From Caenorhabditis elegans (lineage: Eukaryota > Nematoda > Chromadorea > Rhabditida > Rhabditidae), in NCBI RefSeq assembly GCF_000002985.6, contig NC_003281.10:9796001-9860000 (forward strand): a stretch of 64,000 nucleotides of DNA, written 5' to 3'. The notes under the pieces were generated by a model. That model was not told the origin of the DNA, made no database searches, and saw only the letters and a program-made list of their open reading frames with translations. Below are positions 1 through 64,000 of this stretch, one piece after another. Positions within the stretch are counted from its first letter, which is position 1. Every line of letters begins with the position of its first letter. The position numbers and the translations under genes were made by a program.

Positions 1-42
1 AAGAATAAATGTATCATTTGAAATCTTAGCATTTCAAGATAC

Positions 43-548
43 CATATGAAATGAAGTATAGAGCCATATTTTGCTAGAAGTGAAAAGCTGAGATGCCTGC
101 ATACTCACAACTACTGCTATTCGATTAATAGTCATCAGAATAAGTGTGAGCATTGGATGAAGATAATTGAACGTTACACCCACCGAAATCATAGCTCCTA
201 TTGAATCCCGATATGCTGAAAATATAGATTAGAAAATATATCCTTCCTCATGTGTCCGGACAGTTATTACTTTTATATGTTTTATCGGACATGTAATAGG
301 GGAGTATGTAGACCATTATTCCGAATATGACTAGAAGTGCGTTAGAAATTGCCATGTTATAGATGTATGTGGCTGGTAGAGCATCTGAAATGAGATTTTT
401 AAAAAAATAAAATCCCGAATTTTTCGTAACTGTTTTTAGAAGTTTTTATTGCCAGTGATAAAGTAATACAGTAGAATAAATTGAACACCGAACATGTCTC
501 GTAAACCCATAGAGCAATACGCTTAACAACGGCAGCATCCACATCCAT
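43..548 (-). CDS. Nematode 7TM chemoreceptor-like gene (5' part), nested in mcm-6 intron
   Basis: Three exons can be joined on the minus strand: 548-431, 384-271 and 215-43, all with GT/AG borders and compatible phases (118, 114 and 173 bp). They give 135 codons. The start is the ATG at 548. The product has three hydrophobic segments: one around residues 11-32 (IALWVYETCSVFNLFYCITL), one with YIYNMAISNALLVIFGIMVYI, and one ending LHPMLTLILMTINR. It then continues as a hydrophilic loop with SSKIWLYTS. The third segment followed by an N-R pair resembles TM3 and loop 2 of nematode-specific serpentine receptors; I cannot assign the family. The last exon ends in a donor at 43, so TM4-7 lie to the left of the window. 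The gene sits antisense within an intron of mcm-6, whose next exon begins at 826. It could be a pseudogene; only the N-terminal half is visible. Confidence 0.62.
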
Positions 549-825
549 TTGTAGAAAAAAGAAACACACCAGCAGGTTGAATAATGTAGGAACCAATGGT
601 TGGGTAGTATTCTTTTGGAAGATGTGATTATATGGACTCCTCGTTTCTCGATAATGTGGTGATTTTGATTTTATTAGCATCTAGTATTCGAACAATTATG
701 GTCACGTGGAACGAGGAAGTAGAATTGATTTTCAGTGACTAGTGATTCCTATGGTTTCATAAATTTAAATATATATTTTAAGAAAAAAAACTAGCGAGAC
801 TCAACAATAATCTGATTTTTTACAG

Positions 826-2494
826 GCAGAGCGACCGATAAAAGCGAAGGAATCACTGGATTGAAAGCTCTTGGAGTCCGTGATCTTACCTATAAAATGG
901 CATTCTTGGCTTGTCATATTCAACAAACCGAGAGTCTTGTTGGTGGAGATGCTTCGGGAGCTGTTGAGGAGACTGATTATCTTGATTTATGGTCGAAAAT
1001 GTCAACAGAAGATCGTGCAACACTGAAGAAAATGAGTGACGATAAGAAAATCGAGAAGAACATTGTCGATTCACTTTTCCCGAACATTTATGGAAACCAC
1101 GAAGTTAAGCTTGGAGTTCTTCTGATGCTTCTTGGAGGTGTCGCGAAGAAGAGCAGGGACGAAGGAACTTCACTGAGAGGTGATATCAACGTTTGTCTTG
1201 TTGGAGATCCATCAACTGCCAAGTCGCAAGTTCTGAAAGCTGTGGAAGAGTTCAGTCCAAGAGCTATTTACACTTCTGGAAAAGCATCTTCAGCTGCTGG
1301 TCTGACTGCTGCTGTTGTAAAAGACGAGGAATCGTTCGAGTTTGTCATTGAAGCTGGAGCTCTCATGCTTGCCGACAATGGAGTTTGTTGTATTGATGAG
1401 TTCGACAAAATGGACCTCAAGGATCAGGTTGCCATTCACGAGGCAATGGAACAACAAACCATTTCCATCACCAAAGCTGGAGTCAAAGCAACATTGAATG
1501 CCCGTGCATCAATTCTTGCCGCTGCAAATCCAGTTAATGGACGTTATGATAGAAGTCGTCCGTTGAAGTATAATGTCCAGATGTCAGCTCCGATTATGTC
1601 ACGTTTCGATCTTTTCTTTGTGTTGGTCGATGAGTGCAATGAAGTTACTGATTACGCTATTGCCCGTCGGATCCTTGATAATCATCGTGCGATCAGTGAG
1701 CATACTGAACGTGACAGTGTTTACAAAATTGATGATATCAAGAAGTATATCGCGTTTGCTCGTTGCTTCAAGCCGAAGATTTCGGATAAAGCTGCTGAAA
1801 CTCTTGTTCGAGAGTACAAGAAACTTCGTATGTCTGACAGCAACAATGCAGCCACGTCATCATGGAGAATCACTGTTCGTCAATTGGAGTCTCTCGTTCG
1901 TCTGTCTGAGGCTCTTGCTCGTCTTCACTGTGGAAAGGAAGTACTGGTGGAACATGTCGAAAAGGCTGCCGAACTTCTCAACAAGTCTATCGTCAGAGTT
2001 GAGCAACCAGACATTGCTTTGGATGATGACGACTTTGACAACAATATCATGGTTGTTGAAGCAGACAAAGAGAATCAAAGAGGAGATGATAGTATGGATC
2101 ATGATGGAGAGAAGGAAAATGCTCCGAAGATTGATATAGCAAAGCTCAAAATCTCATTCAAGGAATACAAGCAATTGTCTGATGTTCTCGTTTTACATAT
2201 GCGATCCGATGAAGACAATCAAGGAGAAGACGAGTATGATGGTGTCAAGCAGAGTGCACTTGTTGAATGGTTTGTTTAAATATTCAAATATTTAAATTTA
2301 AATTTCTGGTTTTTAGGTACTTGTCGACAATCGAAGCAGATTTGGAGACGGAGGAAGACTTCAACGTACAAAAGACTATTTGCGAGCGTGTAATTCATCG
2401 TCTCATTCACCAGGATCACGTTCTTCTTGAAGTTGAGCAAGGAGAAGATCCAACTCTCTGTGTTCATCCGAACTATGTTATTGCCGACGAATAA
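826..2494 (+). CDS. mcm-6: DNA replication licensing factor MCM6 (3' two exons)
   Basis: MCM6 is one subunit of the MCM2-7 replicative helicase, acting on DNA in the nucleus. Two exons are present, 826-2269 and 2317-2494 (phase 2 junction giving the W-Y of the C-terminus). The 5' exons are outside the window; 826 follows a TTTTTTACAG acceptor. The AAA+ core is complete: Walker [10 protein letters not shown], Walker [10 protein letters not shown], and the arginine-finger motif SRFDLFF. The segment [14 protein letters not shown] before it and the C-terminal winged-helix region (NYVIADE end) match MCM6 rather than other MCM subunits. A low-complexity acidic stretch lies between helicase and C-terminal domains. 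I remember this locus as ZK632.1. The upstream intron holds an antisense receptor gene. Confidence 0.95.
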
Positions 2495-2796
2495 TTGAAA
2501 TAATTGCTTCCCGTGTGTATTGATCTCTTATCCAGGCTCTTTTACCGTTTATCATTATTTTTATCATCATCATCAACTCACTAATTTGCAATTAACTTGA
2601 GTATGACTATCACCGGAACTTTTGTGAATGAATTTTCATCAATATTTCCAAACTATTGCTATGTGTTCAAAGTGAAAAATGTATGGGCTGCGGCCTAGTT
2701 TCATTGACGGCCATGTACTTCTCGTGGACAACTTTCGCAAACCGAATCTTTTAGTTATCCAGATGTAAAATATTGGGATTTCTGTGCCAAAAACAC

Positions 2797-3069
2797 GGTA
2801 CCTAGTCTCGAAACGATAAATGTTTGTTAAATGAAAACGGATGTGCGCCTTTAAAGAGTACTGTAATTTACAGATTCATATTTTTTTGTTTTTTTTCTCC
2901 CGTTTTTCGATAATTCATGTTTTTAATGTTATTCTTGAGCTTGCTAATGAATAATCTTATTTTTATTTTAAAAAAACGATGAAAATCCCTTTAATTTAAA
3001 ATTACAGTATTCTATAATGGTGCACATCATTTTTTCCTCAAACCTTTTTCGTGCGGAGACCGGCTACCG
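2797..3069. repeat. Inverted-repeat hairpin, CTTTAAAGAGTACTGTA family
   Basis: The 616-bp space between mcm-6 and the next gene mostly holds this element. The left arm (about 2797-2873) contains a TAGTCTCGAAACGA block and GCGCCTTTAAAGAGTACTGTA. The right arm (about 2998-3069) is its imperfect reverse complement and ends GGAGACCGGCTACCGTA. The loop is AT-rich. Arms of the same family recur elsewhere in the window. Confidence 0.75.
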
Positions 3070-3110
3070 TATTTTTAGCTCAGAAATCAAATAATAAATA
3101 TTTCAGCGTA

Positions 3111-6100
3111 ATGTCTGAATCAGACGGAGCCTTCAAATCACCAAGTTTACCTCCATCTCATCATGCTCCGGCTCCAATGTCGCCTGAAAAAATTCGAGCT
3201 CCCGCTGAACAGATGGACGGTCCAGTTGAAGGAGTTATTGATGAAATTGAGGTTTGAAAAATATTTATTGATTATATATATATTGAAATAATCATTTTTC
3301 TTTCAGACTGCGGAAGTTCAAGCTGAAAAAGAATCGAAAATTTCAGTGCAAGCACCAGCTCTACACTATGAAGTGCCTCCTTGGGCTTGTGAACCGGATC
3401 CAGCTCATAAATTTCAGTTTGAGGTACATATTACCCAGACGCGAAATTTTGCACAAAAAATTCGGTACCCGGTCTCGACACGAAAATTTTTTGTTAAATG
3501 TAACAACGTCTGCTCCTTTAAAGTACTGTAGTTTTTTTTTCGATATGAATTAAATTAATTTATTAAAAAACCTGAATATGCAAATATATTACATTTCAAT
3601 TTTGACAAATCGAGAGAAAAACTATGAAAATTCGGTGAAAATTAAGCAGCAATGAAAATTTGAAATTACAGTACTCTTTAAAGGCGCACATATTCTCGCA
3701 TTTAACAAAAATTGTAGTGTTAGGACCAGAAACCGTAATTTTAATGCTAATTTTCTCAATTTTTCTGTTGATACAAAATAAAATAAAAACAATTTTTTCA
3801 GATTCTGAAAGAAGGAAAATTAATTGCTTCGTATGATTTGTCAAATCGAAAGAATTCAACGTTCGTAGTTATCGGAAGAATCAAGCCAGGATGTGATCTT
3901 TTAATGGAACATCCATCAATTTCAAGATATCACTGTATTTTACAATATGGAAATGATAAAATGTCAAAAACTGGAAAAGGATGGCATATTTTTGAATTGG
4001 GAAGTACCCATGGAAGCCGTATGAATAAAAAACGATTACCACCGAAACAATACATCAGAACCAGAGTTGGATTCATTTTTCAGTTTGGAGAAAGTACTCG
4101 AATATTGAATTTTGTTGGGCCTGAAGAGGATTCAGAGCCGGAATGGGATTGTTCACCAACTGAAATGAAGTTAAGAAAACACAAAAAAGAATTGGAAGCA
4201 AAATTGAGAGCCGCTGCAGCACAAGAAATGATTGACGATGAAAAACGTGAAAAAGAAGAAGAAGGATGTGGATGGGGAATGGATTATGGAGAAGATGAGA
4301 AACCATTGACTACTGTTGAAACTGATGCACATTTGATGGAGGATCGAGAAGCTTATTATAATCAGGATCCAAAAAAGGCGTTGCAGAAGTTTTTTGAACG
4401 GGAAGGATTTGATATGAATTTTGAATTCAGTGAACAGGGACAAGGTCATACACACAAATGGGTCTGTTCTATTGAGTGAGTTTTTGAAATTTATTTTCAA
4501 GAAAAAATCGTTTTGAACTAAAAAAAAAATTAATTAAAATTTTCACAAGCTCAAAAAACTAGGTAGTTAAAGGCGGAGTAGAGAGAGAGAGAGAGAGGGA
4601 GAAGAGAATTTCGCTTCAAAAATCCTAAACTGTCTCAAGTTCAGAAATACCACAACAGAAATACAAAAAATAATCACGAAATAATGATTCAAACATAAAA
4701 TTTAGCCAACAGTGATAATCACGTTTTTAAAATTGTTTTTTCATTCCTTTTCGATTTTTAAAGTTTTTTTTTCTGAATTTGAGACAATTTTTGATTTTTT
4801 GAAGAAAAACCCCATTCACGCTAGTCCCTATGCTGAATATTTAGCAGATCCATGTATGGTCTGCTAAATATTTAGCAGACCCATTTATGGTCTGCTAAAT
4901 ATTTAGCAGATCCATGTATGGTCTGCTGAATATTTAGCAGACCCATTTATGGTCTGCTAAATATTTAGGTTTCAGGAATCAACCAGATTATTAATTTTCA
5001 ACTTCTATAAAAATACATTATTCCAGGTTACCTGTTGAAATCGACGGAGTTGATCGTGCCTTCACTGCATCGGCAACTGTATCAACTTCCAAAAAAGATG
5101 CTCAAATTCAATGTGCTCTCGATGCATGCCGAATTCTCGATACGTATAATGTTCTTCGGAAATCAAATACCAAACTCCGAATGCAACGAAAAACTCTTGA
5201 AGCCAATGATTATTACGATGAAGACGACGATCTGTATCTTGATAGAACTGGACAGTTGGAAAAACAACGTGAAAAACGAAAGCAGTGGGCTGAAGAAGGA
5301 TTTGGGCATAAAAGAACCGAAACAGATACCTATGAGAGTTTATGTAGAAAATTGGAAGAATCGAAGAAAGAAATAATCGAATGTCAGAAACATTTGGATG
5401 AATTGTCAGCTGGAACAAAGAAATCTAGAACAATTGATCAAGGGGGTGATGTTCTAGATGATTACATCCGGCAGTTGGAGAAATCTGGCGGAGCGGGAGA
5501 CGATGCAAAGGTAGGATTTGGAAACGTTTAAAGTGATATTCTGATCTTCAATAATTATTCATTTTCAGACCAAAATGGAAAAGTCAAAATGGCGTCAAAA
5601 ACTGATGGCAGCGACACACGAATCTCAAAAACTCGAAAAGTTGGTCAAAATTGCTAAGCCAGCTGTAGTAAAAGGATTGGAACAACTGGAAACTACTGCT
5701 GCCAATGATCGACAAGCATTCCTTAAAAAGTTGATGGGTGTTCGAGCAAGAAAAGAAATTGATCAAACACCTTCACAAGGACCAGGACCGTCGACTTCAG
5801 CTACTCTTCCAGCTACAGTAGCCCCAACCTCAACAAAAGCTGTGGAAGTTGAACATGAGAAGAAGATGACTCCATTAAAAGTTGAGAAAGAAATTGCTGC
5901 ATCATTGGATTCATCTGAAATAAAGAATTCTTTACCGGCTGTAGATGAACCAAGCTCGGTAAAAGACGAAGTTTCTGAAGAAACTCCACAGAAAGAAGCA
6001 TTCGGCAGCAAAGTTCAGAAGAGAGTTGCACAATGGGAAGAGGAGCTTGAAGCTGAAAAAGAAGAACTCGCGAAAAAGCAAAAGCTTGAAGCGGAAGAAG

Positions 6101-6285
6101 AAGCTAAGAAAAAGGTTCAAAGAGTCCGACGGCGTGATATTGAAAAGAAGATCGCTGGATCAGAAGATTACGGTGCAGGTGTTGAGGATCGAGATGAGAA
6201 ATACTCAACATGGATGCCACCAAATGCAGATCAGTCGGAAGCTAAACAAGATGCTCTGCGAGCGAAGTTTGCTGGAAGGTATTGA
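3111..6285 (+). CDS. Kanadaptin-like protein with FHA domain (SLC4A1AP homologue)
   Basis: Five exons: 3111-3251, 3307-3423, 3802-4475, 5027-5510 and 5569-6285; all phases agree, giving about 710 aa. The start ATG at 3111 lies four bases after a TTTCAG acceptor at 3106, the usual picture for a trans-spliced nematode start. An FHA domain spans the PPWACEPDP segment through GRIKPGCDLLMEHPSISRYH and GSTHGSRMNKKRL, which contain the phosphothreonine-binding R/S/H residues. Downstream come an LPVEIDGVDRAFTA block and a DDLYLDRTGQLEKQ block, both diagnostic of kanadaptin, then a long charged, coiled-coil tail rich in E and K. Vertebrate kanadaptin is nuclear and associated with spliceosomal material; the worm role is unknown to me. 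Remembered as ZK632.2. Its introns carry a hairpin repeat (3462-3737) and a palindromic tandem array (4830-4970). Confidence 0.88.
3462..3737. repeat. Inverted-repeat hairpin in kanadaptin intron
   Basis: Left arm about 3462-3533 (CGGTACCCGGTCTCGACACG ... CTTTAAAGTACTGTAG), right arm about 3662-3737 (TTACAGTACTCTTTAAAGG ... GACCAGAAACCGTA). The arms are imperfect reverse complements, of the same family as 2797-3069. Confidence 0.75.
4580..4603. repeat. GA microsatellite
   Basis: A run of GAGA units lies in the fourth intron of the kanadaptin-like gene. It is a simple repeat with no further signal. Confidence 0.7.
4830..4970. repeat. 31-bp palindromic tandem array
   Basis: About four and a half units of 31 bp. 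Copies of GGTCTGCTAAAT start at 4858, 4889, 4920 and 4951. Most units contain a perfect 24-bp palindrome made of GGTCTGCTAAAT and its reverse complement, separated from the next by CCATTTAT or CCATGTAT. The array is in an intron of the kanadaptin-like gene. Confidence 0.9.
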
Positions 6286-6453
6286 ATATTGCTCTATCTG
6301 AATCTTGTATTATTTTAATGAAGGTGCTCCTCTGTCTATGTAATCTGAAGTAACACGTTAAACAATACATTAAAGTAAACAAACCAAAGGAGCAAAAAAT
6401 AGAAAAGAAAAACAACAAACGATACTTAAATATAATATTTAAATTAAATTTGA

Positions 6454-8971
6454 TTAATTATACTCTCTCGCCGGTGAAATGCCTCGATTCGCTTTCTTCT
6501 CTTCATTATATTTCTTGAGCTCCATATCAGCTGGCCGAGATTTATCATGACGTAAGTCTACGGATCTATTCTCTTCGGAAAATTGTTCAACTTGGACGAG
6601 CAAATCATGATCTTCTACCATATCGAGGTCAGTAATCAGATTGAATAGTTGAACGTAGGTTGGAAGATTTGGAGTTCCGATACGAGTGAAGAATGTGATA
6701 ATATTTTGAATGTCACGAGTGAGGAATTGTAATGATCGTGGATGAGATAGATCCATTGCTTGAGACACATCGATCACGTGAACTTTATTATCAGGAGTTA
6801 AGAGAAGATTGAACTCGCTCAGATCCGCATGAACCAGAAGACATTCTTTGTACATTCGACACATTATCTGAAAAATATATAATTTACATTCAAAGAAATT
6901 GCATCTTTTGCAGGCTGTGTTAATATTTCGCATAGTCCGAAATCTAGCGAGTTGCGCTCCCATCATGACACCACAAGATTTATTACACAGTTGTGTATTA
7001 TTGCGCAAAAATTCCGTACCCGGTCTCGAAATGACTGGAATTTCGCTGTTACCGTAGTATTTTGCAATTTTTCCACTATTATTCATAATTTCGCTTATGT
7101 TGTTAATGTAAAAACTAGAAAATTTATTAGAAAATTATGGAAAACGCGTAAAATATCAGGAAATACAGGAAAAATTGCGAAAAACGGTTATTTTTCCGCA
7201 ACATTTCAAAACTTTTACCAGTATTTCTTGATATTAGACGCGGTTTGGATGATTTTCAAATAAATGTACAGTTTTTGGATTGAAAATTCAGCTAAATTAT
7301 GAAAATTAGTAAAAGAAGTTGCAAAATACTTGTGGGTGCGGTAGATGAAAAATTTTGATCGTCTCGAGACCAGCAAAATTTTATAACTGGTAAAGTATAG
7401 CTAGGTACAAAACGCGGAAGATGTCAGACCAAACTTAATTTTTAAATGTTTTTTTCTGAAAAAGTACTTTAAAAATTACCGATTGTACTTGATCGTAAAC
7501 ATTTCTGCGCTCATCGTCAGTGAAAAATTCCCATTCCACGTTTTTGAGTCTTGGTGCGGCAAGACCTTGATCTCCGAGAAATGACATGACAAGAACATTG
7601 CGACGAACTTTGACAGGTTGTGGACACGGAAGTCCATGTTTCGCCATTCGGCTCAAGTTCATAAACTCTCTTTCTGCCCAAATCTTGAGAACACCACGCG
7701 GATTTTTGAAGCGGAAATCGTCTTTTACGTACTCTGAGCGATTTTTGAACTCGGACAGTGTGGTTTTGTATACTTTGATGGCATAGCTGGTCGCCGAGTC
7801 TTGAGCAGCGTGAAGAACCGCCGATTCTTTTCCAGTTGCGATAATTCCATCGACAGAATCAAATACTCCTTGATTGATCCATTTAAGGAGAAGAAGACGT
7901 GTGTCACTGTCAACAGAAGTATCCATTGTTGCTTTCTCTTCTTTATCCTTATTTCTCATTTGACGCTTCGATTCACTTTTTCCAAATGCCATCAGTTTGT
8001 TGAAAACTTTATTGTTGAGCTTGTCGCCGACCATATCGCCTGTTGGAAGGGTGTTCCGATCCTAAAACGAATAATCTCTCATGAGAATTAGATACAAGTA
8101 TACACTACGGGGCACGTAGAAAATGCACATTTTGAAATCGAGATGCAATCGTGCTCCACGATTAAGCGAAAAGTTCCGCCCCTAAGCGGCAAATTAAAAC
8201 ATTTTCCAGGAATTCTTCGTTTTTTTTCAGCTGTTTTTCGTTTAAATTTATGGTTTCACCACCACTACCTAACGAGACCCAACGTTTAGGGGCGGAGCAT
8301 GACTGTGGAGCGCGGTACATTTTTCTGCGTTTCAATAACACGTACATTGAAAGTTTTATCAGCATTACGACGCCCACTGACACCAGTATCATGCTTTGTT
8401 CGTGAAGTACTGGGACCTTCTGGTCGAAGACGAGAATTCGTTGCATTTTCCTCATCAAGCTTCGCATAGAGCATATCAGTTGCAGCCTGTCTCAAAGCAT
8501 CATCATCTTCATTCTCAGAATCTGTTTCCTGCATTGTTTTTGGATGATAACGGTCAGGTGTGAAGTGAACCGAACTCGAAGATCCAACAGCACGAGCAAC
8601 ATCTGCTTCTCGGTCAAAATGGCGTTGAAGAGCAAGTGCAACTTCTTCATCAGTCATTCCTTCAGTATTTATGGGGAGTTGATCATCAGAAACTGAAGTA
8701 TCACCGAACATTTGATCGAGTTGCTGGAATTTAATATTATTTAAAAGTTTTTTTAAATTTATATACCTTCATGTATCTCTCTTCTTCCAATTTTTCTTGA
8801 ACACTCAGATCCTCAATAAATTCTTCGCTCAGGACATCCGCAAAACTGACTATCGGTTCTTCAGCAGTTTCCTAAAATTGGAATTTGCTTAAAACATTTA
8901 AATTTCTCAAAACCAACCTCATTTTTGCCCCACGCGTTCTTCTTCCACGGATTATTCTCACAATTCGCCAT
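6454..8971 (-). CDS. riok-3: RIO-family atypical protein kinase, RIOK3 type
   Basis: Five exons on the minus strand: 8971-8918, 8871-8767, 8723-8319, 8061-7480 and 6867-6454, in phase. RIO kinases are atypical kinases/ATPases that act in small-subunit ribosome maturation. The start ATG (8971) follows a CTTTCAAG acceptor. The N-terminal half is acidic and has no recognised fold. The kinase core shows the glycine-loop ATGKESAVLHA, the ATP-binding lysine in AIKVYKT, catalytic HADLSEFN and metal-binding IDVSQAMD. NRSEYVKDDFRFKNPRG is the RIO-specific segment. The C-terminal tail after the kinase is shorter than I recall for human RIOK3. The last intron (6868-7479, 612 bp) holds repeat DNA with GGTCTCGA blocks. 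Remembered as ZK632.3. Confidence 0.93.
7000..7380. repeat. Repeat-derived intronic segment with GTACCCGGTCTCGAA block
   Basis: The last riok-3 intron contains CCGTACCCGGTCTCGAAATG near 7015-7033 and CGTCTCGAGACC near 7360-7371, separated by AT-rich DNA. The blocks match the arms of the dispersed hairpin family. An open frame here (6952-7263) has no support as a gene. Confidence 0.45.
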
Positions 8972-9141
8972 TGTCTGGCTTGAAAGCTTGGAGAAAACGG
9001 CAAACTATCTACTGAAACGAAATTAAATCAAAAAATGGCAATTGTATTGTTGAATAATTGAAAATTTGTCCAGTTGTGGAATGTTTCGCAATGCAATCAA
9101 TATTTGTCCTGTCAGAGGGACGAGGGTGTAGTTTGAACGGC

Positions 9142-9267
9142 CATGGCCATATGGTCTGCTAAATGTTTAGCAGACCATAGCTATTTAGCAGACCCAAGCA
9201 TGGTATGCTAAATATTTAGCAGACCATAGCTATTTAGCAGACCCAAGTATGGTATGCTAATTATTTA
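9142..9267. repeat. 49-bp palindromic tandem repeat
   Basis: About two and a half units of 49 bp; GGT(C/A)TGCTAA blocks start near 9153, 9202 and 9251. Each unit pairs TGCTAAATATTTAGCAGACC with TAGCTATTTAGCAGACCCAA. The core is shared with the 4830-4970 array but the period differs. It lies between the riok-3 start and the mannose-6-phosphate isomerase 3' end. Nothing else stands out in this 740-bp gap. Confidence 0.85.
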
Positions 9268-9711
9268 TGTTAGGGACGTGAAGGACACAATAATTTAGCA
9301 GAACCAATACAAAACCTTTTTTTGTTGATAATTGTTCAATTTTAGCATTTTTTCAATATAAAATACAGGATTTTACAATAAACCTCCGAAAATTATTGAA
9401 TAGAACATTATTTGAAATTTTAACGACCGGCCAGGCAGCGCTAATCGTAAGAAAGAAGGAAGTAATGTAAACAATGAATAAAAATCCTCAAATAATTATT
9501 AAGAATTGAAAAATAAGGAATAAAAATTTATTATGAACAACCCTAGATAATGAAAAACAGTGACTAGCACTTTTGTATGTAATTGAAATTCCAAAATTCC
9601 AATTTTTAGCTGAAATAACGTGGAAGCTATAGCATGGCAAGTTTAATTTTTAAATACAATCATTGCGTAAAACTGTGGTGAATTATATAAAGACATAAAA
9701 AGATTTCTGAA

Positions 9712-11454
9712 TTAATCAATAATCAGACGCTTATTTGAAAGACTTTCGAGGGCTCTTGGTGATGGTGTGAACGCTCGGAATGCAAGAAAATCATCAGAAA
9801 TATTAATCTTGGGACGTTCAGCGTCATGTGTAGCTCCAATGAAAACGACTTCTCCTCGATTCAATACTTGTGATGCATCTCCCAATGTAACTGTTGCAGT
9901 ACCATAGAGAACCGTCAAGACAGAACATGATTCGGAGTAAGGAAGTTGGTAGATCGATCCAGCGGGTCCTTTGACTTCCTGCACCCAGAACTCATCAATT
10001 CCACGTGGAGTAAATAGTAGTGATCCATCGTCCAGTTCATTTGGAATATATTTTGGAAGCAGGGTCTCATCATAATTCAACATTTCAACCAATGATTCTA
10101 CATCAATATATTTTGGTGTTAATCCAGCTCGAATAGTATTGTCACTGTCTGCCATACACTCAACACAATCTCCTTTCAAATAAGCATGTGGCATGTTTGG
10201 TTCTAAAAATGTTGCCTCTCCAGGTTGTAATTTGAAGTAGTTCAAGAAAATTGGAGCAAATACACCAACATCTCCAGGGTACAATGTGAAAAGGTAGACA
10301 ATTATTTCATCAAGAGCCGTTTTGTTTTCTGAAATTTAGTAATTAAAAAGAAGATATTCATTCAAAAATATCGCTTACCATGTCCTTGAATTCGTCTGGC
10401 AAGTTTATCAACAACTATTTGAAGTTTTTCCTTTGGAGTTCGCCAAATTCTTGAGAAGATCTTTTTGAGAACCTGTGCAGAACTCTCTCCATAAGATCCT
10501 AAACTGTCGATTTGACTTTTCTCTTCTTCGGTGAGCAATTCTTGAATTTCAGAGTACACTGAAAAAAAGCAAATTTTAATGCTTATAATCTAATTGTGAT
10601 AATTACATTTCAGATATTCACTAATTTGTGAATGTTGCCGAAATCCGGAAAGAAGCTCGAATTCAGTCAGAGCAATTGCGATCTCTGGTTTGTGGTTGTC
10701 ATCTGGATAGTTCTTCGGATCTGTAGCATGAAGAAGTTTTCCTTGTTCTTTTGTTGGATGAATTTGGATTGAGAGTGGTCCAAGAACGGAAAGCACTTTG
10801 AAGAGGAATGAAAGGTTGCCTGAAAGAAATAATTAATATTTATTGACAAGGTCATGTTGTTCTTTAAGGAATTGAAATGTATCAATTGGCTTGAAATTTA
10901 TGTCATTCGGAAGCTGACATCGAATTGGATATTCCTTTTTGCTGATCTCTTAACTTCCAAATTACATAAGTTTCAAGCCAGTTAGACCATTCCCAAGCCA
11001 GAACAGTAAAGAATATTTATTTTATTCACCTTTTTCATGTTTTCCCTGTAACTCTGGCGATGTAGCCAAAAGTTGTTTAAGAGCGATGTCTTTTTCGATG
11101 ACGTGGGCCGGCCCGTTAGCGTGAGTTCCCACCCAGAACTGTAATAATAAAGATGATGAAAGAGAACGTGTTTCGGGAGTGATGTAGGCCGATCTGATCA
11201 GGTGATCGACGACACAATCTTCGAAAGTCACGACATAAGGTCAGAAACCACGGTAAGACGCCACAAATAGATTGAGAATCGCTTTAATTAGAACGGAAAT
11301 AGATACATGTTTCATTACTCACTTCAGCGTATGGTTTGTCTTTGTCAAGATTTGGAATATGACCACCATCTAATGCAAGACTTCCAGCCATGCTAGAATT
11401 TCCTTTGGGTCCCCATGCGTAGTTATTGACAGTGCACTTTAGCTTCAGAAGCAT
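9712..11454 (-). CDS. Mannose-6-phosphate isomerase
   Basis: Interconverts mannose-6-phosphate and fructose-6-phosphate in the cytosol and so feeds GDP-mannose for glycosylation. Six exons on the minus strand: 11454-11323, 11138-11030, 10819-10607, 10558-10379, 10328-9712 with consistent phases (five junctioned segments after the first ATG). Family landmarks are [10 protein letters not shown] near the N-terminus, zinc-ligand segments [14 protein letters not shown] and [29 protein letters not shown], and the type I signature [19 protein letters not shown] followed by [12 protein letters not shown]. The start ATG directly follows TTTTCAG, so it is either a trans-splice site or an internal acceptor of a longer 5' gene. 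Remembered as ZK632.4. It may lie in one operon with riok-3 downstream, but the 740-bp gap is long for that. Confidence 0.93.
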
Positions 11455-12545
11455 CTGAAAACATGAATTATGGAAGAAATGTTTTGAGAGAACAGATTAT
11501 GTTCGAAATATGAGTTAGGGAGAAAATAAAAGATATAATGCATCAAAATGACGGTAAACGACTGATCTCTCTAGTTTTCTCTGATCAACGCATGCGCTAA
11601 AATCGACACGTGACTAAATATAATCAGTCATAAGTTGACCATAAGACAAGAGAAAAAGACTTCCGAACTGGAAGACACGGAATACATATATATGACCGAG
11701 AGGCTCGGAGACGCAGATTGAAAACGCTGAGATCAGAACTATAAAACGAGTGCGACCGTCGACTTTTTTCATATCTTGAGTGGGTATGCGTGTGAGATTG
11801 CGTCAACGTGACTGCCTAAACTAATTGTAGAGAAAGGTCGTAAATTTTCAGACAAATCAAATGATTGTCGGAGACAGATTTATGGGTGGGATCATAAGAG
11901 AGAGATAGATCGTATTCTCGGTGATTATTTACACGATGAACGCACGCAACATGGCGACGACAACATGCGGCAAAACTGAGAAATTCCTTGATCGCTGATT
12001 TTGAAGCAGGTTAATGCCGGAAGTGGTTTTTAAATACAAAAATCGGGACATTTCTTAGCCAATGAAGGTCACAAAAGATCGAACAACAAAGTGTAAATTA
12101 ATGAAAAATTATTTCAGAGAATCAGAATAGAACTTTGATGAAAGTTTATTTATTTTTGAAAGCAACAAGTTTTTTCACAAAAAATGGTTTTTACAGGCTC
12201 TATGGAAACAATGGAAAAAATGTTCCGTAGAAGTGCATGTTCTAATATTCAATAGTCGAGAACTATGAGTAAAGATGTAAATTTTATAAATTTAAATTCA
12301 AACAATACAAAATTTACAGTAGCATAAAATATTTTTAAAAAACTTTATATAAATGGCAACTAATACTCTAAAAACTTAGTCATAATGGTGGATTCATTTC
12401 TACTGAGACTGATGTTCCATAAAGTGTGATGCAGGCGTGCTCTACTAAACTCCTCCTAATGTTTTTTTGTTGTTTTTTCAATTGCCACTGTTTTTTTTTC
12501 TAATTTCAATAAAACTGAATCCTTTTTAAATTGTTTTTTTCAGAA
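11455..12545. other. Divergent intergenic region
   Basis: This region lies between the isomerase (minus) and the GCP-like gene (plus), so it should hold both promoters. I see no supported coding sequence or RNA gene. The open frame at 11624-11806 lacks family features. AT-rich runs (about 12100-12350) fill the right half. Confidence 0.5.
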
Positions 12546-15500
12546 ATGCTAAGCACATTAAGCTTTCTAATACATGGGGAACAAAATGTGCAACAGTGCC
12601 AAACAATATCAGATTTGGAGTGTCTCTATCTGATCAATAAAAATCAGCCCTTACGAGACTCAAACGGGAATCCTGTAGGTTTGACAATTCTTCAAAAGAA
12701 ACATCTTGGAGCTCAATTCAAAATTTCAGTTGACAGCTCACGAATTGACGGATGATTTGAATGAACGGCTGGTTACTCTAAAGCTAGAAGCATTTCGCCC
12801 GGTTGTCTCTGAAGTCCTAGGTATACATCTATAGTTTAAAGCAATTTTTGTTTGAGTTTAAATATTTTTAGATCAGCTGGAAGAACAGGATGATGCTCTC
12901 CACTATTTTGTGCTGGTCGCAACTTCCCGGTTGTCAGATGAGGATTTTGAGAATAGCTTGAAAGAAGTCTCGTTGTCCCAAAAATTGGTAAATTTTTATT
13001 TTCACAAATTTTGTAAGGTTTTTCTCGAGAAATCTTCTAGAAAACTGCTCATTTTTATATTTTTCAATCCCAGAATAAATTAATTCAAATTACAGATGGT
13101 ACGAATCGATGGTGAATATAAATACAGATTATATTCAAAACCAATTGTACGAAATAACATTCCACAATTAGCATGGGATATTTCTCCAGCACTGAGAACA
13201 CGCAAAGTGGCAGAAAAAGATGAGATATCACCACGTAAGAAATACTAAAAATGTTTTTTAAAATAACACTATGAAATTTCAGCAAACAATACAGCGAATG
13301 TATATCCAGTTGATGATTGGGGATTGATTTCACGGGAATTCAGATCTATTCTCTCATGTGAAGAGCTCATTTTAAGTGCTCGAGAAGGCCAATCAATCGA
13401 ATTTTTTCATCTTGACAATCAGGGATTCTACAGAAATCTACTTGATATGCATCGAGGAATCAGTTCAGATTTATTTCAAATCGATGGAGATTATCATTTT
13501 TATCAATCCAGGCCGTGTCGAGTTCAAGAATGGAATCTGACAACAACTCGAATTATTCTTCAAAAGCATATATTCATAGCGAATCAACTGGCAGAAGCCA
13601 TACAAAAGTTAAAAAATATTTTTGTAACTGGAACTGACAATTCGATTCGGCTTATGATGCAGAAATATTTAATTGATGAACAGCAGATTTTCTTCGAATA
13701 TTTTGAATATATATTTGACGAGTCAGCAAGTACATCCTACAATTTTCAATCGATCGTTGAGTGAGTACTGACAAAAAATTAAATTAAATTTATATTATCA
13801 TTATATAAATTATTGATTAAATTCAAAATTTCCAGAAATCTGCCCAAATTGAACATCCACGATGCCTCATGTCGATTTCAGATTTGTGATGACATATTTG
13901 AAATCGTTAGCGCACATTATCACGTTATCAGGGAAATGATACAAGTTGTTGGGAATATTAATGATTACAGTGTGAGTTTTGTAAAAAGTTTTGTAAATGT
14001 GGGATTTGCTTCAAACACCAATAATTCTGTTTGATTTTATACAAAAAATGAAGAAAATACCAATTTACATTGTTTTTTCCGGATAAAAATGCTAAAAATG
14101 CCACTTTTACTGTAAAACGAGTAAAAATTGCAACTCCCAGGTGATTTTATTGGAAAAATAGGTAAACTGGAAATTTCTATCATTTTTTTCCCCGAGAAAT
14201 TCCTTCGTATTTTTATTTGATTTTACTGTTAAAAAACTAAAAATTGAAATTTTCATGTATTTTCGATTAAAGTTTGACAAAAAAAGTGTTTATATATTTA
14301 CAATTACAGTGAAAAGGCGATCCCCCTGGAGTAAAAAAACTTTTATGAAAGCTGAAAAGTTGATAGAAATCCACCAGAAAATCACTACAACTGCTCATAA
14401 TTTCTATAATTTTCTTCAAAGAGGATAAAATATTTTTTATAATTTTTCAGCCTATCCGTCTCAATGAAATGTCGTTCACTGGATCTCAATCAGCTCCTCA
14501 ATTTTATGCGAAACGAATGTGGAGAAGGCTGAATGTTGAATTAATTCGATTCATTGTGAAGTAGGGTTTTTTCAATTTCAATTTTCATTTAAAATTAATA
14601 TATTGATGACATTTTTCAGTAAACTGGCTGAAATGCTCACCACTCCCGATGCTGAACTTATGGAGCTCCTCACTGACGCCGGAGATGCCAAGCTTATCAA
14701 AGATCCTTCAATTTGGCAACGCCTGAATCCTTTACAAATGGAATCTTCATTGTGTATTGATGAAGATCTTGCAAATCGAGTTGCAGATCTTATAATTGGT
14801 TATCAATTTTTTGTTAATGATAAGAAGAGCAAAAGTCAGAAGTTGGATGAAAAAACATTCGCAAAGTCAGATATTCAAGACGCTGAAGAGTTGGAATTGT
14901 TTGCAAAAACTCCTGAATTCGAGATAATTATTCAGAAAATATTAGATAGAGTGGATGTTAACTCAGTAACAGAAGAGTCTGAAGAGTTGACAATTTGCAT
15001 CAATAAACTTCTCGAACAAATTCCAACTACGACGCTTGTTGAGAAATACTCACAAATAGTTTTGGAGAAATCAATCAAATTTTTTGAGTTCTTAAAACTT
15101 TTCTTCACTTCTGCATATATTCACATGCGACATTCAACTTTTTTGTGAGTTTTCTGGTTCAATTTTCTATGTCAAGATCTTAGAAAATGCGTGTAAATTT
15201 AAGAGATCAAAAAATAATCATAAACCAATTTTCAAGATATGGGCCCCAGAGAAGATTATTTAAAAATTAAGATTCGAAAAAATTTTGTTGCAAATTGAAA
15301 AAAAAACTAATTTTTAAAAAACTAAACAAAATGTTGTATTACAAAGACGCAAATTAAACTGCAACGAAAGTTTAAAATTATAGTACTCTTTAAAGGAATA
15401 CGCCTATTTTATACTTAGCAAAAATTATCGTGTCAAGACCAGGTTACTGTAAAATTTCGCGATTGAGTAATAATAAAGTTTTTTTTAAGTTTTTGATCCA

Positions 15501-16538
15501 ATTATTCAACAAAAAATTCAATCCAAAAATTTACAGAAATCGATATGTGCTTGATACTCTGGAACGAGAGAAAATGTTGAAACAAGGATATGATCCAGTA
15601 TTTCTCAGAACCATCGGTTATAATGAACGAAGTAATTTTTTCTAAATTTTTTTGTTTCGAGAAAGAAACATTTAATTTCAGGTACAAATGAAGATTCCCT
15701 TCTAGTCGTCACTCCGCCAGAACCATTAAATGTTTTTGTGTCGAAAAGTGTTACTGACATTTATTCCCAAGTGTTCACAGTACTCCGAATGCTTCACACA
15801 GCACTCAATGAAGTTTTGGAAACTCGAAATTCTGAGACATTAACTCGTGAGCCACGTCTTCGATACGCATTCTTTCATATGAATACTACGATTTTTGCAA
15901 TCCGAAAGAATATGCTCACACTCATTGAACAATCATATGAGGCATTTATGGTTAGAATTCATATTCAATATTTATTTAAAAATCTAATTATTTTCAGAAA
16001 ACCTTAGATTTCAAAAGCAAACCTGACCAACGAAGTTCGCATGAACTCTTAAATGTCTGTTATCGTGCACATCGGAAATTTATTCGTGACGTTGCTGGAG
16101 CTTTGATGCTGAAATCAAATGCAGGAACTACTGGTAGAATCATTCGTCTTGTAAGTGATCTTTTCTTTCAAAAAAATTATTCAAATAACTAGATTTAAAA
16201 TATAATCTTCCAGATGGTTGGAAGTGTTTCCCAGGCATCAAATGCTTGTGTAAATGGAGATGCAGTCGGTGCTGAAAAATTCTATCAGCAATTTCAAAAC
16301 AATCTGCTCATTTTTCTTGACCGTAAGTTCTCTTTTTTTTATATTTTGAAATTTTTTAAATTTGATGTGGAGAAAATATTTTTTAATTCAAAAATAATTT
16401 GAGCTTCTTCCAGAATGTCGCCTCGATCATATTCGTTATCCACTGTACAGAAGTTTGGAAATTGGAAGCGAAGAGACTGATGGTCGCCGATCTCTAAATT
16501 CATCGTATTCTGATGATCTCAGTTGTCGATCTTATTGA
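12546..16538 (+). CDS. Divergent gamma-tubulin complex protein (GCP/Spc97-98-like)
   Basis: Thirteen exons fit in phase: 12546-12674, 12730-12820, 12872-12987, 13096-13234, 13283-13760, 13836-13971, 14451-14560, 14620-15144, 15537-15631, 15682-15950, 15998-16150, 16214-16322 and 16414-16538. They sum to 2475 bp, or 824 aa. The ATG follows TTTTTTCAG by two bases. I see no catalytic motif. The C-terminal third aligns by eye with the GCP C-terminal domain as I remember GCP5: PLNVFVSKSVTDIYSQVF is like the W-P-(L/V)-x-L-(I/V)-(I/L)-S segment. After it come LRYAFFHMNTTIFAIRKNML and a helix with LLNVCYRAHRKFIRDVAGAL, the position of the H-x-x-(Y/F)-(L)-x-x-(I/C) helix. The rest is helical and anonymous. 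GCPs form the gamma-tubulin nucleating complex. This assignment is an inference from sparse similarity. Remembered as ZK632.5. Confidence 0.62.
15380..15455. repeat. Single arm of the CTTTAAAG/GAGACCGG hairpin family
   Basis: TTATAGTACTCTTTAAAGGA ... CGTGTCAAGACCAGGTTACTGTA lies in an intron of the GCP-like gene. No matching second arm is seen nearby, so it may be a truncated copy. Confidence 0.6.
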
Positions 16539-16794
16539 TTCATTTTCAAATTGTTGTATGAATATATTTATTATATTGTTATCTCTGTATTAAGTGACGG
16601 GAAGATTTTTTATTTTCGAAATGAAACATAATGATTGTTTTTTATGTACTTAATTTTTTTTTTCTTTACAAAACTGTCTAGGTTATCAGTTTTCAATATT
16701 TATATGATTTTAAAAATATTTTCGCGAGAAAGAACTGCATATTTACATACCGTAATTTTTAAATTTTCTAAGAAAGACGTAGTGATTTTTACGG

Positions 16795-17410
16795 GTGGGT
16801 CTCGCCGCGAAAAACGGTGATTGCTTTCTAGTCTTGCGCTCCTTTAAAGAGTACTGCACTCTCCAGGTCCTCGTCGCTGTGGAGTGTTCTTTTTTTTTAA
16901 ATGAAAAACTAAAATTAAAACGGAAAAACAGATACGATTTTACTTAAGAGAAACTGTTTAAAAAATCAATGAAAATCCCGCAAAAATTAAGATTTGGGAA
17001 TTACAGTACTCTTTAAAGGCTCTCAATCTTGTCATTCTACAAAAATGTATCGTGGCGAGACCGGTTACCGTAATTTTGGGGCAAAATGTCGCATTTGGAT
17101 AATATAAACGCTCATTCTCGCTGCGAGACCCATTTGAAATGCTTTTAGGTATTACACAGTTGCGAAACCGTGTGAGCCGGTCTCGACACGATACAGCTAC
17201 CGCACCCGTAAGGATTTTTGTGATATTTTATATAAATTTAAAAAAAAAAAGAAATTTCAGCTAATCACTGTCATAAATTTTCATAAGCTAAAAATTTTAT
17301 TGAATTGAATTTGTGGAAAATTGAGCGAAATATTTTTGGGTACGGTAGCTTTAAAATTTCAAACGCGTCGAGACCATAACATGAGCACATTTTATCGCTA
17401 CGAGACCCAG
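16795..17410. repeat. Cluster of hairpin-family repeats
   Basis: The 908-bp gap between the GCP-like and Alba-like genes is mostly repeat. It has TCTCGCCGCGAAAAACGG at about 16800, CTTTAAAGAGTACTGCA at about 16841, the opposite arm ACAGTACTCTTTAAAGGC ... GGCGAGACCGGTTACCGTA at 16997-17072, and GCCGGTCTCGACACGA at about 17174. Several more GAGACC(C) blocks follow. Nothing else is seen in the gap. Confidence 0.65.
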
Positions 17411-17446
17411 TAACTTTGAAATTATTATTAATTCTTTTTTTCAAGA

Positions 17447-18226
17447 ATGGACAACTACGTGCCTGCAGATGAAACAATCGAAGAGCCACCAAATCCATTT
17501 CCTGCTCCATACAACACTGCAGATGCCAAGATAATGCTCGTCAGCAAATCGAGTAAATTCACAAAAATCAATGGACACGTTCGTGATTATTTCACAGAAA
17601 GTCCGGATTGTAATCGATTTGTTGTGTTTAAGTCAACAAATGGAGCAACTGAGAAGGCAGTTTCATGTGTAGAAGTGTTCAAACAACAATTTGAAGTTAG
17701 AAACTATGCTTTTTTTTGAACGAAAACCAAAATTTTGAAATTATAGGAACCCCTTTACCAATGGACACGTGTCGTTTGTTCAAAGAGAATTGTGTTATGG
17801 AAATGTCTACAAGAAGGACCTAGAGAGTATATCATCTTATCTTTGAATTTTTGAAAATAAATTAAATGTTTGTTTTTCAGTATTCGAGTCACTGTTGAAG
17901 TTCCTGTCATTTTCATTGTCATTTCCCGTGATCCATTTCCTGGAGAATACAGTTGCATGAGGTTTCATTTGATTCTGATTTCTGAAAAGTTCTCACTTTG
18001 AAAATTACTTTTCAGTATGCAATGTTCATCTGACAAAGACATCGCATTCCTTCCGGTGATTCGTACCTCACATGGTGGAAAAGCAGACAAAAAAGGCGAG
18101 AAGAAGGGCAATCGAAAGACAAATGAAGGAAATAAATGGATGAAGCCTAACACAGAGCAAAGGAAAAAGGAGAACAAAGAGAGGAATCAATTGTTGAAAG
18201 AAATTGAAACTTCTAAAACTGAATGA
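17447..18226 (+). CDS. Alba-domain protein, RPP25-like RNase P/MRP subunit
   Basis: Four exons: 17447-17695, 17747-17826, 17881-17961 and 18016-18226, in phase, giving 206 aa. The ATG is preceded by TTTTTTTCAAG, a possible trans-splice acceptor. Residues about 25-120 read as an Alba fold: KIMLVSKSSKFTKINGHVRD, then FVVFKSTNGATEKAVSCVEV followed by the helix FKQQFE, then YQWTRVVCSKRIVLWK, and a hydrophobic strand VPVIFIVISRDPF. The pattern G-x-A-x-x-K-(A/T)-V-(S/T)-C-(A/V)-E matches RPP25/RPP25L, which pairs with RPP20 in RNase P and MRP. The last about 50 residues are very basic (KGEKKGNRKTNEGNKWMK), fitting RNA binding. Possibly ZK632.14, from memory only. Role in tRNA or rRNA processing is inferred from the family. 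Confidence 0.72.
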
Positions 18227-18259
18227 TATTTATCTATTTTCGTTGTTGTTATTTTTCAT

Positions 18260-18405
18260 AATCGCATTTGTTACCTTGTTTTTATGCTATCTATAAATTA
18301 TAAACTACCAAAAATCCTGAGAGTCTCACCCTCAAATCTGGGTAGCCTCACCCAAATAATTGCATTTGTTATTTTGGTTTTATGCGATCTATAAATTATA
18401 AATTT
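18260..18405. repeat. Direct duplication of about 43 bp
   Basis: GCATTTGTTA followed by TTTTATGC(T/G)ATCTATAAATTATAAA occurs at about 18262-18303 and again at 18359-18401. The copies are separated by GAGTCTCACCC and GAGCCTCACCC-type text. It lies just after the Alba-like gene stop. Confidence 0.7.
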
Positions 18406-18638
18406 CAATTATGTAAACCTGGCTATAATATTAAATTCATATGACAAAACAAAACAGTTTGAAGGTGTGGCATAAGATCCTCAAGAGATTTCGAGCAATA
18501 TAGCTTTGGGAAGTGTTAAACTCATCTAAAAACCGGTCGAAAGACTCACAACTGCAAGTAGGTAATTGAGGGGAATAAATTGGAAGAAACAATGAAAAAA
18601 CGAATTGTAATTTTGTAATTTTGAATTTTATCTCGTGA

Positions 18639-21131
18639 TCAATCCCCTCGGCGAGCTGTGCGACGCTTCGCCCCTCCGGTATTTTTCGGGCTCTTTTTGG
18701 CAAATTCTTCAGTTGGCTTCACTGGCTCATTTTCTGGAACAACATGCTCGTCATCCTCTTCTTCAGCTGCACTGGATTGCGAGGAATTCGCAGATTGTTG
18801 TTCGGCATTTTCTTCCTCGTCTTGCGGTTCTGGATTGCTCTGGGAACCGGATGGTCCAGGCTGATTCACATCGTCTTCCTCATCTCCAATAATTTCTTCT
18901 TCGTCATCATCGACCAAGTTCGGAACTCTGTCATCATCGGCTGAGTAAGCATCAGACTTTTTCGCAAAGTTTGGAGTTGGTTTCGATTGTTTTCCGAAGC
19001 AAAATACTCCGATAGCAACAAGAGGAAGAAGAACGCAAAGAATATAAACTGCCCACAACCATGGTTTTTCATTTGTTGCGTCGATAATTTGCTGGAAGAA
19101 ACCATTTCCATTTCCAGTGGCTGCAGCGAGACGATATTCTTCTTTTTGCTTAACGTAAAATGTTTGTTTAGCTACATCAGACGAGTCTTCTTCTGATGAT
19201 GTGATGAGGATATTATCTGAAAATTTAATTTTCATATTTCAAACTCACGATGATGTTAAATTTCCTACCAAATAAGATATTTTCGCTCATTGTCCACATT
19301 TCGATTCCGACAGCAGTAATTGGAGCAAGTCCGGCAAATGGCTTGGGCTCGAAGTAGTTTGGATTATCGATAAGTCGAGCTGTCCATTTTCCCTTGAACG
19401 CCGGATTTGAAATTTTTGGTCGAATCCATTTTCCCTGAAAACAAAGAAAATTAGTAAAATTTAAAAAATTCCGAAGTTTGTCTGAAATTTCTAGAATTGT
19501 ATAATTGTATCAACTTTAAATCCTCGTCGCCCGTGGATGAGCACGAAAAGGGTGAAGAAGTCGATCTAGGTTTTATAGGCATTCGGTGAAGAAATCAAGA
19601 GTATTGAACTCTATTTTTTGTTATAATTTAAGAATTTCTTCTCAAATTATATAGATAATCGAATGCCATGAAAGACTTAAATAAATCATATTTTAAAAAA
19701 TTACCTTATATTTAGGATTCTTAATAGTCGGTGCCTTCCATGTTCCACATCCACTGAGTCCTTTACAAGCTGGATTGTCAATTAGAGGAGCTTCCCATGA
19801 TCCATCCATATCCTCATCCCAATCTTGTGGCTTCTTTGCTTCTGGATCAGCAATCAATTCGTTTTCTTCTTCATTCCAGTCGTATGGTTTTGTGGCAGCT
19901 TCATCAACCACACTTTGTGGTTCATTTTCATCCCAATCGTCTGGCTTTACAGCACTTTCGTCTTCAATATTCTCTCGTTCATCCCAGTCAACAGGCTTTA
20001 AATCGGTCTCATCGAAGATCTGTTTTGGTGGAGTAAGAGCTGGAGTGACATCCTGAAAAGTTGATTTTACTATATTTAAAGAAAATCTTCATTAACTTAC
20101 ACTCATCATGTTTCCATAATATAAACTCTTTCCATCTACACTAACTGAATATTCACCAGTCGGTTTGACAACAAGTGTGAATAAATGTGTATTATGATCA
20201 TCCCAGTAAGTTGATCCAATCGTTGTTGGCTGATTGGCATGATATTCAGAAATAGTTCCGTTAATTGGATTTTTATAACGGAAAATTAAGTGAACTTTTC
20301 CAGTGGCTCCGCACTTGTCAGGTCCGAACATAATTGTATAAGCGGTCTTATCTTGGAAATTGGCAAGATCTTTTTCAGCTCCTTCGCTCAAAAGCTTGAG
20401 ATACCCTCCTCCACATTCTTGACCTTCCTCAAACTTGATGTCATATCTGAAACACGAATCATACGAAAAAGTTCAACAAATATTAACTTACTGAACAACG
20501 AAAGTATTCGCATCAAATGCAAACGGAGTATTGAGTTTGGCAGCAATTGCATGATGGCGTGCCTGAAATTTTATTAATTAGAAAAGTCGATTACAGATTT
20601 TAAATTATTTGTACCAATTATAAATCCTTTCCACTTACGAGTCAAAACGAAAAGGGTGAAGTAATTATTATTTTTATTTTGGCCTTAGAAATACTATATA
20701 GAAACTTAAGGTTCTATAATTACAAACGTATAAAACTAAAAGGCCGTTTAGCATTGTAAAAAAAATATTTCAAAACAAACCTTTGTTTTCACAATTAATC
20801 CGAGGTCGCCTTCAATCGATACTTTTGTTGGGGCTCCGATGCTCCACTCTCCATTGTATTTTGCAATATCAGAGTCGACGTCATCTTTCTTGGCAAGACT
20901 TTTGATCCAAGTTAGACCAATTTTAGATCCAACTGGGAAATAATCGAAGAAATTTGGTGTAGACTTGTCAGAAAGCTTAGGAGCAACGAAGAGAGATGGT
21001 ACGAATTCTTCCTTATCATCACTACCTTTGGTTACTTCCTCTTCATCGTCTTCAAATACATCATCATCACTTCTAATTGATGATACCAGTAAAAACTGAA
21101 TGAATATATACATCCATTTCCGGTTCACCAT
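18639..21131 (-). CDS. cnx-1: Calnexin
   Basis: ER membrane lectin chaperone that binds monoglucosylated N-glycoproteins. Six exons on the minus strand: 21131-20781, 20562-20492, 20446-20101, 20052-19705, 19434-19269 and 19216-18639. They total 1860 bp, 619 aa, the length I remember for worm CNX-1. An N-terminal signal peptide ([21 protein letters not shown]) is followed by an acidic stretch, then the lectin domain ([27 protein letters not shown]). The P-domain has type 1 repeats (KPVDWDE, KPDDWDE, KPYDWNE, KPQDWDE) and type 2 repeats (GxWxxPxIxNPxxK). One transmembrane helix ([20 protein letters not shown]) precedes a long acidic cytosolic tail ending in basic KRRTARRGD. Remembered as ZK632.6. 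Two of its introns share a short repeated text (see findings). Confidence 0.97.
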
Positions 21132-23302
21132 GGTTACCTAAATTCAAAAAATAATAATGAGGGTACCAAGGTAACAGAACAATATTATGAAAAGGAAAAA
21201 TATATCGATTTTTGAGATTACTCGCTGTAAAACAAGTTACTATGCACATACAGATAGAATACAATGAGAAGTGAATAGAAAATGAGGGGCATTGTGTCTG
21301 CAATCGACAACGTGAAACAAGGCGGACTGACGAACGCTGTGGAGTGCTGCGGTAAAGAATTTGCTAGAGCGCGTCTGTCTACGTCTTATTATAGGATACA
21401 CTCTCTCTCATGCTGTCCATCGAGGCGCCTCAACCACAACTAGTATACGAGTGTGAGAGCAGAAGAATATTCAGCGTCGTTGCATGGAGAGGACAACGTA
21501 CGGGCGGTCATTTAGGGCAATACATCCAAACACCGACAACGGCTGTTGGTGTAATTAAGCCGTTGCCCATGGCTCATGAAAGGAAAAATTCGCTGCAGCT
21601 GCCGAAAAAAAATGTGATACGATTGAAATATATTTGAGAATTTGAACAAAAGTTTTCATCAGTTGAAGTGAATCGGAATAAATTAAATATGTCTCATATC
21701 AGTTTAGAACTCGTGATAAATGCTTGTTTTAATCGAAATTTTTTAATTTATTAGCTCAGTAGGGATTTACGGTAAAACTTTAAAAAAAAACTGCATGGTG
21801 TGTATGCAAATACTTCAAAAAAATTAAGCTTAATTGTTAAAATCGGTTCAAACTGGCCAAGCAGTTTTATTATTTTCAATCAATTTTTCATTCTCTCTGT
21901 GACAGTTTGCCGGGTTTGCAAATTTTAATGGAGGTTTGCAGGTAAATTTTCACAAAATTTATTGTTTATTGATTGATTTGGAAAACAAAATAAGAATGAA
22001 AATCTAGGGTAAAGCTAAATGATTGGCGAAAAAAGTAAAAACGAAAAAAAAACAATGACATTTTTCGAATAAACATGTGCAAACACTGTCACGCAAATAT
22101 GCAGAATCTTACTGTAGGTGTACGGTAGACAATTTTTTTTTCAGCATTCGGTTTTTGCTTTTTATTTTAGTTTTCATTTTAAGTTTGAATTGCTTTCGTT
22201 TCGGTTTTTAAGTTTAGCTTTTTGTTGTTAATATTATTCCGGTCTGCTCTGAAGATAAATTGTCAATCCTATAGGAGACTGTGTTGGGTACGTGTTGAGT
22301 ACCGACATCTGTCCTCTTGCAAGGCAGATTCTTCGCATTTTCGTATCGTCCCTCAGTCATTTCTGCGTATATCTGATTATTTTTCTCACGGAGCTGCAAT
22401 AAATTTCATTTTCAGCTAACTAAAAGATTTTATAAAAATCTAAACGGTCACCGGAAGAAAAACCGGTTCGCTTTCGAGGTTTTCTTTGGCATTCAGTCAT
22501 TTGAACATGTGATTGGTTGTCATGGAACGATAGAAATTTTTATCGATAGCGCTTCTTCCATATCAATGTCGCTCAACAATCCCTCAGAAGTTCAAATTTT
22601 ATTTTTAGACCAAATAAAACTGGGATCATCGATAACTATAGTGTCTGTGCAGGTGAAAAATAAGAAATATTATTAATATTAATTCTTCGTCGTGGGGCAA
22701 TATTTTCATAATTAGAACTACCCGTTTAATATCAGATTTGAAGAAATACGATTATGTTTTCTATTGGTTTTCACATTTAGTGTCACAATTCGTGAGAAAC
22801 ATAAATAGTGGTTAATTACAATCATCCCATCCGATCAGTAGAAACAACAAAATGTTGTTGAATACAATCCCGTGGTGTCTGAAATAGAACAGAAGAGATC
22901 ACGCTCAGCGCCTGCGACCACCATCATCTCAGTTTTGTGCCCTTTCCTCGTCTCTCCCGCCGTCTGTTATTCTTCCTCTTCTCAAGTCGGCCATCGTTCA
23001 CGTGTCCCCACGATATGTGCGTTTGTGCGTCGCCGTGTTTGCACAATTCTAACCGTTCGAATGATTTGAAAAGAGGTTTCTTGCATCCATAGATTTCGAT
23101 TCATCTATTGCCGTCGTCACGTCTCTCTTACTCTTTTCGTGGCGCCGAGCCGAATCACAGCAGAAGTGAGCCGGTGCGGTCGGTTGCTCCGACCACAGCT
23201 CCTCTGCTCACATTAGGATATGCCATATGTCCGTTTGTCAAAAATCCTTATCCCGAATAAATTCTTTTCCATCATTGGTTTTAATATTTTCAGAACCGCA
23301 GA
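21132..23302. other. Divergent intergenic region, cnx-1 / panl-3
   Basis: About 2.2 kb between two divergently transcribed genes. It contains AT-rich runs, a C/T-rich segment at 22915-22985 just upstream of panl-3, and CCTCTGCTC-type text near 23200. I see no supported coding sequence or RNA gene; the short open frames here lack family features. Promoter elements for both genes are expected but I cannot place any with confidence. Confidence 0.5.
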
Positions 23303-26300
23303 ATGCAACCGGGTGAAGGGTACCATTATGATAGTGGTCCTAACAACGCGGTGCATCCACATCAGTTGCCTGCAGGCTCGCGGCTCAATCAGTACCTCGC
23401 CAATAATAACCGACAAGGTAAATTGCTTCGCTTAATCATTGAAATATTTTTTCGCAAAAAATCTAATAGAAACATTGAACAATCATTATTCATGTTTTCA
23501 GGACCATCATTCGGACCAGGTACTCCCATAAACGTAAATGTGAGCGTATTTTATTTTTATTAGTCTTAATTTTATTAATTTAGGCGCCCGTATTCGTTCC
23601 AAAGCATCAGCAGCCACAACCTGCTCAGGTAGCAGCTCCACCTCCAATGGTGAATCAGTTTGCTCAGCTATCAATTCACGACGTACCTCATCAAATGATA
23701 CCTTTCGGACAAATTAACGGGCCACCGACGTTCGGTCCAGGCCAACATATGAATCATCGTGCATCTCATCACCATCAATCACCACAGATGGCACAACAGC
23801 CACCTACTCTGCAGCAATCAGCTTACGATCGATATCAACTAGAGAATCGTGGAGGAACGACGTATTTTTATACAGAGCCAACGGAAGCTGGGCCAGATGA
23901 TGAGCAGTATACTGAAGCAGAGGCACCTGATGGAAGCATTCTTGTGGTATGCTTCGCAATTCGTCTTAAAGGAGGAATAACCGTTCAAAAATTGCTTTAT
24001 TTAAATGAAAATCACCGAAAAGATCGAATTTCTTAACAAGACGGAAATTGTAGCTAAAATTTGGTCTTTTGGGAGCTTTTTAAATATATATAATATATTA
24101 ATCCAAAAATGAGTTTTTGATCTTAGATAATTTTTAAAAAGTTTCACAATTCCAAAAAGTTCCAGAATACTCCCGGAGCATTTGGATATAATGCACCCCT
24201 TCCAATTTCTCATATGGCACGATTTCGAGGGAAAGCAAACGCAAACCTGCAGACACAATTTATATCTCCAGAAATTCGAATGGAGCTGATCAATCGACAA
24301 TTAGCATACGATACAAAAGCAGATTCCGCTATTATAGGAGATATTCCACATTCCGTCGAACATTTTTCCAATTTGGTTCCTTTGGAAATTGCAGGAATAC
24401 AATCTCAAACGACGTATAAAGCATTCTCGTGTCGCGATGGAAATTATTATTGTCTGAGAAGAATACATGGTTTGTTTTAAAATTATTCTCTGTTTATTGT
24501 GATTTCGCAGAAAATTTGACATTTCAGTTTAAAGGCACACGCTGGTTTTCAAAGTGGGTCTCGTCACGATCTTAGTCATAGTGGTCACAACAGGCGACAA
24601 ATTTTATACATTTGTTGATTTGATGCAGAAAATAAATTTTATGAAATTTCAAATTCTGAAATGCACAAAAAAAGCCGAAAAGGTCGACATTTTTGTCAAA
24701 AACTGGAATTCCAGAAAAATTTCGTACAAATCTGGCTCTCGATGTGCTGATTTAAAACTTTTAAATTTTATTCAGCGGATCTGTAAAATTTAGAACCTGT
24801 AGCAACTACTGTGACTGAGATCGTGGCGAGACCCACTCTGAGAACCACCGTGTGCCTTTAAACTTACGCGGAGACGATATTTATTTTTTTATAAATTTTC
24901 AGGAAATCGAATTCAACATCCTGGAAAACAAACTCATCTCGTAGAACAGTGGAAGAAATTAGTACATGGAAATGTGGTTCCTCTTCGTGAAGTTCTTATT
25001 AATTGTCGGGCATTTGATGATTCTTGTAGGTTTTTTTTTTCAATTTTTTCTTTTTTAAATTGAATTTATTTTCAGCTCTAATATTCGCTTACGACTATTA
25101 TCCACTCGCTGGAACCCTCATGGAGAAACATTTTGATACCAAGAGCGGCACATTCTTCGATCCTAACAGTTCGTTCAAAGAATATTTTATTGAACATTTA
25201 AATAAATATGTAATTTCCAGATGGTTTCCGTATATCATCACCAATGAATGTTTCCATGCCAATTTCTGGAACTGGCGCTCACGAAACACTAATTTGGAGT
25301 TATATAATTCAAATCGCTGCCGCATTGCGCGCAATTCACTCGAGTGGACTCGCGTGTCGAACACTTGATTTGAATAAAATCATAACTTACGGAAATAAGA
25401 TAATGATCTCATTTTGTGGTATTCAAGATGTACTGGATCCCGATCCAACAACCATCCAACAGCAACAAAATGAGGATCTTAATATGTTTGGAAATTTAAT
25501 TGTGGCATTGGCAACTGGGCGCGCAAATGGATGGAGGAAGGATCTTTATCAACAATTGAAAAAGTTTATTGAGGATACTTATTCAATGGATTTGCGAAAC
25601 GTTATTGGGTATATATCTATTACAATTATAGACTGATTATAGATTTATATATTTATTTCCAGTTTTCTACACAACAATAGTACTCGAAAGACAATAAATG
25701 AAATAATGCCAATGATTGGAGGCCGTTTTTTCACTGTTATGGAAAATATGCAGGCAAAAACGGATGTTCTGGAAGCAGAATTGAGCAGAGAAATGGAAAA
25801 TGGACGGCTCTTCCGGCTTGTTGCAAAAATGAATACTGTTCTTGAAAGAGTAGAGTAAGGATTAGTATTCTCATGTGCAAGATATTAAAAATAAATAGTA
25901 TTTTCAGACACGGAACAGATGATGCATGGTCAGAGACTGGAGATCGCTTTATGCTGAAATTGTTCAGAGATTACGTATTCCATCAAGTTACGGACCAAGG
26001 AAAAGCTTGGTTAGATATGGCACATATTGTACAGTGCCTCAATAAATTGGATTGTGGATCGCAGGAAAAAATCGAAATGGTTTCACGAAGCGGGGATACG
26101 CAGATTATTATTGATTATGCTACACTGAAAAGGTAATTTATTCGTTTGAAATAACTGAAATAAATTGCAAAATCAGCTAATGGCAAAAAAATGTTCAAAT
26201 ATTTGATTTTACAAGCTGGTTGAAATTTCTTCGTTTTGTTCTCTTTTTCAGGAATGAAATCATATTTCTTTCCAAAAGTAATCGCGGAGAATGGAAATTT

Positions 26301-26434
26301 TTCTCAGTTTCCATCGGCGATAGAATCTTTTCTAATCCCGAATAGAATCTTGACAACGTGTATACTTTCTTTTTAGATGTCTGGACAAGTCATTCCGCGA
26401 TTTGCTGGGCACGAATATGATGTTGCACCGCTAA
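23303..26434 (+). CDS. panl-3: PAN3, regulatory subunit of the PAN2-PAN3 deadenylase
   Basis: PAN3 recruits the PAN2 nuclease to mRNA poly(A) tails in the cytoplasm. Ten exons: 23303-23417, 23502-23539, 23584-23946, 24166-24469, 24903-25025, 25076-25168, 25221-25608, 25663-25854, 25908-26132 and 26377-26434. They total 1899 bp, 632 aa. The N-terminus is Q/P/H-rich and disordered. A pseudokinase follows (YKAFSCRDGNYYCLRRIHG, LIFAYDYYPLAGTLMEKHF, IHSSGLACRTLDLNKIITYG), without the canonical HRD/DFG catalytic residues. Then come the coiled coil (LEAELSREMENGRLFRLVAK) and the C-terminal knob (DAWSETGDRFMLKLFRDYVF, WLDMAHIVQCLNKLDCG). The ATG 15 bases after TTTTCAG is the likely start. AATAAA lies just after the stop (about 26442). 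Remembered as ZK632.7. Confidence 0.94.
24528..24868. repeat. Long inverted repeat in panl-3 intron
   Basis: GTTTAAAGGCACACGCTGGT followed by a GGGTCTCGTCACGATC block (about 24530-24580) is the imperfect reverse complement of GATCGTGGCGAGACCCACTC ... GTGTGCCTTTAAAC at about 24811-24866. Arms are roughly 60 bp, with a 220-bp AT-rich loop. It occupies most of the intron 24470-24902. Confidence 0.8.
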
Positions 26435-27252
26435 ACCCTAAAAATAAATATGTATCTTCCCGTTCTTTTTTATTCAAACTTATGTATCATCATATTTCTT
26501 GTTCCATTATATATTCCCATCCCCTCATTTAACCCATTTTTCCCCTGCATAATGGAACTCTACTATCAATCATTTTGTTTTAAAAGTAGTTATTCATTAT
26601 AATCATTTCCTTTTATTTAATCTGCATCCTCGAGACCAATAGAAAAAAGTACGGTAATACTTGTTATCAAAGTTACTGATTAGAGCTGATATTATCCAAA
26701 ATCACAATTTCTCTTTTCTCCCCATCTCTGTTTCACTTTTCCAAATATTCCTCTTCTATCATTTATTCTTTTCTCAATCCATTCAACTCGTATGTAATTA
26801 GCATTGCGTTTATTTTTATTTTCCTTTGAAAACTCCACACTCCTCCGAAAGATCACACTGGGGAATCCCTCTTCTCTCTGATAGGATTTGAGCTGTTGAC
26901 CCAGGTTGTTTCAAATTATTACCCCAAGCAATGTTATCTCTTCTCTCTCTCTCTCAATCACCTCTCACTCTACACTTTTGTATTCAATTATCCCAAATCT
27001 TCATATGCTATTCGTCTATTTTCGTGTGTTGTGATTTCCAGAAATACTCCCCTTTTTTGTAAAAATAATTAGACCTGAGAAAAAACCAAGTCCCCCCAAA
27101 AAAAGAATAAATGTGCAAAATTTAAACTCAGTGTTTTTATCTTGAAGATTAAATCGGAATTTGGTCGCCACCTTGGGTACTTGCTGGATAATTCAAAAAA
27201 AAAATTAACAAAACAGATGAATAAAAATTGAAACTTTGTAGATTTCATAAAA
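26435..27252. other. Intergenic, panl-3 3' flank and arl-5 upstream
   Basis: Pyrimidine-rich AT DNA with CTCTCTCTCTCTC at about 26942-26955. No supported gene; the minus-strand open frame at 27069-27326 overlaps arl-5 exon 1 and has no family features. Confidence 0.5.
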
Positions 27253-27974
27253 ATGGGTCTCATTATGGCAAAACTGTTCCAAAGTTGGTGGATTGGTAAA
27301 AGTAAGAAATATTTTATTAATTTCAAGTTTGAAAAAAAAAGGAATTTTCAGAGTACAAGATTATTGTAGTCGGTCTCGATAATGCAGGGAAAACGACGAT
27401 TTTATATAATTAGTGAGTTAATTTCAGAAAAAAAACACATTAAATAACTTTTAAAAATTTAGAAATAATTTCTAATCCAAAAAAAAAATTATAATTCAGT
27501 GTGACAAAAGATCAAGTTGAAACGAAGCCAACAATTGGAAGCAACGTCGAAGAAGTTTCGTATCGAAATTTAGATTTTGTGATCTGGGATATTGGCGGGC
27601 AGGAGAGTCTACGAAAGTCTTGGAGTACTTATTATGTTCAAACAGATGTTGTTATAGTTGGTATGAATAACTTTTAGTAAATGATATTAAAATTAAAATT
27701 ATTTTCAGTTATTGACAGTTCCGACACCACTAGGATTCCAATTATGAAAGAACAACTGCACAATATGCTTCAACATGAAGATCTTGCTCGTGCTCATATT
27801 CTGGTTTTGGCCAACAAACAGGATCTGCCCGGAGCAATGAATCCAGCAGAAGTATCCACACAACTCGGTCTCCAGACATTACGAGGTGCTCGGAAATGGC
27901 AGATAAATGGATGTTGTGCTGTGAAAGGAGAAGGATTGCCGGAAGCTCTCGAATGGATTGCCAACAATTTGTAG
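27253..27974 (+). CDS. arl-5: ADP-ribosylation-factor-like GTPase, ARL5 type
   Basis: Small Arf-family GTPase; ARL5 acts at the trans-Golgi in endosome-to-Golgi tethering. Four exons: 27253-27295, 27352-27412, 27500-27660 and 27709-27974 (531 bp, 176 aa, normal for Arf-like proteins). Gly2 follows Met (MGLIMAKLFQSWW), fitting N-myristoylation and an amphipathic helix. The GTPase motifs are complete: G1 GLDNAGKT, switch I PTIGSNVEEV, G3 WDIGGQE, G4 ANKQDL, and G5-like CCAVKGEG. The SNVEEV switch and ESLRKSWSTYY segment match ARL5 better than other ARLs. Remembered as ZK632.8. It is convergent with lin-52, with 183 bp between stop codons. Confidence 0.95.
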
Positions 27975-28157
27975 AAACGTTTATATTTATAAATTTCAAA
28001 AATTGCCTTAAACTTTGCCAGCCTCGTTTTTTAAACTCTCACTGTGAGATTATGTGATTTGCCAACTTTCTAATTGTGCTCTGTTAGTAATCAAGTTTAT
28101 TCATGTGAATGTTAATGAATGATGAGATCATTATTTTTTGATAGACCACTATTCAAT

Positions 28158-28743
28158 TCACTGGCTTCCTGTCGTTTCTTCCGCTACATTTTTCGGTGGT
28201 GTTGGCTGCAAATATCTCGGAGAAGCCGAGCCAGTGGGTTTCAGCACGTTGAGCAACTTTCCACGTCGGCACTGGCGAGCTTCTTCGATTCCAAGAGTGT
28301 ACACCGAGTTTTGAATGTTTCGGATGAGCTTGGCGATATCGTCGGCTGGGCAGTGGCTCATTGCTGAAAGTTAAAAATTGAAATGAATATGGAACAATAT
28401 GAATACGAACTATTAACAGTCACAGCATCTTCCTTGAGAAACGAAATATTCTTGTATGGCGATTCGTAACCTTTTGATACTGATTCGCTTTGAAATGCTT
28501 CTTCAAAATCGAGACATTTCATTGGAACTGGCTCACTTTCTTCTGGCATTGTTTCGGTGCATTCGAGCATCTTTTTCTGTTGTTCTGAAAATATTTAAAA
28601 TTCGAAGAATCTTTCTTTTCTACAATATAATACCAACCAAGCATTTTCGCCTGTTCTGCGTTTGATTTCTTTTCGATCATTTGTTGGACGAACATTTCGT
28701 CATCTCCAAATTCGTATCCAATAAATCCTAGCGGACGCGACAT
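28158..28743 (-). CDS. lin-52: LIN-52, DRM/DREAM complex subunit
   Basis: LIN-52 is a MuvB core subunit of the DRM (DREAM) complex, which represses and activates cell-cycle and vulval (synMuv B) genes in the nucleus. Three exons on the minus strand: 28743-28638, 28584-28411 and 28363-28158 (486 bp, 161 aa, the length I remember). The diagnostic region is C-terminal: DDIAKLIRNIQNSVYTLGIE followed by EARQCRRGKLLNVL, matching human LIN52 from its KVRGLQNLAYQLGLDESRE segment on. The middle has an SPYKNISFLKED stretch corresponding to the SSPP region. The ATG follows TTTCAGGAAAAAA, a likely trans-splice acceptor. The 62-aa gene upstream on the same strand ends 382 bp before this start, so a small operon is possible. 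A TTTATT on the plus strand near 28097 gives an AATAAA for its 3' end. Confidence 0.92.
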
Positions 28744-29124
28744 TTTTTTCCTGAAATTACCGCTATATGTCAGAATTTAAATGTTTAGAATTGAGTAAGT
28801 ATAGAGCTTGTGACGAATTAAACGTTAGGCCGCAATGAAGTAATTGTATTGATTTCTTCTTCTAAAAAATAATTCTCACAAAACAAATATTTATTTGATG
28901 TGAACAAAAACGGGATGTGAAGAAAATTACTCGGGAATTTACAATAAAATACAAAAAAAAATCGATTGCTAGACAGCCTAGCCGGTGGGTACTTTACAAA
29001 TTTTAAATTTACACAATACGGTTAAAAATAATGAAGAAACGAGAAACAAGGTAAAAAACATGAATCAGTGGGCAGTCGGTGGTGGAATAGAGAAATAGTG
29101 TCGGGCAGTCACATGAAGAATGAT

Positions 29125-29417
29125 TCTGAAAAATCAAAAATAGGAACATGGTCCGCAAACACGGTAGCATATTAACGCACCACTTCTCTTTTCTCTTTGC
29201 CTCTCCGTTGCTGGCGGTTTGAACAACCTTGCGAGTGTCCCCTCCTGGCTGAGATGCGTGCTTGTGCTCCACTCTGTCAGACTTGGTGCGCTTTCCGCTT
29301 CCAGTGGTGAGATCCTAAAATTGAAATTATTCAGTTTAAATACAATATATGCATTGCACTGACCGGTCCTCCGGTTTGCTCGAATGCGGCAGCCATTTCT
29401 TCAGCAGTCGACGACAT
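29125..29417 (-). CDS. Small basic protein of 62 aa, unknown function
   Basis: Exons 29417-29364 and 29314-29181, with the stop codon probably split: TG at the end of exon 2 and A at 29125 after a GATTTTTCAG acceptor. The product is MSSTAEEMAAAFEQTGGP then DLTTGSGKRTKSDRVEHKHA, ending EAKRKEK. It is hydrophilic, lysine-rich at the end and has no membrane segment or known domain. TTGTTGCAG lies 17 bases before the ATG, which suggests trans-splicing. If the last intron is retained, the frame continues for about 60 mostly hydrophobic residues that look non-coding. I remember ZK632.9 in this position but know no function. It lies upstream of lin-52 on the same strand. Confidence 0.68.
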
Positions 29418-30647
29418 CTCGTTGGTAATTTTCTGCAACAAAAAATTATTATAAAGCTTAGAGACGTGTAAGCAACACAAAAATGAGAGAATGAACCGAC
29501 ACAAGAATGACCAAAACAAGTGTTATCAAAGTGAAATGGACGATGATTGGCAGTTGCATGATTAGAAAGAAGTAGGCAGAAAAGGGAGGAGAGTGCCAAG
29601 AAAACAAAACTGTGAAAGAACCGATTGAATAGCATTTGAAACGATTGGAGTGTGTTTATTTGAAGGACGATAGTGACAAATCTAAATTTTGGCGCGCGTA
29701 GTGTTGACGAAGATCAAATCTATTTACAAGTGTAAATGTTTAAAATCGATAATTTGAAATTTTCGATTAGGAATAAGGCTGAAAAGTATTTAAACAAAGC
29801 TTCAATTGAGAAATACCAGAAAAATTCGTTAAAAATTTTCAACGAGTTTAAAGGAGGGCGCATTTGTGTGGAATTTGTGTGGCGTAGAGATTTCTTTATT
29901 GATTTTTCTCGTTTTTTTTTTTTAATATTCTGACTTATATTGCGTTTATCAGCCATAATAAATGTTAAAAAGGTCGAAAATGAGAAAAATCAATGGAGAA
30001 TGAAAAACAACTCTAAATGAGAGTGCGTTTTTGTAGAAAAGCTCTACAAAAGTGAGAAATAAAGTAACGTTTTCAGGCTTTTTTTCAAGAATAGAAATCT
30101 GCCTGAATATTTTTAGCGAATCAACAGCAGACGGACAGTTTCATTCAAATACTCGTATTTATACATTTGCGTTGGCGCCAGAGACACGTGATGGATAGAC
30201 GAGCGGAGACCATCGAAAAAAGTAAAAATGAAAAGAGACGCAGAGCAGCACATTTTGAGGGCTGACTTGTTTCTGCTAGATATATTGGTGCGGTGTCATC
30301 GAAGGCACAGAACAAAAAGAAAAAAGAAGCAAGAAAGAAAAAAAAGAAACGAACAAACAAGACAAAAAAAATAAATCGATCGGAACAAAGCACCGATAGA
30401 TCATAAAATGGTGATAAATAAAACAATGTATATCGAAAAGAGGAATGATTTATTTTTTCAATGGAGGGAATGAACACAATCTCATTAAGGCCTTAGAATG
30501 AGAAAATTCGGCAAGTGATACAGTTTTTGATCATGGACCTGTGACAATAAGTCAAAATTGCAAGGGGTGAATTAAAGGTTTACAAAGGATAAAGAAATAC
30601 ATTTATGTCGTGGAGCGCAAAGTAGGAACGTGTCTTGTCGTGAGCAT
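29418..30647. other. Intergenic region upstream of the 62-aa gene
   Basis: About 1.2 kb of AT-rich DNA, with A/G-rich runs at 30305-30365. Only shadow frames are present. No repeat arms or RNA gene recognised. Confidence 0.5.
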
Positions 30648-31151
30648 TTAAGCCGAATAAGGAGAATAAGCTGGTGGAGCGGTTCCGTGGTCATTCTGAA
30701 ATAATTTTAATTTAAACATTTATTAAGCTTTGTAGAAAGACAACAAAGGAAACAGTAGGATGAATCATGGACAAGAAACCGACCCCCTTGTAATAAATTT
30801 CAAAAAAAAAGTCACCATTTTATCAAGATTCAAGGGTATCTGTTGTTCTGAAATTTGACAAATCACTATCTTTTTCCTTTTGGCTAATCTTTTTTCCAAC
30901 TATCCACTTACAGTCTGCACGTATATGTTCTGAACGACAGTCTTCTCCTTGCAAAGGATGATGTACCACGCGTGAATGATTCCTGGGATGATCCCGAGAC
31001 AGGTGAGAAGAATGTTGATGAGGAGGTCACAGTTGCATCCAACATCCAGAAGCACAGCGATTGGCTGGAAAATAGTGGTTGAAGAATGGTTTCAGACTGA
31101 AGAACTCACCGGAAGGAAAATTGCAAGGATGGCGAGAAGAATCTGGCACAT
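30648..31151 (-). CDS. PMP3/UPF0057-family small membrane proteolipid
   Basis: Three exons on the minus strand: 31151-31110, 31064-30912 and 30695-30648, giving 80 aa. Two hydrophobic segments are visible: MCQILLAILAIFLPPIAVLL and LLINILLTCLGIIPGIIHAW. The pair is separated by DVGCNCD, and this LPPxAV(L/F)L(x)xGC...LLTxLGxxPGxIHAxY pattern defines the UPF0057/Pmp3 family. Yeast Pmp3 is a plasma-membrane proteolipid affecting membrane potential. The C-terminal tail APPAYSPY contains a PPxY-type motif, a possible WW-domain or Nedd4 ligand (inference). Remembered as ZK632.10. Confidence 0.93.
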
Positions 31152-31917
31152 TTCGTTTTCGTTTCGACGAGACTTGAGCTGAAAAACAGAGATTATTGGG
31201 AGAATTGCAAGTATTGAAGATAGATTAAAAAAGTGTGAGATTTCGGTGATTAAATTAAACTATAAAGTCATCACTTCCAGCAACACGGAAGGTTTATCGA
31301 TTGACGATGAATCAAAAAATTGCGCAATCGACGAACGCGATTGTGGTTAGAATCACAAGACAACACCTCGCTCGTTGGCTATCGCTGTGTGTCTGCTCTC
31401 TCTTCAGAACTCTCGTGCTCTAATACAGAGAAGCATGAAATGTGGTGCTTGGTGCCTAAGGAATTTTTTAATATAAAAGTTGACGTGTCAGAATCATTCA
31501 TTTGAAGAAAATGCAGAAGAAGAAGTAGAAATACTGTGAAAATTGTTTTTAGTATGGGTTGTAATTGTTTATTTCAGACAGTAAATTGTAAAGCTAAATA
31601 TGTTGTGAAAACAATTTAATTTTAGAAATATTATTTTTAATCTTCAATCAATGTAGCAATTTTCAAGAGAAAATAATGCGAAAACCTGATTTTCTTTTGA
31701 TAAAAAAGAATAAAGTTTGAAAAACAAACATGTAAACAAGTTACGGTGAATGTTCACAGAACCTGCATACAGATTCGGTGTTTGCGTACATGTGTACCGT
31801 ACCCACAAACAAAAAACATGCGTTGATTGGAAATTTCGCAATTAACTTTTATTTTTGTCACTAAAATTATTATTAAAATATTTAGTTTCATAATTTCTCA
31901 TAAAATATTTTCAGATA
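31152..31917. other. Divergent intergenic region
   Basis: Between the PMP3-type gene (minus) and the ZCCHC8-like gene (plus). It includes GGTTACGGTGAATG and GTGTACCGTACCC fragments near 31741-31805 that may be repeat remnants. No gene supported. Confidence 0.45.
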
Positions 31918-33612
31918 ATGTCCGATATTGAGATTATTGAAGAAATTCAACCAGTTTCGTTGAAGCGGAAGCAGCCGAGTACTTCTTTCAATGGAAAAAG
32001 GTTTCTTTTTGGAAAATAATCGAATTTTTTGATATTTTCCTTTTTAGAAAAAGAACTTCTTCTGGGCTTATAGAAAAAAGCGAAACAATGAAAGGAACGG
32101 AAACAGAGTTTGAGGTAACCTTCACAATATTCACTTCAGTTGATTTTTTTTGTTTTTCAGAAGTTCGTCATTGATCGCACCATCACTCCACAAAGAAAAT
32201 TGAATGCAGAAGATGTAGAAAAAAGTGGAGAAGATATAGGGTAAAAAAATATATAGTTAATTCAATGACTTTTCCAATAAAAATTCATTGCAGGTCGAGC
32301 GAGTGGCGTAAACGCCTTGAATGCACTCTTCTCGGAAGCGTTTCGACCCCAGTAACTGTGAAGAAGGAGAATAACATTAGAAAGAAAATAGTAAGCTTTT
32401 ATTCATTCACAAAGCTTCTTAAACTAGGAATTTGTTTCAGTCTTGTTTCAATTGTGATGGCGAACACAACCTGAGAGATTGTACTCAGCGGAAAGATTTC
32501 AGACGAATTTCAAGGAAAAAGAGGGAATCTGGTGATGGAAGGCAAAGAGTTTTCTATAATGACGTTGGAATATCAAAACAAAGAGAGAAACATTTCAAAC
32601 CTGGTGTGATCAGCGATAGATTAAGAGCCGCTCTTGGATTGCGTGGGAATGATATTCCGGAGCACATTTATCGAATGAGAAGACTTGGGTTAATCGATGG
32701 ATATCCGCCAGGCTGGTTGAGAAAGTATGAAAATGGTAAATTTATGCAATTTAATATTGTTATTAATTTCAGATCAATCAAATCCACCGATCAATTGAAA
32801 TTCTTCGACTCGACATCCAAAGAAGATGATGAAATGTCAGTGAAGCCTCCTGAATTAGATACATCGAAAATTGTATGGTATCCAGGATTCAATGGAGAAC
32901 AATCTTCTCTAAATGATGTAAGAACAAATATGTTGTCACTTTAGAAATTACATTTTTATAGCGTGAAGACTTCAAGATTCCACCAAGAGATGTATTTTGC
33001 TCAGTTTATCAAGATGAATTGCTGAAAATATTCAAGAAAAGTGAAAAAGCGGAGAAACGAAGAGCCAAATCAACTCCGAAACATAAAAAGTTCGCTAATG
33101 AAGATGATGATGATGTTATAGTAATCACAAGTGATGAAATCAAAATTGACAAGTTCAATACTCCGGGAGAAGTAAATTAAATTAAAATAAAAATTCAATA
33201 TCAGTTACTTTTCCAGGAAGATTCCATTATAATACTCGACGGCTCTGCTTCAACAGAAGAAAAACACCTTTTGACTCCGATTCGAAAAGATGTAAAACTA
33301 GGAGAATCGATGTTTGAATTAATCGGAACTCCAGTGTTTGGTAGCTCTCTTCTTACTCCTGTTGCTCCACTTGAAGCGTTTGCCGTCGGAATTCAACCAT
33401 TTGAAGCAAGAGAAGAACTTACTGGATGCAAGGGAAACTTCAGAAATCTCATGGACAAATTGAAAGAAATCCGCGAAAATAACTTCGTTCCGGAGCCTGA
33501 AGAAGAAGTTATTTTGGTTTCAACGAATGAAATTTCGTCGTCGAATAACTCTGGAACTGCTAAGAACAAAAATAATCAGAACAGGAAAAGAAATAGAAGA
33601 CATGCTAAATGA
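31918..33612 (+). CDS. ZCCHC8-like protein (CCHC knuckle plus PSP domain)
   Basis: Human ZCCHC8 is a scaffold of the NEXT complex, which feeds nuclear RNA to the exosome. Eight exons: 31918-32000, 32048-32114, 32161-32240, 32294-32390, 32441-32724, 32773-32917, 32962-33171 and 33217-33612 (1362 bp, 453 aa). The zinc knuckle is CFNCDGEHNLRDC. The PSP domain contains HFKPGVISDRLRAALGL, IPEHIYRMRRLG and YPPGWL, the family hallmark. TSKIVWYPGFN matches the segment that follows PSP in ZCCHC8. The rest is charged and disordered, with a basic C-terminus (NQNRKRNRRHAK). The ATG lies three bases after TTTTCAG. The junction 32724/32773 is my choice over reading through; see findings. Remembered as ZK632.11. 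Confidence 0.85.
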
Positions 33613-34837
33613 ATTGGCTTTTTGAAAAATCCTTTTGTTGAATTATTGTTGTTGCTTAAAATTGTTGTTGTTGTTCCATATTTTTACGCAAAACTACCAT
33701 GATAAAACCTTTTTTCTTGATTTTCCAACCTCTCTCTTGTTGTAAATGGTTCCGAATGTCCACAATCTTCTATTTTGGTCATCAATTATATCTTTATCTC
33801 TGCGTTTCTTTCACTCTTGCCGCTTTCCGATGGATTGGTGACACACAGCAAATATCGGTTTTCTCAATTTAAACTAAATTGGTCTAATTGGCTTATGTTT
33901 AATCAGATTATTTCGAGAAACCTGTGAATATTAAAAAGATGGTATAGGTTTTGAGGGATTTTTTGCCGAATTTATTTTTTAGAAAGTGATGGAATTTTTT
34001 ATGATTGCAAATTTTTTTAAAAATTATTTAAAAACGAGCTGAATTATTTTTTGAATTCCCGCGCAAACGAATTCCTAAAGTTTCGACGTTTTCAGGTTAT
34101 ATTATTAAGGTTTTTATTAAATTATTGATTCGAAACATAATTTTGTAAAACTTTCATACATTTTTTCCCGCAAAACAAGTTTACATTATTGATTTGAGGC
34201 CAGATTTAGAGTTTCAGAGAAGTTCTTTAGATTAACAAAATAAAATAAAAAGAAACCCCAATTAATATAGCCGGAAAAAGCAAAAAATATCGAAATTGTG
34301 TAGATCACTTGCGCGGGAATTCAGAAAAAGTTTAGCCTTTTTAATCATTTTTTTTCCAAAATTGAAAAAAATCATTTAAAACAATGTTCAAATTTTGTAA
34401 TTTTGTTACAGTTATTTTCGGTAAATATATTGAGATTGTTATTGTTAATTAGAAGGAAAACCTACAAAATCTGCTCCCATACCATGCATAACTATATTTA
34501 AGATCCGAAATCTTATTCAAAAAAGTAATAAAATTAATTGAAACCTTTTTTCCAGGCCACCAGTTGTTCTTATCATTCATTCGTGACAATTTATTCATTG
34601 CATTCTTTTTCTTTCGTTCAGGCAGCGGTCCACTGGCTTGTCCATCCGATTGTTTGCACATAAAGTGTATGATGACTCATCACATTCCTTTTCCCTCTCT
34701 TCTTATTCTGTTCTCACTCAAAATAATTTTTTGTTATGATTTTCAACCTTCTTCGTCTCGAACTAAATTTATGAATTTTTTGAAATATTCAAAGTTTTCA
34801 GCGGATTCTTTCCATCGTTTCTAAATCACAAAACACA
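33613..34837. other. Intergenic region with GTT microsatellite
   Basis: The ZCCHC8-like 3' flank has GTTGTTGTT runs at about 33645-33675. The rest is AT-rich. GCGCGGGAATTC-type blocks occur near 34060 and 34311. No gene supported. Confidence 0.5.
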
Positions 34838-36258
34838 ATGGTTGATCGACTTGGTAAGTTTTATTTATTTTCTTTTATAAAATAATTTATTAAATTTTAG
34901 TGAATAGTGAAGTGAATTCCCGTCGAATGGCTAACGTAGAACAATGCTTTGGAAAAATGGGAGAACAATTGTCGGTATTCGGACGAGTTCTTGTCGGAGA
35001 AGGTGTTCTTGTGAAAATGTGCCGAAAGAAACCGAAGCAACGGCAATTCTTCTTGTTCAATGATATTCTTGTATATGGAAACATTGTGATTTCGAAAAAG
35101 CGATATAATAAGCAAAGAATTCTAAGATTGGAAGGTGTACAAGTAGAAGATCTGGAAGACGATGGAATTGAGAAACATGGATGGATTATTAAGACACCTG
35201 CAAAATCGTTTGCAGTTTATGCAGCAACTGAAACTGAAAAACGAGAATGGATGTTGCATATTGAGAGATGCGTTACAGATCTCCTTGAAAGAGGTAATAC
35301 ACGAAAATTATTTTCAAAAAATTTCCACCAAAAAATTGCAGAGAAAGTTTGAAACCACCGTAATCTTTAAAGGCGCTTACCATTTTCCGTTTCAAAAAAT
35401 CTTGTCGTTTCGAGACCGAAAACCGTATTTTTAATGCAACAATCGCAACATTTTTCGTCTAATTAATATTAAGCTTAAATAAGTCTTAGGCGCATTGTGG
35501 TCTTTTTATTTAAAAAAATGTTGGCAGCAATGTTCAATTTAATTTATAAATTGTGATGCAAAATTGGTCCATAGATCGACAAGTTACAGTAATTTGTTGT
35601 CCGCCTGGCGAGACCCATGCGCCTAAGATAGGTGAAAAATTCTCATATTTAAATGACCAATAATATACGTTCTACAAAAAAATTGGGAATCACCATATCT
35701 CTAAATTAAAACGGTTTTTTAGATAAATTATTTTTTTCTATTAAAAATACAATCAAAATTTTCTACTTTCAGGAAATAAGCAAGCCGCGACTGCTCACGC
35801 AGCTGTATGGGTTCCCGATGGTGAAGCAGTGAAGTGTATGGTCTGCGGGAAAACTCAATTCAATCTGGTTCAAAGAAGACATCACTGCAGAAATTGTGGA
35901 CGTGTCGTGTGTGGCGCCTGCTCATCGAGAACATTCCGTATTGACAATGTACATAAGAAGCCTGTCCGAGTTTGTGATCATGTACGGTGAAGTTTGACAC
36001 TTTATCGTCTAAATATCATGATTTTTCAGTGCTTTGACAGTCTGAGTAGTGCCACACCAGGACAAGAAGAAAGTGAACCAAAAACGGGAAATCGCTTGCA
36101 CCATGAGGATTCCTCCTCGGATAGTGAAGACGAGGTCAATGGTAGTGGACGATCGAGTAATGAGAGCCGGGTATACTGAATATTGCCTAATCTTTCAATA
36201 AACATACAAATTTCAGCCAACATTCTACCGTGAGGACGTTCAGCAGCCGGCAACATAG
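34838..36258 (+). CDS. PH and FYVE domain protein, phafin (PLEKHF) type
   Basis: Phafins bind PI3P on endosomes and act in endosomal trafficking and autophagy. Five exons: 34838-34853, 34901-35293, 35773-35981, 36030-36170 and 36217-36258 (801 bp, 266 aa). The PH domain covers about residues 33-135 (FGRVLVGEGVLVKMCRKKPK ... REWMLHIERC). The FYVE domain begins CMVCGKTQFNLVQ and has the ligand signature RRHHCRNCG, then VVCGACSS and RVCDHC, completing eight zinc ligands. The tail is short and acidic/serine-rich (EDSSSDSEDEVNGSG). The 479-bp second intron includes one arm of the dispersed hairpin family (35350-35430). Remembered as ZK632.12. Confidence 0.94.
35350..35430. repeat. Single arm of the CTTTAAAG/GAGACCG hairpin family
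   Basis: CACCGTAATCTTTAAAGGCG ... CTTGTCGTTTCGAGACCGAAAACCGTA lies in the PH-FYVE gene intron. GGCGAGACCCATGCGCC near 35607-35623 may be a remnant of a related element. Confidence 0.6.
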
Positions 36259-36858
36259 TTCAACGCATATAAACTACGATGAAAATTCTAAAATCCACGT
36301 CCTCATTCCTACTACTAAATTAATATTATATTTTCTTAAACGTTCCTGTGATATACAGCAATTGTACGTATTTTTTTTTGTTGCTTCCAACGACTTTTAC
36401 AATTCCTGAAAAAAAGTTATTTCCTTTTTCTTCAATTCAAGATTATTCAGAACTGCACAAAATTAAAACGACCACATGACAGAAGGAATCATTTTAATAA
36501 TCATGAATTACAGAAATGATCAAATTTCTTGTCCTTACAAGAAACAGCGCAATTAACTGAAGTGTTCAGAGAAACGTATGGTCCATTCGGCTTGGAATCA
36601 TATAAATGTTCTTAAATTATTAAAAGTAAAATAAATGTTTTATTTACATATGATTAGTGAAATCAGAGCACAAAAGTGTGCAATGAAAAATAAATTTTAT
36701 TTTCTGGAGTACTGTAAGCGGGCACATGGTGTATTGTACGCAGAGTTCTTCGAGTGTTTGCGTATCCACGTTGTTCTCCACGTGGACAAAACGCGCGGCA
36801 CGTTTACTTTCTGAAAATTCGTTTTATTTTTGCATTACTGTCTTCTTAAAAGCTGAAA
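36259..36858. other. Intergenic, phafin 3' flank
   Basis: AT-rich 3' flank followed, near 36710-36800, by GC-richer DNA (GTTGTTCTCCACGTGGACAA, GCGCGGCACG). The latter may be the promoter of the next gene and includes the palindrome TCCACGTGGA. No gene or repeat family recognised. Confidence 0.45.
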
Positions 36859-38473
36859 ATGGCTGCAAACGAAGTGTAAATTTCATAAATTCCTAAGCTT
36901 TTATTCATATATATATATATATATATATTTCATCATGTCCTATTTTTGCAGTGATTCCATGGAACCAGGAGAATTGATGGAAGTGGATACGAGCCAGGAG
37001 CTGGATGAAAACACTTCGGCGAAGGAAACGGACCAGCCGAGTTCGTAATAATGTTACCATTCGAAATAACCTTGTTCAAAAGTTTTCAGAAGATGCTCAA
37101 AATGATCCAGAAATTGTATGCGGCGATAGTAATGAGGTCAAGAAGGAGTCTCCGAGTGTAGAAGAGGATCAGTCAAGTACTGAAACTATGTCTAATGAAT
37201 TTGAAGTGGCCGCTGCAATTCTCGAACAAGAAAACGAAGATTCCGGTCAGAACGCCCCCAGTTTGGGAGAATTGCTGTCTCGGAGTGTGAAGTTAGAAGC
37301 TTTTTTTGTTACTTATTTTAAAAACATCATTTCAGTAATTACCACCCTGAACATTACTCTTCACCACCTCTCATGCGTAAACCCGATTTCCGTTTTCCAA
37401 TCATTAATCCTGGTTTGTAGAAAAACACGTTTACTTAAAAGATATTGTGAATTACAGAGAAAGCTCAAGGAAAACTATTCGTTCTCTATCAGCTGATTAT
37501 TACCGTTCCGGACTCGTTGAAGAAATTTCCTCCGTACACATCAGAAACAGTTTGCTGCCAACTGTGCGGAATCGATTTGATGGGATCAGCTATGTTTGCT
37601 CATCTGATCACTATCCAACATCTTAAGTTATAGAACTGCTTGTTCTCAGAGAATGACGTCGATTTCTGGATTTATAAAGTGAACAGTGTAATCGAGCAGG
37701 CGCCTTCAAATGGTAAAGCTCAGTTTACGTTCTTTTGTTTTACTTTTGATTTCAGCTCTGATCCTACCAGGTTTCAACCCTGATACAAATGTGAACTTCT
37801 CGGAAACGGTCGGCGAATTCATCAATCGATCGAAGGGATTCGTTAAGAAACCGAGTACGATTAAAAAAGTTCCGTTGTTAATGGAAATAATTTAAATAAA
37901 TCAGACCTCGAGCAGATCAAAGCCGTCATTGGTGCAGTGATCGATATTAAGGCAGCTGTTGAATATTCGTCAATGAAAGCGAATAGGCCAAGTAAAAACA
38001 AAGTTAGGAGCAAGAATTCTAATTCAGAGCAAAAGCGAACCGGAAACTTCCTCTCTCAAGTCGTCGAAAATCTCATGACCAAGGTTGACGCGAATATCTT
38101 ATCGAGGAGGGTTGGAAAACTATTCAAGAATCACGTATGTTGCTTTCGAAAGTATTGTAATTTTACTCAATTATTTCAGAATGAGTGCACTTTCTGCAAC
38201 ATAAAATTTATTTCATTTTTTGAAATGTGCCGTCACGTGGGAAGCATTCAACTCAGAATGAAGGTAATTTTAATTGAATGTTTCGCCGTTCTGCCGTCTT
38301 CCAATAATTCTAAATAATTTCAGATTAACCACTTGCGTTATCAAGATGTCCATGTTGGAACTTGGGTGCGTTTTCTGGCTTCGGCAACTCCACAGAAACA
38401 AACAATTGAAGATGTAATTGACGGAGGCTCTTCGAAAAAGGTGCATTCACCTGAAATAATCTATATTGACTAA
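36859..38473 (+). pseudogene. Two-finger C2H2 protein gene with one in-frame TAG
   Basis: Nine exons join in phase: 36859-36875, 36952-37040, 37090-37291, 37336-37412, 37458-37712, 37756-37854, 37905-38134, 38180-38263 and 38324-38473. They total 1203 bp or about 400 codons. All introns are short with GT/AG borders. The only interruption is TAG at 37631-37633, in the middle of exon 5. The N-terminus is acidic (PGELMEVDTSQELDENTSAK). A first zinc finger reads CQLCGIDLMGSAMFAHLITI then QH, ending five codons before the TAG. A second finger, CTFCNIKFISFFEMCRHVGS, has L where the last His is expected. Function unknown. It is either a recent pseudogene, a readthrough gene, or a truncated 190-aa protein. 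The next gene downstream has a similar finger. Confidence 0.6.
36907..36929. repeat. AT microsatellite
   Basis: A run of AT dinucleotides lies in the first intron of the two-finger gene. Confidence 0.8.
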
Positions 38474-38766
38474 TATATAATATTTTATCGTGTTTTATAG
38501 GATCTCAATTCGCTTTTATTAATCTTGTGTCATAGAAATTCCTATGTATTCGTTTCTTTTTCTTGTAAAGTAATTTATTTTTCTTCTATAATATAAACTT
38601 TTTTGGAATTGTATCGTTTATATAATTTCGAATATAGTGTATACTTTACACTTTTTTATATCTTTGATATTTTCTTCCGAAGGAAGCCAGTTTTAAGAAC
38701 TAATATGCTGTACTTACCATTCGTTGTAGGATTTCTGAGAAAACTCATCTCAATTTTTTTAAAAAA

Positions 38767-38900
38767 TAGTTCAGATTTTCTGCGATTTCATTTTTTGGAA
38801 ATTATATTTTAATGAACAATTAGGTAATTTAATGCAATTTTTTAAAGCCGTTGTGTGCTTATGGGGATAAAATTGTATCATTCCAATAGACCCAGTTTTT
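38767..38900. repeat. 140-bp dispersed repeat, left copy
   Basis: From TAGTTCAGATTTTCTGCGAT through GCCGTTGTGTGCTTATGGGG to AATAGACCCAGTTTTT. The reverse complement recurs at 44809-44949 with few differences. The rest of the 720-bp gap 38474-39194 is AT-rich with no gene supported. Confidence 0.85.
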
Positions 38901-39194
38901 AACATTTTTTCTTGCAGAAATATTATCTGACTATTCGTTTCTTCTTTGAAAATTTTTTGATTTATCCGTATTTTTTCATATAATTTTCAAATTTTTCTTC
39001 CAAAAACCAAAAAAAAGTTAATTTTAAAAAAGTTAAAAAGTTTATAAAAAAATAATATTTTTGACTTTCGAAAAATAAAATCAAAAAGCCGACACCATTG
39101 CTTTTTGTTATACGAAGTAATTTAGAAAACCTCTTTGAATTTTATGAATTCAAAGAATAATAACTATGTTTCAAATAATAATATTTATTTCAGA

Positions 39195-42100
39195 ATGGAG
39201 ATGGAAGACATAGACGACGATATAACTGTGTTCTACACTGACGATCGTGGTACAGTACAGTAGGTTTTCTATTCTTTTATGAAGTTTTAAGTAATTTCAT
39301 TTTTCAGAGGACCATACGGAGCCTCAACTGTGCTTGATTGGTACCAGAAAGGATATTTCTCGGACAATCATCAAATGAGATTCACTGACAATGGACAACG
39401 AATTGGGAATTTATTCACATATGAAACTACATTGGGTGAGATGAAAGCGAGATATGGAGAAGAAGCACCGATTCCGACGAAACTCGAAGATTTTAATTTT
39501 CGTGGATTCTCAATTAAACCGAAATCTAATAAAAGACAACTCGATAGAGATCCACTTAAATTACCAAGGAAAGTGAATCCGAGAGATCTGGAACCAACCG
39601 ATGCCAGAAACAGGAATGGAAATTATGAAAATCGAAATGAATATGGTTATAACTGTGATAGACAAAGTACAAGCGCAGTGGATTCTAGGAACCAATCTGT
39701 ACCGCCCGGTATGTTTTTTTTCAGAAAAGATACTTACCGTATTTCCTCTATTAGTCCGGCAGCCTCTATTAGTCTTGCACCCCTACGGACCAATCGAAAA
39801 TTAGTCTTGCAGCCTCTATTAGTATTGCATGCAAGACTAATAGAGGAAATACGGTGATAGTCTTGCACCCCTATTCCTGCCAGACCAGCAGTATTTTGTG
39901 AAAATAATAATAATTGTTTATTTGTCACAAGAAAGAGCTACACCGGAAGATTAAAAAAAAGTAAATAAAATGATGTGTGGACAAATAAGTAAAATGACCA
40001 GTTGGACCAGCTATAGCCCGGGAGGTCAAGTTGAGGGGAAGAGGGTGTCGAATGGAATAGAGCCTAGGCGCGACGCAAATGCATTTGGAGTTAACAATTG
40101 AGGGAAACGTTTTGCTATTCGATTCCACAACGACAAGTTAACATGTAAAAAAAATTTAGACGGGACACCACAGATAACAAGTAGATAGGGGTGACGAGTA
40201 GAGCGTGAAGCTCGAACAAACGATGATAAGGACGGGAAGTGATACTCGCTTGAAATAATTTTATGGAAGGTTCGGAGGATTTGAAGAACCCGTCTGTGGT
40301 GAGTAGACAATAAATTAAATTGTGAAAGCCTGCTGCTGTATGACGAGTAAGATAAATTGCACCTTTGAAAGACACACTTTGAGAAAAACCGGAGGGGAGA
40401 TTCTAGTTTTTTGGCAAGTTCGGTGGAGTTGGGCGGGAAGAGCTCGCAGCCATATTCGAGTACGGGGCGGATGTAAACATTGAACAGTTTAAAATAGAAT
40501 TCGGGACTTTTAGAGCGGAATGAGCGAAGGATTTGGCGACACTTAAGGAGGGCACTATTAGAAGTCTGATTAATATGATTTACAAATGATAATTTGGTAT
40601 CGACAATGATTCCGAGATCTCTGATAGAATCACGCGGTTTAATTTCAACACTATTTACAAAGTATTTATGACGGGGGTTCTTTTTACCAAAGTGTAATAC
40701 GGCAGTTTTTTGCTCAGCAAGATTTAGACGCCATTAAAAAAAAAAAAAAACTTCAAAAATTTCGCCATTTTTTAGTTAAAATAAATTTTAAAGTGTTCAA
40801 GTAATTGATAAAACAATAGAAAAGCATGTATTTTGCACGATTTAGACTGTTTCAAGCCAAATTTTTGACGATAAATGATCAACTTTACAAAGCTATTGGA
40901 TCTTCGAAAATTAGTCATGCATGCAATACTAATAGAGGAAATACGGTAATTATTTCTGGAAACTAAATAATATTACTTGAGCACTAAATTCTGAGAATGC
41001 CTATTACGCAGCATATTTGATTTTCTCAATTTTCTTTAGTTTTTCGTGCTTTCTCTATGTATTCTTTCAATATTTTACCGATTAATAAATGATTTCCGTA
41101 AATCGACACAAGCGCTACAGTAGTCATTTAAAGAGTTACTGTAGTTTTCGCTCCGAGATATTTTGCGCGTCAAATAATATGTTGCGCAACACGCATTCTC
41201 GGAATTGAGTGTTCCCTTAATAAATAATATTTCAAAATATTTAGAATCGCCCACTAGAACAACAAAAAGAAGCAAGAAAAAGATGTTTGTCTGGAAATTC
41301 GGGACCCGAACCGGGAGAAATAAACACTGATTCGCAAGAAATGTCCGATATGGTACCATATGGACCGGTATTTATAATCATTATTCATTTTCCAGTATTC
41401 TCAAAATTATTACAGGAGCCACCTCCTCCGAAAAAACGAAATGATGAATATGTTCTTCGTTCAAAAGGAAATATTCGATCCAGTGATGAGAAAAGGCTGA
41501 CGGTTGGGAAAAGGAGTCTACCATTTTATTATGGAGATGAAGACAAGAAGAAAACCAGTTTGAAAAGTTAGTGAAATTGGGAAATTGGGAATTTAAAATT
41601 TATATTTTTTGTAAAATTTGGACGTATGTGTGTGCACCTTTAAGGAGTACTGTAATTGAAAACTTTCGTTGCTGAGAAAAACTTTGAAAAAATCTCGTTT
41701 AGGTGATTTCAATTGTTTTATTTTAGTTTTTCTATTTAGTAATACGAAAAACAATGAAAGTTTGAAATTACAGTACTCTTTAAAGGTTCACATGCGTTTG
41801 TAAATACAAACAATTTCGTGTCAAGACCGGGTATCGTATTTTTCGCGCAAAAATCGCAAAATTTTGTATCTGTGTAATATTTTTAATTTTATTCATTTTT
41901 CCAGAAATAATTGCACTCGAGTTCGCTTCAATACTCCGCACGGATTATGTGAAATTGGAGAAACGGCAACGCGATCAACTTCACAACATTTGTAACCAAT
42001 GGGAGCTACCGGTGATTTCTTAAATAAAAATATTTTTTTATTAATAAATGTATTTATAGGATAACTGCAGATTCTGCAAATGTGCTTTAAAATTCGCTCC

Positions 42101-42311
42101 AAATTTCTTGAGCCATGTACTGTCTATTCCACACATTACGAAGAGCATGGATCAATATGACAGACGTTTCACATTTGAAGGAGACTATCGTATGCTTAAA
42201 AACGAAATCGAAAAAGTTAAAACGAATTGTCGGGATGCTCCAAGTCCTCTTCCACCTGCAATGGATCCTGTTGCACCATATCATGTTCGCGATAAATGCA
42301 CACAATCATAA
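39195..42311 (+). CDS. GYF-domain protein with C-terminal C2H2-like zinc finger
   Basis: Six exons: 39195-39259, 39308-39698, 41245-41367, 41416-41566, 41905-42011 and 42060-42311 (1089 bp, 362 aa). GYF domains bind proline-rich peptides; this one is near residues 9-45 with FYTDDRGTVQGPYGASTVLD then WYQKGYF, the family pattern. A charged linker (KEARKRCLSGNSGPEPGEIN, PPPPKKRNDEY) leads to a finger CRFCKCALKFAPNFLSHVLS then IPH, spacing C-x2-C-x12-H-x5-H. The start ATG follows a CAG acceptor by one base. Intron 2 (39699-41244) holds a 1.2-kb repeat element with LINE sequence; the exact donor there is uncertain (TCT/GTACCG keeps frame, the stronger CCCG/GTATGT does not). Cellular role unknown; RNA or splicing contacts are plausible for GYF plus zinc finger but not shown. 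Confidence 0.75.
39736..40947. mobile_element. Composite repeat with ACCGTATTTCCTCTATTAGT termini
   Basis: ACCGTATTTCCTCTATTAGT occurs at 39736-39755; its exact reverse complement is at 39836-39855 and again at 40928-40947. GCATGCAA-type text follows each inner end. The outer copies make 20-bp terminal inverted repeats of a 1.2-kb unit. The inner copy forms a 120-bp hairpin on the left side. Between the hairpin and the right end lies LINE-derived coding sequence, so I read it as a hairpin element into which a LINE fragment was inserted or carried. Confidence 0.65.
39925..40735 (-). pseudogene. LINE (non-LTR retrotransposon) ORF2 3' fragment
   Basis: Reading the minus strand from about 40735, the translation includes LNLAEQKTAVLHFGKKNP, RDLGIIVDTKLSFVNHINQT, LLKCRQILRSFRSKSPEFYF and KLFNVYIRPVLEYGCELFPP. 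This is the conserved C-terminal part of CR1/Jockey-like reverse transcriptases (DLG-x-(I/V)-(V/F)-D-x-x-L and R-x-(V/I)-LEY). Further on, after frameshifts and stops, WNRIAKRFPQLLTPNAFASR matches the typical end of ORF2. The catalytic part is absent; it is a 5'-truncated, degraded copy within the GYF gene intron, on the opposite strand. Confidence 0.8.
41100..41210. repeat. AATCGAC-CGCTACAGTAGTCATTTAAAG repeat
   Basis: AATCGACACAAGCGCTACAG then TAGTCATTTAAAGAGTTACTGTAG and CGAGATATTTTGCGCGTCAA. The same text recurs at 50185-50275 with small changes, so these are copies of one repeat. It lies in the GYF gene intron 2. Confidence 0.75.
41619..41840. repeat. Inverted-repeat hairpin in GYF gene intron
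   Basis: GTGCACCTTTAAGGAGTACTGTAATT at about 41632-41657 pairs with AATTACAGTACTCTTTAAAGG at about 41767-41787. The right part ends GTCAAGACCGGGTATCGTA. Same dispersed family as 2797-3069. Confidence 0.7.
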
Positions 42312-42849
42312 TATTTCACCCAATTACCATCCCATGTACATTAAGATTTAATAGATACTCAATCAAACTTTTTTCACCTGTTCCCACGATTTCTTCGCGT
42401 TTTCAGCGAAAGCACAGAAAAGCTAATTTTACATATAAAAAGTAGCACTCTATTTACAAGTGTTCTTGTCTTATACAATATTTTCGTGTTCCTTTATCCA
42501 CGTCCCCCCCCCATGACCTATTGTATTGTTTCAGAATTTTTTTAACATGGCTCTTTTTCCTTACAAAATACTTCACCTCCCCCATTTTTCCTTTTTTTCC
42601 AACAAATTTTCGTCTTGATTCCAAAAATAAACATTGGAGTTATTGAAGCATTGCAACAATGCAATGATGATTCTCTTACTTTTATCAGCAAATTTATTGA
42701 AGGATTAGCGCCTTTTTGTCTTTTTGTCGTCGCCGTCAAGAACATTTGTGTTTTGTTTCGACTTTGATCGCTTTTTTTCTTTAATTATTCCATGATCAGA
42801 GTCCATTGACATAAGGCTTCAGGAGAGTAATGCGGGATTTTAAAATACG

Positions 42850-43145
42850 GTACCAGGTCTCGACAAGACAAATGTTTGTTCAATGCAAAAAGATCTGCGC
42901 CTTTAAAGGGTACTGTAGTTTCAAACTATTGTTTCCGCGGAGTTTTCATCGATTTTTAAATTTATCTTTTTTTTTAGAAAGCTCAAATGAAAAGAAAACT
43001 TAAATTTTAACAAATCTTGAGAAAAACAATTCAAAATCGATAAAAATTTTGCGAAAACGAAATTTAGACATTACAGTACTGCTTAAAGGCGCACAACTCT
43101 TCGCGTTTAACAAAACAATTTCGTGTCGAGACCGTTCACCGTATT
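42850..43145. repeat. Inverted-repeat hairpin
   Basis: Left arm from CGGTACCAGGTCTCGACAAG to CTTTAAAGGGTACTGTAG (42848-42918); right arm from TTACAGTACTGCTTAAAGGC to GTGTCGAGACCGTTCACCGTA (43071-43142). A GTGGCGAGACCCG block follows at about 43191. Same family as 2797-3069. Confidence 0.8.
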
Positions 43146-43754
43146 TTAAAGCTAAAACTGCATAATTTCAAAAATCAAAATTACGGAGATCGTGGCGAGA
43201 CCCGAAAACACACATGTTCCTTTAAAGTGAAGCTTTAAATTTTGTTGCATAGTTTTAAATGTCTAGAAAGCAAGAATATGAGTTGTCTCTTTCACTTTCC
43301 ATTTTCATAATCCATAATGTCATTTCAAAGCATTAGAAAATGTCGAATTGAAAAAATATATAGTGGAAGACAGGGATCAAATTTCAGAATGTGGGTGTTA
43401 TGATGAGATTGAATAAAGTGACCATATAAATACACTCACAGAGACCATGCTTTTTCTTATTTCCTGCTCGCAAGCTTTTTTAAACCCAAATTCGAAAATA
43501 TTCCAAAAATTTGAAGAAATTGTGCAAAACAATTTCCGACGTCGGCTCGCGAATTTCAAAATAATTACTCACTTTATAAATGGTCATAGTACAAGACACG
43601 TGGTCATTACCTATCAGTGATTTGTTGGTTCACTAGATGGGGTTACTGTACCTTCTTGAATTGTGACTAGAGGCAAAGTCCAATTTGTTCATTTACAACC
43701 GACATGTAATAATTAGTATTGTGAAGCGGGATATTAGAGTTTTAAATATTACGT

Positions 43755-43915
43755 GAATGGGTCTCGCCACGCTAACAACCACGAGTTACTGTATCTCGTG
43801 TCAACTTACTGTTAAATAAAATGAGAAATTTCTGCCAAAGTAAAGAAAATGGAAATATAATGTCTAATCTACCCGAGTGACAGTAACTCGTTGTTATCGT
43901 GGCGAGACCCATGCG
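43755..43915. repeat. Short inverted repeat, GGGTCTCGCCACG arms
   Basis: GGGTCTCGCCACGCTAACAA with CACGAGTTACTGT at about 43758-43793, and its reverse complement ACAGTAACTCGTTGTTATCG with TGGCGAGACCC at about 43880-43910. Confidence 0.75.
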
Positions 43916-44808
43916 CGTACGATCTATATTTGATCTATCCAAAAGTGATATTCTCTGAAACTTCTCATAATTATTTAGGCCTGACCTATTAGAAGAAACT
44001 CCTTTTTTTTATTTAACAAATATAATTTCTTTTGAGAATTTTGAAAACAGTTTGAGCTTTTTTTTAAATTCTCACTCATCATATTTTGAAAAAAAAGAAC
44101 GTCATCATTTCAATTGAAACAAACAAATCATAAATGAAATTAGATATATCTTGGTCATTGATATTTCAACATTACATGCTTTTCTTATTTTTAAAAGAAA
44201 CATTCACATGACAATCTCTGAAATTGAACTGCTGGGATGTTGCGTGATCTCACAGTGAAAACATTAAGAACCTTGATGATGAACTGTGACGTTTGAAGTT
44301 TCATTATTCTACCATCATAGAAGTTTTGAGTTTTTTGTGTATTGGTAAAGATATCACACCAGAAGGAAGTAATTTTAACGTACGATTATGAGCTAGAAAC
44401 GTAGCGTTTTGTGTGTAGCCTTTTGTTACTTTACAGACAGTTCAAGGTATCAATGTACATACTTATAGGCACAGTTTAGACTGAAAATCATGAAATTTCT
44501 CACATAAAAGCTAAATCTAATTAGTTTATATTTCAAACTTATATATTTGAATATTCTCAGAATATCTTTGAGCAACCATTACTGTACAAATCGGAGAACT
44601 AGTTCTTAATTTTTTCCAACCAATGAGGCTAGCAAGAGTTCCAAAATTTTAGGATTAAAAAACCCGTTACCGGTTATTTCATCTAGCAATAAAATTTAAA
44701 ATTCAATTTAAAAAATGTATTGAAAACTGCTGTAACACCGAAAAGAATAGGCATCAGATGATCATCATTAGCCCGATTTGGCCCGATTTTTCTATTTTTT
44801 TTTTCTAA

Positions 44809-44949
44809 AAACTGGGTCTATTGGAATGATACAATTTTATCCCCATAAGCACACAACGGCTTTAAAAAATTACATTAAATTACCTAACTTAAGTGTTCAT
44901 TAAAATATCATTTCCAAAAAATGAAATCGCAGAAAATCTGAACTATTTT
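44809..44949. repeat. 140-bp dispersed repeat, right copy (inverted)
   Basis: From AAAACTGGGTCTATTGGAAT through CCCCATAAGCACACAACGGC to GAAAATCTGAACTATTT. It is the reverse complement of 38767-38900, with a few differences and small indels. Confidence 0.85.
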
Positions 44950-47781
44950 TCTTTTGTACAAGCTATAAAAATGTATCAATTTTTTGAATGGAATTTCTGT
45001 ACTAAATAGTTTATCAAGATATGAAAGTGTCAAATAATCACGTAGTCCTTCGTTTCATCAATGTCAATATATTTCAGGTCTTCCTTCCGTCCCCTTATCT
45101 TCTGTTATTTTTGTTTTTGGTAACAAGTTTTCCGACTAGAATATAAGTCTTGAAACATTAAAAGTTCAAAACATTATAGGCTCCTACGTGTTACATTTCC
45201 GAGGCAAAAAATGGTTATGGGAAATTCTTTGAAAATCAATATTCTAGTTTTAGAGAAAAACTTCAAATTGGGACCCCTGTGAGCGTACCTACCTAGTGAC
45301 TGCTTACATAACTTGCTCATGCCCGCCTGCCTACGTGCCTACCACATACGTTTCTGGCACCTGCCTCATGGCTACCTACAGTACTACCGCGAAATTTTTT
45401 GAGTAGGTTCAAAAACTGGGCCGCGCTGAAATTGTCCAACATTGAAAAAAAAAGTTTTTTTCGTTGAATTTGAAATTCCAAAATATAAAGTTTCAAATCT
45501 TGTAAACTATGCTTCTGACATATATAAACTTCTTCAATTCCATGTAGATCATAAAGTGTTCTTTAAAAAAAAGGACAACGCCTTCTTTTTTATGAACATA
45601 TTTTTGAATATACATTCTCACGCGCATCGAGTGGCATTTCAGATTGAGTTACGTGGTAGACAAAAGGACGTTTCATTTTACAGGATCTATGACACGCCAC
45701 CATATTTTTGGTTGTTATAAAATGGGAAACACCTGCAACTATTCGAATATTCACCTTGTATATTTCCAACAGAATTCTTACGAGGCGTTACGGATCGCCT
45801 TCGCCCTCCTCCCATCCTGAATACAAGGTGTTCACACACTTCTTGTACAACGTTTGCTATGTTTTCACTACATTCTAAGTTCTTTCAATCGAAATAAATT
45901 TAATTCGGAGAATACGTAATTCAGGAAATGAACAACGGATTAAACTAACGCGACATTTAATCTTGTTCGTATGTAACTCCTTTAAAATACGAAAATATTC
46001 CTGTAAATTCGTAAAACATACTTTTGCGTTATGAAAATCTTGATAAGGCACTCATTTCTTCTAGCCAATTTGAATAACATTTAATTTTCTTGAATTTGGC
46101 AGAACAAAAGGAGAATTTACCCAAATGCAGTTATATTTATCCAAAATGACCTTGGTCCTAGCCTCATGAAATTTTAGGTCGAAGTTTGCAAAGAGTGATC
46201 AAACTTAGGTTGAACTTGAGAGCAGCATAAACCAAGCCTTGCCAAAGTCAAAAACACTTTTTTTCAAATTTTTTTTTGAGCAACCGTAATATTTTTGGTA
46301 TGATCCAGTTTCGGTAGTTCGAAAATTATTATAATTTCACAGTTATAGTTACATAAAGTACTCTTGAAACAGATTTTTTTCAGACCCCTACTTGCTCATT
46401 TCTGAAGACCCACCAACCCCTCAAACCGCTGAAATTACAAGCTTAAGGGATTAGAATGTTCAAAAATAGTTCCAACATATTAGAAGTGATAATCGTTTTT
46501 TTTTGGTCTCACAGCGAAAATAAATAAAAATAAGAGGTTTATGATAGTCCTCCGCAAGTTGTTCAATTTCTCGAAAGTTTTAGTTTAGGTTTTGGTAAGT
46601 TGCCAAAATTTCCTTCTTTCGTAGAATATATTTTTTTGTTGACTATCACGTGCTCCACTTTTTGACTGTAATTTTAAAAAATTCTAAAATCGGTGAAAAA
46701 TTAAACCAAGTTATTTGGACATTTTAGCAATGAATGAGTGACTTTAAACACTTTCCCTACTCATGATTACTCTGAAAAGGTGCAAAATTAGTATAGGAGC
46801 CTAACTTGTGAAAGAATTACGGTTTCCTTCTTTTTTTAGGAGCTTAAAACTAATCTCTGAGCGGTGTCCCCTAATTATGATTCCAGATTAATTGCAACTT
46901 GAAAAAAATGTGAAAAATGTAAATTCTCTGAAAACCGACGTAATAAACCATGTTACAAAATATGAATAGCTTCTGATACATCATTAGCACAACTGTAATT
47001 CTCTTTAATATTCCTAATTCTCTGGGTGCACACACCTCCATCTGCATCTTCAAATACCTTAAATTCTTTGCTTATCGTCGTGCTCTGTGTCTGCGTGTCT
47101 TGGAGAGCAGAAAAAGTCAAAAGTAGGCGGAGTTGATTGAGTACTGTAGAAGTGCCCGCCCAAGGAACTCGAAAAAATCAGGCAAACATCAGAGAGAGAG
47201 AGCAGTGTTTAAGAAGTGCGGTCAACTTTTGAAGACTCTCAGGAATGTTTGGAAAAAATAAATAAATATTTAAGTGACCACTTTTTATCTTTTTATTACT
47301 TTTAAAATATTATTTTATGCTCTCTATTTTTCTATCATTCTGATGCAAACTTTTCTCATTCAACACATTTTATAGCATAACTATACTGCCAGACATTCCG
47401 GTGCCACGTCATTTTTCCCTTTTTCATCGTGATTTTTGTGACTTTTCTGATTCATTTTTCGATCATGCTAAACATTATTGTGTTATCAAATTAATTTTAA
47501 AATGTTACAAATATCTTAATGAGCACCGGAAGAAAAACATAATGTTCAACGTTTACTTAATTTGTGTCTGCTTTAAATATACTAAATTTAAAAATACATT
47601 TCATGAGTTGAAAAATTTTAAATGTTGCTCTGGAATTTCTCTAATTTTTTTTCTCTGCGGCACCTTCTTTTTTGCTCACATTTATATTTTCAAATCAAAT
47701 ACTGAACCTTTTCTAACTTTTATTTACAATTCTTATCAATCACCTCAAGTTTATTTATTTTTTGCATTTTCAGAAATCAAA

Positions 47782-49669
47782 ATGCGGACGTTGATGCTCA
47801 TTATACTCTCAATTTTAATATATTTATCGTCTGCAAAACCAGTTTTCGGTCCGATCGGAGTCGTTGAAAAGCACAAAATCGCCAAAATGCTGCAGAACGA
47901 ACAGTAAGTGGCTCATAAAAATTAAAAATCTTGAAATTTTCTCGTCCGATCACGTGGTCTCATATTACTTCTGTCCGCGGTCACTTTACGGCTTTTTAGG
48001 CAAATAAATTCTTTCTATGCTTCCATACACACAACATACACTTCCACTCGTCTTTTGGTAGTCGGAAATGCGTCATTTTTGTGTATTTTTGTGACAAACC
48101 ATTTTTCAAACTGAAATCACTTTTTTTCTCGTATTTCTATTGAATGCAGTTGTGACTTTTATGAGGTTTAATTTTGAAATATGTAGTATGTGATGGAACA
48201 AAATGTGCACTTACAGTTTTAAGCTATATTTATTCGTGAGAAATTTGATTCAAATGATGGAAAATGGGTCGTAACATTTGCGCGGGAATTCGAAAAAAAA
48301 GTGCTAGAGAAGCGGTCATTCTTCTATCATTTAAATCAAAGTCTCTCATACTCAATTTCAAATTTGCGCGTGAAATCCAATACATCATATTTTACGCGCA
48401 AGTTCACAATTGACGGGTGCGTAATATATACTTTGTTATTTAGGTAATATTCGCGAGTTAATCATTTAATCTTTCTGTCCCTGTATAGTTTTTATGAGCT
48501 GTTTTGTAATATATTTCTAAAAGTCACGTTTCTAGACGCAGCTGACTCGAATGAATTTTCAGCGAAACGAGAAGAATTCGAGCGATGCGTGATAGAAGCA
48601 CTCTTGTGTCCCCCCGGGTAATCGGCTCACAGTACGTCCATTTCATGGTCATCACTAGGACTTTGGAACTTTTGAAATTCTTCCTCTATTTATTCCCTTT
48701 CTTGCCGGATTATAACACGTAAACCGATGTTTAGGGTGTAACGAAATAGTACACATTCAACTTGTTTTTCTATATGAGTTGTTTTAATGACAAGTTTTTC
48801 GACTTTTCAAAAACCCAAGGGGACAGGGAAGAATGAAAGTTTGAATATTACTATTTTTTGAAATCATCAAATGTTTCTTTAAAGGCACATGCTTTTTTTT
48901 GGCTAGGTCTCACCGCGGTATTTCGGTATACGACAGTGTTCCTATGCCGTATAATCGGATGTTTATAAAATTTCAAATTTTAGAAAAATTTTCAAAAAAG
49001 TTGAATTCTTTCTAGTCTAGAATTCTCATCATTCTGAAATGATATTTCCTCACACTCGAACTTTGTCCCATGTTTCAACGAAATTCTCCGAAACCGGAGT
49101 GTCTCCACGAAAATTGGTGCACCTTGTCCCCCATCCTAATCCGATTAGACTGTTTTCTTGTTTAATTAATTTGTATTAAATGACGTCTAAACTGTATCTT
49201 TTTCCAGAAAATCATTGCAAATGCTTGAAGAGGAACAAGCTCTTTTGGAAAAAGTCGTGGAAACTTTAAGTAACGATATTGAAGAGAAGGAGGAAAAGAT
49301 TGAGAAGTTGAGAAGATGTAAGTTTGAAATATTTTATATTTTGATTTATTTTGAAATTTGGATTTTAGTCTAACTATAAATCATCCCCACAGTTTTTGAA
49401 ATCTTACAAAGTTGTCAAGAAAAAGTTTTGCAAAATATGCCAAGTTTTGCCATAATGTCATTTTTGGTAGATTTCCGAAATGGCTAAAAACTGAGTAATT
49501 GGTATTTTTGCTTGTAGGAAGCTCTAAAAAGAAACTACAGTAACCCAAACCAATGTCTTCATTAAATACATTTTCAGCATATACAAATGGAAATGGTGCA
49601 TTAGCAAACATTTATGAAGACTATCGTAGTGGTTTCAAGAGTGGAATCGGTGCTCGTCCAGGCCGATGA
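47782..49669 (+). CDS. Secreted 107-aa protein, candidate peptide precursor
   Basis: Three exons: 47782-47903, 49208-49317 and 49578-49669 (324 bp, 107 aa). The ATG follows TTTTCAGAAATCAA, a likely trans-splice acceptor. MRTLMLIILSILIYLSSA is a clear signal peptide, cleaved before KPVFGP. A charged, heptad-like middle (LEEEQALLEKVVETLSNDIE then EKEEKIEKL) ends in a dibasic RR. A 30-residue C-terminal segment, SYTNGNGALANIYEDYRSGF then KSGIGARPGR, closes the protein. The layout (signal peptide, spacer, dibasic site, peptide ending Gly-Arg) is what a neuropeptide or peptide-hormone precursor looks like, and Gly-Arg could give a C-terminal proline amide. No family match recalled. It might instead be a secreted structural protein. 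Confidence 0.7.
48880..48935. repeat. Repeat arm in first intron of secreted protein gene
   Basis: TTTCTTTAAAGGCACATGC ... GCTAGGTCTCACCGCGGTATTTCGGT resembles one arm of the PAN3-intron inverted repeat. The 1.3-kb intron holds nothing else recognised. Confidence 0.5.
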
Positions 49670-50009
49670 GAGCATCTTTTCTCTCAATTGCACAACATTC
49701 ACATTCATCACATCATTTAACAATTTTCAACTGATCGTCTTCAAATCATTACGGGTTATCACATTCACGACGGATCTCTGTTCCACATAATAAATAAAAG
49801 ATCGTCTAATATTTTTTATTTGAATAAAAACTGTTGAAGCTTTATTCTCGAAATTATTTTAATGAGATACAAAAAATAAGTAATGTCGTGGTTCAGTGTT
49901 GCATTTTTCTTGGCAGAAACACAAAAAATATTTCAAAAATGGTTAAAGTATCATAATTTCAATGAATATTTTCATTGTTATATACCCTAATTGAATTTAA
50001 AAACTGAAT

Positions 50010-50275
50010 AATACAGTAATCCTTTAAATGACTACTGTAGTGTTGATTTACGGTCTCGATTTTTGGAATGAATCAAAATCATTTATTATCACAATTTATT
50101 ATGAATAGAATATTAAAGTTAAGCAAATAATGAGAAAATAATTCTAAAAAACGAAGGAGGATAGATTATCGCTGCTCCAGCTCGTAAATCGACCCAGGCG
50201 CTACAGTAGTCATTTAAAGGATTACTGTAGTTTTCGGTACGAGATATTTTGGGCGTCAAATATGCTGCACAATAC
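50010..50275. repeat. Inverted repeat with CTACAGTAGTCATTTAAAGGATTACTGTAG arms
   Basis: ACAGTAATCCTTTAAATGAC followed by TACTGTAGTG and GATTTACGG (about 50014-50060) is the reverse complement of AAATCGACCCAGGCGCTACA followed by GTAGTCATTTAAAGGATTACTGTAG (about 50187-50233). Related to 41100-41210. It lies between the secreted protein gene and the next gene. Confidence 0.75.
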
Positions 50276-50457
50276 GTTTTCTCTAATTTGCGAAATTAAA
50301 CATTTTCAAACAACTGAAGTTAATAATTTTTGAAATCCGTGAACTTTATATCTTGTTTATACATCTTGAAATGTTTTATCCCCCCTTTTATAAAAAATAA
50401 TCAATTCTTAATTTAAAACGTTTCGAAATTAAACGATTTAAGCTCGACTGCTCAAAA

Positions 50458-51567
50458 ATGGAGCTGAGCCCGAATTTGAAAAGTAACTTGAACAGCGAAA
50501 TGAACGATTTGGTACAACAAGTGAGTTTCATGATTTCTAATTTTTAAGCAGACGTATTTTTTATTATTTTAAGGCAGAAGAATGGGCTCAATCTCAACAT
50601 CGTTCAGCTTCTCCTGGTGCATTGAAAGATCCGAAACTTTGTGCAATTTACAAAATGATTCTACAAAATTCGGCTCTACTTTTAATCGAAAAATCTGGTG
50701 TAAAAACTGTGGAAGAGTTTCAAAAAGTATTCGGACCAATTATTGAAGAACAGAAAAACAAAGAAGATGAGATTATCGAATTTGAGGAATTCGAGGAAAT
50801 TGAGAAAGCCCGAGCAGAACTAGCTTCTCCAACTTCATTTACAAAATATTCGATGATGCTCGACGAGCCATTGTCTGCGTCTCCTTTCAATCGTCGCCGA
50901 ACCTCTTTGTTCTCGGATCTTCATGTACTGTCACCAATTGCTTCAGCATCTAGTGAATCTTTTGAGAAACCTAAAAGATTTGCTTCGTCCACTCAACACG
51001 CTAAAAAATCTTTTGTCACAGTGGAATCTACTAGAACTCCGTGGAGAAGATCAAACTCGATGTATCTGGAAGATGTGCTCAACAGAACAATTAATACGGT
51101 TTGTGAATAGTTTGGTTGAGGCTCTCGATTTTGGGAGAGGTGTCTGTCATAAAATTGAGAATATCGTATTTCCATAATCGTTTTGACATGCTTTCTTAAA
51201 GGCACAGATTGGTTCAGATGGGTCTCGGCGCGCAAAAAATTTATGGTAGTCTTTTTTTTTTAAATATTTTCAGCTTCTTCCTCGTTTATTTTTCTTGCAT
51301 TTCTGAATAAAATTTCTTTTAGCCACTATTTTAAAAAATTTTTCCGAAAAAAAGACTACCGTAAACTTTTTGCGCGCCGGGACCCATCAGAATCAACACT
51401 TGCGCCTTTTTACAATAAAACATTTATTCCAGCCACTGAAGTCCCACAGTGCTTCAAGACTGAATCATTTGACACCATCACCTCGTCCTGGAGAAACGCC
51501 ATTGGAGAATCGAGCGAGTAGATTGAGACGAATGAAAATCGAAGAGAAAATGAATGAAAACTTCTAA
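50458..51567 (+). CDS. Ser/Thr-Pro-rich protein of 240 aa, unknown
   Basis: Three exons: 50458-50520, 50574-51098 and 51433-51567 (723 bp, 240 aa). Residues about 30-75 look helical (LCAIYKMILQNSALLLIEKS, VEEFQKVFGPIIEEQ), then an acidic stretch (EIIEFEEFEEIEKARAE). The rest is disordered and rich in SP/TP and R-x-x-S sites: ELASPTSF, LSASPFNRRRTSLF, LHVLSPIAS, TRTPWRRSNS, LTPSPRPGETP. The end is basic, then acidic (ENRASRLRRMKIEEKMNENF). Multiple minimal CDK sites suggest cell-cycle phosphorylation (inference). I do not recognise the family. The second intron holds an inverted repeat. Convergent with the bL36m gene (127 bp between stops); AATAAA is at about 51595. Confidence 0.75.
51195..51415. 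repeat. Inverted repeat in intron, GGCGCGCAAAAA arms
   Basis: AAAGGCACAGATTGGTTCAG then ATGGGTCTCGGCGCGCAAAAA (about 51199-51239) pairs with TTTTTGCGCGCCGGGACCCA and TCAGAATCAACACTTGCGCCTTT (about 51368-51411). The inner arms TGGTAGTCTTTTTT and AAAAAAGACTACCG extend the stem. It lies in intron 2 of the S/T-P-rich gene. Confidence 0.85.
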
Positions 51568-51694
51568 AATTTCTAAAAAAGAGCCATATTAATGAATAAA
51601 GTATTGTGTAAAATAAAAAAGCCTTCGTAAATACAAATTTATTAGTGCTACAGTGGCCTAAAACAATAAAGAAATAACAAAACAAGTCGACAGA

Positions 51695-52110
51695 TTACCA
51701 AAGCTTCTTCACATCGAACACTTCACGAGCCTTGTGCCGGGGATTCTCATTGCATTCTACGTGAAGACGACCCTCGACACGAAGAAAGTAGCAACTGCGG
51801 CAACGCAACTTCAGACGCGATTTCACCTGAAAATTAAAGTTTTAGAAAAAAAAACCAGACTGAGAAAAAATATGATTTTTGATTTTAAAATGCGGGGGTT
51901 TCTCACATTATATTTTTATTAGTTTTTATTTCACATTTCGTCTGTAAGCTTGATTTTTGAACTGAATAGCTTTTCGACGAACTACTAATTAACTTTTTAA
52001 AAACTAACTTTAAATCCAGCGGTTTCCTGACACATGGGATTTCTGACAGCAAGAAGTTGCCGGATGATGGAATTTCCTTGCGAAAGAGTTCGGTTTAATA
52101 CTCCGGACAT
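51695..52110 (-). CDS. mrpl-36: Mitochondrial ribosomal protein bL36m
   Basis: Large-subunit protein of the mitochondrial ribosome. Two exons on the minus strand: 52110-52009 and 51826-51695 (234 bp, 77 aa). The N-terminal 34 residues (MSGVLNRTLSQGNSIIRQLL...) are a basic, amphipathic presumed mitochondrial presequence. The mature part VKSRLKLRCRSCYFLRVEGR, LHVECNENPRHKAREV has the bL36 zinc-ribbon C-x2-C...C-x4-H. The exon junction sits just before the conserved domain. CAG lies near the ATG (TTTTCAGCAAA on the minus strand), as for trans-spliced genes. The symbol follows the ribosomal protein family name. Confidence 0.88.
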
Positions 52111-53189
52111 TTTGCTGAAAATATGAAATTATTAAGTATTTTATTTGTATTTTTAATGTTCAAAAAATCTTAGAGTTTGAAGAAAAGGAAAAAGGAAACA
52201 AATAATTAATCAAAAAACCAGAGAAAAAGAAAAAAACATTAAAAAAAGAAATTGCAAGTGCGCTCAATTGAAACAGGTATGAGAGAGTGGAGACGCAGAG
52301 ACATCGCATCAGTCAGACGACTCTTCTCGGGAGAAGAAGACAGCGCCGTGCTTAAATATTCTTACTGTATTTTTATATTTTCAGAGAAATTGGCGTTTTT
52401 ATTTTTTAATTTTCTTTTGATTTCTTGTTTTTTGTGTTTTCTCAGTAAATGTTTGAAGAAACGGCCGGCTTTGTGAAATTTTGCAACGGAAACACTTTTC
52501 TAGACCTCTTAAAATTTGTTTTCAAAGCGCTATTGTTTTGTTTCTAGTTTGATTATCATGTAATACTATTCTATGTTTCTCATGATCAACGAACCAATGT
52601 AAAATTCAAGATTCAATTTACAATTCAATTTACGAAAAAAAAGTGAATTTTATTATTTTTCCTTTTTCCTTTTGTCGACAAAACTGAAAATAAGAATTTA
52701 TTATCCTCGAAATGTCACACAAATGCCTCAACCAGAAGAAGTTTAGAGGATTCAAAGTGCCGAAAATCATTCGCTTCGTTTATCTAATTTGAATTTCGCG
52801 CTAAAATAAGATTTGTGGAATCCTCGGCCGTGTACTACTCTCGGACAAATTCATTTTTAGATTTTAGGAGATTTTCGTTTTTTTCTCATGATTTTACTTA
52901 ATTTCTTTTGATTTTTATTTCAAAGGCTATATGTAGGTTTGTAAATGCGTTTTAAATTGAATATCAGTTCAATAACGCTTAAAAACAATCATAAATCCCG
53001 TTCTTCTGATAAATAACTTCAAAAATCAGTTCGTTCATTTTCCTATGTTTTTATTGAATAAATAGTACGATTGTGTTCTAAGTTTTCCATTTTCATTAGG
53101 AAAACACGAAAAGTCGTGAAAAAATAGAAGCTGAATTCGCTTTTTTAAAAATTATTTGATTTTCCTGATAAACATCTGGATTACCGAAT

Positions 53190-53700
53190 TACACACCTGG
53201 AATCACTCCGGCCAGTGGAGCGCACTTGCACACCCCCCGCTTTTCTCAAACTACAGCGGCTGCAGCGGCTTTCCTATATCTTCACCAAGAATGGTGTGAA
53301 ATTCTGTGTTCAGTTGGCGCAGTGGGTAGCGCGCTCCGTTTGGTAGAAACACTATTTGGTTCGATTCTATGTAGGGTGTTTCTTTTTTTTTTTGTTAAAG
53401 TTTCACTTTTCTTTTTTTTTTTCCGGATGAAACTTATTTTTTGACAACTTTTAGCCCCTCAAAAAGCTCTGATAAAAGGCTTAGACGTCAGGTCCCAAAA
53501 TTGAAAAAAAAAGTTCCAAAATTTTTATTAATTTTTTTTGTTTTTTTCTTTGTGAAGTTTTTTTTTGTAAATTCGATGAAAATCGAACGTTCCTTATGAA
53601 GGCACCCTTAAAGAATACAAGCTGGAGTAAAACCAGTGAGAAAAGCGGGGGTGTGCAAGTGCGCTCCGCTGGCCGGAGTGATTCCAGGTGTGCAATTCCG
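53190..53700. mobile_element. Inverted-repeat (MITE-like) element, about 510 bp
   Basis: Left end (about 53190-53251): ACACACCTGGAATCACTCCG then GCCAGTGGAGCGCACTTGCA and CACCCCCCGCTTTTCTC. Right end (about 53637-53697) is its near-perfect reverse complement: GAGAAAAGCGGGGGTGTGCA then AGTGCGCTCCGCTGGCCGGA and GTGATTCCAGGTGTG. Arms are about 60 bp; the interior is T-rich and includes a tRNA-like segment. No transposase is encoded, so it is non-autonomous. Confidence 0.88.
53312..53373 (+). other. tRNA-like segment (A box and B box), pseudo-tRNA or SINE head
   Basis: AGTTGGCGCAGTGGGTAGCG resembles a tRNA D-arm/A box. About 33 bases on, TTTGGTTCGATTCTATG carries GGTTCGATTC, the B-box/T-loop consensus. 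I cannot fold a convincing acceptor stem, so it is probably a tRNA-derived pseudogene or SINE promoter region inside the inverted-repeat element. Confidence 0.5.
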
Positions 53701-55886
53701 TTAGCGTATAAACATCGAAAAAGTGAAAAATGCCACCCTTGGCATCAACTTAATTCCTAGCCTCAACCAAAAATGTTCGTGTTTCTGTCTAAAAAATTTT
53801 ACTTTTTTCGTTTTTCGATCTCAAAAAAAAATGTTTTGTTCCGGATTCAGGCCTAGTCTAGTCTAGTAATTACCTCGAATTATTCATTTTATGGATTTCC
53901 TTCAATATTTTCCGATATCATCGACCCCTGTCTAGCCTATAGGCACTATAGTTATCTTCCAATATATCCCTCTATTCTGCCCACGTGTAGTTCTTGATGC
54001 GACACAATAATGTCCTTTCATATCCGTTTTTCTCAGTTACCATCCATCTTTTCTCTACATTCCTGCAATAACCTTGGGCCGATTGTTTCCTTCTTGGATC
54101 GATTCCCGCTATCAAGCTCTCTTTTTTTGCCCATTTACTGCCGCATCGTAATTTCGTTATCAAATACATTTTTGTCACTTATGTCATTCCTTTTTGACCT
54201 CGATTTGTAGTCACGAAAAACCCTAATTTCTCGTGTGTTTTGTTCAATTGTTTATTTACCTTTGAACAAACAGGAATTATTTGTCATTCTTTTCCAATAA
54301 GTTCAATTATCATCTTTTATCATTCTTATCATATTTAATATCTTAAAAGTTCCGATGCCCTTGCAAGCTATACTCCGCCTATTAATTGGATGAAATATCC
54401 CAGAGACCCTGATCTAGGTGTCTGCGCAAATGATCAGGTCATACGTGAGACCGTTAAAAGTTCATTTTTTGATGTTTGCCAAACAAAAGCTCGTTTTCAT
54501 AAGATGAAAATTGAATTTTTCGATTTTCTGTAGTTTTCTCCCAGAACATGACAGAAAATAGTTCCAATATACTTACCAAATGTAACAGTAAAAAAATGTA
54601 TAGAATTCCTCTAATTTTTAATGAGAATTTACCAGAAAAAAGAAGACCTAATTTTGCACTATTTCCGGCTAGAGTAATTGGTTTTTTTGGAGGAAAAATG
54701 TCTGAAAACGCAAAACATTTAAAACTAGGTTATCAATTTGCGCGGGATAAATAATTTAGCCCTTTTTCTTTGAAAAAATTTAGAAAATTTCTAAAATTTT
54801 TTAAAGAGTTATATCCAGTATTTATTGAGACTTTTTAATGGTTATCGATAATGGTGAGCCTCACCCAAAATCTTGAGCCTCAACCAAAATCGTAATGTTT
54901 ATCAAAATTTCCTGATTTCCCACAATCGTCTTATTACAGGAATTTTTCTAAATCTGACCGAAACTGTTCATTTTGTTCAATGATCACAGAACCTAACCAA
55001 TCTGTTATTGTCCCTCTCTATTCAATTTCGTGTGTTTCCTCTCTTTTCCAAAATAGGTTATTTTCAATCGATGGTTCACTTGTTTGTGACTCGCCCGTGG
55101 AGGTCATGAAGTCGAAACACTATTTGCTTCATTTAAATCTAAGAATATTCTAAAATTAAAATTCTTTTTCAACTTATTTATTCTCCCACCTCACCCCACC
55201 TCAAAATGCAGTCGTCTTATCGGCGAACTCTGGAATAGTTCTCTGGTTTCAGATGCGAGTGGAGTGGAAGAGAGTGGCATGATTCTTTGATTGAGAGGAA
55301 AATGGATCGCATTTCAGTTTTCCACTTCACGAACTTTTCAAATTGTAAATTATAGTCCATTAAAAAAAATAGTAACGTTATTTTACTTCATTGTTTTCGA
55401 GGTTTTGAACAGCTATAAAATTTGTTAGAAGCTTGAGAAAAGTTTGGTTTTTTAATTCCAAAAAATCAACCGTTAATTTTAAAATCTTGCTCATTCGTTC
55501 ACTACAATCCAAAATGGTCTAGTTCAGTTTTATTTGTTTGTTTAGATGTAAAAGTTGCCAACGCATAGACTTTCTCCTTCTCCTCGTCCATTTTTCATCG
55601 TTTTCCTTCCCTACTTGCATTTTTCCGGTCGCCCCTCGTGCTCTTCAGCTCCCTATGAGCGCCTTGACGTGTTCGTCATCCGGCCGTCTTTCTCCTCACA
55701 TCTCCGCCAGCTCCTTCTCATTTTTCTCTGCCGGTTTTGTTTGTGTGCCTCTTCTTCTTTTTTGAATCTGTGAAAAGCTTCTTCTTCTTCTTTTTTTGCA
55801 CGAAATCTCTCTTCCTTACTCCTGAATTCTTTTGATTTTACTATCTTTTGCAGGGTCCCCATCTCCGCGCGCACGTCTTCACAGAA

Positions 55887-57266
55887 ATGAGCGGAATTCA
55901 GCCAGTGCCCGGAGCCAAGTGAGCCAATTTCCATACACTTTCACATTAATTTTTTCCTTTTCCAGGCCTCTGTCAATGTGGCAGCAATACGGACCTTCAG
56001 AGAAGACGGTTCGTGGAATTGTGATTGGAGGAATCACTGGTGGTATTGAGATTTGTATTACATTCCCAACGGAATATGTCAAGACACAACTTCAACTTGA
56101 TGAACGGTCTGCTACTCCAAAATTCAGAGGACCAATTGATTGTGTAAAACAAACAGTGAATGGACATGGATTCTTTGGTCTTTACAGAGGATTATCTGTT
56201 CTTCTCTACGGATCTATTCCAAAATCTTCATTCAGGTATGGAAAATACGCTTTCGTACTGTCAAAACAGAACTGATCGGTCAAAAAAAATTTTTTTAATT
56301 TTTCGAATTTTTTTGCAATCGAGAAACGGAGAAGTGACATCCTTGTTTATAACTAGGAATTATCAGAAATTCTGAATAATATAATTTTCAGATTCGGAAC
56401 ATTTGATTTTCCGGGAAATCGAAATTTTTCAACAATTTTAAAATTTTGTATCAATTTTTGTAGTTTAAAAAAATACGAAAGCGTGCAATTTACTTCTAAA
56501 ACTAGAGAAAAATTGTCAAAATTGAAATCTAGTTTTCGAATTTTCCGAAAAAACGCTCTAAATAATACATTTTCTAGATTCGGAACATTCGAATATCTCA
56601 AATCTCAAGCAGCAGATGAACGAGGAAATCTATCTCCAGTAATGCGACTTCTTTGTGGATTGGGAGCTGGTCTCTCTGAAGCCGTATTTGCAGTAACACC
56701 TATGGAAACTGTAAAAGTGAAATTTATTCATGATCAAGGACTTGCTCAACCAAAATACAAAGGATTTGTGCATGGAGTTGGATGTATTGTAAAAGCAGAA
56801 GGACTTGGTGGTATATATAAAGGAGTTACTGCAACAATGGCCAAACAAGGATCCAATCAAGCGATTCGATTCTTTGTAATGGAAACTCTCAAAGATTGGT
56901 ATCGTGGTGGTGACAATACTCAACCGATCTCAAAACCAATCGTCGGACTTATGGGAGCAGTTGCTGGAGCTGCTTCTGTTTATGGAAATACTCCGATTGA
57001 TGTAGTGAAAACTCGTATGCAAGGTCTCGAAGCGAAAAAGTACAAGAATACTTTGGATTGTGCAATGCAAATTTGGAAGAAAGAAGGATTCTTCGCGTGA
57101 GTTTTGGAATAATTAACTCCAGATTTATATTATTAAAACAATTTTCAGCTTCTACAAGGGAACAGTACCTCGTCTTTCTCGAGTCTGCCTCGACGTCGGA
57201 ATCACTTTCATGATCTATGACAGTATTATTGAATTCCTTGATGTTTATTGGAAGAAACAACAATAA
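55887..57266 (+). CDS. Mitochondrial tricarboxylate (citrate) carrier, SLC25A1 type
   Basis: Inner-membrane exchanger of citrate/isocitrate for malate. Four exons: 55887-55918, 55966-56235, 56578-57096 and 57149-57266 (939 bp, 312 aa, normal for mitochondrial carriers). Three repeats of the carrier fold are visible, with signatures [19 protein letters not shown] and [10 protein letters not shown], each a P-x-(D/E)-x-(V/I)-K-(T/V)-(R/Q/K) motif. Helix text such as [20 protein letters not shown] and [19 protein letters not shown] matches SLC25A1. The ATG is 33 bases after a TTTTGCAG acceptor. The intron 56236-56577 has a second, in-frame acceptor at 56391 (see findings). Remembered as K11H3.3. 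Confidence 0.95.
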
Positions 57267-57772
57267 TTCCGTCTCTAGGCGTGTCGTGTTTTTTGTTCAA
57301 CTCCTTTCATGCCCTTACCAATCTAGTTGAATAGCATTTAAAGTAGGGATGGGCGGCAATAAAACATAAGTGATGGAAGATAGAAAAATATTTGATCAGT
57401 TTGAAAATAACTTTTTTTTTTGAAAACCTTTTTAAATAAAATAAATGTTATTTTCAAACTAATCGAAATTTTTTCTATTTTTTTATTTTTTTATTCAAAA
57501 AATTGGGTCATTATACCGAAGACTTGCCGCCCATCCCTAATATAGTAAATTTCTAACAGCTTCCCCCATTTTTTATTATTATTTAGTACTGCTCACCATA
57601 CCCTCCCTGTAGATGTAAATAGTTCGAGTTTCTCAGTTTTCATCCTAACATTGCCACGTATTCCGTATTCTGTGATATGATATTTCTTCACGACCCCCGA
57701 AAATGTTTTTGCCAATCCGAAAGTCACTTTTCACCAATTTTTTTTCACACTGGTGCATATGTTTCACAAATT

Positions 57773-58140
57773 AGGTTCTGCTTTCAACAAATACCTAGAA
57801 AATTGCAATAAAGTTCAATTTGACACAAAAATAATTATAGTAATACAATTTTGTGGCGCTGTGCTGAGATACGGGTCTGCTAAATAATTAGAAGACCAAT
57901 CTTGGTCTGCTAAATAATTAGCAGACCATACTTGATTCTGCTAAATAATTAGCAGACCATACTTGATTCTGCTAAATAATTAGTAGACCATACTTGATTC
58001 TGCTAAATAATTAGCAGACCAATTATCTTCAATTCGTCGAATATTTTTTATAGGTTATGCTTTCAACAAATATCTCGAAAATTGCAATAAAGTTCATTTT
58101 GACACAAAAATAATTATAAAAATACAATTTTGTGGACGTG
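57773..58140. repeat. 31-bp palindromic tandem array with flanking direct repeats
   Basis: TCTGCTAAATAATTAG starts at 57876, 57906, 57937, 57968 and 57999, giving five units of 30-31 bp; the array ends near 58024. It is flanked by an about 85-bp direct repeat: AGGTTCTGCTTTCAACAAAT ... AATACAATTTTGTGGCG (about 57773-57858), and AGGTTATGCTTTCAACAAAT ... AATACAATTTTGTGGACG (about 58053-58140). The whole lies between the convergent citrate carrier and gpdh-2 3' ends. Confidence 0.88.
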
Positions 58141-58303
58141 TGATGCAGCTAGAACGAGGCATTGCACAGTGCCACGCAATAAAAAAATAACTCAATAAAC
58201 TCGTAATTTGTGAAAAAAGATGAGAAGAGAGAACGCGAACAAAGAATATTTAGGAAGGAAGGAAAATAATCCTAATTGAAATTTGCGAAACCTATAATGA
58301 TAT

Positions 58304-61300
58304 TTACATGTGTTCTGGATGGTTTCTGAGACAATCGACGAGTTCGGCAGGCTTCATCTCACCGGCGCAGATTTTGTGAACGGCTGTGAACAATGGGAAT
58401 CTGAAAATCAATTTATTAATATAGAATTTAAAAATACAAAATAATTCGCCAGCTCACAGTATACTGGATACGGTACCTGGTCTCGACACAATCGAAAGTA
58501 TTCTTAAGTGGCGGCTGCGCAAAAGTGCATGCGCCTTTAAAGAGTACAACATCTTCCGGTCTTTCTATTTTGCATGTTGCTGCATAATAATATTTTTTGT
58601 TGCAATAATTAGACAATTTTTCAAAAAGAAGAGGTTTTATAAACGGAAAAACTATTTAAAATAAAAGTAAATTTCGAGGCCCCACCAAAACAGAATGCAG
58701 CTCAAGACAGGATTTTTTTTGCAACCACCGCACGCTTATTTCGCAAGCCTCGCACGTTTTTTCTAATCGTGAGCCTCACCCAAAATTGAGAGCAATATCG
58801 AGGAATAAAACATGCGAGGCTTGCGAAATAAGATTCTTTTTAAACCGAAATTTTATTTTTCAATTATTGTAAATTTTTCAACGACATCAGGTACCGTATC
58901 CTTGAGGCAAATAATAATTTCTAGTACTCACTTAGCATCCAATCCAGTCTTGTGCATCATCAAATAAACCTCCTCAGCTGTCAATGGTCCTTGAGCACTT
59001 TGCCCATTCAACAGTTCTTTCTCAACTTCAGCCATCGATTTACCAGTTTTGACGAACGCCTCGCACACCTGATAATCAATCAATTTCAGAGATATTTCAA
59101 GAAATATTGAAATAATGTACAAACCTTACGATTACGACCTCCATAGCAAGTTGTGATGAGATCAGCAATTCCACATGATTCGAAGAATGTTTGAAGATTT
59201 GATCCTGGATAGTAATGTTCAACGAATTTGGTAGTTTCCATGAGACCCAATCGAATAACTGCTGCCTTTGTGTTATCTCCATAACCAAGACCATCAGTAA
59301 ATCCAGCAGCACAAGCAACGACGTTTTTGAGAGCACCACACAATTCAACAGTATGTGCATCTTCAACAACATTGATTCGGAAGTTATCAGTATGGAAGAG
59401 CTTCTTGAGAAGTGGTCCATCTTCAGCTTTCCTCTTACATCCGATGGTAGCTTCACAGAAATTGTCATTTGCCACTTCTGGAGCCAAATTAGCTCCCATC
59501 AACACGCTGACTTCAATTTTGAGAATCTCTTTGATTTCCTCCGAGATGAGCTTCAGTCCTCCACGCTTTTCCGTTGAAACTCCCTGAAAATTAAAAAAGT
59601 GAGTGGAAATCAGTAAAAAATCTAGTTTGACGTCCAGAACCATGCCGTTTAATTTTAAACAAAATTAATAGTTGTTTTGGGTTGAATTGGTTTTAATAAA
59701 AAGGTTCAGAAAGCAGAGGGATTAAGATTTGAAAAAAAATTAAAAGGCAAGAAGTTGCCAAACGGGTTGAAAAACATGAGGAATAAAATATTTGAAGTTA
59801 TGAATGGAAAAACTAATAAAATAGGCTATGAAACCTAACATCACAAAGCATTTTTCATGAAATTTCGATGAAAAACAAACAGAGCAATATGAAACACGTT
59901 TAATCAATATATTCATGCACAAGAGATTTCGTCTACCTGATTTGTTTTGTCGAAGGAAATTCCCTAAATATTTAAATTTTTGTTTGGAAATTATTCAAAA
60001 AGTTCAGATTCTATCCACATTTGAATTTCATTATTTGGAAAGCTAGCGAAAAATTAATTTCAATAAATTCAAAAATTGATTCAAAGAAACCTTAATCAAA
60101 GAAATAGCTTGTGTATCAGCTGGAATTTTTCCAACAAGCTTTTCACAGATTCCTTTGACGAATTGATGTGGAACAACGAAGACAAGAACATTTGAACCTT
60201 CACATGATTCAACGAGGTCAGTGACGGCTACCTGCAAAAAAGAAGAATTGATTGTACTTCGAACCTTTGTTTACTACTTTACTAAAATAACACGTGCTTG
60301 GAAGTTGCAAGATGCAAAGAAATTCGAGTTTCAAGATCAAGAAATAAGAATTGTCCAAAAAATTATGGATTTTCGTTAAAGTATTCTATTTAAAGGGAAG
60401 TATCAGTTTATGGATTTTTGCTTGAATAGATATGGGGGTTTTTTTTTGAAATTTTGAACCATAAACCATTTTTTAAGAGAAATCTCATAATGAAATTTGG
60501 GCCAGTTTTAGTTTTTTATTCCTCATTTTATCTTTAAAAATTACCATTCTTAGGCTCTCACTTTTAGGGTTATTGTGAAAACTACTGGTTCATTTAACAA
60601 ATAGATCTCCACGAAAATCGAAATTTATAAAACTACTTACCACATTATTAGGAAGAACTTTTCCAGGGAGATACTTAATATTCTCGTGACGATTATTAAT
60701 AACTTCTGACAGCTTCTCTCCATTAACAATCTCCTCGAAAACCCACATACGGACGGTTGGATCAAACTCATCTGGGAAGGATTTTGTCGTGCTTCCAACA
60801 ATTCTGGCAATGGCGGATCCCCTGAAAATTTGAGCGTTTTTCCAAGTTTTTCAACTAAAACAAAAGCTATTTTCAGATAAATAATTTACTTTTTAATGAA
60901 AAATATTGGGAGAACATGGTTAATTTTGTAGTATTGTCGGTCCACAAAAGCCCAAAATTCCTGTTTAGAATGAATATTAAAACTAACCAATTTCCAGATC
61001 CAATAATTGTAACCTTCTTTGGACTCATTGTGGCGATTGTTGATGTGGTTCCAAAGTAACGAAAAATTGAACTAAGCTGAAAAAATTTGAATTTTTGATT
61101 GAAATTTAAACAACTAATAATATATAAAGTCAAAAAAGTAAAATAAAATATTTTTGTCAAATGAGATGGTTCCCTTCTCCTTCCCATTAATTTATACTCG
61201 TCCAGCCACCACGCCTCCCGTGTTCTCTTATCAGGCGAGAGATGAAGAGACGTAGATGTCTGAACAGTATGCTGGCTACCAGTTTATGGCCGATGACGGT

Positions 61301-62449
61301 GTAATTTTAGAGCAAAAACTGGACATTTTATGCGTTGTTTAGAGGTTTGTTGAAATGTTGACACTAGAGAGGGAAACACTTATCAGAGAAAATGAGAGAA
61401 AACTCATTGTCCAGGATATCAGAAAAAGCAGGTCGATTTCTTGAAGATGAAAAATAAATGGATACAATAGAATGAAGAGACGACAGACGGAGAGCAAAGA
61501 TTTGTTCTTCATGATACTTTGGTCGAAACAAAAAGCAATTGTGTAGGCTACTGCGTAACCTGACGAAATATGCTAAATATCCGTAACTCTTCTCGTGCGA
61601 ACTGCATCAATTTTCATGTTTAAAGGTGTTATCAATGGTAGACTACAGTTGAAACCCTTTTTATAGTGTCAAAATGACCAAATATTATAGTAACACATTT
61701 CAATTTTGTTTTTGAAATTGTTTAGGTTAAAGTCAAAACGTGGCAACTACTCAGATTATAGCTTTCATACTTTTGAAAATTACCAATTTATCAAAACTTT
61801 GACAACTTTTCGGAAAATATTTTTTAAAAAACGTTGAGTGTTTATTGTGAATCGAAGTGAGTAAAATAACGAACACAGTGAGACACTGTCCAAAATATTG
61901 TCCGATTCGGGTAAACAAAATTCGAAAAGTGACGATAGTACGTTTCAAAGATCTACTTCGCATGTCAACTAAACAATTACCTATCAAAAACTTGAAGAAA
62001 CAATATTTTATGAAAACATAAAGCTATGGGACTGGAGACAGGTCAAACTGTACGAATGTGATCATTGAAAGAATCAAAGTACACAGTTGTACTAATCGAG
62101 TGACCAGCGTCTCCTTGGAACACCATAATGGTGGTCCTTGTACAGTGACGTCATGACTAATATATATTCCGATATTATCTACAACTGTGTACTTCATATA
62201 AAAAGATCACATCTATAAATATCTGTAACGTCACTGGAAAATGGACTGTGATCGAAGACAGGTTCCAAAGTAGTCTGATCACTTTTAAAGATTGAGAGGC
62301 GTCTTCTTATCAATCGATTTAATCATATTGATAAGGAAAAAAATCTTTGAAAGTCGTTGAATGATGATGGAAAAGAGGGTTTAGACAATCTTAATACTTA
62401 CCGACAATCGTGAAGAGTTCTCACATTGAGGAATTCTCGAAGAAGACAT
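58304..62449 (-). CDS. gpdh-2: Cytosolic glycerol-3-phosphate dehydrogenase (NAD+)
   Basis: Converts dihydroxyacetone phosphate to glycerol-3-phosphate with NADH, for lipid and glycerol synthesis, including osmotic-stress glycerol in worms. Seven exons on the minus strand: 62449-62402, 61076-60988, 60821-60641, 60231-60091, 59583-59125, 59068-58932 and 58400-58304 (1152 bp, 383 aa). The Rossmann motif is [14 protein letters not shown]. The substrate/catalytic region is [20 protein letters not shown] then [16 protein letters not shown], with the catalytic lysine in GALKN. NxVVP-like VFVVPHQF also fits. The first exon ([16 protein letters not shown]) is 1.3 kb upstream of the rest and adds about 30 residues. 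A second Met in [17 protein letters not shown] could start a shorter isoform that matches the usual family N-terminus. Remembered as K11H3.1. Confidence 0.95.
58490..58560. repeat. Single hairpin-family arm in gpdh-2 intron
   Basis: GGTACCTGGTCTCGACACAA ... GCGCCTTTAAAGAGTACAA lies in the last gpdh-2 intron (58401-58931). CAGGTACCGTATCC near 58888-58901 may be the remnant of the other end. Confidence 0.6.
58733..58834. repeat. Inverted repeat, CTTATTTCGCAAGCCTCGCACGTTTT arms
   Basis: CTTATTTCGCAAGCCTCGCA with CGTTTT at about 58735-58760 pairs with AAAACATGCGAGGCTTGCGA with AATAAG at 58807-58832. Its loop contains GTGAGCCTCACCCAAAATTG. It lies in the last gpdh-2 intron. Confidence 0.8.
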
Positions 62450-64000
62450 GATTTACAGAATGAAAATATTTTCTAGCGGATCTGCTTCATCCGTTCGACT
62501 TTTTATATGAGAGCCTAGCAAAAACAAGAGGAAAAAACGAGAAAACCTATCAATTGTTCACGTGAAGATCACATTGAGAAGTGTAGAGTGTCACTTGAGA
62601 AAAATCGGGAGCAGGGAAACAGTGGGGAAATGGTGAATGTGGGTATGATTGCTGCTGAGCGTTATTGGTGTAATAAAAAAGAGGAAGGGGGAATCTGAAA
62701 TTGCATAGGGAGTCCAAGCATTAATTAGTAAGCGAGGACGGATCTAATATTTCGTCAAATGTTGCTACCGGTCGAATTTTAAGAATTCGAATGTACCGCT
62801 AAAACCTCAACCGGAAAATAAGAAATAAATGAATCAATTTTCTATTTAAGTAAACACAAAAAAGCGGGATCCTCTCTTCTGATCAATTTTTGTAGCCTAC
62901 AATGGAGTAAAATATATTGTAGTGAGAATACGGAAAGGATTTGAATATTTACGTTAGAATAGATGAAAGAGATGATGGCACACGCGTGAGTGGAATTGTT
63001 TTGCACCGACACAATTTTCATTGGATGATTCTACTAAATCAATGAAAATGTTTGTATTTTGCACTACGGGTCGAGGAAATTCTAGTTTTCGATTTTGTTG
63101 ATGAAGAATTAAAAAAACATACACGACTCAGCATTCACTGCGCGCAGTTGTACACCGAGAAAATCTGATGTCAGAAACTTTTTCTGAAAACAAAAAACAA
63201 TTTATCTAATGTTCAAAAATGAAAATAATATTTCTCAAAGGGAAAGAAAAGCGGAACGAATCGAATCGAGGATGAGAGCTGGCAGACGTACGGCTGTTGT
63301 TATTCGTTGGCACAGCATTGCCGAGAGATTTGGGAATAGTGGAGACGCAGATGGAGAAAAAAAGCTGGGCGCTTTATTTGGGCGAAAAATGTATTTAAAA
63401 GCTGGAAAATTGGAATAGAGGGCAAAACAAAAATGCAAGATATGGATTTCGAATGCGTGGAAAATAGGATCGGTCAAAAGATTTCAAAAATTTCAAATAA
63501 AACTCCTACAAACAAACTAGCAAGAAATAAAATGTTTGAAAAATTAATTTAGCGCCAAAAATATGGCACCTGGTCTCAAGACGAAAATTGTTTGGTAAGT
63601 GCAGGGAGGTGTGCGCCTTTATGGAGTACTGTAGTTTCAAACTTTATTGCTGCGGGAATTTTATCGGATTTTCATGAATTTTCATAGTTTTGCGATGAAA
63701 TGAATAATTATATATAAAAAAAACAACCAATTATGAAAATAAAAACACACGAGTTTATATCATAATCATGAGAAATCATGAGAAAATCTACGCAAAATCA
63801 ATGAAAATCCCGCAAAGTTTGAAACTACAGTACTCTTTAAAGGCGCAATTAACAAAATTGTCGTGTCGAGACCGGATACTGTATTTTTGAAGCAAAAATA
63901 AAAGTTTGCATGTGCCTTCAGAAGACACTATTTTTTCTTTAAATGAATCCAGAAAAGAAGAGTTCGAAAAATTAAGAAAAATCTCTAAAAGCCGTATAAA
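62450..64000. other. gpdh-2 upstream region and right window edge
   Basis: Intergenic upstream of gpdh-2, AT-rich with A/G-rich parts. The open frame at 63209-63418 has no family features. A hairpin repeat fills 63565-63890. No gene supported to the end of the window. Confidence 0.45.
63565..63890. repeat. Inverted-repeat hairpin
   Basis: Left arm 63569-63645 (CACCTGGTCTCAAGACGAAA ... GCGCCTTTATGGAGTACTGTAG), right arm 63817-63888 (GTTTGAAACTACAGTACTCT then TTAAAGGCGC ... GTGTCGAGACCGGATACTGTA). Same dispersed family as 2797-3069. Confidence 0.8.

Follow-up and report, generated by a model that had tools for sequence, protein, structure and literature searches.

Several kinds of described system come close to the gene reported here. 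In C. elegans, strain-specific nonsense alleles place an early stop codon in an otherwise complete gene of one sequenced strain, as presented in the available part of PMC4023591. Acceptor choice in this worm can fall on a weak intron site or on an exonic one, and a role in alternative splicing has been suggested for weak acceptors (PMC2762039, in its accessible sections); in the unc-93(e1500) case of the same sections, a moderate intron acceptor competes with a mutation-derived acceptor inside the following exon, and use was measured. Splicing coupled to decay has likewise been described in C. elegans (PMC5563511 and PMC5765348, in the portions available). The efficient context for stop-codon readthrough is UGA CU, and a change of UGA to UAG lowers readthrough, according to the part of PMC4207609 consulted.

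The locus described here lies in a window of C. elegans DNA, the whole 64,000-nt stretch that was analysed, which spans 9,796,001-9,860,000 of contig 3 and whose neighbouring genes fit chromosome III. Like the strain-specific alleles it combines a complete gene with an early stop, and like unc-93(e1500) it has a moderate intron acceptor followed by another within the downstream exon. In contrast to both, the stop and the two acceptors belong to the reference itself and are known from the reference sequence alone.

Gene model and the in-frame TAG

The sequence-only reading had joined nine exons into a zinc-finger gene with one in-frame TAG. Translation of the spliced sequence bore out consistent phases across all joins, giving 401 codons, and the TAG is present where it had been placed. 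The features of the locus are as follows.

36859..36875, + strand: exon 1 as drawn, 17 nt, doubtful (the phase fits; the free search picked another first exon)
36952..37040, + strand: exon 2, acidic N-terminal part (phase; coding log-odds 0.535 per codon)
37090..37291, + strand: exon 3, acidic N-terminal part (phase; coding log-odds 0.37 per codon)
37336..37412, + strand: exon 4; its phase-1 donor, after 37412, also fits the acceptor at 37650
37458..37712, + strand: exon 5 (255 nt), entered and left in phase 1, containing finger 1 and the TAG
37556..37621, + strand: zinc finger 1, C-x2-C-x11-H-x5-H, complete 5' of the TAG (signature script; coordinates from the residue span)
37631..37633, + strand: in-frame TAG, codon 187 in the frame of the joined exons
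37648..37649, + strand: AG dinucleotide of an acceptor within the exon, GTTCTCAG/AG; its first exon base would be 37650, and donor 37412 fits its phase
37756..37854, + strand: exon 6 (phase-consistent join)
37905..38134, + strand: exon 7 (phase-consistent join)
38180..38263, + strand: exon 8, with the degenerate finger 2 (phase-consistent join; profile searches)
38324..38473, + strand: exon 9 and the terminal TAA (phase-consistent join)

The joined frame contains two stops, the TAG at codon 187 and the final TAA, compared with about 25 expected in 401 codons from base composition; the other two frames of the same spliced sequence contain 18 and 34. All eight introns of the model have GT-AG borders. 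As exons can be selected so as to dodge stops, the gene-model search was repeated on shuffled sequence. The real interval 36850-38500 scored 81.4 with no stop and 89.6 with one stop allowed, whereas the best of 150 dinucleotide shuffles reached 32.2 and 37.8, respectively. These searches used codon log-odds trained on 3492 codons from open frames of the window, and splice-site weights that only approximate the consensus of C. elegans. The model as a whole therefore stands far above the shuffle maxima (81-90 against 32-38). Allowing one stop raised the score of the real model by 8.2, and since an equal gain was seen in 4 of the 150 shuffles, the gain alone is moderate evidence for a frame that runs through the TAG. 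The nine-exon locus is a genuine protein-coding gene, previously unstudied. None of the ZK632.x and K11H3.x names in the literature searched matched it; ZK632.9 was ruled out as its identity, being a 62-residue p8 homologue in the available part of PMC13293606.

At the 5' end, an ATG at 36959 lies in exon 2, past the acceptor ending at 36951, and opens the same frame for a 392-residue product. An acceptor (TTTTTGCAG) is found in the 36952-36959 region, seven bases 5' of this ATG. It could be a candidate trans-splice site, in which case the 17-nt exon 1 would be unnecessary.

The coding signal differs on the two sides of the TAG. The 57 codons 5' of it score 0.198 log-odds per codon, with -0.061 and 0.011 in the other frames, whereas the 26 exon-5 codons 3' of it score 0.057 and another frame is higher, at 0.189. 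The claim that the frame continues past the TAG to the donor at 37712 is thus upheld for its openness, with weak coding support; an open run of 26 codons has a chance of about one in five at a stop rate of 0.062 per codon. Likeness between this stretch and the one following finger 2 was not significant (662 of 3000 shuffles as good), and, given the weak coding score as well, ancestral continuity of the frame through the TAG is unproven. The lower score after the TAG may stem from the acidic exons 2 and 3 that precede it, so it permits no conclusion about decay. Downstream, 213 codons (639 coding nt) and four introns are intact. The several lesions or splice-site losses that mark a pseudogene are not found, there being one stop and GT-AG at all splice borders. 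From the lack of a second lesion in these 639 coding nt and four introns, a ceiling of about 0.013-0.039 substitutions per site was obtained for the age of the TAG, a range that assumes neutrality and depends on the indel ratio adopted.

Zinc fingers and relatives of the gene

Finger 1 has the signature C-x2-C-x11..13-H-x3..5-H, as CQLC...H...H in the predicted frame of exon 5, identified by script. Among 5000 shuffled versions of exon 5, 4 showed a C2H2 signature in the same frame. The earlier proposal that this finger would survive truncation agrees with its position, complete upstream of the TAG. Finger 2, in exon 8, reads C-x2-C-x12-H and then lacks a His within 3-5 residues, so that it is degenerate; the description as a zinc-finger gene holds for the first finger, and 'two fingers' overstates the gene. 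The two fingers are not significantly alike (268 of 2000 shuffles did as well), and no internal duplication is therefore claimed.

Searches of Pfam gave no family at the cut-off for the whole protein, finger 1 alone or finger 2 alone. The sole match was PF13894, with E values of 2.6 when the whole protein was searched and 0.031 when finger 2 was searched by itself (15.4 bits, below the cut-off of 27); finger 1 alone returned no family. NCBIfam had no family for the two fragments searched, solved structures gave no match up to E 10, and the predicted fold of exon 5 was unusable (mean pLDDT 51). U1/matrin-type C2H2 zinc fingers have five residues between the His residues, in the form H-x-x-T/S-x-x-H, and usually C-x12-H. 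We take the five-residue His spacing of finger 1 to resemble this type, from which it differs in having C-x11-H instead of the usual twelve and in reaching the cut-off of no Pfam model.

In the C. elegans genome (100,286,401 bases, 7 contigs), exon 5 as DNA and as protein, the joined protein, finger 2 and the finger of the next gene each found their own locus only; since scoring was confined to the top candidates of a permissive first pass, distant relatives may be missed. A prokaryote collection contained no relative, a result with no bearing on nematodes. The next gene (39195-42311), also on the + strand, carries a GYF domain (PF02213; the piece from exons 1-2 gave E 7.6e-10) and ends in a finger of the H-x5-H kind that resembles finger 1, with 7 of 2000 anchor-keeping shuffles as good. 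In both its finger and finger 2, a phase-0 intron lies two codons ahead of the first Cys. It differs from the gene studied here in its GYF domain and in having a model with no internal stop. On these sequence likenesses the next gene is possibly a diverged tandem relative.

About 1.5 kb (39700-41240) interrupts the next gene and includes a minus-strand open frame at 40026-40733, a candidate terminal part of a LINE-type reverse transcriptase. A short repeat, built around 'attagtcttgca', recurs in the same interval. The small exons modelled within this interval are doubtful.

Splice routes around the TAG

Removal of the TAG by splicing had been dismissed on the grounds that every GT upstream in exon 5 gives the wrong phase and that donor 37626 is limited to an intron of 23 bp. 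The former is true for acceptor 37650 only, and the latter gives way to another acceptor, with which 37627-37686 (60 nt) is in phase. Enumeration within exon 5 yielded 33 in-phase, stop-free introns whose excision takes out the TAG: 17 are GT-AG and 16 GC-AG, and they include 37550-37633 (84 nt) and 37594-37686 (93 nt). The summed site scores of these three are -6.54 for 37627-37686, -5.50 for 37594-37686 and, the best, -3.10 for 37550-37633. Every intron internal to exon 5 scores below the lowest sum, -1.0, among 49 introns of nine neighbouring gene regions; the latter are modelled, not annotated, with the same splice weights, and having been chosen by the same scoring they are biased upwards. 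Introns internal to exon 5 are possible but poor.

A route with ordinary sites around the stop-containing segment is predicted by the sequence in the form of 37412 joined to 37650. The exonic acceptor at 37650 scores 1.86, compared with 1.67 for the acceptor that opens exon 5 in the model, and the join is in phase and stop-free, giving 336 residues with the loss of finger 1. As low a score as that of intron 37413-37649, or lower, is found in 16 of the 49 comparison introns; the corresponding figure for the model's own intron is 13 of 49. Skipping of exon 5, which has 255 nt and phase 1 on both sides, likewise leaves a stop-free protein, of 315 residues. Two exonic acceptors of this kind (37650 and 38028) occur in the real coding sequence, which together could bypass 105 of the 401 codons, and shuffles contain 1.65 on average. 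The base at -5 of acceptor 37650 is C, where the model acceptor keeps the U that is the most conserved base at this position of C. elegans acceptors in the available part of PMC4889670. Exclusive use of 37650 would leave the signature of finger 1 and the coding signal around it unexplained, which indicates that finger 1 is translated at present or was until recently.

Origin and consequences of the TAG

The reading preferred here, with moderate confidence, is that a genuine gene lacking any detectable second copy has recently acquired a nonsense change, which leaves a 186-residue product and probably exposes the mRNA to decay. In its favour, the gene model lies far above the shuffles, finger 1 and the codons before the TAG look coding, finger 1 resembles the finger of the next gene, the introns that would excise the TAG from within exon 5 score poorly, and there is no downstream lesion; against it, acceptor 37650 and exon 5 skipping both avoid the TAG with no mutation, and continuity of the ancestral frame through the TAG is unproven. 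The sequence-only reading had put a recent nonsense allele forward beside a polymorphism or error, a truncated functional product and readthrough, and that part stands, whereas its case against splicing fails on the in-phase bypasses. A young change at codon 187 would have hit an otherwise intact gene. With standard splicing, translation would end at the TAG after 186 residues, comprising the acidic tail and finger 1. Because four introns and more than 600 coding nt follow the stop, the standard-spliced mRNA would be expected to be a target of nonsense-mediated decay, which is the established behaviour of such mRNAs. That the remainder of the gene has not decayed would mean either that the change is young or that a bypass isoform keeps it under selection.

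The sequence TATAAA is present at 37673 in exon 5, and AATAAA at 37895-37900 in intron 6. Both are candidate poly(A) signals that could give an early-terminated, short transcript, and one ending ahead of the later introns would spare the short form from decay.

The rival that comes next, though rather unlikely, holds that the TAG is not a lesion and that tandem 3' splice sites join 37412 either to 37458, for the 186-residue finger-1 form, or to 37650, for the 336-residue form; exon 5 skipping (315 residues) would be a variant, and the TAG would then terminate a short isoform natively or act as a decay switch. Each acceptor keeps the phase, their scores are similar, both products were checked by translation, and intron 37413-37649 falls within the range of the 49 modelled introns. 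The accessible sections of PMC2762039 report acceptor choice between intron and exon in C. elegans, and those of PMC5563511 and PMC5765348 splicing-coupled decay. However, exonic acceptors are expected by chance at nearly the number seen (1.65 per shuffle and 2 real), the C at -5 of 37650 goes against the conserved U of PMC4889670, so far as that source is available, and the short form, ending upstream of four introns, should be decayed. A specific two-product switch is improbable: the acceptors, 192 nt apart and served by one donor, would yield a finger-1 protein from the proximal site and a long protein devoid of finger 1 from the distal one. In such a switch a native TAG, just after finger 1, would stop both halves from ever sharing one polypeptide.

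Less likely still is a constitutive intron inside exon 5 that leaves the gene intact. The case for it is that 37627-37686 is in phase, stop-free and of ordinary length, keeps finger 1 in a 380-residue product and removes a stretch of weak coding signal (0.047 per codon), and that 37594-37686 was picked by the free no-stop model search; but none of the 49 modelled introns, an upward-biased set, scores as low as the three examples, and 37594-37686 and 37550-37633 destroy finger 1. An error of the reference assembly or a strain-private base at 37631-37633 would need a single base, and is very unlikely in that the C. elegans reference has been resequenced many times. Programmed readthrough, which had been offered as one option and would give a 400-residue two-finger protein, is scarcely credible. 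It has 213 open codons after the TAG, but most of these fall in later exons, which the two splice bypasses retain too, the finger downstream is degenerate, and the stop context is TAG AAC, with an A directly after the stop, and not the UGA CU of PMC4207609 in its available part.

Both a nonsense change and a splice switch are of already-known kinds. If a splice switch operates, the locus would be a compact case in which one stop codon separates two proteins. If the TAG is young, as in the preferred reading of a recent nonsense change, it would represent a datable gene loss in, or private to, the reference worm; a working copy may persist in wild strains.
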